Part shown: piece by piece, positions 1-64,000 of the stretch | Layout of the letters: each line of letters opens with the position of its first letter | Numbering within the stretch: the stretch's first letter is position 1 | NCBI GenBank assembly: GCA_001414485.1 | Contig: LLEY01000134.1 | Span: forward strand, 62,001 to 126,000 | Reading direction: 5' to 3' | Source: Calycina herbarum | Taxonomy: Eukaryota; Ascomycota; Leotiomycetes; Helotiales; Pezizellaceae | Length of the DNA stretch: 64,000 nucleotides | The notes under the pieces: model-generated | Databases searched by the model: none | What the model saw: only the letters and a program-made list of their open reading frames with translations | Told to the model about the DNA's origin: nothing | Program-made: the position numbers and the translations under genes

Positions 1-524
1 CTCGTGTAACCTAGCATTTTACACCACCACCATGCGCAGTATGCACAAAGGGGATTTTTGACATGTTTCCTGCAGGTCAAAAGCGGATCATCTGCAAATA
101 ATATCGATATTTTCAGGGATTCATTCCACCCAAGTGCCGGAAAGCCACAATTTGTCGTAGGGCTGTGCCGCTAATTACAACTCAGCGGTTGGCACTTTCT
201 AGAAGGTCATTCAAAGGTTACATGGGTTTCAATATAGCCTAATACAGCTCCAATGCAACTCAACGACTGGTTCTTTCCGGAAAGCTATCACAGCGTTCTT
301 CATGCAAGTTTAATGCATTTAGCTACTAGGGGGTGAGTCAGTTTTACACTACATTGTGTAACTTTCCCAGTATACTTCGGAGGTCAACAGCAAAATTTCA
401 TCTGGCATCACCTAAGAAAAACACCCGGGTCCTGGAGTCGAGTTTTTTATGCTAACCCATTCCTCCTGCATTCCCATATAATTTTCATCTCACTATCAAA
501 ACCCTCATTCTTGCCACAGAAGAC
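1..524. other. Upstream region of the MFS transporter gene
   Basis: Normal base composition and no RIP skew, unlike the block that begins near 1.3 kb. No open frame of note on either strand. By position it should hold the promoter and 5' UTR of the transporter that starts at 525, but I see no clear TATA box or known operator. Confidence 0.4.
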
Positions 525-1276
525 ATGGAGTCAGTCGAAAGAATTACTCCCGATGTTACTCCTGAAATGGCACCCCAAACTCGTGGGTGGCGCTTTTGGG
601 TAAGTGAATTCTTTATCTATTGAATTAAGTCCTAATCCGCATGAAGGCCATGATGACATCTATGGCGGTAGCAAGTTTTCATGCGGGTCTTGATGCCACA
701 GCTGTCTCGACAGCCATGCCATCAATAATCGAAGACTTTGGGACGAGTCAGGGCTACGTGTGGATTGCAAATGCCTACTTACTCACAACTACTGCTTTCA
801 CCCCGATATTTGGCCAAACGGCAAACATCTTTGGTCGTCGTGCACTGACAATCGCCGCCACTTTGATTTTTGCCATTGGATCAGCAATCGCGGGTCCTGC
901 TCCTAATCTTGGGACACTCGTGGCCGCTCGTGCTATCCAGGGCATGGGTTGTGCTGGACTCAATGCTCTGGTGGAGATGGTTGTGTGTGACTTGGTCCCT
1001 CTACGGGAGCGTGGCAAGTTCATGGGCTTCATCTTTGCTATCTATGCCGTTTCTACTACGATCGGGCCTCTTGTCGGTGGAGCTTTTGCCAGTTATGTAA
1101 CGTGGAGATGGATTTTCTACATAAATCTTCCGCTATCTGGATTGACACTTGCTATGGTCCTCATATCTCTTGGTGCATTACCCTCGGGATCAAAACTGGC
1201 CTTAAGCTCACTCAAACGGGTGGATTTCGCCGGAAACGCTCTGCTCGTCTCCGCAATCACCTCTCTTCTTTACTAA
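525..1276 (+). pseudogene. Truncated MFS drug transporter (DHA2/14-TM type), 5' part only
   Basis: Probable proton-driven multidrug or toxin efflux permease of the plasma membrane. Exon 1 is 525-599 (25 codons from ATG); a 47-nt intron 600-646 (GTAAGT...AG) follows; exon 2 runs from 647 in the same phase. The protein shows TM1 with the A-(L)-D-x-T-V-S-T-A-x-P motif, TM2 with W-x-x-x-A-Y-L-L-T, loop motif A (GQTANIFGRR), R-x-x-Q-G-x-G in TM4, V-C-D-L-V-P-L-R-E-R-G, and motif C of TM5 (GPLVGGAFASY, then WRWIFYINLP). About 235 residues are left of the usual 500 or more, ending LLVSAITSLLY-stop just before the repeat block. I infer that an insertion removed the last 8 or so membrane segments, so the product would be dead. 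The splice model is mine; the family call is secure. Confidence 0.85.
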
Positions 1277-1338
1277 ACTAACCTAGAAGGTATGTGCAAT
1301 CCATTCGAACCCTCGAATGGCCCAGCCGAGATTCCCCC

Positions 1339-2215
1339 TAAGTCTTATTCTCGACAAGATTTTGCGTTGCACCACCCCACAAGTACTATAAGATTAAGAG
1401 TTAGGAAATACTTTATATAGGGTTTTATACTATAATTTATACGCTCTAAGTCTTATTCTCGACAAGATTTTGGTTTGCACCACCCCCCTGTAATCCAAAA
1501 ACAGGGGGGGGTAGTACAGGTCTACTTTTGCACCACCCTACAAGTACTATAAGATTAAGAGTTAGAAAATACTTTATATTAGGTTTTATACTATAATTAA
1601 TACGCTCTTTCAAATGGGCGTAACTAAAAATTTATATCTATTTTATTGAATTAGTTTAGGGTTACGTTTAAGGTTAGTATTCTTACTTAGTAATCCTTTC
1701 TAAGTTCCTCTCGAGACTACCTACTTTCTTAACTTTAAATACGTGTATTAGACGTAATACTTAATAAAAAATAATTTTGACTTTAGATTAGTATATTTAA
1801 CTACTTAAAGTACTATACTATGTAATAATATTATAATCTTTAGTAAAGTAAAGCCTAATATATAGGATTTTAGTTTCGAGTTTAGGTATAGTATAGATCT
1901 ACTTTTACACTACCCTATAAGTACTATAGGATTAAGAGTTAGAAAATACTTTATATAAGGTTTTATACTATAATTTATATACTCTTTTAAATAGACCTTA
2001 CTAAAAATCTATATCTATTTTATTAAATTAGTTTAGAGTTATAGGTTTCTACTTAGTAATCCTTTCTAGTTTCTTTCTAAGACTACCTACTTTCTTAACT
2101 TTATATATATATATTAGATATATTACTTAATAAAAACTAGTTTTAACTTTAGATTACTTTATTTAACTACTAAAAGTACTATAATATCTAATAATACTAT
2201 AATTCTTAGTAGTTC
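1339..2215. repeat. Tandem direct repeats at the left border of the repeat block
   Basis: A unit of about 330-370 bp appears twice in tandem (about 1519-1888 and 1889-2215) and partly a third time (1365-1450). It contains the recurring string CAAGTACTATAAGATTAAG followed by an AGTTAGAAAATACTTTATAT core. The sub-repeat TAAGTCTTATTCTCGACAAG occurs at about 1339 and 1447. The second full copy is more AT-rich, as expected from RIP. There is no coding potential and the family is not recognised. Confidence 0.65.
1483..1509. repeat. Perfect 9-bp inverted repeat with G/C-run arms
   Basis: CCCCCCTGT (1483-1491) and ACAGGGGGG (1501-1509) flank a 9-nt loop. Outside the arms, both sides continue with related CACCACCC/GGTGGTGCA-like sequence. 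This looks like two transposon ends facing each other, or a single hairpin. It is the most G/C-rich spot in the AT-rich block. Confidence 0.6.
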
Positions 2216-2352
2216 TAGATATTAGTACTATTAAAAGAGTAGCTAATAGAATAGCTAATAGAGTAGATAGTAGAGTTAATACTAAAAAAGTAATAGAGTA
2301 AGTAGTAAATTATAAAAAACGTAACTTTTAATATAAGCTTCTAGAAGAAACT
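2216..2352. other. AT-rich spacer left of the first gypsy insertion
   Basis: Contains short AGAGTAGCTAATAGAATAGC-type reiterations but no recognisable gene. The last five bases (2348-2352, AAACT) are the left target-site duplication of the gypsy element. The same locus continues at 9922 beyond the element. Confidence 0.6.
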
Positions 2353-2635
2353 TGTAACGGCACGAAACGGATAATACTACAAAAGAGGTATATAGAAGTG
2401 CGTTCGATAGAATAACATATCCGAATACTAGGCTCTGATACGAAGGAAAAGACTAAATTAGTCTTTCCCGATAGAGAGGAGGTAGCTATTTATAAGAGGT
2501 TCGGATAATAGTAAGTCCGGAGCTATCTGGCTATTCTAAATCCTGAAACAACATCTGTATCGTATCCTATTCGGTATGTAGACTCGGCAATTCTAATTCC
2601 GATCATTCTAATCAATTCCTAATAGTTCTATTACA
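2353..2635 (-). repeat. LTR of element M (3' LTR)
   Basis: Starts TGTAACGG and ends TTACA, so it carries the TG...CA LTR signature. It matches 9639-9921 over its whole 283 bp, with mostly transition differences. Confidence 0.93.
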
Positions 2636-3139
2636 TCCCCCCTCCTTGAAAAAGACTCGTCCTCGAGGCTTCGTATTATTAGTACGGTATTGGTATAATA
2701 TCGGTAGGCGGTGTCTGTAGACGGTAGTATTATTGTTTATAGTTTAAATCGTAGTTTATTAGTTGTCTTTTATATAATAATAGCGATAAACGAAAGGAGG
2801 AGATCTAATTAGCTATCGGGTAGGAGTCGGTAAGCTATAGTGGCATTTATAGTTTATTCGCTATTGCCGTTTATAATAATAGTAACAAACAACAATTATA
2901 ACACGCTAGCTATTGTTGTTAGTTGTATATTAGTAGCTAACTCGCCCTCGATTCTGATTTCTTTTCCTCTTTCCTTTCTAATAAATAATAACAAATCAAA
3001 TCGTAAGAATACCCTCTAATTAGGTATATCTTCCTATACTAACGTCTTTAGATATATAAACATATAATATACAACATATACATATAACTACAACGTAAGT
3101 CTTCACCTTCAGAGTCGAGGCTAATTCAGAGTACTAATT

Positions 3140-3960
3140 AGTTCACATAGTATAATACCTCTTCCTTACTCTACTAGTGCCCTTCTGGATGCCTACCGTG
3201 TCTGCTATGTTCGATGCCTTCGAGCAAAAGCTAGAGACAGGGAGTACGAGTATATCTTCGTAAAAGACATATCTAAGAAGTGCGAGTATTACGTTAGGCA
3301 GAACGCCGTTTATGTCCTAGTAAGCAGTCCTAAGTCTAAACCAAGTCTAAACCTATACTAACTATTATAGTTGCTCTGGTTTGTAGAGAAGGAGTTTGTT
3401 ATCTTATAGCTCTTAGAAAGCCCGGTTACGATTAAGAAGGCTGCTAAGGCTATTAACAAGATTATAGTTGTTGCTGCTATAGAGGCACCTAAGACTATGA
3501 CGGAGTTATAGTACTCGCTCCTTAAGGAGACTTAGGCGCTTCGCGTCGAGGTTGCTATAAGTATTCCTCCCTTAGTCGGTGCGGTTACGGAGGTGATTTT
3601 AGACTAACATTCTAATAGGCTAGTAATGCCGTGTAGGTCTAGATTCGAGACCTCTTCGAAGCCTATCTAAAGAGCTTATAGGTCGCCGGTGGTTGTTAGA
3701 GTAAGAAGCGTAAGTATACAGAGGTGGAGGGGGTTCCTAGGGATGAGCCAGTTCGGGTCCCTTTTAGTAGAGAGAATAGCGAGGAGGAGGATTATAAGGA
3801 CGAGGATAATAAGAAGGCTGAGGCTGTTACTACACAGCTGGCTAATAGAGCAGCTAGGGTAGAGGAGGAGGTTAAGCTTTAGATCCTATTCAGTGGCGAC
3901 TCGGTGTTGTCTTCTTATTCTTCTACTTTGTCGATTTTAAGTTACTTAGGGGTAACTAGG
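3140..3960 (+). pseudogene. Antisense accessory ORF of element M: Cys-rich protein, degraded
   Basis: Runs opposite to gag-pol, in the 1.3 kb between the end of pol and the 3' LTR. The frame starting near 3180 reads a C-x(1-3)-C cluster (RVCYVRC), a basic stretch, then I-S-K-K-C-E-Y-Y-V-R and further Tyr codons (TAT) that fit RIP-mutated Cys codons (TGT). A hydrophobic/helical stretch (about 3370-3600) and a Glu/Asp/Lys-rich tail (about 3720-3870, in a shifted frame) follow. The composition shows real coding bias, unlike the complementary strand. No family is recognised. It resembles the antisense ORF at 52836-53395 in element C, which suggests a shared accessory protein, perhaps a zinc-binding DNA- or RNA-interacting factor. 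That function is inference only. Confidence 0.5.
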
Positions 3961-3989
3961 ATTAGTAGATACTATTAAGAGTTGTTTAG

Positions 3990-6900
3990 TTAAATAATAA
4001 ACTCTTTACTCGTCCTTGTTTATTTCCTATATACGTATCTATTTAGAGAGGAGTCGAGGTGGTCCCGGTTACTCTAGGTATTTAACATAGAAGTCTCTTA
4101 ATCGATGTAGTAAACCTTAAAAATTGTTAGTAGGATACTAAGTAGGGTCTAAATCGTAGCTGACCTATTTTACTTAATACTATAGTTATCTCTTAAAAAG
4201 TCTACTAATAAGAATCTCTTAAACTTCCTATTCTTATATACTCTAAATAATCTCTAGGGGTGGCTCTAAGGCTTCCTATCCAGTTAGGAGGGTATTCGGG
4301 TCCTTAGACAATACGTCTACAGCGAAAACATTATAAATTAATAATCCTTCTAGGAGCTTTAACTTATAAGAGTATCCTATACGTTCTAGTATCTCAAAAG
4401 GTCCTATCTACTACTCAGCTAGCTTTCGGCTAGGTCGATTTATCTTAAGGTTCCTTATTAATAAGTAGACTTTATTACTAACATCCTAGTTAATAGCTCT
4501 TCAGTGTTAATTCGTACTGTCTTATATTCTCTACTAGGCTTTGGTTATATTGTCTTTAGCTACGTTCCAGGCCGAGTACATACGTTAGGCTATTTTAGCT
4601 GTCTTATCGTAATTTAATCGTTCTTAGGGAATAGAAGTCTTTAGAGTATTCTAGTCCTATAAGGTTCTCGAATCGAGTCCGAACTTAAGCTAATAAGGGG
4701 TTATACTAATCGAAGAGTATAAGAGAGTCATTTATACTCGGTCTATTAGAGGGATTAACTCGCTCTAATTATCCTAGTAGTAGGTAACGAAAGGCCTCAG
4801 TCTCTAATCGATATATCGGTTTATAATCTCTGTCTAACTATCTGTTTATTTATAGTAAGTTATAAAGAGTTTAAGCTTAATACTAATAATACGACAGAAT
4901 TCCGTCTAAAAAGCTAAGACGAATTAAGGTCCTCTATTAGACGTAATCGATTTAGGACAGTATCTAAAACAATAGATCTATTATATAAAAAGTTAAGCTA
5001 ATCCTTTAGCGTCGGTTATAGAATAGTAGGGAATAGACACTAAGTCCTTCCTAAGGCGGTTGATAAATACTAGTATAGTGTTATATCCGTGTTTATCTTT
5101 TAAAAAGGACTTAAAATCCATATACAAATACTATATCAGGTAATTAGGAACTAGTAGTAGATGAAGAAACCCTTGCTATTTAATTTATCGAGGATAAGAG
5201 TATCTATACGCTTAGCAGTTAGCTATGTATACTTTATAGTCCGAACCTATGCCGATCCAGTAGTAAGCAGGAGCTAATAACTAGTATATCTTTTAGACAC
5301 TTAGGTAAGCACTAGATACTTAGTCGTAGACTTCTCGGATCAGATTCATATAGAGTTCGGTGTTTCTTTAGATATAAAGCCGTCCTCTAAATAGGAGTAA
5401 ATTGTCTAGTAAGATAGTATAACTGTTCTTAAGCTAGCTACGCTCTTCCTAGAAGGATTATATATTATCTGCCTTTAGCCTCTAAATCAGGTCCGACCTA
5501 GATTTTAGTATAATATCCAGCTAAATCGTACTAATAGATATCGCTTATTTTTATAAAAAGGTCTAAGTAAGGTCGGTGTTGATTTAGAGGTCTAACCTAA
5601 CAGGTCTAAAAAGGGTACGTAAGCGGCTGTCTAACTTGACTTAATCCTATATTTTAATATCTTACTCGCGTCTAGTTAGAATATCCGCCTTTTAATTTAC
5701 TATTCCAGACATAAATCAGATCTAGAAATTAAAGTCGGATAGGAATTCCATCTATCGTACTTGCTTAGCCGTAAGTAGCTTAGTTGTTATAAAGTATTCT
5801 AAGGATCTATAGTCCGAGTATACGTCGATACAGCTCTAATACGACATAAGTTCAGGCCTCTACTTCTTAAACACTTCGATAATTACAAACAATTCCTTAT
5901 TATAGATTTCCTAATTCGCTTCGTAGCCGACTAGGACGTAGGAGTAAAAACCTATAGAATACCACCGATCACCGTATTATTAAGAGAATACACCTGCTAT
6001 TACTCTATCAGAAGAGTCTATCTCTAGCTTCGTATCAAGTTCAGGGTCGAAGTAATATAAAGCTTAAACTAAGAGTAGCTAGGTCTATAATTCTTCGAAG
6101 GCTTTCTCGTATTTAGGTGTCCACCGAAACGGCTCCGAAGAGCGCGTTATAGTAGTTAGAGGTTTTACGATTTTGCTGAAGTTCTTAATAAATTGTCTAT
6201 AGAAACTACAAAAGCCTAGGTAGGACTTTACACCTGTTACAGTACTAGGTCGGGCCTAGTTATATAGAGGTTCCACTTTCTTAGGGTCTACTTCGAGTCC
6301 TTTCATAGTTAATATATAACCGAGATATTTAACTCGAGTAACGCTGAATTCGCTTTTCTTAATATCCACTTAGAGTCCTACTTCTTAGAGCCGATTTAAG
6401 ACTTTCCTAACTTATTTCTTATATTCTTTAATACTATCCGAATAAATTAATATATTGTCTAGGTAAGCAATATAGAAGTTATCTAGATATTCGATTAAGA
6501 CGTCGTTTATATAACGTTAGTAGGTAGCGGGTCTATTACAGAGTTCAAAAGAAAGGACCTTACATTTATATATTCTATACCTAGTCCTAAACGTGGTTAT
6601 CTCTTCTAAGTCAGGGTTTATTCAAATACAGTAGAAGGCTTATCATATATCTAACTTAGTAAAGATCTTAGCTTTCCTTATTCTCGAAAGGAGTTCGTCG
6701 ATATAAGGAATCAGGTAGAGGTCGTTTTAAGTAAGAGTATTAAGCTTCTAATAATCGATATAGAACCGTAGCTTATCGCTATTAGGCTTTTTAACAAAGA
6801 GTACTAGTAAGACGAAAAGACTATTACTATTAACGATAAATCCTTTATTTAAATTATTAATAAGGTACTCTTTCGTCGCTTATAGCTCTACAGTTGACTG

Positions 6901-9560
6901 TCGATATAGTAGTAAGTAGGAGGTAGGAAGTGGTTTATTTAAGGTGATTTTATAATTATATTTATAGTAAGGAGGAAGTTTGTCCAAAGCTGCCTTTAAG
7001 AATACATCTTAGTATAAGGAATAACATTTAGAGAGTCGGGACTATATCAGATCTATAGTCTCAGCGTCGTTTATAGGCAGAGCTGACTTCTCTTCGATAA
7101 TCCGATCTAATTCGTAGATACTAGTTATAAAGAACTCGGTATCGGGTTATTTCATATCAAAATGCAAAGCATTCGTACTTAACTTGCTAATAAATAAGTA
7201 TATAGTCTAATCCGTCTAGGCTATACTTACAAGTCGGAGGGGATTCGGACTAGAGTTAGATATAGAATTGTTAGGAGTTAGAGTCGTAGATAACAGTGAT
7301 AACTCAGCTAAGAGTTCACCACTCTTCCGTCGTTTTTCGTCTTAATAGAGAGCGTAATCCCTTTAATTCGTATCTAACTATATATTTAAATAAGGCTTCT
7401 AGATCTAGCTAGAAGTTAAAGAAAGTAAGATCTCCTTTCTGAAGTAGGGAGTCGGTAGGGTTTCGGCTAGCCAAATAAGTTGATTCCTAGCAGGGTTAAG
7501 GAGAATTTTAAAGTATTTTAACTATTTGTTTCCGATAATTAAGTCTTATTATCTAAGATCTAAGACAACAAAGGGGCAGTTATAGATACGACGTCTATCC
7601 AGGTTCAGATATAGCCGTATAAACTATGTTACCTTATTCTTAATACTACTATCGTATCCACGAACAGACACTGAGTAGGGTAGTTTTTGAATCTGTAATC
7701 CTAGCGATTAGGCTAGTTGTAGAGCTAAAGGTTGATTTAAGAATAGAAAACCGTTCGCTCCTATATCTATCAAAGCTCGTAACTTAACACTATATCCGTA
7801 TATACTAAGGGTTGTATCTATAAGGAATTGGTTTCCTCTTATAAGGCTAGAAAGATTAAGGTTTAATAGGTCATATTTGCGTAGGCCTAGGAAGGAGTCT
7901 TTACCTAGGCTGCCTCGTTTTCCCTCTGATTTAGGACTAAATCGAGGTACTCTACGAGGACTTATATATCATCTTCGTCCACTTCCTAGACTATCTCTTT
8001 AATACTAGGTAGCTAAGAGTAATCGGGTTTATAATGTCTAGGCTTACCGTAGTAGTGACACGTTATACTAGCTAAGACTCGATCTGTAGTCTTTTAGCGT
8101 TCAGGAGTCGAGGTAGGTTTATAAGTTTAGGAAGTGGTCTGAACGGTAGGGAAGGATCCTTATATAGGTAGGGAGGGTTTTAGTATTATACTAAATAAGG
8201 GTTAAAAGGTAGTCTTTTTAACTGAAGTGGTTATACCGACTAGCTTAGTTATATTAGCTATATATAACTTAGCGTTTCAGCGTTTTTCCTTATCTAAGGC
8301 TAGAAGATCTGTTACTATTTCGACGAAGTTATAGTTCTAACGTCTCTTAAGTATAGCGGCTAAGTTTCGTAGCTATAGTATAATCTTCTCCTATATATAG
8401 AAGAACTGTTCTAACTCTAGTATCTCTCCGAGTATAGCTATACTTGAAAAGCGACCTCTGAAGTTAGTAAACGTTTCTCTAACGTGATCCTTTCCACCTA
8501 TCTACAAGGCCTAGAACGCGTTCCGTGTATCCTCTATCTTATATCTGGTTAAGAAATATAAATCTAAAAGTTTAATTATATCTTGATAATTGTAGAAAGT
8601 AATATAAATCGATTCAGACTTATATCTAGGCTTAAGGTAGTTCTTAGCAAGTCTAGTAGTTGTTCCTTATATAAGAGCCTTTCGAGTCGGGCTTGTATTA
8701 TAATAATCAGCATTTACTAGTAGTCTGTCGTGTACTGATATCTTCTATTGTTAGTATATAGGTAATATACTGTTATCTAAGAGTTTAATCTTTTCTATGA
8801 TCTTGCTTTTCGTAGGTTAGATAGGATTTAGACTACCTTCGAGGTCGAGTAGGGTGGTCTACCGTCGAGGGAAGGTATCAGAGGCAGGATCCCTTAAGCG
8901 AAAGAGGTCTAGTGTAGGACTTAGAAGGGAAGGAGGGTCGTTCTCGGATCGGGATCGTTAAGGTTAAGGGTCTCTGATTTAATTCCTAAGTTTGCTTATA
9001 ATTGATTCTAACTATATGAACTGATCGTTATTATCTTAAAGTTTTTCTTCTAAGCCTTATACTACGCCCTATATCTCGTCTGTATTAGAAAAGTCTCGGT
9101 TGTCTTTAGAGTTTCGAGTAGGTTGCTTTCCTTTCTAGGACCTTTTGTTTTTAGGTGTACGAGTACGGTTCGTAGACCTTTCGGAGGGGGGTCTACTAGT
9201 TTCTCTAGTAGGTTGCTTAACGCTCTTAAGCAGAGCTTTAGAGGGACCTGGGGTCTCTCCTTATTCTAGTATATCGTATACTGTTTAGAGGAGTTAAGAG
9301 GTAGATTTAGAAGCCTTCTAGGTAACTGTATATCGTCGACTGTCTATATCTTATATAGCAATCCCTATATAGAGAGGGTTATTAGAAGTCTCGGGAACAC
9401 TTAGTATATTCTACTCTTATCGACGTAAGAACCGCCTACGATTTTACTAGCTAACTGTTCAGATACTAAACCCCGGTGTTACTAGCTGTCTAGGTGGTCT
9501 CTGATTACCTAGCTATTTAAGGTTGTCGATATACTAATCCGAATCTAGGCCGAATCGAAT
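3990..9560 (-). pseudogene. gag-pol polyprotein of element M (degraded)
   Basis: On the complementary strand a CCHC zinc knuckle (C-x-x-C-H-Y-Y-G-K-P-x-H-Y-K-P) is visible at about 8035-8070, marking the end of Gag. The reverse-transcriptase catalytic box reads I-A-Y-L-D-N-I-L-I near 6450, the RIP form of YLDDIL. The integrase core is at about 4860-5160, with M-D-F-K-S-F-L-K-D-K-H-G-Y and later S-I-T-S-N-R-G-P-x-F-V (D to N by G-to-A). The many in-frame TAG/TAA stops fall at expected Gln/Trp positions, and few frameshifts are needed. It would have encoded the structural and replication proteins of the retroelement, and is now non-functional. Coordinates of the two ends are approximate. Confidence 0.85.
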
Positions 9561-9638
9561 TCAAAGCAAGTATGCTAGCGCGCTTAAGTAAGATATTATA
9601 ACAGGCCGTCCCCGGCGGAGTCGAATTTAGTCTTTTAA

Positions 9639-9921
9639 TATAATAGCATAAAACAGATAATACTATAAAAGAGGTATATAGAAGTGCGTTTAATAGAATA
9701 ACATATCCGAATACTAGGCTCTAATACGAAGGAAAAGACCAAATTAGTCTTTCCTAATAGAGAGGAGGCAGCTATTTATAAGAGGTTCGGACAATAGTAA
9801 GTCCAGAGCTATCTAGCTATTCTAAATCCTGAAACAACATCCGTATCATATCTTATTCAGTACGTAGACTCGGCAATTCCAATTCCGATTATTCCGATCA
9901 ATTCCTAATAGTTCTATTACA
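9639..9921 (-). repeat. LTR of element M (5' LTR)
   Basis: A 283-bp partner of 2353-2635. The start has decayed to TATAATAG, while the TTACA end is kept. It is followed directly by the AAACT target duplication. Confidence 0.93.
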
Positions 9922-10007
9922 AAACTACTAGAGTAGCTAGTATCTTAGCTTAGAAAGTTATTATACTATAAAGAAGTTATTATAGTTTATATCTAAGAAA
10001 TAGTATA
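9922..10007. other. Spacer between element M and the first Fot1-like element
   Basis: Begins with the right-hand AAACT duplication and ends with the TA dinucleotide (10006-10007) that flanks the Fot1-like transposon. Nothing else is recognised. Confidence 0.55.
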
Positions 10008-11075
10008 ACGTGGTTTATTAGAACCTTGGTTATATTAGGACTCTGATTAATTTTCTCGAAATCTTACTCTTTAACTTTAATATACGTTTTTTTAACCTTC
10101 TACTATATCTATTATTACTAAAGAATTAAAAGTTATTCTAGCTATTAAGATAATTCAAATATCTAAAAAGTTAAGTTAACGGAAAGCTATAAAGATCTAT
10201 AGAATATCTTATTTTATACTTAATAATAGAATAAACAGCTATCTTTCTCTAGCTAACCGTCGACTAGTAAATCTTAAATTATCTAAGGTAGAAGAAGAAG
10301 TAATTATTTAGAATATACTTAATATAGATTCTAGAGGGTTTATACCTTAGCTAGCTAGTGTAGAAGAAATAGCTAATTTTATTCTTAAGTCGTAGAGAGG
10401 AAAACGCGTTAGTAAGCTCTAGGCTTATTAATTTATACAACGATAACTAGGGTTAAAGACGTGTTTTAATCGCGTTTACAACTTCTAAAGAGCCTTATAC
10501 GAAGATCCTAACCTAATTAGTACGTGGTTCTAACTTATATAAAATATAAGAGCGAAATATAGTGTTTTAGATTATGATTTCTATAACTTCGACGAAACAG
10601 GCTTTATAATAGATGTGATTTGCCTTATAATAGTTGTTATACGTATAGATCGACGTAGTAGAGGTAAGGTAGTTTAGCTAGGTAATCGGGAATAGGCTAT
10701 AGTAATTGCTTATATTAATAGCGAGGGTTAAGATATCCTTCTATTTTTAGTTATCTAAGAGAAGAATTATCTTATAAATTAGTATATAGACAGCAGCCTC
10801 CTATATAACTAGGTTATTAAACCGATAAGTAATAGATAGATAAATAATAAGACAGGTCTAGAATAGCTAAAATACTTTAATAAGTATACTACTACTCGAG
10901 TAAAGGGTTTATATTAAATACTAGTATTAGATAGATATAAGAGCTACGAATCAGCTGAATTCTAAGAGTACTATAAGGTATATAATATTATAACTCTTAG
11001 ACTGCCTCTCTATTCGTCTTATCTAACCTAGCTACTTGATATTAAGTGTTTTAGTATATTAAAACAAGCGTATAG

Positions 11076-11225
11076 TGTCGGCATAATAATAAGTGAATAG
11101 CACTCCACGTGACCTTCTCGCTTAAGGTCTATTTAAGTAGACAGAGCAGCTTACTTTGCTCTATATATACGAACGATAATATACTCTTTTTATATCATAC
11201 TATTAGCTACTAAGTTATACTAACA
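11076..11225 (+). repeat. 5' LTR of the copia element
   Basis: A 150-bp LTR beginning TGTCGGCATAATAATAAGTG and ending TAACA. It differs from the 3' copy by a handful of transitions. Confidence 0.94.
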
Positions 11226-11404
11226 CTGATTAGTATCGTACGCGTAGATCAGAAAAACTAACTATATATATCGCGGTTCTCGGAATCGTAAGCTTACGTA
11301 CAGTTACGTAGTTGTGTAAAGTAGACTCCTCTTCTCAGAAGAGACTCCTTCTACTAGTTACACCCCTGATAATACCACTACAAACTCTAGGACTTGTAGT
11401 ACAG

Positions 11405-11515
11405 TTATAATAACCTTACAACCTCTCCGAATTATAATACAACCTTACAACCTTGTAACCTCTCTGAATTGCAATATAACCTTATAACCTTATAACCTCT
11501 TCGACTTATAATACT
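11405..11515 (+). repeat. Short tandem repeats in the copia leader
   Basis: Three imperfect units of about 35-40 bp, each made of AACCTTACAACCT-like strings followed by CTCCGAATTATAATAC-like strings. They lie between the 5' LTR and gag. This is untranslated leader; no function is evident. Confidence 0.6.
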
Positions 11516-11776
11516 ACTCTACTTGCAAACGCTCTTATAACCGCTCTTAAACCCTTTAGAGCGACTGTTACGTAAAGACAATTCACCTGATTTTTAATAA
11601 CTTATAAGTATCAAAAGTGTAACTTATAATAAAACAAAATTACGAAACAAGATTATAATATACTATTCACCTAGTATAAGATACTACTTATTATTACTAT
11701 TTTAAGCACCGACAACTTCGTCGACACTACTAACACTATAGCACCACTACTACAGTAGGTTGAAGACAAGGAAGCT

Positions 11777-14700
11777 ATGGCCTATATAAATATAAAGTTA
11801 GAGGAATACGATGTCGATGATATATATAACGATTATCTCTAGGAGATATATCGTATAGACTTTGATAACTAGCTAGAATCGAAGTTCGTAAACATAGGAA
11901 GAAGTACTCTTATTAAGATATGTAAGTTACTACGTAATCGAGGTGTATAGGTAGAGATAGATAGATATAAGGCTATTATATTAAAGGCACTTTATAATAT
12001 AGCTTAAGAACTTACAAAGCCTAAATAGGTAATCCAAGAATTAAGAGACTAAGTGTATAAGTTAGAGACTTAATCTAAAGAGATAGTAGCGAGATATAAG
12101 TATCTTGAAGAATACTCTAACCGATTCCTTAAACTTCTTCTAGGATACTAGAATCCTTCTACTTCGAGTACTACTTTAAACGCTTTTATAAGCAATATCC
12201 CTATCCCTGTAACTCCACCAGTAGTAGCTCTTATAACTCCACTAGCAGCTTTTGCCACCTAGAACGCTTTTATAACCTAGAACGCTCTTATAAGCTAACT
12301 AGCTATAGGCAGCTATTCTAGTAATAGCTAGATAAGCAACCCTGCCTTTGTACTTAGTAACCTTATAAAGTTATACTTAGACGAACAAAAGTATAGTAGT
12401 AAGAGAGACAACTTCAAGCTTAAGTTAAGAATATTCAAGGATATATATAATCGTTATAGTATATCACCTTTGGTATATAACCTTGCCTTCCCGATTATAC
12501 TTAAGGGTTAGGTATTAAACCACTTTTATACTAGTGTTTTTAAGAAAGGAACTAATCAGTCGTACAACGATCTTTCTACTGCTATCTAGTTATATTTTAA
12601 GAATAAGCTATACTCGAGAGGTTAATCCTCTAAGTGGAATCGTATTACATTCTTACGTACGAAGGCTAAGCTAGAATATTTGGAAAAGACTCCTAGCTAG
12701 TGCTTTAAGAAGATACTATCTAAATTAGAAGAACTTCGCTATAGACTTCCTAAGGATATATAAAGCGATAGATAATTAGCTAATAAGCTGCTTATTATAT
12801 ACGAGGAAGCACTAGAATGCCGAAGTATATACTCGACCTTACTATAAAACTCGTTACTTTAAAGCACTATTACTCTTTTAAGAAGCTCTATTCGCAATTA
12901 CGAAGTAAGCTACGACGTCTCAAATACCGAAACTCTAATAACCGATCGTCACTTCTATAAGTATAACAATTCCAGTAATTCTTATAGCCACTAGTACAAA
13001 GGCAAGAGTAATAAGTGTTATATATGTAGAAAGGAAGGCCACCGATCCTGGAACTATACTTAAGAAGAGCAGGATCGTTACTTTACTAAATAGCAAAAGA
13101 GTAATAGAGGTAGCTTCTATAGAAAAGACAGTGGATTTGTTAAAAAGATCTACCGTACTTATATTACTACTATAGAACGTATAGAAGAGGAAGATATATC
13201 CGAAACACTCTAGACGATCGTAATAGATTATGAAAGTGATTCTAATAGTAAGGTTATCTACTACTTAATTACTTCTATTAGATATATTAACAATTTAAGC
13301 GCCTAGACTCTTATAGCTAGTCTAATAAACTTAGTATAAGATTATGCTTTCAGCGGATTTATTCCACCGCTAATTCCAGATACTACGTTCTACGAATTTA
13401 TAGAAGAAGTGTTTATATCTATAGCTAAGAAGTATATATAAGATTACTTCTTTAGAGTTATAATCGATACCGGCGTAGGAGGGAAGTTAAGTGTAGGATA
13501 CGAGTAATACCTAGCGTATACTAAACACGTCTAGAATATCTCTATTAACGAAAGCACTAAAGGCTAGATTAGTATATAATTCGGTAAGAGCTACGTATCC
13601 TTCCTAGGATCGATTACGATTAGTATACTAATCGGCTATACGGAATTCTATATTATATATTTAGATATACTATTTATTATATATATTAACGATATAGACC
13701 GTTTACACGTCTTACTTAATAACCTCTAGAACGTCTTTGTTTAGAAAGACGGAAAGGGTTAGAAAGTAGAACGTTTTGGAATTATACAACGATTCGGACA
13801 CCCCTTTCTACTCTGGAATAAGGCTGTATATAACCTCGTATAAGAATCCCTATGTTACCTTACAGATGTCGATATTAGACGCCTTTATAAGCGCTTTGGT
13901 CACCTATCTATACTACGCTTATAGCGTGTACTCGAGCGTGCCGGTTACGACGTTGAGTAAGGTATTCTATAACACCTTACTAAATACTATAAGTATTACT
14001 AAAAGCATAGAAAGTCACCTGGTCGATTTAAATTTACACTTTATAACGATATTAAGTTTAATTATAATATAATTATAGATGTCTTCTTTTTAGAAGGAAA
14101 GCTAGTATTATATATTATAGATTAAGGAACTCGATATTAATCTGAAGACTTCCTACTAGACATAAGTGTAAAGAGTGCCTAGAAGACCTTTCAAAAGTGC
14201 TAGATTAACACCTACTTAGAACCTCCTAACTATGTTATTATAGACGCTAGAAAGAACTTCGTTATAAAGGAGTTTAAGAGATACGTAAATTCGATAGGAA
14301 TTAAGGTTAAAACTGTACTAGTAGAAGTATACAACTCTATTAGTATAGTAGAACAATACTATAGACTAATCCGCCGTATTTACTTAATTATCCGAGAATA
14401 ACAACCTAGCCTTATAAAGGCCTCCGCCCTCTAAATAGCTTTTAAAGCTATTAACGACACAGTAGGACCTGATAGTTTAGTACCTACTTTACTTATATAT
14501 AACGCTTATCCTAGAATAGCTAAAAGTGATACCCTCTTACGATCGATATCTTAGAGATCCGAGACCTATATAAAGGCTACTAAAGAAGTATGTAAATTAC
14601 TTATAAAGCGTTAAATTACAGATGCTCTTAATACCTGGAACGGTCCGTTATCTAGTAGAATTAAGGACTTACTACTAAATGCTAATATACTCGTCTAGTA

Positions 14701-16755
14701 TAAGTATTAAAAATCCTAGACCGGTCTCTTCTTACTATAAGGAATCGAAAATAAGAACTGTATTATGTTGCTACTAAGTGGTCCTATAAGATTTAGATCT
14801 ACGGTAGTAAAGCTATACTTCGAAGAAGTCTTTGAAGACTCTAGAACAGCACCGGCGGTTAGAGATATTTCTGGAACGACACCGTCGTTCGAGACAACAC
14901 TATAATCCCAAGGAACTAAGCCTTAAGAGGAGCCTTAATCTCGCCTATAAACTCGACACTAACTTCACTAGACACAGGTACGATAAGATAACCTTACTAA
15001 TCCTCTAGAATCGATAATAGAACTAGTCTAGAAGCGTGGACGAGGAAGACTACGAAAGCACCTAAGACTACTAAATAGGCTTTTTGAGATCTTATTCTAA
15101 GAGATAGATGCTTTTATTAATAATACTAAGGACTATGTTACTATTAGCGATATCGAGACTTTTCTCTCTTCTATTAAAGAGGAACACGATATTAAAGTAT
15201 TTATAGCTAATAATAGTATAATATACGTTGAGTTATAACAGAAGGAAGTCAATAGATTAACTAATCGAGGCGTCTTTAAGATCGTTACCTAGGATAACCT
15301 ATCTCTTAACACTAGAATCTTTAGATTACAGTTCGTAGATAATATCAAATTTGAGAGCATAACACTTAATTTTACAAAGTTAAGACTAGTTATCTAAGTA
15401 TATAATAATAATAGAAAGTCCTTAGTCCTTACCTAGGCCTCTATAATCTAAAGAGTAAGCTAAAGAATCATCCTTATACTTATAGTAGTATACCTAGATT
15501 TACGAGTTTATATTCGAGATATTATATAAGCATATACCTATTTACTTAAAGAACTAAATCGAAAGTTCTTTATACGCCTACTAAAAGGATACTCTTAATA
15601 GAAGGATATATTCTTTAAAGTGATTAAGCTATTATATAGTATTCTAGGGGCTAGAAACCACTGGTTCGCAACGTACTATAAACACTATACTACGAAGCTT
15701 ATAATAGAACAATCCACTTTTAACCCCTGTCTTTTATATACTAAACGATTAGATAGACCTTTTAGAGTAGTAGGACTTTAAACTGACGATACTCTTATAC
15801 TTGTAAACGATGCTTTTATAGATAAGAAAGAAAGTACTATTAAGGAAGCTGGATTTATATTAAAGGATAGATAAGAACTTACTATTACCTATCTAATCCA
15901 GTTTAATAGAGGGCTAATTAGTAAGTATATAGATAGCTTATTTACGTTTACCTAGGATTACGTAAAGCACTTAAAATTAGTATAAAAGGTGCTAGCAGAG
16001 ATTTCTAATATTAAAGGCACTTTCTATATAGTATCTACTAAGGATTAATATGTTACTTAGCGTGCTCGTAGAGCATATTTAGTAACAGTGTCCTAGCTAG
16101 AAGCAGTATTCGATTTGTTATATACTACCTAGATAACCGATCTATAAGAAGTCGATATTAGCCTTCTTAATAAGCGAATTCAATAGCAAATCGACAATAC
16201 TATAAGAGAGCTTAAATACGTCAAATTAGACCAAAACTCGCTTAAATTATACGCTTTTATAGATAGCTCTTTTGCGAATAATAAGGACTTATCGTCGCAA
16301 ATCGGCTACGTTATAGTACTAGTAGATAAGAACGATAATACTAATATTTTACATTAGTCTTCTACTAAGTGTAAGAGAGTTACTTATAACGTTTTAGCCT
16401 CCGAACTATATATAATAAGCTTCGGATTCGACGCTGCCGCTTCTGTTAAATTAACCCTAGAAAGTATCTTAGGCTTTAAGGTCCTGCTTATTATATATAC
16501 CGATTCGAAGTCTATTTACGAATGTATAGCCAAACTAGGCACTACTAAGGAGAAGCGCTTAATAATTAACGTTATATACTTACGAGAAGTATATAAGTTA
16601 AGAGAGATCGACGAAATTAAGTAGATCGATAGCAAGAGTAATCCCGCGGACGCTATAACGAAGAAGGACTGCTGTAACGCTCTATAAAAGCTAATCGATA
16701 CTAGTAAGCTAGATATTAAGCTTATAGAATAGGTGGAACGGAATAAGAGATAATA
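11777..16755 (+). pseudogene. copia Gag-Pol polyprotein (degraded)
   Basis: Gag starts at an ATG at 11777 and ends with a CCHC knuckle C-Y-I-C-R-K-E-G-H-R-S-W-N-Y near 13018 (last Cys now Tyr). The protease active site reads V-I-I-D-T-G-V-G-G at about 13460. The integrase has the R-R-L-Y-K-R-F-G-H zinc-binding start (about 13880), K-Y-x-K-Y-x-Q-K-H, and core Asp residues in I-D-V-F-F-L-E-G-K and V-I-I-D-A-R-K-N-F. Reverse transcriptase carries Q-T-D-D-T-L-I-L near 15780. RNase H, with Y-A-F-I-D-S-S-F-A-N and Y-T-D-S-K-S-I-Y, spans about 16250-16660. Dozens of TAG stops replace Gln and Trp codons. The enzymes would have copied and integrated the element; none can be made now. Confidence 0.9.
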
Positions 16756-16880
16756 AGACCTCTGAATAGGACGCTCTTATTAGTCGAGGACATGGAATAG
16801 AGGGTTATAATTAGCTAGACGAGATAAGAAATTTTGATAATTTTTAGGCAGTAACTTCCACCGTTTTAAAGAAGTACCAG

Positions 16881-17030
16881 TGTCGGCATAATAATAAGTG
16901 AATAGCACTCTACGTAACCTTCTCGCTTAAGGTCTATTTAAGTAGACAGAGTAGCTTACTTTGCTCTGTATATACGAACGATAATATACTCTTTTTATAT
17001 TATACTATTAGCTACCAAGTTATACCAACA
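16881..17030 (+). repeat. 3' LTR of the copia element
   Basis: A 150-bp partner of 11076-11225, ending in ACCAACA and followed by the TATAG duplication. Confidence 0.94.
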
Positions 17031-17828
17031 TATAGTTAACAGATTAAGACGTTTATTAAAGCTTATATTAACTATATTACTAAGGTAGAGTTCTTTCTAG
17101 CCTTTATAGTAGTATATAGAGAATCTATAACAGTCTAGAACGCTTAGGCTAGATTCTATAGAGCTGGCCTAGTACCTTTTAATCTATAAGCAGTGATTTT
17201 AAAGCTTAATATAAAGTTATAGACTCTAATAATCTCTAGACCCTCTACTGCTAATACTCTTCTATAGGAATCTTAGACCTCTTCTAACCTAATAGAAGCT
17301 CTTTTATAGTTAACTCTTATACGAAATCGAATTACTTACTATTAGAGAAGCTTACTAACCCCTCTATTTGAGATAGTTATAGCGCTAGCTAAAGGTATAG
17401 AGCGAATAGCTTATAAGATAACTCTTCTATCTACTAAGGTACGTATACTTCGGGCAGTAAATAAAGCTCTTAGTAAACGCCGAAGAGCTAAAAAGGCTTG
17501 TGTCTATAAAAGGGGTACACTTATTATAGAGGATATATAGGATATTATAGCCTAGAAAGACGTAGATAAGCAGGTACGACGCGATATACGTGTAGTAAGA
17601 GATAGTTATAAGAAGAGGCAACTGTCTAGATAATACTATAGAATCTATAGAAAAGCTAGTTATAATATACGAACTTATTAAGAAGCTATAGATATATCTA
17701 GTATATCAGACTCCGATTATAAAGAGTTAATTTAATATGTTATAGTTAAGTTATTTAAGTTTAAAGTTATATACTAAGGAAAATTAATTAGAGTTCTAAT
17801 ATAACCGAGGTTCTAATAAACCACGTTA

Positions 17829-18739
17829 GAGATATAGTAGTATATATATAAGATACTTAGACTTTAAAGTATTTTAAAAAGTCTACTATATAAGATAGTT
17901 ACTTAAGCCTAGTTAGACATAGTCTAGTAATCTCTCTAGCTAGTCTATTAAGCTTAGAAGTTAAATATCTAAATTAGTTTTAATATTATAGTATTTTAAG
18001 CTATAACTTAGTCTATATAAAATAAAATAGTTAGTTTTTTATTCTTATTATTTACTAAGAATATTAACTAAGTTGTATTACTATTAATAATATAGTATTA
18101 TTAGAGATTTAGTTAGAATAGTAATAATTACTAGTATAACTAGAAAGAGTTCTACTATTTTAGTATTAGCAGCTATAGCTTAGTTTATATAATAATAAAT
18201 ACTTAGTTTAATTAGTATTATAATATAAAGTTTATAGATAAGTACTATTACTACTAATAATCTAGTATTACTAAAGGTTTTCTTCGAATTATAATAAGTA
18301 CGAATATAACTAAAATAAATTCTAATATTTTAGTATTAAAAGCTATAGCTTAGCTTATATAAGGTAAAATACTTAGTTTTATTAGTATTATAATATAAAG
18401 TCTTTAGATAAGTACTATTATAACTAATAGTATATTATAACTAGGTATTTACTTTATAAAATATAAAAACTATTAAGTAGAAATTAGAATTAGAAGATAT
18501 TATCTATTAAAGTCTATTCTATAACGAGCTTAGGTATAGTATTCTTATATAATATCACGCTATACTATATAATATTACGTGTAGAGGATAGAATCGCGTT
18601 ATAATATATAATATTATATATAGAAACTAGAATCGAGTTTTAAAAGTACTATTATTAAAGTAATTTTAATAGTAATTATACGATTTTAAGTGTTTCTATT
18701 AGGTTTTATAATATAATAGACTATATAAAACAAACTCGG
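17829..18739. other. AT-rich spacer between Fot1-like copy 1 and gypsy element A
   Basis: No recognisable gene. It holds a tandem repeat of about 170-bp period (listed separately), then low-complexity TA-rich sequence. The last five bases (18735-18739, CTCGG) are the left target duplication of element A. Confidence 0.5.
17930..18480. repeat. Tandem repeat of about 170-bp period, roughly three copies
   Basis: The string AGCTATA(A/G)CTTAG recurs at 18000, 18171 and 18341, each time followed by related TATATAA...ATACTTAGTTT...ATTAGTATTATAATATAAAG sequence. Copies two and three are the most alike. No protein coding is seen and the origin is unknown. Confidence 0.65.
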
Positions 18740-19200
18740 TGTTACGAATCACGTGTTAGCACGTGACGAAGTAAAGTCTAGGCGACGCTCTAATAGGACG
18801 AGTACTATTATAACCCTGGAAGGAAGAAAGGATTAGATATAGTAGGATATATAATCCTAGGATCTTATTATAGTTATATTACGTAACTCGGTTAGAAGTA
18901 GTTAGATAATAGAGTCTAGTTTTAAGAAGCTCTGGAAATAGAGTCGGACTCTATCTTTAGGACTCCTACTAAGGAGGACTCTAATATAAACGAAGGTTCT
19001 ATATAAGACTAGCACGTCTACTATTAGATAGAAGCTTCGTACTTAACTTTAGTTATTAATCTTATTATCTTATTTAATATCTTTAATATAAGTAACGAGT
19101 TTACTTCTAAGTAAATAACCTAGCACATCTATACTTCTTACTTATATACTAACCTTTAAGACTTAGTTATCTTTATTTAGTTCGTTTAAGTTTTATTATA
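18740..19200 (+). repeat. 5' LTR of element A
   Basis: 461 bp, starting TGTTACGAATCACGTG and ending TTATA (from TTACA). Same length as the 3' LTR and as both LTRs of element B. Confidence 0.93.
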
Positions 19201-19231
19201 CTTTAAGCACCTGCTTAGAAGTTCAGTTGCT

Positions 19232-22200
19232 ATAGCTCTAGCAACCCCCGCCGTAGCAGCTAGTCTAAATACTAGTTAAGTCAACGTTATAGGCATATCT
19301 AGAAGTATAACTAGAAGGACACCTGCTAGTATACAGTTAACTAGGAACGACGACAATGTTAGTATACTAGACGCCCCTAAGCCTTATAAGGTCGAAGTAC
19401 TTAAGTCTATTAAAGTTAAGATACTAGATACGTATTATAAGAAGCGAAAGGAACTTAACTTATTCCTTCTCTAAATAGACATCTACTTTAACTTTAACTC
19501 TAATAAGTTTAAAAGTAATTATAACTTATAAACTATCTTTACAATCTCCTACCTTAGAGAAGTAGTATTAGAATAGGCCTAGCTATACTTAGAGGACTTC
19601 TTTAAGAATAAGAATAAAAATAAAAAGATAGAATTAACTAAGATTATATTTAAATCTTAGAGAGGATTTAAAACAACTATTAGAAAAGTCTTTAAAGACT
19701 TTAATATAATCTAAACAGCTATATATAAGCTTTTAGAATTATACTAGACTAGATTAGTAATAGATTATGCTAATAAATTTCAACGTTATAGAACGAAGTC
19801 GGGATAGGATACTATTACTCTTATAGAACTCTTTTATAAAGGATTAAAGGTATATATTTATAAGGAAATAGCTAAGTAGAATATATAATTCTTAACTATT
19901 ATAGGTATAATTAAGGAAGTTATCTAGTTAGATAACTGCTTATATAAATTTAGAAAGAGTAACCTTAGATATAGGGAAAAGAGTTATAGGTTAGAGAAGT
20001 AGAAGTACTCTTATACTAATAAATATAGTAAAGAGGTAAACGCTATATAGAAGAAAACCTTTCTAAAGAAAGGAGGACTTTCTTAGAAAGAGTGAAATCG
20101 TTAATATAAGTAGAACTTATGTTATAATTATAGCCTACTAGGTTATAGAGCAAATAAGTATAGTAAGAAGAAAGACTCTAAGAGAAAGAAATAAATTAAT
20201 ACTACTATTTAATAATAGGTAGTCTTAACTAATTATATTAAACTTATAGATAAGAAGCTTAAAGTATAAGAATATAGAACCTAGATTAAAAATAATAAAG
20301 GAATTAGTAGTATATAAGATACTAATAATAATAGAGATCTACTTATTAAAGAATATTATAATATATAATTAGTAATAGAATCTAAGTAACCTCTTTAAGT
20401 AGAATATAAATCACTACTATTAACTAGTTCTTTAGAGACATCGGACTTATCTTCTAGTTTAGAAGGAGAAATAAGAAATAAAGACTCTAAAGTTAGAGAA
20501 ACTTAGGCTTTTCTTAGAACCTTTAAATAAGGAAATTAATAAATATGTATTAATAACTAGAAACTAGATTTCTAGAGTTCTTATATAATATAAGGAGTTA
20601 ACTTAACTATCTTAATAATATATATAATTATAAGTAATAACCCTAAAATAATAACTCTAGTTAGCTTAATTACTAGATAGAAAACTATTAAAGGGAAAGA
20701 ACTAGAATAGGAACGATAACTAATTAAAAAACCTAGCTACTCTAAAGTAGAGGATATATAGAGAATATATAATATTTTAGATAAAAGCAGTATATAGATA
20801 TAGTAAGTTCTAATAGGATTTAAGAGACGAATTAAAACCTCTTTCCTTAGGATACTACCTAAAGATGTTATATTAAAGGAATTTAAGTAATTTATCGTAG
20901 TTATATTAATTAGAAATAATAGACTAGTATTTAGAAGATATAACTTATAATAACTGTTTAGTATACTATTCTAGGAGTAAAGAGAACCTAATATAACTAG
21001 ATAGGCTAAAACGGAACTAGAAAAATTATACTATCTATTAATAAGACAACTATAGTTTATAGAAATAGTTTAGGAAATAATAGTATAATAGATACGATAT
21101 AAACTAAGTCTAACTTTAGACTAGTTATTATAGAAGCGGTTCAAAGGAATATTACTAGAACCTACTAGAATAGTAGAATATTATTAGATATATAAAGTAG
21201 TATTATTAAATAAAGAAGGAGTAGTATTCTTTCCTTAGTCTTAGATTTAGATAGTTAAGGAAAAGAATTTAAGAGACTATATATTTAAAGTTTACTATAT
21301 AAAACTAGAGATAAGTATACTAGAAGCTACTTTAGATTATCTATATATAAGAGAACTATAGTCTATAAAAGCTATTTTAAAAACTAGTTATAAATAGATC
21401 TAATATAGTTATAAATAAATACTAAAGTAATTTATAAGAGGAATTTCTAAAACTATAGGAATCGTAGAATATAGATTAGTATATAAGGTAGTATATGCTA
21501 ATAAGGAAAGAGTAAGATTCTTTCTATAGTATAAGAATAAGAAGAGAAAGAATTATAATTAAGAAAATCGATCTTTTGAAGTCTAATATATTAAAGTAAA
21601 GTTAAACGCTACTTTAGAAGAAAGATAGTTAATAATAACTATAGAAATAAGAAGAAAAAAGTTATAAGTAATAATAGACTTAGGAGCAACGAGTAACTTT
21701 ATCTCTCTAATAGCTTAAGAAAAGCTAAACGTTTTAATTAAAAGGATAAGACTATATTAATTAAGAGTAGTTAATAAAATAGATATTATATATTAAAATA
21801 GGATTATTAATTAGTAAACTATTCTAATAAAAGTTAATATTAAAGAATACTATTTAGATATATAATTTAATATTATTAAAATAGGAAGTAAAGAAGTAAT
21901 ACTTAGTATACTATAGATTTAGAAACATAATCTAGAAATTAACTAGAAGGCTAGAACGATAATCTTTAGTTGATATAAATATATAGGTTCGCGTTTATAA
22001 CTTTAAAGCTAGAATAAGGTTAGCGTCACCTCTTCTAAAGTACTAGGACACCTTACTCAGGGTCCTCTATAGGTTAGTAAGACAGCTGATAACAAAATAC
22101 CTATATAGTATAGAGAATTTAAGGCTTTGTTTAAAAACCTAGAAGACTTATAAGCCTTACTAAAACATTACTTATAAGATTATAAGATTAAATTAAAAGA

Positions 22201-24930
22201 GGGTTATTACCTTTTAAAGTAGAAGCTTCGGTTATATAACTAGAAAAGCCTATAGAGAATAGAAAGTTATATAAAGGAAGGTATTAAGAAGAGATATATT
22301 CGAAGATCTAAGTCGCTAATTACCTTAAACATGCTTATTATTAAGAAGAAAGACGACCTAGATAGGAGAGTATATATTAATTACTAAGAAGTAAATTATA
22401 CTATAGTTAAGAACGCTTATCTACTACTACTTAGCTAATACTTATAAGATAAGTTAGGTAAGGTAGTATAATTTATAAAACTAGATTAATAAAACGCTTA
22501 TAGACTTATATAAATAAAAGTTAGAGACGAATAGAAGATAGTATTTACCTTACTATTAGGTTTTTATAAATATATAGTTATACTATTTAGACTTTATAAT
22601 ATACTAGCTATATATTAGAGATAAAATAATAACATTTTAAATGATCTTCTAAGAGTAATAGTAATCTATTATCTAAATAATATCTTAATCTTCTTAGAAA
22701 AAGAAGAAGAATATAAGAGATATATTAGAGAAGTTTTATAATAACTTATAAAAGTAAACTCTTAGTTAAAGCTCTTAAAATACAAGTTCGAAGTAACTTA
22801 GACACTTTTCCTAAAATAGGTATTTAGCTTAAAGAAAATAGAAATAGATCTAGTAAAAATCTAAGACATCTTAAACTAGAAATTACTAAAGAATATAAAA
22901 GATATATAGTTCTTTCTTAGATTTATAAACTTTTATTATCTATTTATCTAAGACTATATAAAGATTACTAAACTAATGTTAGTACTAGTTAAGAAGGCTA
23001 TTAAGTTTATATAAAATAAATAGGCGGAAAATGCTTTTTAGAAAATTAAAGCAAAGTTTATAGAAAAACCTATTTTATACGATTTTAACGTAGATAAACC
23101 TAGTATAATTAAAATAGACGTCTTAGATATAGTAGTAGGTGTAATTTACCTATAACTAAATAATAAGAGAAAACTTATATCTATTATATATTATTCTAAA
23201 ACATTTAACCTAGTATAATAAAACTATAGTATCTTTAATAAAGAATTACTTACTATAGTATTAGCTTTAGAATACTAGAGAATTTATTTATAGCTAGTAA
23301 AACACCTAGTTATAGTTTTATCTAACTATAAGAATCTTAAGATATTTATAATAACTAAGGAACTTATAACTAGATAACTAGCTAGATAGTTAGAGATATT
23401 AGAAGGATTTAATATTATTATTTAATATATAAAGGGAACGTTAAATACTTAAGCTAATACTCTTAGCTAAAAACTAAGATATAAGAGAAATAAAGAGTAT
23501 AAGAAGATTATAATCTTAAAAACTCTTAAGAATAGAGACTTAGTACCTACTATATACGAGATAGTAGTAACGAATAATATCTAGATAGATAAGATCTAGA
23601 ATATATATAAAGGTTATAACTAGTATATAAAAGGGAAATTATAAGTTCCTAGCTTATATATAAAGGAATTTATATAAGAATACTATACTATATCTACTTA
23701 TAGTTACTAAGGAATTCGTAGAACCCTCTAGAGAATAAGATAATACTACTATATTAATCGGTTATCTACGATAGTTAAGAAGGTAATAGTAGAATATAAT
23801 ACCTATACTAGGAATAAGGCTTCCTACTATACTCCTTATAGATAGATAAACACTACTCTAATACTATAAATACCTTAGAAATCGATATCTATAGATTTTA
23901 TTATTAAATTACTAAAATTTAAGAATTCGATAACAAGAGTTAAATATAACATAATCCTAGTTATTATAGAACAACTTATAAAGTATATAATTCTAATAAT
24001 ATATATAAAGTTAAGTATAGCTAAGGAATTAGTATTTATATTCTTTAGAGAAGTAGTCTTAAGATATAGACTACTTAAAGAAATACTCTTAGATAAAGAT
24101 AAACTCTTTACTTCGAAATTTTAGATCGCTCTTATAAAACAATTAGGTATAAAAAGAAAGCTTTCTATAGCTTTTTACTCTTAAATAAATAGAGGAAATA
24201 AACAGATAAATTAAGTAGTTAAAACATACCTTCGTTATTATATAAACTACTAGTAAGACAACTAGGTAGAACTACTACTCTTAGCATAGTTTGCCTATAA
24301 CAGTTTAGTAACGGAAATAACACTTATTATACTATTCTACACTAACTTTAGATATAAATTATTAGCGTATTAAGAACTACTATCTATAACTATCGACAAC
24401 TAACTTACTCGTATTTAAGTCTTAAAAATTAAAAGTCTATATAAGGAACTTATAAAGGATTTATAGTTCGTAGCTAAAAGAAACGCGTACTACTATAATA
24501 AACGACATAGTTAGAAGCTGACACTAAAAGAGAGGGATAAAGTCTACTTAGTACGAAAGAATATTAATATAAAAAGACTAAGTAGTAAACTAGATTATAA
24601 AAAACTTAGACTATTTAAAATCAAACGAGTTAAGAGACCTTTAAATTATAAATTAGTATTACTAAGGATAATAAACATCTACCTAGTATTTTATATATCC
24701 TTACTTAAACTAGTATCACTAGGAGCTCTACTAGCTCTAATTATAGAAATTTAACTAGTAAACCTAAACACTAAGTACGAAGTTAAGAGAATCCTTAACT
24801 ATAAACTAGTTAGAGGACAGGTTAAGTATTTAATTAAATAGTTAGATTACCTATACTTAGAAAATATATAGGAGCTAAAAAGTAACCTTAACTATTACTT
24901 AAGAGAACTTTAGAAGTTCTACTAACAAAA
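19232..24930 (+). pseudogene. gag-pol of element A (degraded)
   Basis: The start codon at 19232 is now ATA; element B still has ATG at the same place. Gag ends in a CCHC knuckle (C-Y-N-Y-S-L-L-G-Y-R-A-N-K-Y, about 20120), with Cys and His turned to Tyr by RIP. The protease reads V-I-I-D-L-G-A-T-S-N-F at about 21670. Reverse transcriptase shows Y-Y-L-N-N-I-L-I-F near 22670, where both catalytic Asp are now Asn. RNase H is near 23100-23470 and the integrase core near 23870-24130. The protein continues to about 24930. Order and motifs place it in Ty3/gypsy; no chromodomain is evident. Non-functional. Confidence 0.88.
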
Positions 24931-25439
24931 CCTAGGGCTGTCTAGAACTCGAGACTAGGGTTAGACAGGGATATATTATCGGAAAGTACCTGTTTAACGA
25001 AAGGAGCTATCTTAAAGACGGGAAACTAGGCAGAAGAAGATTCGAGAAGAAGACTCGAAGGAGGAGGACTCGGAGGAGTAATAGGGAATCGTTTACGTAT
25101 AAGGCTAAAGAAAAATCAATACACAGGTTTTCAAGGCCTAAGGACAGAAACGATAAGATAGCTAGGGCTATTATAGAACCTTTTCGACCAAATATACTTA
25201 GAATAGTAAGAGGATTTAGAGAGCTCTAGAAGACATCGATAGAACTGTTTATAATAAAAAGAATAAGTCTTAGCTAGACGTTATATAGTTTCGATCTGTA
25301 TAGTAAGAGCTAAACGCTCTTTTCGTTTAGTATATAAGAAGGACATGTTTATATATAAGAGAAGGTCGATATCTTTCTAACGTATATATTTTAGATTCGT
25401 ATTCTAGCGTAGGGACACGCTAGGCTAAGAAGGGGATAG

Positions 25440-25900
25440 TATTATAAATCACGTATTAGCACGTAATAAAGTAAAGTCTAGGCAACGCTCTAATAGGACG
25501 AGCACTATTATAACCTTAGAAGGAAGAAAGGATTAGATATAGTAGAACATATAATCCTAGAATCTTATTATAGTTATATTACGTAACTCGGTTAGAAGCA
25601 GTTAGGTAATAGAGTCTAGTTTTAAGAAGCCCTAGAAATAAAGTCGGACTCTATCTTTAAGACTCCTACTAAGGAGGACTCTAATATAAACGAAGGTTCT
25701 ATATAAGACTAGTATATCTGCTATTAGATAGAAGCTTCGTACTTAACTTTAGTTATTAATCTTATTATCTTGTTTAATATCTTTAATATAAGTAACGAGT
25801 TCACTTCTAAGTAAATAACCCGGCGTATCTATACTTCTTACCTATATACTAACCTTCGAGACTTAGTTATCTTTGTTTAGTTCGTTTAAGTTTCGTTACA
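25440..25900 (+). repeat. 3' LTR of element A
   Basis: 461 bp. The start has decayed to TATTATAAATC and the end TTACA is intact. It is directly followed by CTCGG. Confidence 0.93.
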
Positions 25901-25905
25901 CTCGG

Positions 25906-26337
25906 CTAAACTTTAGTATATCTCTTACTTAAAAAAAAATCGAAAAAAAGGTAAGTAAACTAATTAAAAGAGAAACGCCTTTATTAGTAACAGCTTATTT
26001 AATACTTTAATAGAAATCTGCTTATATATATAAGAAGAAAGTACTAGAGTATAACGAGACTAGGGAATTATATCTAAAGGCGGATAACTCTATTCTCTAT
26101 AAAGAGTTCTCTATAACTAGATAAAAAGCACGTAATAATATATAAGTTAAGTTAGTATTAGACGACGATATTACTACTAGAATAATCAATAGTATTCTAC
26201 TTATTTAGATATATAAAGAGAATTATACACCGTAGTTTTGCCTTAGTTTAAGCGATAGCCGGCTAGTACCGATAGTAGAGTAAGGAATACGAATAAAACT
26301 AGTAGAATAAACCTTAACTTTATAGTATTATTATATA
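25906..26337 (+). other. Unassigned degraded region, possibly once coding
   Basis: Read in one plus-strand frame from about 25960 to 26330, stops are few and fall at TAG/TAA codons typical of RIP. The residues look protein-like (for example R-L-V-P-I-V-E-Q-G-I-R-I-K-L-V). I do not recognise a family. The stretch is cut off by the MITE at 26338, so it may be an older transposon or gene remnant. Confidence 0.3.
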
Positions 26338-26775
26338 ACGTAGTATATTAGTACTCTACGTATATTAGTACTCTACGTACTTGAAATCTCATATAAAAAA
26401 CGTCTGTATACAACCGTGCACTTTACGTATTTATTTATAAAAAAATCTAAAATTAAAATTTTACTAAGAAAATAAGAGTTTAATATTATAATAATATTAA
26501 TTTTAATTCTTTACTAGTTTTAATTAATAATTCGCTTAAAAATACTCTTATAATTATTATCTATTTTTCCTTTTCTAAATAACACTTTAATATAAGATAA
26601 GTAATATTTAAAACCTAAAAATTAAGAATACTCTTATATTAATAAAACTAAAATTTTAATTTTAGATTTTTTTTATTAATAAATACGTAAAGTATACAGT
26701 TGTATATAGACGTTTTTTATATAAGATTTCAAGTATACAGAGTACTAATATACGTAGGGTACTAATATACTACGT
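26338..26775. mobile_element. MITE with long terminal inverted repeats (MITE-1)
   Basis: A 438-bp element flanked by TA on both sides (26336-26337, 26776-26777). The inverted repeats start ACGTAGTATATTAGTACTC and extend about 130 bp inward. No coding capacity. The ends resemble those of the Fot1-like copies here (ACGTGGTTTATTAGAACC), so it may be mobilised by that transposase class. Confidence 0.82.
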
Positions 26776-26777
26776 TA

Positions 26778-27339
26778 CTAGCTTAATTAATACTATTAGA
26801 GTTTACTAAAGAACTAAAAATTATACTCTATTTAATAACTAGACGGTAAACTAGCTGCTGTTTTCAGTAGGTTTAGTCGCTGTTTTCTACAGCTAACTTA
26901 CTAAAATCTCGCGCTGCCCTAGCGCTCGCGTACCTTATAGCTAAGGCAGTACAGCGGTAGAGACCTCTGTTATAGGAATATCAAATCTCTTATCTTATTC
27001 TTATTTAACATTTTCTAAGAAGAGAGGAGTAGAAAACGGCTGCCTACTATCCTCTAGGTAACTTAAGATAGCGGTTATTCTATCTATATCTTCGTTTATC
27101 CTCTCTCTCTCTCTCTTCTATCTTCTTTCTTCTAAACCTCTTATACTTAACTATTACTATCTCTCGCTCTACCTCTCTCCTACCTCTCCGCTGGCCGCTA
27201 TTACTTAGACAGCAGGCTTCTCCTTTATATCCTCTGTCTTACTTCTTTACTTTTAATCACCTTTGCCGTCGTCCTCTTCGGTTGATTTAGTCGATATACG
27301 TTGTTACTAACAACTAATACTAAGCTCTACCTCCTCTAA
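26778..27339. other. Region upstream of the DUF3435 relic
   Basis: Mixed composition with some unmutated CA and CG dinucleotides. It contains a (CT)n microsatellite at about 27100-27118. It may hold the promoter and the first codons of the recombinase gene, but no start can be fixed. Confidence 0.35.
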
Positions 27340-28821
27340 CAGCGATAGATTAGATATCAAGAGCTACTTTAATATAAGAGATAAGTAAGAGGGGACCGAC
27401 GCTAAGACTAAGCCGACCGACGTTAATACCGATATAGATAGAGATAATAAGACAGACCTGCTAGATCTGAAGTAGCTTACTAGAGAGAAGAACGCCTAGC
27501 CGCTAGAGTACTACCTCGACTAAGAGAATAACTCCGACAAATCCGAAGATAAAGATAAGGACTATCGCAATAGTAGCCTCCTTCTCTTAGATATAATCGA
27601 GGGAAATTTCTATTAGTATATATCTTATTCTCTTCTTATATACTATTATCTACTATTAAACTACTAATCTAATACTCTTTATAAATATTATAAGTATATA
27701 TAAAAGAATTCTACCTAGGTGATATAAGCTATCTCTCGTTGTACTCTTAAGACCTTCTTTAAATAGATATTAAATTAATATTAGAAGAAGAGTAGAAAGA
27801 TACTTATAGATATCTAGTCGGCTAGTACGCTCGAGATATACTAGAAAGTCTTCTAGCTTATATATAAATAAGCGACTAGAGAGAAGATTAAAGAGAAGAT
27901 AAACTGTTATATATATTAGGTAAGTAGTATTTCCTGTCTACCTACTTAATCTAGACCGAATTATTATAAATAAGAGCTAATGAAATATTTATTATAGGTC
28001 TTTAAGAAGCTAGCGAAGAAGTACTACTTATTAACAAAGAAGTATAATAATATTACTATATATATCAAGGATCTTATAAGCGTTCTATAGACTAATTTAA
28101 CTACGACGAAGTAGAGATATATATATAGCTAGTAGCGGATCTAAACTAGCCTCTTTTACTAGCTAGCTATATTCTCTATAAACCGACCTTTAGCGCTCTT
28201 AAAGCTTCGTTATAGTAACATCGCGGTGAACCTGCTATAAGACCCTAGTAGAGAGCCTTATTAGATCCTAATCAAGTTTACGTACGAGTTTATAAAGAAG
28301 TATCTCGGTATAAAAGAGTTATAAGTTTAACCTTAAGCCTTATCTCGTCCTCTTACTATTCCCTTTCCCTGCTTATTCTAGCTAAGATATATAACTTATA
28401 TAGAAGCTAGGAATACGTTTATACTCTCTAAGATTATCTTTGATCTATCTCTAATACTTAGTCTATACGTCGCTTTTCTAGGTCTTATCTTTGCTAATAA
28501 TACGTTCTTAGCCTCGAGTCTTATATTAGCTAAGAGGATTAGTAAGCTAGATATCCCGCCTAGCTATAAGCAGCTGCTCTTATATCTTAAGCTAGAGATA
28601 GCTAATATCCTCGTCTTCTATAAGTCTATTAGAACGCCTTATAGCTAGGAGATCTCGCCTAACTAGCTACTACTATATATAACTTTCTTAAAGTAGATAA
28701 AGCGGCTCGGTATACTTATTAGGTTCTCGTAGATTACACGTCTATACTGCCTTCGATACGGTGTAGATAACGTCTTTAACTAGAGTAGTATATATTATAT
28801 AGTTCTCTTCTTATAACCCTA

Positions 28822-29062
28822 TATTAAGAGTTACACCCGTGGAATAAGTCTTGGAGTACTCTAGCGACGCATTCACGTGACCTCGCTTGGCAACGCATGG
28901 ACGTAACAGAACCTTCGAGAGTACCCTTGGCAGAACTCTCTAGAATAAGTTAACTAAGTATATAAGTTAGTAAGGACTCTAGCTTAGAAAGGACAATCGA
29001 ATCTTCTTATATATAGACACCTCTATAGTTCAATTCATTAGTATTTGCTACAAGTCCTAACA
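28822..29062 (+). repeat. 5' LTR of the chromovirus
   Basis: 241 bp. The start has decayed to TATTAAGAG (TGTCAAGGG in the 3' copy) and it ends TCCTAACA. Confidence 0.92.
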
Positions 29063-29094
29063 TTAGATTCGATTCTTAAACTAATACTAGAATA

Positions 29095-29268
29095 ACAGGC
29101 CTTTATAGTAATACTAGAACATATTAGGCTATTTTAGCAACACTAGAACATAACGGGCCTTTACAGTAACACTGGAATATATTAGGCTATTTTAGTAACA
29201 CTAGAACTTAAGGGCCTTTACAGTAACACTAGAACTTACGAGCTATTTCACGGCATTTACGGAACTTA
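29095..29268 (+). repeat. 57-bp tandem repeat in the chromovirus leader
   Basis: Three units with GGCCTTTA at 29099, 29156 and 29213. Each contains CAGTAACACTAGAA-like and ATTAGGCTATTTTAG-like strings. It lies between the 5' LTR and gag and is probably untranslated. Confidence 0.75.
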
Positions 29269-29339
29269 CAGACAATAGGAGAACCATAAGAAGGTGGTAT
29301 ACTAAATCAGCTACCTACCTAGTTTCTATAGTATATTTA

Positions 29340-32300
29340 AGAGCAGCGGAATTAGTTAATATCTACCTAAGAGGACGATCGTCTACGGATTACGAACAAG
29401 TAAAAGAAGGATAAGGAAGCTCGCTTATAGATAATCTACAACGATAATAAACCTAGGAAATCTCTTCCTCTGCTACTAGAATTCTATAGAGACTCGGATA
29501 AGCTAGAAGCTTAGTTATAATAAGCACGAGCTAAAATCGAAGTCGACTACTATAGATATACTAAATACGTTAAGTTTTAGGTACTTAACAGATCCTTATA
29601 AGGTAAGGCGCTCCGTAGAATAGAAGTATAGGTACGGGAACAGGGCAAGCTAGAGCTAGCTAATAGTAGTAATTTCTTAGGTTAAGTAGAGTTTATATTT
29701 AGAGACCTATAGGCTAAGGAAAGAGCGTAACGAAAGCTAGAATCCTTCTACTAGGGCTTAAGACTATTCCTAGAGGTCTTTACAGAATAGCAAGCCCTAC
29801 TTATAGAGTCTAGAGGAGGATCTTAGCTAGATAACGTAAAAAAGGTGTCTCTTAACTGAATCCTTAGTAACGAGTTAGTTAAGGTAATAATCACAGTTCC
29901 TTCTCAACCTAACTTCGAGTCTTACTACTCTATTATTAAAGAAACGGACGACCGCTTAAGGGCTTATAAAGCTCGAACATTAAGATCTAGGGCCTAGACT
30001 CTTCTAGAAACACTATAGACCTCTTAGAAACGCTCGACGGATGCTATATAGCAGGTAACAAGCGGTAATATCGCTAACAGACCGAAAGTTACCTGTAAGG
30101 CATCTGTAGAGGGTATAGATTAGGAACCAGCACCTGCTAAAGTCTTAACAACTAGTACTAAGCGTGCTAAATAGATGTTCTAGGAAGAACGAAGCAACCG
30201 TGCTTATACTAGTCGCTGTCTTCGCTACAGAGCTACTAGTTATTTTGTTTAAGAATGTCTATATAGACTACTAAGGCAACCTGTAATAGCGGATTCGGTC
30301 TGTAAACAGAAGGCAGAGGTTAAGGAAGTAGTACTAGAATTAGAAGAAGAAGACAGTAATGTCTCCTTGGATTCGGAAAACTAGTAGCTCTTATTAGAAA
30401 GCGTAGGCAGGGGCGACGAAGGGAGTTGTTAGTAATAGACACTTAGAGACATTTTAAGTAGGAATATATAGACGAAAAACCTCTTCTTATATCGACTTTA
30501 GTAAATAGGGTAGCTACTTTATAAGCCTTAGTAGATTTAAGGTGTTTAGTCTATAGAATTGTTTTAGACTGTTTTGTCCGTCGTTATTAGCTCTCTTATA
30601 TATAAATTATACTAAGGCATTTACAGTTAGTAGAAGGAGTATTAGAGGATACTATATCCTAAGTAGTATCTTTTAGTATAGACATTAGAGGCTACCAGCA
30701 GAAACAGGTTTATGCTTACGTAGTCTCTAAGATCGAGGGCTATAAAATAATTCTAGGAAAATCTTAGTTAAGGAGAGAGCAAGCTTTACTTAACGCTACT
30801 AAAGGATGCTTACTCTTCTAAGACTCTAGGTTAGAAGTTTATAACAAGCTAGAAAGGTCTTACTCCTATAAGTAAGTAAGCGTAGCTGTCTTCTACTTTC
30901 TTATAGATTGAAAACGGAAGCTACAAGTCTTTATAGTAAGCCTTACAGATATTATAAAAGCCTTAGCGGAAAAGAAGTATACGGACCTATAGACGAAGCT
31001 ACCTAGCTGGATTAGCCTAGAATTCTATCTAGTATTTAATAGGAAGGAAGTAAATAAGTTACTAGTATATTATAAAGGAATTAATTATAGTATCGAGCTC
31101 TTATAGACTGAAAACGGATTAGAAGAAACAGTCTTCTAAGGGCTACTCTATAACATGTTACGAGACGAGCTGTTAGTGCTCTGTAAAACCCTAACAGAGT
31201 TACTAGATAAGGAATTCATTCGAGTAAGCAACTCTCTAGCAGCTGCGCTAGTACTTTTTGTACGGAAGCTAGGAGAGGGTCTACGGTTCTGTTACAACTA
31301 CCGAGCACTGAATAAGTTAACCTGTAAGGACCGCTACCCTTTGCCTTTAATCTAAGAGATACTTAACCGGATTAGGAAAGCTAAGTAGTTTATAAAAATA
31401 GATATTATTACTACCTTTTATAAGATACGGATTAAGAAGGGAGACGAGTAGAAAACGGCTTTCTAGACACGCTTTAGGCTTTTTAAATAGCTTGTTACCT
31501 CTTTTAGGCTTATAAATGCTCCTAGCACTTTCTAGTAGTATATTAATTATATACTTTAAGAGTTCTTAGACGACTTTGTCTTAGCATATATCAACGATGT
31601 CTTAGTCTTTATAGACAGCACCTGTAACTAGTACCGCGAGCATGTCTGTAAAGTAATATAAAGGCTTTAAGATACTAGGCTATAGCTTGATATTAATAAG
31701 TACGAATTTAAAGTATAGTCTATAAAGTACCTTAGTTTTATCATAGAAGTAGGGAAAGGTTTATAGATAGACCTAGCTAAAATATAGGCTATTATAGATT
31801 AGAAAGCACTAATAACAGCAAAAGGCGTCCTTAGCTTTCTAGGATTTACGAATTTCTATCGACGGTTTATTAAGGACTTTTTATAGATTATAGCTCCTCT
31901 TTATAGACTTGTTAAAAAGGATATATCCTTCTAATAGACAGACGAAGCGAATAGAGCCTTTGAATAGTTAAAGCAGGCTTTTACAGAGGCCCTAGTACTG
32001 GCTTAGTTTAACCTAGATTACGAGACGGTCCTAGAGATAGACTCCTCTGGATATTACTTAGGAGGCGTGCTTTCTTAAGTAAAGAATAGCGTCTTACAGC
32101 CTGTAGCCTTCTTCTCAAAGAAACACGCACCTACTGAATATAATTACCTAATATATAATAAAGAGTTATTAGCTATTATTCAGTGTCTTAAGAAATAGGA
32201 AGCGGAGTTAAAAAGTGTTAGGTAGTTTATAGTACTTATAGATTATAAGAATCTTAAGTACTTTATAATAGTCTATAAACTGTCTAAAAGACAAATGTAG

Positions 32301-34049
32301 TAGTAGTTAATACTTAGTAAGTTTAACCTAATTATCTAATACTACCTAGGCAAAGAGGGAGGACTGCTAGATATACTAATAAGGAGGGACTAGGACCTCC
32401 TAGAGGAGGGAGATGAACGCCTTAATTATAGGATAGTATAACTGATTCTAGACAGAATAATTTAAGGAAATACTATACGGCTAGCACTAGTGTCAGTAAA
32501 CGGGAGGAATTAAGTAAGCGACGTAGCGACGTAGCAAGCGTTTATAGACCAACTATAGAACCTCTAAGAAGAGGGAAAGGTATAGAATAAGGACTTTAGG
32601 CGTCTTATAGACACTGTCTACTAAGAAGATAGGGTGTTTCTAGTAGACCTCGCTTCTCTAGTTAAAGTCTCCGTCTCTAACTGCTTAGTTAATAAGAACG
32701 GTGATTTATAGTTTAAGAGTAGACTATAGGTCCTCGACTATAAGCTGCTATAGACCGTAATTATATAGGAACTCTATGATTCTATACTTATAGGCTATCC
32801 TAGTAAGAATAGGACAATTATAATAGTCTTAAGAGAGTTCTTTTAGCTAAACCTACAGACTATAGTTAAGCAGTTTGTCTATAACTATGGAGTTTACAGA
32901 CGTACTAAGGTCTAGAGAGACTATAAACAAGGCCTGCTTCGTCCGTTACTAATTCCTAAGCAGTAATAGCAGAAGATCTCTGTCGACTTTATTAGACCAC
33001 TACCTATAAGTAAAGGCTCTGATATAATAACAGTGTTTACAGACCGTTTAGGTAAAGGGGTACTCCTTATAGCTTATAACTCGACTATATCATCGGAGGA
33101 ATTTGCTCGCTTATTCATTACCACACACTACAGCTTACATAGACTACCAAGAGCAATAGTATCTAATAGGGGCCCGTAATTCATTAGACAAGCATAGACG
33201 CTTTATAACTTCTTATAGATTAAACAACAGATCTCTATAGCCTTCTATCTACAAACTAACAGGTTAACAGAACAGGTAAATGCTAAAGTTAAGACGCTTC
33301 TACAGCAGTAGATTAATATAGCTTAGGACGACTAGGCCGACTAGCTGCCAGTAGTATAGCTAGCTTTTAATAGACGAGATTTAATATTAACAGGTATAAG
33401 CCCCTTCTAACTCAGCCACGGCTATCCGTTACAGACTATCGACCCCTTAACAGACGTCGTAGCACCTATAAACACAAAAACACTAATTCAAAAGGGCGAA
33501 GCAATAGTAGCAAAGATTAAGGCTATTATAGAATAGGTATAATCATTAATAGCAAGGGTATAACAAGACTAGGAGACTTAAGTAAATCGTTTATAGAAAA
33601 CCGCTTCTATATATAAGGTTAGAGACAAGGTTTACTTAAGCTTATAGAATATATAGACAGACAGGGCTAGTAAGAAACTAGACGCTCGATCCGCTAAGTT
33701 CACAGTTATCGAGGTTATTAGCCTATCTATATACAGGCTAGACACCCTGCCTAGTATCTACAATGTCTTCAATATAGACTTATTAAGGCTAGCAGCTACA
33801 GACCCGCTGCCTAGTCAAATTATAGACGATAATCAACCACCTATAATATTAGTAGACGATACTATAGAATAGCAAGTTAAAAGAATACTAGGTCAACGGC
33901 AAAAGAAGCTCCTAGGGAAAGGCTCTTATACTCGACTCGAGTATAAGGTTAAATAGACAGGATACGTAAACCTAACATAGGAACCTGCTACTGAGTTAGA
34001 GGACATAGTAGCCCTAGACACCTACCTTCAAGAGCAGGAAGAGGGGTAA
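29340..34049 (+). pseudogene. Chromovirus Gag-Pol with C-terminal chromodomain (degraded)
   Basis: Gag ends with a CCHC knuckle remnant (R-C-L-R-Y-R-A-T-S-Y-F-V-Q-E-C, about 30215) in which Cys and His are now Tyr. A short open stretch at 31155-31355 encodes reverse-transcriptase block [14 protein letters not shown] and [12 protein letters not shown]. The catalytic box reads A-Y-I-N-D-V-L-V-F at about 31590. RNase H has L-E-I-D-S-S-G-Y (about 32035). The integrase has I-S-V-D-F-I-R-P-L-P and I-V-S-N-R-G-P-Q-F (about 33160). A chromodomain (Y-T-R-L-E-Y-K-V-K, T-G-Y-V-N, E-P-A-T-E-L-E-D) covers about 33930-34020 and would steer integration to methylated histone H3. The frame ends at TAA 34047-34049, touching the LTR. 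Inactive through RIP stops. Confidence 0.9.
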
Positions 34050-34290
34050 TGTCAAGGGTTACACCCGTAGAATAAGTCTTAGAGTACTCCAGCGACGCAT
34101 TCACGTGACCTCGCTTAGCAACGCATAGACGTAACAGAACCTTCGAGAGTACCCTTAGCAGAACCCTCTAGAATAAGTTAACTAAGTATATAAGTTAGTA
34201 AGGACTCTAGCTTAGAAAGGACAATCGAATCTTCTTATACATAGACACCTCTGTAGTTCAATTCATTAGTATTTGCTATAAGTCCTAACA
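34050..34290 (+). repeat. 3' LTR of the chromovirus
   Basis: A 241-bp LTR beginning TGTCAAGGGTTACACC. The preceding AGGAAGAGGGG is the polypurine tract and overlaps the last codons of pol. Confidence 0.92.
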
Positions 34291-35335
34291 CTCTACCTCT
34301 ATCTATTATACGATATACTAACTATAGACTAACAGGTAATATAAGTAACGCGCTCTAGAATATAATAATATAATATACTAAGATTAACACCTTTATTAAG
34401 TACTATCTCTGTCGAATAGTTACTACTAATATACGAGCTATCGTCTCTAGCTATAAACCTTAGCGCGACCTAATATAGGCGGCCTATTAGATAACTCGCT
34501 AGATCGATCCTAACCGGCTATAAGAACTTATACCCGAGGAATTCCTATCTATTAATTAGGATCCCGTCGTCTGCTGTCTTATTATAGAGCAGGAGAAATA
34601 GAAGGGCTACTTCTAGAGTATAGCGATATAGTAGCTAGGGTACTAGATTATTAGCTAGGTAATCTTTAATACTAGGCAGCGGCTAAGAGCTACGCTTCTT
34701 AAGTACGTTTAAGAGCGCTAGGATCTAGAACACCTAGTCGACGAGATTAAGTAGTAGCTTTCTAGGCTTAAGCTTAGCTAGAACGTAAAGACTACCTTAG
34801 ACTAGAATAATAAGATACCTCTACTCTAGAAGCGCTTAGCTGAGACGGTGATAACGCTTCTAAGTACGACTATCGAAGAAGAGTTCTACTGTTATAATAT
34901 AGCTATTAATATAGTCGCTGCTTACTACTACTTCTAAGAGAGAGGAGCTGCTACTATACTACGTAAAAGGTCGTCGACGCGACGAACGAGTCTAATACTG
35001 TCGAAGAAAATTAGCTCTTAGCTAGTAGCTGCCTAGACCGAGAAGTAAGCGTTAAGTAACGCTATGTTATTAGTGTTTACTAAGAAGAGAACTACTACCT
35101 GTTTCCTCTACTTAGAGAAGCAGAGCTTACTATTCGAAAAGCGTACTTATAAGTTTACTAGCCTAGGAGACTTAATAAAGCACTTTAAGTAGAAGTATCT
35201 AGCTTATATTAAAGAAGAGGATCGGCTCTAGTATAAGGTCTATCGAATAGAGCTATAGTATAAGTAGTATCTCTAGAATCACGTAGAGAGTATCTATAAA
35301 ACCGTTTCCTAGTACTTGAATAATATACCTAAGAG

Positions 35336-35792
35336 TATATAATCATAGAGCTTATATTTACTCTGTCTTTTCTCTTCTTCTCTGCTCTTTCTAAGTTAAT
35401 ATACTACTCTTACAGCGTACTTCCTAAGTAAACTCATAGCTAGTTATACGATTACAGGGTTACTTACTTGTTCTAAGCAACTTTCTTTAGAGTAAGACTA
35501 AATTAGATAAGGCTCTAGTAACTACGTAAGAATAGAAGGCTATTCTAGGGCAGAGCTAGTTTATAGGCTACTAATATAACTTAGTCTTATAGACTTTCTT
35601 TTACTTATAGTAAGCTTAAGACCTACCTAGATTAATTCAAGGTTATAAAGAACGTCGTATACTAGTATCTACTAGGCTTCGACGTTATTACTCTATACTC
35701 TTAATTTAGTATAATAGTTGCTATATATTAGACTAGCGAAATCGCTATAAGTAAGATATATTATAATAGAAGAGATTAATTAAAATAAGATA
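35336..35792. other. Region downstream of the DUF3435 relic
   Basis: AT-rich and partly RIP-mutated. No clear reading frame on either strand. It ends with the TA that flanks MITE-2. Confidence 0.4.
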
Positions 35793-36208
35793 ACGTGTAT
35801 ATATAGCGAACCGGCTAAACAAGCGAACCGGCTAACTGAAAATATACCTAAAATCACGATTTTAATATTTTAATATCTCTACGAACTATTAATCAAAAGT
35901 TTTAAAATTAAAACTTTGATTTTATTACTATATATATATTTAGAATTCTAAGTTTCAGACGCTATATGATTTTACTTAGCGATTCGCTTAAAAATACCCC
36001 TGTAATCTTATCTTTTTTCTTCTTCTTTTAATAACTTTTTAATATAAATTAGCCTCAGTCTTATATTTTATAACTTTTATATTTATATAGTAATGAAATC
36101 AAAGTTTTAATTTTGAAATTTTTAATTAACAATTCGTAAAGATATTAAAATGTCAAAATCGCGATTTTAGATATGTTTTCAGTTAGCCGGTTCGCTATAT
36201 ATACACGT
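35793..36208. mobile_element. MITE-2, non-autonomous relative of the pogo-like element at 37112-54969
   Basis: A 416-bp element flanked by TA (35791-35792, 36209-36210). The ends read ACGTGTATATATAGCGAACC followed by two AGCGAACCGGCTAA units, and the complement closes the right side. The inner arms (AATCACGATTTTAATATTTT, TTTTAAAATTAAAACTTTGA) are also inverted. It has no coding capacity. The 5' end of the pogo-like element at 37112 carries the same doubled AGCGAACCGGCTAAA unit. Confidence 0.85.
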
Positions 36209-36210
36209 TA

Positions 36211-36460
36211 GTATAACTATTATTTCTTATACTAGCTCTATATTTAGAATCTACTGTAATTTTAACGTCTTCCTAGCTTACTCCTAGGACTCTATAAGCC
36301 TCTAGAACCTATAAGAGTCCTAGAACACTTGCTCCTAGAACTATAGAAGGTTCTAGGAGTAGTAATCCTAGAATACACTACGATTCTAGGACTCTTACTA
36401 GTCCTAGGAGCTAGTAAGTTAAGTATTAGCTATATAGCTAAGGCTTAATCGTACTTTAAG
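36211..36460. repeat. Cluster of TCCTAGRA motifs in both orientations
   Basis: Between about 36270 and 36420, at least eight copies of CCTAGGA/CCTAGAA/TTCTAGGA-like strings alternate in orientation, for example TCCTAGGACTC, CCTAGAAC, TTCTAGGAGTAG and AGTCCTAGGAGCTAG. They could fold into hairpins. No gene is present. The last five bases (TTAAG) are the left duplication of the solo LTR. Confidence 0.5.
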
Positions 36461-36702
36461 TATTAGGGCTTATAGTAAGTACTAATGAATTAAACTATAG
36501 AAGCTGTCTATATATAAGAAGATTCAATTATCCTTTCTAAGCCAGAGTCCTTACTAACTTATATACTTAGTTAGCTTATTCTAGAGGGTTCTGCTAAGAG
36601 TACTCTCGAAGGTTCTATCACGTCTATACGTTGCTAAGCGAGGCCACGTGAATACGTCGCTAGAGTACTCTAAGACTTACTCTATAAGTGTAACCCTTGA
36701 TA
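36461..36702 (-). repeat. Solo LTR of the chromovirus family, reversed
   Basis: 242 bp matching the complement of the 28822-29062 LTR, flanked by a perfect TTAAG duplication (36456-36460, 36703-36707). No internal sequence remains, so it arose by LTR-LTR recombination. Confidence 0.9.
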
Positions 36703-36796
36703 TTAAGTTTATATAATAGATTTATTTAAGCTATATTATTATATAAGCAGATTCCTACTATAGTTCTTTATACTAACTATTTATTTATACTAACTA
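36703..36796. other. Short AT-rich spacer
   Basis: Starts with the TTAAG duplication and ends with TA at the MITE-3 border. Nothing else is seen. Confidence 0.5.
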
Positions 36797-37013
36797 ACGT
36801 AGTTTATTAGTACCTCGTATATATTAGTATCTTATATACTAATATATCGACGCTTTTGCTTAATAAATAGATACTCGTTAGTATATAAGCTTTTTATACT
36901 AATAAGAGTTGTCTCCGCTAAGGTATACGAATCTATTATAATAGACCTATTATAGTAGAAAAGTAGAGAAATATACGAGGTACTAATATATATAAGGTAC
37001 TAATAAACTACGT
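36797..37013. mobile_element. MITE-3 with Fot-like termini
   Basis: A 217-bp element with inverted ends ACGTAGTTTATTAGTACC, flanked by TA (36795-36796, 37014-37015). The first bases match MITE-1 and differ little from the Fot1-like copies (ACGTGGTTTATTAGAACC). Non-coding. Confidence 0.8.
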
Positions 37014-37907
37014 TACTTCTTTATAGTATTAGTTCTATAGTACTAATATCTTTTTTATACCTATAATTTTATAGTACTAATAGTCTCTTAGTACTAAAAA
37101 AAAAAACACTAACGTATATATATAGCGAACCGGCTAAAGAAGCGAACCGGCTAAAGTTTTCTACGCTCGCGATTAAAATTATAGTAACTCTACTATAACG
37201 TCTCTAATTAATTAAAACTACTCGGAAATCTCTTTCTTAGATACTTCTTCTATAATATTATAAGTACGTGTATTATAACCAGTCTCTCTATAGTTACTAT
37301 AGCGCTATATATATAATTCTTCTCTCGGCTTCTAACTACTACTTCTCTTTATTTCCTATATTACCTGCTTACTAACGTCTCTATTATTCTGTAGGTTCTG
37401 TACTTCCTATTAGCTAAGTAATCCTTCTTATTATAGATGTGTTTTTTTAGCTCTATAGCGCTTACTTAGTGCTTTATTTGCTTATCGAAGTCTCTAGTTC
37501 TTAGCTTTTAATAGTACTATCTAGTATATTACTTTTGATATACCTTTTATAAACTGGTTAATAGCCTTGTAAATTAGAGTTAGAGAGCTACTTTAGTAGC
37601 GGGAAATTCGATCTTTAATAGATATAGTTTATAATAAGACTTTAGTAGAGTTATTTAGTATCTAGGAAACCTAAGACTAAGCGGAACACGGGGGGGAGTT
37701 TGGAGACGTTAGCGTCTTTAGCTTAAGATTAAGTATAGAAATTATACTTTCTAGGTTAAATAGAAGAAGCCTAGCTTCTTAGAACCCTTCTTAGATATTA
37801 CTTTCTATTATTATAATATTAAATATAGCGTAGAAGGTAGGAAAGAAATTATCTTTAGTAATATAGATAATTTAAGTTTATATTATATCTTTAATTTACT
37901 AACTATA

Positions 37908-39767
37908 ACGTGGTTTATTAAGACCTGGCGTATATTAGAACCTGGCGTACTTTTTCTATCTTCTCTACTTTATTATTTTAATACACGTTATCTTAATAAC
38001 TACTAATAGAAATTTAAACTTAAGAAGCTTAAATCATCTTAGCTATCGAGGCTATCTAATTATCTAAAAAGCTTAGTTATCAGACTACTATAAAAATCTA
38101 TAAAGTCTCTAAAACTAGCCTTCGCCGTAGAATAAACAGCTAACTTCCCCTTCTAGAACGACGGCTAGTAAATATCAAATTAACTTAACTCGAGAAGGAA
38201 GTGATTCTTTAGAACATACTTAACTTAGATTCTAGAGGGTTTACACCCTAGCTAGCTAGTATAGAAGATATAGCAAATTATATCCTCGAATCGTAGAGAG
38301 AGAAACGCGTTAGTAAGCTTTAGGTACATCGATTTATATAATAATAACTAGGGTTAAAGACGCGTTTTAATCGCGTTTACGACTTCTAAAGAGCCTTATA
38401 CGAAGATCCTAATCTAATTAGCGCGTGGTTCCGACTTATATAAAATATAAGAGCGAAATATAGCGTTTTAGATTGCGATTTCTATAACTTCGATAAAACG
38501 AGCTTTATAATAGATGTGATTTACTCTATAATAGTTATTACACGTGTAGATCGACGTAGTAGAGGTAAGGCAGTTTAGCTAGGTAATCGGGAATAGGCTA
38601 TAGCAATTGCTTATATTAATAGCGAGGGTTAGGATATCTCTCTATTTTTAGTCGTCTAAGAGAAGAATTATCTTATAAATTAGTATATAGACAGCGGCCT
38701 CTTATACGACTAGGTTATTAAACCGACAAGTAATAGATAGACAAATAACGAGATAAGTCTATAATAGCTAAAACACTTTAATAAATATACTACTAGTTAT
38801 ATAAAAGGTCTATATCGAATACTAGTATTAGATAGGTATAAGAGTTATAAATCGACTGAATTTCAAGAGTATTACAAAGTATATAATATTATAACTCTTA
38901 GACTACCTCTCTACTTATCTTATATAACCTAACTACTTAATATTAGATACTTTAGTATATTAAAGCAGGCGTATAGTCGGCAGATTAAGACGTTTATCAA
39001 AGCCTATATTAACTATATTACAAAGGTAGAGTTCTTTTTAGCTTTTATAGTAGTATATAAAGAATTAATAACAGTCTAGAACGCTTAAGCTGGATTCCGT
39101 AGAGCTAGCCCAGTACCTTTTAACCTATAAGTAGTACTTTCAAAGCTTAACGTAAGGTTATAGACTCTAACTCCTCTAAGACCCTCTACTGCTAATTCTA
39201 ATACTTAGATCTCCTAGACTCTCTCAAACCCTACTAAAGCGCTCTTATAATCGACTCTTGTTTAGAAACGGATTACCTGTTACTAGAGGAGCTCGCCGAC
39301 TCTACTATTTAAGACAGTTACTATATTAGCAAAAGGTACAGAGCGAATAGCCTATAAGATAACCTTGTTATCTACTAAAGTACGTACTCTTCGAGCAGTG
39401 AATAAAGCCTTAAGCAAACGCCGTAGAGCTAAAAAGACTCGTATATATCAAGAGAGAGCACTTATAGTAGAGGATATCTAAGATCTTTTAACTTAAAAGA
39501 ACGTTAATAAGCAAGTACGACGTAACTTACGTATAGAGAGAGGTAATAAGAAGGAGAGGTAATCGTCTAGACAGCGTTATAGCACTTATAGAAAAGCTAG
39601 TTATAATATACGAACTTGTTAAATAGATGTAGATATATCTAATTCTTTGGATTCTAAGTAGTTATAGTTAATTTAATATATTATAGTTAATTTATTAATA
39701 TTCAAAGTTGAATACTATAGAAAAGTACACTAGGTTCTAATATACGCTAGGTTCTAATAAACCACGT
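37908..39767 (+). mobile_element. Fot1-like DNA transposon, copy 2 (full length)
   Basis: 1860 bp with TIRs ACGTGGTTTATTAAGACCTGG, flanked by TA (37906-37907, 39768-39769). GACCTGGCGTATATTAGAAC-type direct repeats lie just inside each end. Same family as copy 1; not interrupted, but RIP-mutated. Confidence 0.92.
37990..39690 (+). pseudogene. Fot1-like DDE transposase, copy 2 (degraded)
   Basis: Same protein as in copy 1. It shows the N-terminal DNA-binding region, L-D-S-R-G-F-T-P (about 38230), the catalytic motif now Y-N-F-D-K-T-S-F (about 38485), L-V-L-D-R-Y-K-S-Y and L-L-N-I, then the basic C-terminal region (about 39330-39640). TAG/TAA stops at former Gln/Trp codons kill it. Side by side with copy 1 the differences are nearly all transitions, which helps reconstruct which sites were hit by RIP. 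Confidence 0.88.
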
Positions 39768-40360
39768 TATATCTTTTTTAAAGAGCTAAAACAGCTAACG
39801 TCGAGTAGCTAGAGTATATAAGAAGAATAAGCAGGTATATAAAGAGTAATAATATTATTTTCCTTATAATATTTCTTAAACTTATTAGAGTAGTAGCTTT
39901 TATAGCTGTTAAGGACTAATAAGCGATAACTACTAATAGATTAGAACTTAGTATACTTCTTAAAATATCGAATCTAATCTATGCTTTTCTTATTTATTAT
40001 CTAACTATTTTTAATAATAGTAATTACCTAGTTAGGTAGAAATCCACTGTTTTAGTACTAAGAAGCGAGATGATTTTTCATAGTAATAATTATAAATAGT
40101 AGAATACTCTAGCTTTAGGTATTAACCTTCTAGATTACTATAACCTATTCCCGATTACTAGGCTATACTCTTTTTACTCTTATATATCCTTCTAAGCTTA
40201 TAATAACTATCGGTGTTAAGATAATATCTATTATAAACCCGGTCTTATTAAAGTTATAGATATCTATATTATAGATTCTATACTTCGCTACTATACTTTA
40301 TATAAGCTTAAACTAGCTATAAATAACTTCTAGGTCTTTATACTTAGCTCTCTAGTAGTT

Positions 40361-40821
40361 TGTTACGAATTACGTGTTAGCATGTAACGAAGTGAAGTCT
40401 AGGCGACGCTCTAATAGAACGAGTACTATTATAACCCTGGAAGGAAGAAAGGATTGAATATAGTAGGATATATAATTCTAAGATCTTATTATAGTTATAT
40501 TACGTGACTCGGTTAGGAGTAGTTAGGTAATAGAGTCTAGTTTTAAGGAGCCCTAGAAATAGAGTCGGACTCTATTTTCAGAACTCCTGCTAAGGAGGAC
40601 TCTAATATAAACGAAGGTTCTATATAAGACTATCACGTCTGCTATTAGATAAGAGCTTCGTACTTAACTTTAGTTATTAATCTTATTATCTTATTTAACA
40701 TCTTTAATATAAGTAACGAGTTTACTTCTAAGTAAATAACCTAGTGTATCTATACTTCTTATCTATATACTAACCTTCGAGACTTAGTCATCTTTATTTA
40801 GTTTATTTAAGTTTTATTATA
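40361..40821 (+). repeat. 5' LTR of element B
   Basis: 461 bp, TGTTACGAATTACGTG...TTATA. It is over 90% like the LTRs of element A by eye. Confidence 0.93.
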
Positions 40822-40852
40822 CTTTAAGCACCTGCTTAGAAGTTTAGTTGCT

Positions 40853-43800
40853 ATGGCCTTAGTAACCCCTGCCGTAGTAGCTAGCTCGAATACTAGTTAA
40901 GTCAACGTTGTAGGAACATCTAGAAGTGTAACTAGAAGAACACCTACTAGTATATAGTTAACTAGGAACGACGATAATGTTAGTATACTAGACGTACCCG
41001 AGCTCTATAAGGTCGAAGTACTTAAGTCTATTAAAGTTAAGATACTAGACATGTATTATAAGAAGCGAAAGGAACTTAACTCGTTCCTTCTCTAGATAGA
41101 CATCTACTTTAACTTTAACTCTAATAAGTTCGAAGGTAATTATAACTTATAAACTATCTTTACTATCTCCTACCTTAGAGGATTAGTATTAGAATAGGCT
41201 TAGCTATACTTAGAGGACTTCTTTAAGAATAAGGATAAAGATAGAAAGATAGAATTAACTAAGATTATATTTAAATCTTAGAGAGGATTTAAGATAACTA
41301 TTAAGAAAGTCTTTAGAGACTTTGATATAATTTAAACAGCTATATATAAGCTTTTAGAATTATACTAGACCGGATTAGTAATAGATTACGCTAACGAATT
41401 CTAACGTTATAGGACAAAGTTAAGATAAGATACTATTACTCTTATAGAACTCTTTTGTAGAGGATTAAAGGTATATATTTATAAGGAAATAGCTAAGTAG
41501 AATATATAGTTCTTAACTATTATAGGTATAATTAAGGAAGTTGTCTAGTTAGATAATCGTCTATACGAATTTAGAAAGAGTAACCCTAGGTATAGGGAAA
41601 AGAGTAAAGAGTTAGAGAAGTAGAAGTACTCTTATGCTAATAAACATAGTAAGAAGGTAAACGCTATATAGAAGAAAACCTTTCTAAAGAAAGGAGGACT
41701 TTCCTAGGAGGAGTGAAATCGTCGACGTAAGTAGAACTTATGTTATAACTATAGCTTTCTAGGTTATAGAGTAAATAAGTATAGTAAGAGAAAAGACTCT
41801 AAGGGAAAGAAACAAATTAATACTACTATTTAATAATAGGTAGCTTTAACTAATCGTATTAAACTTATAGATAAAGAGCTTAAAGTACGAGGATATAGAA
41901 CCTAGATTAAAAATAATAAAGGAATTAGTAGTATATAAGATATTAATAATAATAGAGATCTACTCTTTAAAGAATATTATAATATATAATTAGTAATAGA
42001 ATCTAAGTAACCTCTTTAAGTAGAATACGAATTACTACTATTAACTAGTTCTTTAGAGACATCGGATTCATCTTCTAGTTTAGAAGGTAAAATAAGAAAT
42101 AAAAACTCTAAAGTTAGAGAAACTTAGGCTTTTCTTAGAACTTTTAAATAAGGAAATTAATAAGTATATATTAATAACTAAAAACCAGATTTCTAGAGTT
42201 CTTATATAATATAAGAGGTTAATCTAACTATCTTAATAATATATATAGTTATAAGTAATAACTCTAAAACGATAACTCTAGTTAGTCTAATTACTAGACA
42301 GAAAACTATTAAAGGAAAGAAACTAGAATAAAAACGTTAACCGGTTAAAAAACCTAGCTACTCTAAAGTAGAGGATATATAGAGGATATATAATATTTTA
42401 GATAAGACTAGTACGTAGATATAGCAAGTTCTAACAGGATTTATAAGATAAATTAAAACCCCTTTCCTTAGGATACTACCTAAAGATATTATACTAGAGG
42501 AATTCAAGTAATATATTATAGTTATGTTAATTAGAAATAATAGATTAGTATTTAGAAAATATAACTTATAATAACTGTTTAGTATACTATACTAGGAGAG
42601 AAGGGAACTTAATATAACTAGATAGGCTAAAACGGAACTAGAAGAATTATACTATCTATTAATAGGAGAACTATAGTTTATAGAAACAGTTTAGGAAACA
42701 ATAGTATAATAGATATAATATAAACTAAGTCTAACTTTAGACTAGTTATTATAGAAGCGATTTAAAGGAATATTACTAGAGTCTACTAGAATAGTAGAAT
42801 ATTATTAGATATATAAAGTAGTATTATTAGATGAAGAAGAAGTAGTATTCTTTCCTTAGTCCTAAATTTAAGCTATTAAGGAAAAGAATTTAAAGGACTA
42901 TATATTTAAGGTTTATTATATAAAACTAGAGATAAGTATTCTAGAAGCTACTTTAGATTATCTATATATAAGAGAACTTTAGTCTATAGAAGCTATTTTA
43001 AAAACTAGTTATAAATAGATCTAATATAACTATAGATAAATACTAAAACAATTTATAAAAGAAATTCCTAAAACTATAGGAATCGTAGAATATAAGTTAG
43101 TATATAAGGTAGTATATACTAATAAGGAAAGAGTAAGATTCTTTCTATAATATAAGAATAAGAAGAGAAAGAATTATAATTAAGAAAATCGATCTTTTAA
43201 AGTCTAATATATTAAAGTAAAGTTAAATACTACTTTAGAAGAAAGACAGTTAATAATAACTATAGAAATAAGAGAGAAAAAGTTATAAGTTATAATAAAC
43301 TTAGGAGTAACGAACAACTTTACCTCTCTAATAGCTTAGGAGAAGCTAAACGTTCTAATTAAAGAAATAAGACCTTATTACCTAGGGGTAGTTAATAGAA
43401 TAGATATTATATATTAGAATAGAATTATTAATTAGTAAACTATTCTAATAAGAATTAATATTAAAGGATACTATTTAGATATATAATTCGATATTATTAA
43501 AATAGGAAGTAAGGAAGTAATACTTAGTATATTATAGATTTAGGAATATAATCTAGAAATCGACTAAAAGGCTAGAATAATAACCTTTAGTTAATATAAA
43601 TACGTAGGTTTATATTTATAACTTTAAGGCTAGAACAAGGTTAGCGCTACCTCTTCTAAGAAGCTAGAACACCTTACCTAGGGTCCTCTATAGGTTAGTA
43701 AGACAGCTAATAACGAAATACCTATGTAGTATAGAGAATTTAAAGCTTTGTTTAAAAACCTAGAAGACTTACGAGCCTTACTAAAACATTGTTTATAGGA

Positions 43801-46730
43801 TTATAAGATTAAATTAAAAGAGGGTTATTACCTCTTAAAGTAGAAGCTTCGGTTATATAACTAGAAAAGCCTTTAGAGAATAGAAAGTTATATAAAGAAA
43901 GGTATTAAGAAGAGATATATTAGAAGATCTAAGTTACTAATTACCTTAAATATACTTATTATTAAGAAGAAAGACGACCTAGATAAAAGAGTATATATTA
44001 ATTATTAAGAAGTAAATCACACTATAGTTAAGGACGCTTATCCGCTACTACCTAGCTAATACTTATAAGATAAGTTAAGTAAGGTAGTACGATTTATAAA
44101 ACTAGATTAATAAAACGCTTATAGACTTATATAAATAAAAGTTAAAGACAAATAGAAGATAGTATTTGCTTTACTATTAAGCCTTTATAAATATATAGTT
44201 ATACTATTTAGACTTTATAATATACTAGCTATATATTAGAGATAAAATAATAATATTTTAAAGGATCTTTTAAGAGTAATAGTAATTTATTACCTAGATA
44301 ATATCCTAATCTTCTTAGAAAAAGAAGAAGAATATAAGAGATATATTAGAGAAGTTTTACAACAACTTATAAAAGTAAACTCTTAGTTAAAACTCTTAAA
44401 ATATAAGTTTAAAGTAACTTAAATACTTTTCCTAGGATAGGTATTTAGCCTAGAGAAAATAGAAATAGATCTAGCAAAGATCTAAGACATCTTAAACTAG
44501 AAATTACTAGAGAATATAAAAGATATATAGTCTTTTCTTAGATTTATAAACTTTTACTATCTATTTATATAAGACTATATAAAGATTACTAAACTAATAT
44601 TAGTACTAGTTAAGAAAGCTATTAAGTTTATATAGAATAAATAAGTAGAGAATACTTTTTAGAAAATTAAAGCAAAGTTTATAAAAAAACTTATTTTATA
44701 TAATTTTAATATAGATAAACCTAGTATAATTAAAATAGACGCCTTAGATATAGTAGTAGATGCGATTTACCTATAACTAAATAATAAAGGAAAACTTATA
44801 CTTATTATATATTATTCTAAAATATTTAACCTAGTATAATAAAACTATAGTATTTTCAATAAGGAACTACTTACTATAATATTAGCTTTAGAATACTAGA
44901 GAATTTATTTATAGCTAGTAAAATACCTAGTTATAGTTTTATCTAACTATAAGAACCTTAGAATATTTATAATAACTAAGGAACTTATAACTAGATAATT
45001 AGCTAGATAGTTAGAGATATTAGAAGGATTTAATATTATTATTTAATATATAAAGAGAACGTTAAATACTTAAGCTAATACTCTTAGCTAGAAACCTAGA
45101 TATAAGAGAAATAAAGAGTATAAAAAGATTATAATCTTAAAAACTCTTAAGAATAGAGACTTAATACCTACTATATATAAGATAGTAGTAATAAACGACA
45201 TCTAGATAGATAAAATTTAGAACTTATATAAAGGTTATAACTAGTACGTAAAAGGGAAATTATAGGTTCCTAGCTCGTATATAAAGGAATTTATATAGGA
45301 ATACTATACTACGCCTACTTATAGCTACTAGGGAATTCGTAGAACCCTCTAGAGAATAAGATAACACTACTATTTTAATCAGTTATCTATAATAGTTAAG
45401 AAAGTGATAGTAGAATATAATACCTATACTAAGAATAAGGCTTCCTACTATACTTCTTATAAATAGATGAATACTACTCTAATACTATAGATATCTTAGA
45501 AATTAATATCTATAGATTTTATTATTAAATTACTAAAATCTAAAGATTTAATAATAGTAGTTAAATATAATACGATCCTAGTTATTATAGAACGACTTAT
45601 AAAGTATATAATTCTAATAGTATATATAGAGTTAAGTATAGCTAAGGAATTAGTATTTATATTTCTTAAAGAAGTAGTCTTAAGATATAGACTACTTAAA
45701 GAGATACTCTTAGATAGAGATAAGCTCTTTACCTTGAAATTTTAGATCGCTCTTATAAAACGATTAGATATGAAAAGAAAGCTCTCTATAGCTTTCTACT
45801 CTTAAATAAATAGAGGAAACGAATAGATAAATTAAGTAGTTAAAACATACCTTCGTTATTATATAAACTACTAGTAAGACAACTAGGTAGAACTGCTACT
45901 CTTAGTATAGTTCGTCTATAATAGTTTAGTAATAGAAATAATACTTATTATATTATTCTATACTAACTTTAGGTATAAATTATTAGTATATTAAGAACCA
46001 CTATCTACAACTATCGATAACCAACTTACTCGTGTTTGTGACGGCTCTCTATAAATGTACTATAAGAGATGCTTGTAGAATAGTACCTGTATTCGAAGAA
46101 AACTAAACTAAAGAGAGAAGAGGAGAGTTGGTACGCTCTGTCTCTATTTATGTATACTAAGCGAGACTTCGGTAGAACCTCGGCACGTGATCCAGTCGTA
46201 TGTGACTGGGACTGTCACAGTGTTTATGTCTCGAAAATCAAGAGTCTATATAAGGAACTTATAGAGGACCTGTAATTTATAGTAGAAAGAAATATATATA
46301 CGTAGTTAAGAGCTAATACTAAAAGAGAGAGATAAAGTCTACTTAGTATAAAAGAATATTAATATAAAAAGACTAAGTAATAAACTAGATTATAAAAAAC
46401 TTAGACTATTTAAAATTAAACGAGTTAAGAGACCTTTAAATTATAAACTAGCGTTACTAGAAATAATAAACATCTACCTAGTATTCTATATATCCTTACT
46501 TAAACCAGTACTACTAAGAGCACTACTAGCTCTATTTATAGAAATTTAACTAGTTAATCTAAACGCTGAATATAAAGTTAAAAGGATTCTTAACTATAAG
46601 ATTATTAGAGGTAAGATTAAGTATTTAATTAAATAGTTAGACTACCTATACTTAGAAAATATATAAGAACTAAAAGGTAACCTTAACTATTACCTAGGGA
46701 AACTTTAGAAGTTCTACTAACAAAACCTAG
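40853..46730 (+). pseudogene. gag-pol of element B (degraded)
   Basis: Starts at an intact ATG (40853) followed by A-L-V-T-P-A-V-V-A. It follows element A codon for codon: Gag with CCHC remnant near 41740, protease V-I-I-N-L-G-V-T-N-N-F near 43290 (catalytic Asp now Asn), reverse transcriptase Y-Y-L-D-N-I-L-I-F near 44290, RNase H and integrase to about 46000, and the C-terminal tail to about 46730. The frame is broken at 46037 by a 183-bp solo LTR and throughout by RIP stops. Comparing A, B and C shows that nearly all differences are C-to-T or G-to-A. Confidence 0.88.
46037..46219. repeat. Solo LTR (183 bp) of an otherwise absent retrotransposon, not RIP-mutated
   Basis: Begins TGTGACGG and ends CTGTCACA, flanked by a perfect GTGTT duplication (46032-46036, 46220-46224). 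Element A has no such insert at the same pol position. Unlike everything around it, it is rich in CA and TG dinucleotides and so escaped RIP. Its short length (below the usual RIP threshold) or late arrival could explain that. Confidence 0.88.
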
Positions 46731-47159
46731 AGCTACCTAGAATTCGAGACTAAGGTTAGACAGAGATATATTATCGGAAAGTACCTGTTTAACAAAAGAA
46801 GCTATTTCGAAAGTAAGAAACTAGGCAGAAGAAGATTTAAGAGAAGAACTTAAAAGAGGAGGACTTAGAGGAGTAATAGGAAATCGTTTACATATAAGGC
46901 TAAAGAAGAATCGATATATAGGTTTTCGAGGCCTAGAGACAGGAACGACGAGATAGCTAGGGCTATCGTAAGACCTTTTTAACTAGATATACTTAGAACA
47001 GCGAGAGGATTTAAAGAGCTCTAGAAGACATCGATAGAACTGTTTATAATAAAAAGAACAAGTCTTAGCTAGACGTTATATAGTTTCAATCTATATAGTA
47101 AGAGCTAAACGCTCTTTTCGTTTAGTATATAAAGAGGACATGTTTATATATAAGAGAAG

Positions 47160-47622
47160 TGTCACGAATCACGGTATACGTGGTAAGTAGTCTAGACAGC
47201 GTTCTGACAGGATAAGGTATAATATCCGGGAAAGGAAAGTAACATAGGAGGAAATCAGTAATACGGAAGGACATTAGGGATTTCAGGATCTTACTGTTGT
47301 GGTAATGTTGGAAGTCACGTGTGGTCATGTGACATGATCGCCTACATCGCTCTGGTCGCCTTAATCGCAAGCGACGCGAGCGACGCAAGCAATATAAGCG
47401 ACGTACTTTAGAAACGAAGGTTCTATATAAGACTAGCACGTCTGCTATTAGATAGGAGCTTCGTACTCAACTTTAGTTATTAATCTTATTATCTTATTTA
47501 ATATCTTTAATATAAGTAACGAGTTTACTTCTAAGTAAACAACTAGCGTATTTATACTTCTTACTATATACTAACCTTCGAGACTTAGTTATCTTTATTT
47601 AGTTCGTTCGAGTTTCGTTACA
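47160..47622 (+). repeat. 5' LTR of element C
   Basis: 463 bp, starting TGTCACGAATCACGG and ending TTACA. It contains a run of 9-bp units (GCGACGCRA type) at about 47370-47405, with two more units than the 3' LTR. Confidence 0.92.
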
Positions 47623-47657
47623 CTTTAAGCACCTAGTTCAGAAGTAAGATCGCTACT

Positions 47658-50600
47658 ATGTCGGCAACCTCTTCCACTCTAAGAACCGCCTCACCAAGGC
47701 CAGCTGCGAACCCCCCAGTCACCCCAGTCACACCAGTTGCACCAGTCACTACTCTTCGAGAGGAAGTGAAACTTCCTCTTCCGAAGCCGTTCGATGGCTC
47801 ACCTAAGAAGCTAGCTGAATTCTTAATAAAGGCTTCCCTCTACTTAAGTTTTCATTATGCCCAGTTTCTAAGTAAAACTAACTAGGTTATATAGTTGTCC
47901 ACCCGTCTTAAAAGAGCAGCTTATAACTAGTTAGAACCGTACCTAGAGGATTACTAGATAAACAAAATAGCAGATAGAAAAGTCTCTCTTTAGATGTCTA
48001 AGAAAACGAGGGATTTGTTCAGGAATGTTCAAGGATTTAGGGAGGGAATCAACTAGGCTTTTAAGGATGTTGATATAAAGAAAAAGGCAGTTAGAGCTTT
48101 ATATATACTTAAGCAGAAGGGATCAGCCGCTAAGTACGCCTTATAATTTCAATAGTACTCTATACAAATAGGATAGAACGATAAAGTATTATATAAACAA
48201 TTCTATCGTAGACTTAAGAATAATATAAAAGATAAAATTATATAAGAGGATTTTCTAGATATATTAAATAAATTAACAAATAACATAATTAAGATCGACA
48301 ACTATATCTATAAAAGAAATCTAGAGAAGAAAGGAAGTTATAGTCATCGACATAGAAAGAGTAGACAAAAAGATTATAGAGATCCTATAGAAATCAACGC
48401 TACTCGGAAATTATAGGTTCTAGGGAAGGGATCTAAGAAAGAAAACTCCTAAAAAGGAGGATTGTCCTAGAAAGAGCGAAATCGTCGACGCGAGCAGAAC
48501 TTGTGTTATAACTATAGTCTTCCCAGCTATAGAGTAAATAAGTGTAGTAAGAAGAAAGACTCTAAAGGGAAACAAGCTAACGCTACTGTCTAAAAAGAAG
48601 TAGCTTTAATAGAAAAAATCGAACTCATAGACGAAGAACTTAAGGCCAGAGGTTATAGCACGCAAATTGAAACAGACGCTATAGACATAACGGCAGGCGC
48701 TGTATACTTATAGCTAAACAAAGGAATTAAGTCATAAGTCAGTAAGGTATAAGACACTAATAATAATAGAGATCTATTACTCGAAGAATATTATAATACA
48801 CGGTCGGAAATAGATTATGAATTACCCCTTTAGATAGAATATAAATCACTACTATTAACAAGTTCGTTAGAGTCGTCGGAATCGATATCCGACTTATTAG
48901 AAGTAGATCTAGGAATACATAAGCCTAAACAAGGCAAGACATAGGCATTTATTAGAACTTTTAAAAGAGGGAATAGATAGGTATATATAGAAAACTAGAA
49001 ACCTAATTTCTAGAGCCTATATTCTACTTAAGGAATTAACCTTACTATTTTAACTACCTATAAAATAGTTTAGAATAAATAGGATAAAATAACTTTAGTA
49101 AGCCTTATTACTAGAAGAGAAACCATTAAATTTAAAGAACCTAGACCAGAATAAGCAGTATCTAGCAAACTATCTAGTATGCCTAAGATAGGAGATATTT
49201 AAATAGTCGTAGATCTATAGGAAGAAACTAGTAAATAGTAATAACAGGGTTCTAACGACTTTATAGAACGCTCTAAAACTAGTTTTTTAGGTACGCTACC
49301 TAATAATAGAGAAGCTATACTAGAAATAGGAAGCTAGTATACTATAGTTGCTTTAGTCGGAAAAGTCAGAGTAATATTTTAGGAATTATAAAGTAGGAAG
49401 TTATTTAGTATAATCTTCTAAGAGATAAACGAATACAATATAGACCAAGAAACGGAGTTAGTATAAGAAGAGCTCTACTAACTAATAATTAGAGAATTAA
49501 ACGCTATCTCTAGAGAAAATCAACTTATAGTAACAGCGAAGATAAGAGAAAAGGAACTCCAAGTCTTAATTAATTTAAGAGTAACAGGTAATTTTCTTTC
49601 CCCAGCAGCTTAGAAAAAGCTAAACATCCTAGTCAAAGGCATAAAGCTATACCGCTTAGGAGTAGTTAACAGAATAGACGTTATATACTAAGATAGAATT
49701 ATTAATTAGTAAACTATTCTAATAAATATCACTATTAAAGGACACTACTTAAACATATAATTCGATATTATTAAAATAGGAAGTAAGAAAGCAATACTAA
49801 GTATACTATAGATTAGGGAATATAATCTAGATATTAATTAGAAGGCTCGAATAATAACCTTTAGTCGATATAATTACATAGGTTTGTAATTATAACTATA
49901 AGGCTAGAACGAGGTTAGCGCCACCTCTTCTAAGACGCTAGGACACCTAGCCTAGGGTCCTCCACAGGTTAGTAGGACAGCTGATAACGAAATACCTATA
50001 TAGTATAGAGAATTTAAAGCTTTGTTCAAGAACCTAGAAGACTTACAAGCTTTACTAAAACATCGCTTATAAGATTATAAGATTAAATTAAAAGAGGGTT
50101 ATTACCTCTCGAAGTAGAAGCTTCGGTTATATAACTAGAAAAGCCTATAAAGGATAGAAAGTTATATAAAGGAAGGTATTAAGAAGGGATATATTAGGAA
50201 ATCTAAGTTACTAATTACCTTAAACATACTTATTATTAAAAAGAAAGACGATCTAGATAGAAGAGTATATATTAATTACTAAGAAGTAAATCATACTATA
50301 GTTAAGGACGCTTATCTACTACTACCTAGCTAATACTTATAGGATAAGTTAGGCAAAGTAGTACGATTTATAAAATTAGATTAATAAAACGTCTATAAAC
50401 TTATATAAATAAAAGTCGAGGATAAATAAAAGATAGTATTTGCCTTACTATCAAGCCTTTATAAATATATAGTTATGTCTTTTAGACTTTATAACATACT
50501 AGCTATATATTAGAGATAAAATAATAATATTTTAGAAGATCTTCTAAGGGTAATAGTAATTTATTACCTAGATAATATCCTAATCTTCTTAGAAAAAGAA

Positions 50601-52830
50601 GAGGAATATAAGGGATATATTAAAGAAGTTTTATAACAACTTATAAAAGTTAACTCTTAGTTGAAAATCTTGAAATACAAGTTTAGAGTAACTCGAACCC
50701 TCTTCCTAGGATGGGTATTTAGCCTAGAGAAAATAGAGATAGATCTAGCAAAGATCTAAGACATCTTAAACTAGAAGTTACTAGAAAATGTAAAAGATGT
50801 ATAGTCTTTCCTTAGATTTATAAACTTTTACTATCTGTTTATTCAAGACTATATAAAGATTACTAAACTAATGTTAAGACTAGTTAAGAAAGCTGTTAAG
50901 TTTACTTAGAATAAATAGGTAGAGGACGCTTTTTAGAAAATCAAAGCGAAGTTTATAGAAGAACCTATTCTATACGATTTTGATATAGAAAAGCCTAGTA
51001 TAATCGAAATAGACGCCTTAGATATAGTAGTAGAAGCGGTTTACCTATAGCTAAATAATAAAGGAAAACTTATACCTATTATATATTATTCTAAGATATT
51101 TAACCTAGTATAATAAAACTATAGTATTTTTAATAAAGAATTACTTACTATAGTATTAGCTTTAGAATATTAGAGAATTTATTTATAGCTAGTAAAACAC
51201 CTAGTTATAGTTTTATCCAACCATGAGAACCTTAAGACATTTACAACTACTAAGGAACTTATAATAAGACAATTAGCTAAATAGTCAGAGATATTAAGAG
51301 GATTTAATATTATTATTTAATATATAAAAGGAACGTTAAATGCTCGAGCTAATACTCTTAGTTAGAAACCTAGATATAAGAGAGATAAAGAATATAAAAA
51401 GATTATAATCTTAAAAACTCTTAAGAATAGAGACTTAGCACCTACTATATATGAAATAGTAGCGATAAACAACATCTAGATAGATAAGATTTAGAACATA
51501 TATAAAGGTTATAATCAGTATATAAAAGGGAAACTATAGGTTCCTAGCTCGTATATAAAGGAGTTCGTCTAGGAATACTATACTACGCCCGCTTACGGTT
51601 ACTAAGGAATTCGTAGAACTCTCTAGAGGATAAGATAACACTACTATATTAATCGGTTATCTATAATAGTTAAGGAAGTGATAATAGAATATAATACCTA
51701 TACTAGGAATAAGGCTTCCTACTATACTCCTTATAGATAGATAAACACTACTCTAATACTATAAATACCTTAGAAATCAATATCTATAGATTTTATTATT
51801 AAATTACTAAAATCTAAAGATCTAATAATAGGAGTTAAATATAACACGATCCTAGTTATTATAGAACGACTTATAAAGTATATAATTCTAATAGCATATA
51901 TAGAATCAAGTATAGCTAAGGAATTAGCATTTGCATTCCTTAGAGAAGTAGTCTTAAGACATAGACTATTAGAAGAAATACTCTTAGATAAAGACAAGCT
52001 CTTTACCTTAAAATTTTAGATCGCTCTTATAGAACGATTAGGTATAAAAAGAAAGCTTTCGATAGCTTTCTACTCTTAAATAAATAGAGGAAACGAATAA
52101 ATAAATCAAGTAGTTAAAATATACCTTTATTATTACATAAACTACTAGTAAGACAACTAGGTAGAATTATTACCCTTAGTATAGTTTACCTATAATAGTT
52201 TAGTAACAGAAATAACACTTGTTACGCTATTCTATACTAATTTTAGGTATAAATTATTAGTATATTAAGAACCGCTATCTACGACTATTAACAACTAGCT
52301 TACTCGTATTCACGTCTTAAAAATTAAAGAGCTATATAAGGAACTTGTAGAGGATTTGCAATTTATAGCCGAAAGAAATACGTACTACTATAACAAACGA
52401 CGTAGTTAGGAGCTAACGCTAAAAGAGAGGGATAAAGTCTACTTAGTATAAAAGAATATTAACATAAAAAGACTAAGTAATAAATTAGATTATAAAAAAC
52501 TCGAACTATTTAAAATCAAACGTGTTAAAGGACCTTTAAATTATAAATTAGCACTACTAAGAACAATAAACATCTATCTAGTATTCTATATATCCTTACT
52601 CGAACTAGCACCACTAAGAGCACTACCAGCCCTACTTATAGAGATTCAACTAGTAAACCTAGACGCCGAATATAAAGTCGAAAAGATTCTTAACTATAAG
52701 ATTATTAGAGGTAAGATTAAGTATTTAATTAAATAGTTAGATTACCTATACTTAGAAAACACTTAGAAATTAAAAAGCAATCTTAACCATTGCTTAGAGG
52801 AACTTCAGGAGTTCCACTACCAAAACCTAG
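47658..52830 (+). pseudogene. gag-pol of element C (5' end intact, remainder degraded)
   Basis: An intact ATG at 47658 opens 75 unbroken codons. They comprise a Ser/Thr/Pro/Val-rich leader with repeated P-V-T-P-V motifs and then the Gag start K-P-F-D-G-S-P-K-K-L-A-E-F-L. TAG stops then appear. The CCHC knuckle reads C-Y-N-Y-S-L-P-S-Y-R-V-N-K-C near 48505. The protease site is near 49570. Reverse transcriptase shows Y-Y-L-D-N-I-L-I-F near 50565. RNase H is at about 51000-51370, and the integrase core at about 51780-52010. The C-terminal part to about 52830 regains near-normal codons (E-L-Q-E-F-H-Y-Q-N-L). Inactive, but the best-preserved gag start of the three related elements. Confidence 0.88.
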
Positions 52831-52835
52831 GGTTA

Positions 52836-53395
52836 CTCACATCTCGTAGTTAGAAGGGAAAGCCTCGAGGAAAGCCGAATCAAGGGTCAGCTCGGTAACA
52901 AAAGCGGGGTCGCTAGAAGAAGAGAGGGCCGCTAGCCGGGTAACCTCCAATTCCCTCTCTTCTTTCTCTTTCTCTACTCTTTCTTTCTCATTAGCTTTAT
53001 CAAGTTCTTATAGGTTAGCAAGACCACGACAGAGCATCTCTTGCTCCCGCTCTATAAAGAAGCGTTATTGTTTTCGCAGACGAAGGATCTTCTACATAGC
53101 TTCTTCCTAAATCTTATAGGCTGTCTCTTCCTCCTATTATAACCTCCGCTTCTAGGCATTAATAGATTCTCACTCGAAAATTAAGGGTATTCGATTTTAT
53201 AACTCAATATTATAAGATTTGCCCTTCCTAGTATACTCAAAATACTTAGAGCTACTAGGAACGCTAATACATCGACGGCTGGTTTTCGCATTTACATAAC
53301 AAGTGTAAGGAATCATTTCACGTCTTAAACGTTTGATTCGAAGAGCGTTAAGGGTTCTATATTATTTAAGCTTGTCTTTCAGAAGAGGTGTTAAC
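52836..53395 (-). pseudogene. Antisense accessory ORF of element C: Cys-rich coiled-coil protein
   Basis: Lies between pol and the 3' LTR, opposite to gag-pol. Reading the minus strand from about 53395 gives a basic stretch (L-R-I-K-R-L-R-R-E-M), then a cluster T-C-Y-V-N...R-R-C...S-S-K-Y-F-E-Y-T-R-K-G-K-S-Y. The Tyr codons here are TAT, as expected from RIP of Cys TGT. A long Glu/Lys/Arg-rich coiled coil follows (E-E-E-T-A-Y-K-I...K-E-R-V-E-K-E-K-E-E-R). The tail D-P-A-F-V-T-E-L-T-L-D-S-A-F-L is unmutated and ends at TGA (52836-52838). There are four or so TAG/TAA stops in the middle. No known family is recognised. The S-K-x-(C/Y)-x-x-(C/Y)-x-R spacing is shared with the antisense ORF of element M. 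Function unknown. Confidence 0.55.
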
Positions 53396-53489
53396 AATAT
53401 AATAGGAACTAGGGAGGCCGCTAGCCTCTTAACAATATTTCTTAGGCTATACTTAAGCGTAGGGACACGCTAGTCTAAGAAGGGGATAG

Positions 53490-53934
53490 TGTCACGAATC
53501 ACGGTATACATAGTAAGTAGTCTAGACGGCGTTCTAATAGGATAAGGCATAATATCTAGGAAAGGAAAGTAACATAAGAGGAAATCAGTAATATAGAAGG
53601 ACATTAGAGATTTCAGGATCTCACTGTTATGGTAATGTTAGAAGTCACGTGTGGTCATGTGACATGATCGCCTACATCGCTCTGGTCGCCTTGATCGCGA
53701 GCGATGTAAGCGACGCACTTTAGAAACGAAGGTTCTATATAAGACTGGCACGTCTGCTATTAGATAAGAGCTTCGTACTCAACTTTAGTTATCAATCTTA
53801 TCATCTTATTTAACATCTTTGATACAAGTAACGAGTTCACTTCCAAGTGAACAACCGGCGCATTCATACTTCTTACTATATACCAACCTTCGAGACTTAG
53901 TCATCTTTGTTTAGTTCGTTCGAGTTTCGTTACA
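53490..53934 (+). repeat. 3' LTR of element C
   Basis: 445 bp, TGTCACGAATCACGG...TTACA. It lacks 18 bp (two 9-bp units) relative to the 5' LTR and is otherwise nearly identical. Confidence 0.92.
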
Positions 53935-54013
53935 AGAAGGTCGATATCTTTCTAAAAAAGTATTTCAGGTTCGTATTCTAGCGTAGAGACACGCTAGGCT
54001 AAGAAGGGGATAG

Positions 54014-54474
54014 TATTACGAATCACGTATTAGCACGTAACGAAGTAAAGTCTAGGCGACGCTCTAATAGGACGAGCACTATTATAACCCTAGAAGGAAG
54101 AAAGGATTAAATATAGTAGGATATATAATTCTAGGATCTTATTATAGTTATATTACGTAACTCGGTTAGGAGCAGTTAGGTAATAGAGTCTAGTTTTAAG
54201 AAGCTCTAGAAATAGAGTTAGACTCTATTTTCAAGACTCCTGCTAAGGAGGACTCTAATATAAACGAAGGTTCTATATAAGACTAGCACGTCTGCTATTA
54301 GATAGGAGCTTTATACTTAACTTTAGTTATTAATCTTATTATCTTATTTAACATCTTTAATATAAGTAACGAGTTTACTTCTAAGTAAATAACCCGGCGT
54401 ATCTGTACTTCTTATCTATATACTAACCTTCGAGACTTAGTTATCTTTGTTTAGTTCGTTTGAGTTTCGTTACA
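54014..54474 (+). repeat. 3' LTR of element B
   Basis: 461 bp. The start has decayed to TATTACGAATCACG and it ends TTACA. It is followed by TAGTT, after which the split pogo-like transposase resumes. Confidence 0.93.
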
Positions 54475-54971
54475 TAGTTGTATTTTCGTTAGAAGCGTAT
54501 CTAGAGTTCTAGACAGCGCTTAATAAAGTTAGAAGCCTAACACGTTCTAATATATAGTACGTTATATACTTTAAGAAGTCGATTTACTATATTCTTAACT
54601 ATAGATATCTACAAAGGAAATCCTTTTATAGCTAGGTTAAGGATATATTAAACAAGTACTAATTCCTCTAGCTCGGTTATTTTCTGTAAATTAGTTAGAA
54701 TATCGTATTATAAAGGTATACTAAGTAAACGTCGACCTAGCTTCTAGTAATCTATAGAATAGGTCCTCGTAGCAGCTCGAGTACGTAAATTTAGGTCTTT
54801 TTACATAGTCTAGATAGCTAAGACTAACCGGCTTTTGTTATTTTTCTAAGACATCGTTCGTTATAGAGAAATTTAATATTTAGTAGAGATGTAGTAGAGG
54901 CGCGAGGTTTTAGCCGGTTCGCTTATTTGGCCGGTTCGCTTATTTAGCCGGTTCGCTATATATACACGTTA

Positions 54972-55090
54972 ATAGCTTAGAATAAATTTTTAAAAACGTA
55001 TAATATTTTATAATTCCTATAGCTAGCCTATGTCCTCGTAGGCTCTTACTTTAATTAACACGTGAAAACGCGTCTAATTTATAGTAATAG
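54972..55090. other. Spacer between the pogo-like element and the next solo LTR
   Basis: Follows the TA at 54970-54971. It may be the 5' part of the LINE relic, cut off by the solo LTR. The last five bases, AATAG, are the LTR's left duplication. Confidence 0.4.
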
Positions 55091-55331
55091 TATTAGAACT
55101 TATAGTAAATGCTAATGAATTAAACTATAGAGGTGTCTATGTATAAGAAGATTCGATTGTCCTTTCTAAGCCAGAGTCCTTACTAACTTATATACTCAGT
55201 TAGCTTATTCTAGAGGGTTCTGCCAAGAGTACTCTCGAAGGTTCTGTCACGTCTATACGTTGCTAAGCGAGGCCACGTAAATACGTCGCTAGAGTACTCT
55301 AAGACTTACTCCACGGGTGCAACTCTTGACA
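55091..55331 (-). repeat. Second solo LTR of the chromovirus family, reversed
   Basis: 241 bp matching the complement of the 28822-29062 LTR, with a perfect AATAG duplication (55086-55090, 55332-55336). Less RIP-mutated than the copy at 36461. Confidence 0.9.
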
Positions 55332-55336
55332 AATAG

Positions 55337-56890
55337 CGCCTAAGTAGCTATAGATAAATAATAGCCTAGAATATATCAACGAGTACGCTATCTACCTTAG
55401 AGAAGTATATAACCAACTATAGGCTGTAGATAGAGGTAGATAGAACTAGGTACTATAGAATATTATATAGCTATATATTACATCTACTATTACGCTTATT
55501 AGCAAGGTGCTCTAGCAGCCGGCTATAAGCGAGATCCTCTACCACATTTAAGACGCTGTAAAATATATATAGAATATCTAGAGGGATATTACCGTTATTA
55601 AAAGCTCTATAGAATTAAGTATAACCCTACTAAGTATAGCCAACTTCAGTAGAGGACGAGTAGCAGCCGCTTCTTAGGCATAGGTGGTAGTACAGGCCAG
55701 AGGCTCTCTACCACTGCCTCCGCTAGTCCTACAAGGCATATATACTACTAAGACCTATTCCACAGTCACAGCATACAAAGACCGAGCAGTGACAGTCAAA
55801 CTTAAAGACTATGGGATTTCTCAGCGATTCCGGAAGCTATCCGCTACTAGGATCAAGTATCAAGTATAGACTTTAATCCGCGACAATACAGCTACCAAAG
55901 AAGTCAAGATAGTTGCTATATACTAACCCAAGAGTGGTGACATACAGATCTTTACTAGCTCTACAGCCGAAGCTACAAAGCTTAAGGAGAATAGAGGATA
56001 GGTCAGAAGTCTTAGAGAGCAGGCAGAACTTGTTATACTAACGTATAGAGTCATCGTCTATAGCATCGCTACCAACTCTATCAATATCAAAGATCAGAAA
56101 GCAGCTATCCAACAGATACTTACAGATAACATACAGTTATTCCTAAAGCAGAGATATCGTTCGTTAGATGGTTAACCAAAGAATCCCCACTCAAGCGCGC
56201 ATCCTCAATTATAGTGGAGTTCACAGACCCAGAGATGGCTAACGCTATCATCTACGCTGGAATGGTATAGGACAGACAAGTCCACATCTGCCAGCTCTAC
56301 GACCGCGCTTACAGAGTAAAGCAATGCTTCCGGTGCTACAATTATCGCCACGTCGGCACTCAATATAACGCAGCTCAAATATACGGCTACTACGCTAAAC
56401 TACACGAGACCAAAAACTGCAAGCAGAAGGAGCAGAAGGGTTCACTCCCAGATACGCAGTGTACAAAGGTCCCCACACAGCATAGAGTAATGCCTGCCTA
56501 GCAAGGAAGAAAGAGATAGAAAGAGTTGAACAAGCCAAGCAGATCCGGAGCATCTACTAGCATGTTAATTCCAAGGATAAGGCCTCCCAGAACAGTAACT
56601 CGGACAACACTACGCGGAAAAACGCTCGCTATATAAGTAACTTTATATCTAATCGAGCTATCCGGATACCAGATAACCCAATCGTAGAAACCGCCTTTCA
56701 AACAATCACCGTCCCAGAGTCTCCAGTAGCACAGGCAAGAGACGTCTCCCCGGAACCTCAAACATTCCCAGAGAATATAGAAACACGAGCCTCCGTCGAC
56801 CGGTCAGTTGCAGAGGACTGGGCGACACCAGCAACACAGAGAGAGGCCATACAACAGCAATCGATAATCGCCCCACAGACATCAGCAGTG
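55337..56890 (+). pseudogene. Tad1-type LINE ORF1 (Gag-like) fragment
   Basis: The RNA-binding ORF1 protein of a non-LTR retrotransposon. One main frame can be followed. An N-terminal helical part is at about 55370-55680 (many stops). An open stretch (55684-55869) includes T-V-K-L-K-D-Y-G-I-S. Then comes the region before the knuckles, E-I-S-F-V-R-W-L-T-K-E-S-P-L and I-I-V-E-F-T-D-P-E-M-A-N-A-I-I (about 56150-56260). The CCHC knuckles read C-F-R-C-Y-N-Y-R-H-V-G-T (about 56327), C/Y-G-Y-Y-A-K-L-H-E-T-K-N-C and a third A-V-Y-K-G-P-H-T-A (about 56460). Several Cys are now Tyr by RIP. No ORF2 (endonuclease/RT) follows, so the element is truncated. RIP density drops along it from left to right. 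The 3' limit is uncertain. Confidence 0.82.
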
Positions 56891-57490
56891 GAGCAGTCAT
56901 CCACCCATGGTCAAGTACCGGGCGGCATCATGAACACAGAGGCTATTGAAATGATACCACCAAACATTATCTTACCCCAGCAATCTCTATACACGCTTGA
57001 CGGAATTGAAGGCGAGTTCAGTCTAGACGACGCGGACGCCTGGCTGGCCAACCTAGCGGACAACGACGCCAATGACTGCTCGCACGACATGGTAGAGACT
57101 ACATGCTCTCCACCAACCTCTCTGGCAACAGACACGCGTACGGCCCAAGGGGCTGTCCACAGAGGATGTACATGCCCGTCACACCGGGAAATCTATAGCG
57201 ACTGGCCAACACGATCTGACTATCGCTTCATGCATGAAAATATGCGTCTACTGCGGCACAGAGTTCCCTAGACCAGCAGAACTACGCAGACACATGAAGA
57301 AAACAGAGTATGCCCGCAGAAATATACGAATATTCTACGAGAAGAGTGGAAAAGCCAGCTCTAGTAGCTTCATCATCTTGAGCTTCTTCCGAGTAGGTAT
57401 GTTTTGTTGCCTATTGCTGTGTGGCCTAATAACCATATTCGTTCCGCGACACGCATTCTCCACTTGCCAGCAAGGACCAAGATCGTAGAC
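56888..57490 (+). pseudogene. Broken C2H2 zinc-finger-like fragment next to the LINE
   Basis: A clean frame at 56888-57271 may begin as the end of the LINE ORF1. It contains F-S-L-D-D-A-D-A-W-L-A-N-L-A-D-N, then C-T-C-P-S-H-R-E-I-Y-S-D-W. At about 57234 coding shifts to another frame with C-V-Y-C-G-T-E-F-P-R-P-A-E-L-R-R-H-M-K-K, a C2H2 finger whose last ligand is missing. Beyond about 57320 the frame is lost again. Composition is normal, so the breaks are not RIP. I infer a host zinc-finger gene remnant cut by the LINE, but a chance reading cannot be excluded. Confidence 0.4.
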
Positions 57491-57820
57491 GAAAACATAT
57501 AGATCTTTCTCCCCTTTAGTCTTTTTATATCAGCGCTTGTCGTGACAAGTAAAATCTCGGCCTGATGACAAGCCAACCTACTTTGTCGGAGTTCTTTAAC
57601 GTCGGTGAAAATGGTTAGAAGGATGATTGCAATGTCTTTTCAGGAATAACTTGGGCTGTTCGGGTTACGTGCCATGAACGATTTAAACTCGGTCACTTCG
57701 CCAATAATGTACCTATAATACGGACGACAAAAGATTGACAGTCTATTACGGGAGGGCATCAACGACTATTCAAGTAAAGCCAAAAATTTCATACGTAGAG
57801 AATATCTGCTGGAATGTCTT
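57491..57820. other. Non-coding stretch downstream of the gasdermin-like gene
   Basis: Normal base composition. Probably holds the 3' UTR and end of the minus-strand gene that stops at 57821. No repeat or RNA gene recognised. Confidence 0.4.
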
Positions 57821-58654
57821 TCATCTCACCATATCTTCATAGTCTTCCGGGCCGAGGTCATCGATAATCAAATCCTCAGCAACGATAGGTTTGTCCAAAT
57901 CCTCTTCATCCGATTCATCGCCAGCCAAGCGAGTAGCGTCCACCTCCGGCCCGTCGCTTTTCAACTGCAGTACCTTCTGCCTGAACACCTCGGTCGTGAT
58001 CTTCCTCAACTCAACAGCAAAGATACTGCTTTTTCCCATCCTGGCTTTGAAGATAGTTGCCGTCTGCTTGGTCGAGGCTAGCTTGACCTGTGGGTCGACC
58101 AGGTCGCCAACTGGGTTGGGGACGCCGGCAGTGAGGGTGATCTGTCCGATTGGGAGTTCAACATTCCCCTCGTGTATGCGGGACTGCGCACCGTCCATGA
58201 ACAGCTCGACGTCCTCGCATATCATGATTCCGACGACTAGGCACACGGGCCACGTATTGAAGAAGGAAATCCACACTGGGGCGGTCTCCTTGACGTCGGG
58301 ATCCTCTTTCAGCTTGGCCCAAAATTGGTCGAGCTGCTGGATGCGCTTGTAGCGGATGAACTTCCCGGCCAGGTGGACGCTGTCCTCCTTGTTGCCGCTC
58401 ACCGAGTATCCACCAATTAACTTTAGTGAGGCCGCGAGCTCTTTTGCAGTGGCGCCTGCTTTGGCGAGGACGAAGTCGGTGGCGGAGCCCTTCTGATGTT
58501 CGTGAGTCCTGTATTTGACTGGTGAGTCGGGCACGTAATTAGTCGATGGACTGAGGGGTTCCTTTATGATGGCTCCGAGTATCGCGTCTTCGAACTCGGA
58601 TGCTTCCATCCATGCCTGATATTTCAAAATGACGAATTTCGGGTCTCCTTTCAT
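57821..58654 (-). CDS. Fungal gasdermin-like pore-forming protein (HET-Q1/RCD-1 type), 277 aa
   Basis: Predicted executioner of regulated cell death: after proteolytic release it would oligomerise and form pores in the plasma membrane. A single exon. I start at ATG 58654 because the longer frame to 58678 begins with GTG, and a stop lies just upstream. The length of 277 residues is typical of fungal gasdermins. The pattern fits a gasdermin N-domain: an amphipathic start (K-F-V-I-L-K-Y-Q-A-W), alternating polar/hydrophobic strands (L-I-G-G-Y-S-V-S-G, S-V-H-L-A-G-K-F-I-R-Y), a helix (R-I-Q-Q-L-D-Q-F-W-A-K-L), strands V-C-L-V-V-G-I-M-I-C-E-D-V-E-L and A-T-I-F-K-A-R...S-S-I-F-A-V-E-L-R-K-I. The last 45 residues hold 18 Asp/Glu and only 3 Lys/Arg, like a short inhibitory tail. 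The subtilisin gene next door supports the call. No close homologue can be checked here; the assignment rests on fold-level pattern and neighbourhood. Confidence 0.7.
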   Translation of the reverse strand: MKGDPKFVILKYQAWMEASEFEDAILGAIIKEPLSPSTNYVPDSPVKYRTHEHQKGSATDFVLAKAGATAKELAASLKLIGGYSVSGNKEDSVHLAGKFIRYKRIQQLDQFWAKLKEDPDVKETAPVWISFFNTWPVCLVVGIMICEDVELFMDGAQSRIHEGNVELPIGQITLTAGVPNPVGDLVDPQVKLASTKQTATIFKARMGKSSIFAVELRKITTEVFRQKVLQLKSDGPEVDATRLAGDESDEEDLDKPIVAEDLIIDDLGPEDYEDMVR

Positions 58655-59335
58655 GTCGCGCTGTGTCGTATGATCCACTGGTTGGTTGCACTAGGACGTC
58701 GGGTTTGGGTTGAATTCAGATTTATTGTGATATCTTGGACTTTGCAGGAAGCTTTTGAAATCGTGTCGCCTCAAGTGCGTGGTATGTGCGTTACTCGGAC
58801 CCCGCTTTGAGGCTGAGATGTAGGAATAGCGGGCGACGTGGCCTGCGCGATTATTTGGTGCCACGGGTTTGTTGGGGTTCGCCAGGAGCTACTCCGAACT
58901 GCGCTCAGCCGCCAATCCTTCCCCAATAGCGGGATAAATTAACATATTTTCGTTGGCCCATCAAATGAGCGGCACGAGACTCATCCTCACATGTGAGATG
59001 CCATACTGTACCTGTTGTCCTTACTCGGTACCCTTGTTCACGCCCTTTAGTGCCTCTGACGGCGGATGGAGTGAAAAGAGTAAGATCTTATAAGAAAAGT
59101 ACCACAATGTTTCAGATGAATACAGTATCTAGATCATACTCTAGTCCTATTCTCCCTTGAACACTTTCAGAGCAGAACGTTCCTCCACATAATCGCACTC
59201 TGATCTCATAAACTTCTAGTTCTATAGTTAAATGTAGTAAGGCAGTCAACAAACACAGTAAAAAGTTGGGCTTCCCCATTACAATGGGCCTTTGCTCAAG
59301 AACACGGGTTGCAATGTTTGTTATGAATTCTGTAT
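58655..59335. other. Spacer between protease and gasdermin-like genes
   Basis: Unique sequence of normal composition. It should contain the 3' end of the protease transcript and the promoter of the gasdermin-like gene. A perfect 12-bp palindrome CTCACATGTGAG (58986-58997) includes an E-box core. No ORF is supported. Confidence 0.45.
58986..58997. promoter_or_regulatory. Palindrome CTCACATGTGAG in the gasdermin-like promoter region
   Basis: A perfect 12-bp palindrome with a CACATGTG (E-box) centre, about 330 bp upstream of the gasdermin-like start. It could bind a bHLH regulator; this is inference from the motif alone. Confidence 0.25.
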
Positions 59336-62300
59336 CTATGCCCTCGGGTATCCCATTAGTTCATGCACCAGATCCTGCTTGATTTTGTCCTTGCTGTAGT
59401 TTGCGAAAAACCATTCTGGGCTGATCCAATCATAGCTGTCCCTTTTATTCTCCCTCGACATCATGCGGAAGATTTTTCGCATACCTTGCGGACTCAACGG
59501 CTCAGTATTCCACCCATAATCAGGCATCTCCCTTTGGATGTAGCCTACCATGAAAGCTGCAATTGAAATTGCAACAGGTGTAGCAAATGACGTGCCGGAC
59601 ATATGCTTCATCGTCTTCTTCTCTGCATCAGCTTCGTTGGGGTTCTGTAATGGCCACCATGACTCTATGCATTCGCCAACGACGCTAAAGTTGTCCTTCT
59701 TCGTCTCCGCTCCCTCCGCGGTAGGGCTAAAGGAGGACGGGTTGCCGCTCGCTGTTGCCGAGTGGATGCAGAGAACATCGTCATACTTACCGGGGTAGGT
59801 GCGTGGTTTGTTTCCGCCATCGTTGGATGCCGATGCAAAGACGACGATCCCCGCGTTCAGACAATTCTTAATCTCTTTCAGGATCTTGTCCGGAGTGCCA
59901 GTCTTGCGGAAGCCAAAGGACAGGGAGATCATATGAACCTTCCATTTGGTTCTAGCATGTTCCAACGCCTTTCTGTCTGTCAGTACAGGTTCTGCTAAAC
60001 ATCAAGGGTGTAAGGGAGCAATCACTTCGATGATTCTTTCCCTCACTGCAACCTTTTCTCTTTCGCCATATATTCGGTTTTCCGTGAATTTCCAGATATA
60101 TAGATCAACGTTATTGGTAAGGTCGAGCACGATGCCGGCAATGTGGGTACCATGGCCGGATGCATCCACTGTTGCGTCGCCACCGGTAAATGACTTACAT
60201 TCTATTATCCGGCCGTACTCCTTTTTCACGTCCGGGTGGTTAATGTCGATTCCTGTGTCCAAGATGGCGACTTTGATCCGTTCGCGTCCACGGCCAATAC
60301 GGAAATTTGATCGCTGCTTCTTGAACTCAGTCATCCATTTCCTGGTATCCTTACACTTCCTACTTGTTCGTTAGCTTCTCTAGTTCCTACCTCAGGACAG
60401 TATGAACTATGCGTCTCTTACTGATCGTTGGGTGGGGCTACTCTTTCATCGCCAAACAGCTCACAGTCCTCCAGATCCATATTGGTTATCTCAGGCTCCG
60501 AATCACGATCTTGAATTTGGTGCGGTTCATCTGTAACTGCGCAGTTGAATGATGAATTCTCCGCCAGCTGAGATGGTGCCTGTGTTACATCTTGCATACC
60601 CACCGAATCAAGTCTGAAAGTGGCGTCGCAAAGTCCATCGGATGACTCAAAGTTCATCGGACCAGGGTCGAACTTTGCAGGGCACTCATCGGGGCAATCA
60701 TACACCATGTTGAAAAAGTTCTCAAGCGGCCCAACAACCCACCTGTACAAGTTATCCCGTACACGCGTGGGATCGCTCCCTAGCTTGGTCGTATCAGGCT
60801 TCACACAGATTTCGATCACCTGTTTTAGTGGCTTGTAGGTCTTAGTTCGACTTTTCCACTCTTTGGAAATGATGAATTCGCCAGCGGTTATGTGGCCGGC
60901 ATTTTCGCGTGGCTGGCCGTTCGCATCGATAAATTCACTTGGGTGAAGTTTTTCGATGCCCTTACCTAGTTCTATCTCGAGGAGCATGATTCCCAGAGCC
61001 AGAACTTTGGGGAAGATGTGAGATTGCCTCGGAGCCTCAGTTGTGGCTTCATTTTCCTGCGATGGATCTCCCTGATGAGGGTGCAGCCCTGGTGCAGAGG
61101 TTCGCAATTCGGTTGAGATGAAGGGTCGGTGGTTTAGTGAGGCCCCTTTTTGCAACTTTTCTTGACGTTGCCGCATGAATTGTACTGTTCTCTTGTTCCA
61201 GTCCTCCGCCATCCAATCTGACTCGTAAAACTGCCAGACCGCTTTTGCAAGGAGATAAGAAAGTAGTAACTTGCGCTGGCCGTCTTTATCCAGGCTACCC
61301 GATGCCAGAACCTTTTCAAGGGGTACGCTAGGCGCCTGAAGAGAGATTCCATTCCCTTTGGGTAATAATTCGATGCCTTCGTCGAAGAGGGCACTACGGG
61401 AAACACTAAGCTTCAACCGACCTAGTTCTGGTGAACGAATACGGCGGCAAAAGTTCGATATCATCTTGCCGGTTTGTACAAATCGGGGGGCGTTGGATTC
61501 AGTAGTTGGATTGCTGGTGTCAGATCTAGTCACACTACGGCCTTGAAGACTGCCACTTCAGGGTGTCCAAACGGCGGGAATCCCACAGGACATTTCATGG
61601 AATAATCCATAAAATATTCCATGGAACCCCTTGCCGAAATCCATCTGCGCGATGCCTGGATCCGGAGTGACAGCCTCTCAAGGGCCGAAGTGTACAACAT
61701 GTCAGCTGTTGATCGTGGCCTCCCACCACGAAGAGGAAGCATACTTCTCCAGGAACACGTGTATCTGTGTCTCCTTCCATTCGCCTTCACCAGTTTCACA
61801 ATTGCCAATGAGGTGTTGGTGTAAGAAGAATACGTCGACTGTGACGCCATCGTCTGGGCCTGTGGACCGCACGACGCCATTCAGGGCGACATTTGCCTTG
61901 AAATCGCCACTGCCGATAGTGCAACAGCAAAGCTGGCAAAGTGTTGAGTATAGCTTCTGGAGGCACTGGTTAGTATCGTCATTCGACACTTGCTTCGAGT
62001 TCGATTTGGTAAGATCCGAAAGCTCGGGGCCGCGTGGTTCGCGCTTGACGTTGGCAAACGCCTTGAAGGATTTTTGAAACTTTTCCCGATCTTTGATTGC
62101 CCCCCCATATAGAGTTTCTGCTAGGCGTTTAATGGAACGTTGAGCGCGCTGCGGCTTTTCGTTTAGGACGTCGACGAGGCGAGGATACGAGCTCTGGTTA
62201 TAAGGGCTTGTTGGTTCTTTGAACTGGGCCGGCCACTACAAAGAACATGACTTGTTAGCGAGACTGAAACACAGTACTAGGTATTCCTATGGATATTTGC

Positions 62301-62690
62301 CTCTACTAGTCTTTCAAGGATAACAAGAAGCCGCGAAACCCTCAGCTCGGTCAGAGAAGCCGTCTTGTCCAGCCGCCCTCCTACATCAAATAACAGCGAG
62401 GAGAGTACAGCGAAGAAAGGACTTGATTTGGGTTGTTTGGCTAAAAAGCTAGATTCGTCGCGAAGGGCAGCCGTTGCCTTGACGGCAAAGGCAACGAGGG
62501 CGTCTTTGTCTGGAGGTAGCTCCTGCTCGCATTGGAGATTGCGGCTGGGAGTAGCTGGCCGAAGCGATGGAAGGGTGCCTGCAGACGATCGGGTCAGCGC
62601 CGTATGCCCTCGTCGAGCAAGAGATGCCATGTTTGTGATTCTCCTTCCAAATAGGTTGGTTTTCGTCGTCGGATTCACGATCTGGTTCAT
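59336..62690 (-). CDS. Subtilisin-like (S8) serine protease with N-terminal helical domain, HET-Q2-like, 984 aa
   Basis: Probable activator protease of the adjacent gasdermin-like protein. My exon model on the minus strand: 62690-62307, 62235-61745, 61534-60422, 60359-60026, 59968-59336. Introns are 71, about 210, 62 and 57 nt; the 62-nt one has a GCTAACG branch site, and the sum is in frame. Residues 1 to about 560 are mostly helical and resemble the DUF7580-type region of fungal proteins (L-A-K-A-V-W-Q-F-Y-E-S-D-W-M, L-A-L-G-I-M-L-L-E-I-E-L-G). The S8 domain has V-A-I-L-D-T-G-I-D (Asp697), G-H-G-T-H-I-A-G (His732), S-A-S-N-D-G-G (oxyanion Asn823) and M-S-G-T-S-F-A-T-P (Ser901), so the triad is complete. 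No signal peptide is evident, so it is likely cytosolic. The second and fourth introns are least certain. An alternative start is Met21 (62630). Confidence 0.82.
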
Positions 62691-63048
62691 GGCAGTAGAT
62701 AGCGACCCATGGTCCGTGCACCTTTGGCCCTTCCCATTGACAATCCGTCAAGGTATCTGTACAGTCGCGTTTCAGCTGATATTCTAGATGTTATTCCAGA
62801 AATTATTTACCAACATATCCCACACGATGTTCCAAAGGACATTCCAGGCGATATTCTAGGCGACGTTCATCCTGAATATTCACCCTCGGTCGAAAGTCGG
62901 GATGCTATTTTTGTACCAAATAGATGAGGCATTCAGGCAGCACTGCTCAGCTCAAACCCCGACACCCGATGAGGTAGGGTCAGACTTTTGATCTGATCTG
63001 CCGTCGCTGAACTCGATATTCCTTGCGGTCCAAATCATACGTCTCACC
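62691..63048. promoter_or_regulatory. Divergent promoter between the protease and the right-edge gene
   Basis: 358 bp between two outward-facing starts (62690 minus, 63049 plus), so it probably holds both promoters. The plus-side start has a strong context (CACCATGG). It contains an imperfect 12-nt repeat (listed separately). No TATA box is obvious. Confidence 0.5.
62775..62885 (+). repeat. Imperfect 12-nt periodic repeat
   Basis: Units such as GATATTCTAGAT, GACATTCCAGGC, GATATTCTAGGC and GACGTTCATCCT follow in phase; translated, they would give a D-I-P-G-D-I-L-G-like peptide. A similar ATTCCATGG-rich patch occurs inside the protease's longest predicted intron (about 61590-61625). The repeat lies in a promoter region, so it is probably non-coding. 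Confidence 0.5.
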
Positions 63049-64000
63049 ATGGATGATGGCGCCGTGATTCATCTCATTGCCAGAAAGTGTAAAGGCGTCT
63101 TCGCGGACTGCATCGCCAATCCAGCTTTGGGCGAGCAAGCGTGGATCCGATCCGCGCAAGGCGACTTCAACCTCTGGTGCGCCGGTATTAAAGCAACTAG
63201 GACCGACAAGTCATCTTTGGATTATCGCCTGAGGAGAAAACAAGATGTGCGGGAGGCCATCTGCGACCTGCTTCAGGGCTTGGTCGAGGCCCTGCACAAA
63301 TGCCGGCAGTTGATCGTTGGTAAGTTCAAACGGACATCGGAAACCCATCCAAAATTAACTCATAACTGGGAATTAATCATTTCGCAGCAAAATCGGAGAC
63401 TGGCCCCGGCTCGGCAGGTGCTGGAGAGCCCCAATCAGCTGATCCTGATCCGGATCCGGACAGCCCTCAGAGCCCTGTGTCCTGGGAAGCCATTTCGAAT
63501 GAGTCTAGCCGGCCAGACTCTCTCTCTGGGGATGAAGATTCAGATCCGATCCTTTCTGAGTACATTTCTTACGTCAAGACGATCCTTGGTCAACTCCTGA
63601 GGATCTCTCTGGCCATTCGAAAATCTGGTAACAAATATAGATTCGAGAAAGCAGACGCCGCATTAGACGAGAGAACTTTTGAAGAATTCCGCAAACATCT
63701 TACCACTGTCATTTTAATGGCGTTCGAAGACTCGGAAGCCCAAAAACTCACTGCTGCTGAGAAGATGCATCGAGCTTCAGACTACGACAGATTGACCCCA
63801 ATCCAGAGACGTATGGTCTATGCCAACATCCTCAGGAGAAATCGTATTGAATTCGTGACAAGATCTCGGGCCCCAGAGAGCCATCCGAAGCCCGCATTAC
63901 AACAGCTGGAGCGAGTGGCCGGGGCTGGCAATGAAGCAGCCCCTGAACTCCCAGCCGTTGATAATAGCCCCGACCCCTATCAACCTACGCCCAGTATCAC
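63049..64000 (+). CDS. Fungal helical-domain protein (C2H2-finger-family N-terminus), partial at window end
   Basis: Exon 1 is 63049-63319, followed by a 68-nt intron (GTAAGT at 63320 to GCAG at 63387). Exon 2 is open from 63388 to the window end in the matching phase, giving over 290 residues. The start matches a widespread fungal N-terminal region: C-K-G-V-F-A-D-C-I-A-N, F-N-L-W-C-A-G-I-K-A, S-L-D-Y-R-L-R and V-R-E-A-I-C-D-L-L. Then comes an acidic linker (D-P-D-P-D-P-D-S), and S-L-A-I-R-K-S-G-N-K-Y-R-F followed by Y-A-N-I-L-R-R-N-R-I-E-F. Proteins of this layout are often fused to C2H2 zinc fingers further on, which would lie outside the window. Biochemical role unknown. Composition is normal and codons show no RIP. 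Confidence 0.7.

Follow-up and report, generated by a model that had tools for sequence, protein, structure and literature searches.

In Podospora anserina, the gasdermin HET-Q1 is a protein of 278 aa that has 40 residues removed from its C-terminal end, and its partner protease HET-Q2 measures 388 aa (PMC10989679); the two genes, het-Q1 and het-Q2, occupy a single locus as idiomorphs (PMC12881547). Two-gene clusters of a gasdermin and a protease are the described rule in fungi (PMC10197012; PMC12881547), and a figure legend in a 2025 review includes kinase-like domains fused to these proteases as well as two- or three-gene clusters (PMC12881547). The same review names as open questions the regulators of the fungal proteases that activate gasdermins and the stimuli of their sensors. 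These statements, and the comparisons drawn from them below, follow the excerpts of these sources that were covered.

The window analysed here is a stretch of 64,000 nt from Calycina herbarum, and it carries a gasdermin-like gene, a protease gene on the same strand and the start of a divergent third gene (Table 1). We consider it likely that these form a three-gene cassette for regulated cell death, made up of an NLR sensor, a pseudokinase-protease relay and a gasdermin pore.

Table 1. Features of the locus, in window coordinates unless marked otherwise
Feature	Position	Strand	Basis
Gasdermin-like gene, 277 aa, one exon, stop included	57821..58654	-	ORF, 77 homologues, AF2 model, structural matches
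Acidic C-terminal tail, residues 237-277, candidate autoinhibitory segment	57824..57946	-	residue counts, model confidence
Protease gene, DUF7580-Peptidase_S8, 969 aa, five-exon model	59336..62630	-	Pfam PF24476 and PF00082, homologue alignment
Protease exon 1 (start of N-terminal region, helical in homologue model)	62307..62630	-	
Protease exon 2 (helical region and start of DUF7580)	61745..62235	-	
Protease exon 3 (most of DUF7580), 5' boundary uncertain	60422..61549	-	PF24476 E 1.3e-17, P0078 alignment
DUF7580 core as matched by Pfam	60718..61464	-	PF24476; fold prediction on homologue P0081
Protease exon 4 (S8 part; Asp 60257-60259, His 60152-60154)	60026..60359	-	PF00082 E 7.6e-11
Protease exon 5 (S8 part; Ser 59588-59590), stop included	59336..59968	-	PF00082 E 6.3e-15
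Divergent intergenic region, 418 bp, protease/third gene	62631..63048	.	
Third gene start (C2H2/NTPase core, then NACHT-WD40)	63049..64000, on past window to about C40:131416	+	domain matches, model, conserved linkage
Intron 1 of third gene	63320-63387	+	

The sequence-only reading of this DNA had described an all-exon protein of 277 residues with gasdermin-like architecture and an acidic tail. The minus-strand ORF 57821-58690 does contain a conserved Met at 58654 that gives this length, and the family is a large one, with 77 homologues at E<=1e-3 in many genera, 51 of them sized 270-290 aa and 14 below 250 aa. The structure prediction that the reading had called for returned a match: the AF2 model is predicted by structure comparison to share the gasdermin N-domain fold, although the model itself is only fair (pLDDT 67.8) and the Foldseek match has an E of 0.07. 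RCD-1 of Neurospora crassa is the closest solved fold in this comparison, a protein that, unlike the one proposed here, works by the pairing of two allelic forms without cleavage (PMC12881547). The bacterial gasdermin structures 7n50, 7n51 and 7n52 are also among the matches; bacterial operons likewise set a small gasdermin next to its protease (PMC12881547), but are prokaryotic and use other sensors. A phmmer search of PDB sequences with the protein, and a search with a 52-sequence profile, reached no gasdermin (a thioesterase, the sole weak match, was set aside), and Pfam and NCBIfam gave no model matching it. The tail is strongly acidic, with 17 D/E against 3 K/R in residues 237-277 as compared with 28 D/E against 29 K/R in residues 1-236, and the confidence of the model dips at 231-250 and rises again at 251-277. 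In length this candidate inhibitory segment comes close to the part removed from HET-Q1.

The protease gene lies on the same strand, its stop 681 bp from the gasdermin-like gene, and could be modelled in five exons, in line with the earlier description of both its spacing and its exon number. We set its start at 62630 rather than 62690 because the homologues P0078 and P0081 begin at the corresponding Met. Two splice sites are uncertain. At 195 nt, intron 2 (61744-61550) is long, and the acceptor used for it was one of several candidates; intron 4 (60025-59969) relies on an AAG acceptor, but the protein spliced there aligns gap-free to P0079, P0097 and P0101. The S8 domain, which is preceded by about 670 residues, retains the complete triad that had been claimed for it (Asp682/His717/Ser886). 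The 60 of 190 matches listed in a profile search with the whole protease are subtilisins and related proteases.

Ahead of the S8 domain stands DUF7580, for which a kinase-like fold is predicted on the homologue P0081. A profile of DUF7580 alone reached no kinase by sequence, so this assignment rests on the fold comparison. In the stretch 366-441 of P0081, placed approximately by predicted secondary structure, an HRD-like triplet is found in 1 of 34 sequences and a DFG-like one in 4 of 34; the domain thus has no conserved catalytic HRD and DFG motifs and may be called pseudokinase-like. Two lysines of P0081, either of which might correspond to the strand-3 lysine of kinases, are widely shared: Lys264 by 21 of 31 sequences, Lys384 by 26 of 34. 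We found no mention of DUF7580 in the literature searched.

The third gene is divergent from the protease, and the region between them is a possible shared promoter. Three short degenerate repeats of 18 nt, of the type TTTCAGCTGATATTCTAG, occur there at 62770-62859; no RNA family reached its gathering threshold within 57000-64000. The domain matches of the gene comprise a weak C2H2, an AAA_22/NB-ARC-like NTPase (AAA_22 just over its cut-off), a strong NACHT-type domain (NPHP3_N E 2.5e-33, NACHT E 8.1e-09) and 13 WD40 stretches, with the NTPase, NACHT and WD40 matches found in separate ORFs of one frame. We modelled the whole as a single protein of 2,028 aa, joining the NACHT-WD40 part to the core by a model intron chosen to keep the frame. 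A STAND NTPase with a repeat domain is of the NLR type, with the union in one gene being a model; since the first splice choice broke the frame and another was used, the NACHT-WD40 part could be a separate gene. A pseudogene, suggested by in-frame stops, was not favoured, as the stops within the model sit in stretches of 45-68 nt with GT/AG ends.

Eleven WD40 units of 42 aa stand in tandem (L019 4662-6047) and are on average 82% identical in protein and in DNA; two are identical in protein, and the units differ most visibly at positions such as 9, 10, 12 and 28. Highly similar WD40 repeats are a pattern of recognition NLRs (HNWD). This similarity of the repeats, together with the presence of the same two kinds of protein as in HET-Q1/HET-Q2, would fit an allorecognition locus of that type, polymorphic between strains, a reading that we nevertheless find very improbable. 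The two systems do share a gasdermin of nearly equal length, an S8 subtilisin and a short C-terminal inhibitory segment, a candidate one here. However, both genes are open in cis in this genome, the protease is long and multidomain (DUF7580 included, 969 aa) and a third gene accompanies the pair, as opposed to the idiomorphs and the 388-aa HET-Q2 of Podospora (PMC12881547, PMC10989679). Genes in cis and a long protease are the arrangement of a regulated Q2L pair and not of an incompatibility pair, and the strict HET-Q1/HET-Q2 label of the sequence-only reading therefore falls.

The cassette starts where an AT-rich island ends. The island covers about 54 kb (2001-56000; GC 22-37%), with TpA/ApT of 1.5-2.1 and (CpA+TpG)/(ApC+GpT) of 0.10-0.53, values that we take to be typical of RIP, and no ORF of at least 200 aa lies inside it. 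Two ORFs on the plus strand, of 236 and 130 aa, sit at its edge (56561-57488). Judged by eye, the shorter one shows a CxxC...H...H-like pattern, and a 215-aa ORF on the far side of the island (629-1276) resembles an MFS transporter. The 56-64 kb part has a GC of 47-51%. That such a strongly RIP-like island lies immediately upstream, and that confidence in the model of the 277-aa protein is modest, would suit a gasdermin-fold relative devoid of lytic activity, or a pair decaying beside a repeat island. We hold this to be the least probable reading, since both genes are open in the model, the triad is intact, the gasdermin family is conserved in many genera and the composition of the cassette itself is not RIP-like.

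Pairing of a gasdermin with a protease gene, which the sequence-only reading had named as a fungal tendency, recurs in other fungi. Shared contigs were inferred from longest contigs of equal size, by comparing 77 gasdermins with the 50 of 91 protease matches listed, and relatives of both genes fall on one contig in at least 11 pairs; such counts are lower bounds because the tables hold one representative per 90% cluster and only 7,991 protease candidates were scored. Consecutive tags are seen in Ilyonectria robusta (08458/08459), Neopestalotiopsis clavispora (g8322/g8323) and Alternaria alternata (g11255/g11256). Contigs of at least 20 kb carry 30 of the gasdermins. For 19 of these the matches listed include no protease; three of the 19 have the third gene on the contig, and the remaining 16 have neither partner among the matches listed, a count that weighs against the cassette.

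The clusters extend to the third gene. A search with its first 660 residues (7,990 candidates scored) gave at least 24 relatives of the core, and at least 13 of them are accompanied on their contig by relatives of the gasdermin or the protease. C2H2-spaced Cys/His are among the most conserved core columns (22 of 24 relatives and the window). All three genes occur on at least five contigs (Thelonectria, Xylaria palmicola, Cladorrhinum, Neopestalotiopsis and Ilyonectria), and the tag numbers of gasdermin and third gene are two apart in Monosporascus, Phialocephala and Cercophora, which leaves space for a single gene between them, as in the window. The earlier description of a two-gene module thus stands for the gasdermin and its neighbouring subtilisin, and misses the conserved third gene at 63049, which it had left out of its coordinates.

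Could the locus be an ordinary two-gene gasdermin/Q2L pair, with the protease's DUF7580 itself as the sensor and the third gene a mere frequent neighbour in a defence-gene neighbourhood? We judge this rather unlikely, even though two-gene clusters are the rule in the published descriptions (PMC10197012, PMC12881547) and six contigs with a divergent DUF7580 or a TPR sensor carry the pair with no third gene among the matches listed. On contigs of at least 20 kb, the third gene is listed for 9 of 27 proteases with a window-like DUF7580 and for 0 of 15 others (P 0.016, with kinship ignored), and consecutive tags place it adjacent in several genera; both observations speak for the third gene as a member of the cassette. 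That the other 18 of the 27 have no third gene among the matches listed speaks against it.

The same question can be asked of sequence divergence. Trizodia is 66% identical to the window in DUF7580 and 69% in the third-gene core, but 34% in S8; for Curvularia the figures are 60%, 64% and 27%. The third gene therefore stays close to DUF7580 in these two taxa despite a distant S8, which again argues against a simple two-gene pair. Clonostachys shows the converse, with 68% identity in the gasdermin, 65% in S8 and TPRs in the place of DUF7580, and in Orbilia (P0092, P0095, P0096 and P0098) DUF7580 is fused to a nucleoside phosphorylase domain rather than S8, these fusions being about 48-51% identical to the N-terminal part of the window protease.

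Identities of the core and DUF7580 correlate across nine taxa (0.64, P 0.0015), those of the core and S8 weakly (0.32, P 0.07) and those of DUF7580 and S8 not at all (0.04, P 0.40), and gasdermin and S8 correlate across eleven taxa (0.66, P 0.001), all values that ignore shared ancestry and include some short fragments. The absent DUF7580/S8 correlation is due to Trizodia and Curvularia, both with distant S8. We do not take this as a sign of independent divergence of the two domains: every pair correlates (0.73 to 0.87) among the five taxa that have a gasdermin, S8 and a window-like DUF7580. The data thus show a small number of discrete swaps set against common descent, and not free reshuffling. 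Where no swap took place, vertical descent alone would produce such co-divergence, a point in favour of the two-gene account. The replacement of S8 by a different S8 or by a phosphorylase, and of DUF7580 by TPRs, suggests that sensor and executor halves are exchangeable.

The third gene also changes at its own end, its C-terminus varying among the six relatives scanned: NACHT-ankyrin in Phialocephala, TPR in Cercophora, patatin-NB-ARC-TPR in Curvularia, FHA and protein kinase in X. hypoxylon, a caspase-like domain in Arthrobotrys and, in Orbilia, nothing recognised beyond the NTPase. Fungal gasdermin/Q2L clusters resemble the locus in having a gasdermin adjoin a multidomain S8 or CHAT protease. 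In the excerpts covered we found no account of a C2H2/NTPase third gene, of its changing C-terminus or of a link to DUF7580; the primary HET-Q1/HET-Q2 paper might hold one. The kind of cluster is thus already known, given the kinase-like fusions and the two- or three-gene clusters in the review legend (PMC12881547), and what appears to be new, as far as the literature covered shows, is the conservation of a third gene together with the swapping of domains.

A search of the 68.8-Mb genome with the gasdermin gave the query itself and one distant match, and a search with this second protein added a third at E 0.10; scored with the gasdermin profile, the ORF on C144 reached 39.7 bits and that on C367 22.3 bits, these being the two that were scored. 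The second gasdermin-like ORF (L017, C144:28000-37000; 4801-5553 plus) is divergent from TPR and CHAT ORFs (2315-4681 minus), and a PDB search with its product gave no gasdermin match. The third and weaker one (L023, C367:25000-34999; 3168-4253 minus) has an acidic tail and is divergent from an ORF of 1643 aa (4581-9512 plus) with CHAT and an NTPase-like segment below Pfam cut-offs. With the C144 and C367 ORFs adjoining such partners, the genome appears, judging from these ORFs, to hold three gasdermin/protease loci of three designs.

We propose that in the three-gene cassette the gasdermin is kept inactive by its own short acidic C-terminal segment, while the subtilisin would be restrained by its N-terminal helical and pseudokinase-like parts. 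The third gene would encode an NLR-type sensor, in which the exchangeable C-terminus (NACHT-WD40 here) may perceive the trigger and the C2H2/NTPase core may transmit to DUF7580. Perception would then release the protease, which probably unleashes the gasdermin by clipping its tail, and the N-terminal part would form membrane pores and kill the cell; we infer the cleavage, the direction of signalling, the trigger and the killing, whereas the modelled gene structures, the predicted gasdermin and kinase-like folds, the intact triad, the conserved clustering and the domain swaps between relatives are what the data show. The order of sensor, separate protease and gasdermin is that of the inflammasome/caspase-1/GSDMD pathway (given in part by PMC12881547), from which the cassette differs in having a subtilisin for caspase, a pseudokinase-like relay and linked genes.

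More tentatively, and with slightly less than even confidence, the locus may represent a decomposed fungal inflammasome whose parts are encoded in a single cassette: an NLR with a C2H2/NTPase core and a recognition end that changes freely (NACHT-WD40, TPR, ankyrin, protein kinase with FHA, patatin or caspase-like), a pseudokinase-subtilisin relay and a gasdermin. The fusion of DUF7580 to S8 would be the point at which evolution exchanges the sensor half (NLR core and DUF7580) and the executor half (subtilisin and gasdermin), and the DUF7580 relay of Orbilia would drive a nucleoside-phosphorylase effector instead.

The conserved link between a third gene and the regulatory domain of the protease points to a candidate for the sensor and to a series of steps that experiments can test. 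These results suggest that fungi may keep sensor, protease and pore as separate yet linked genes, and that the pseudokinase-like DUF7580 may be the point at which sensors and executioners are exchanged.
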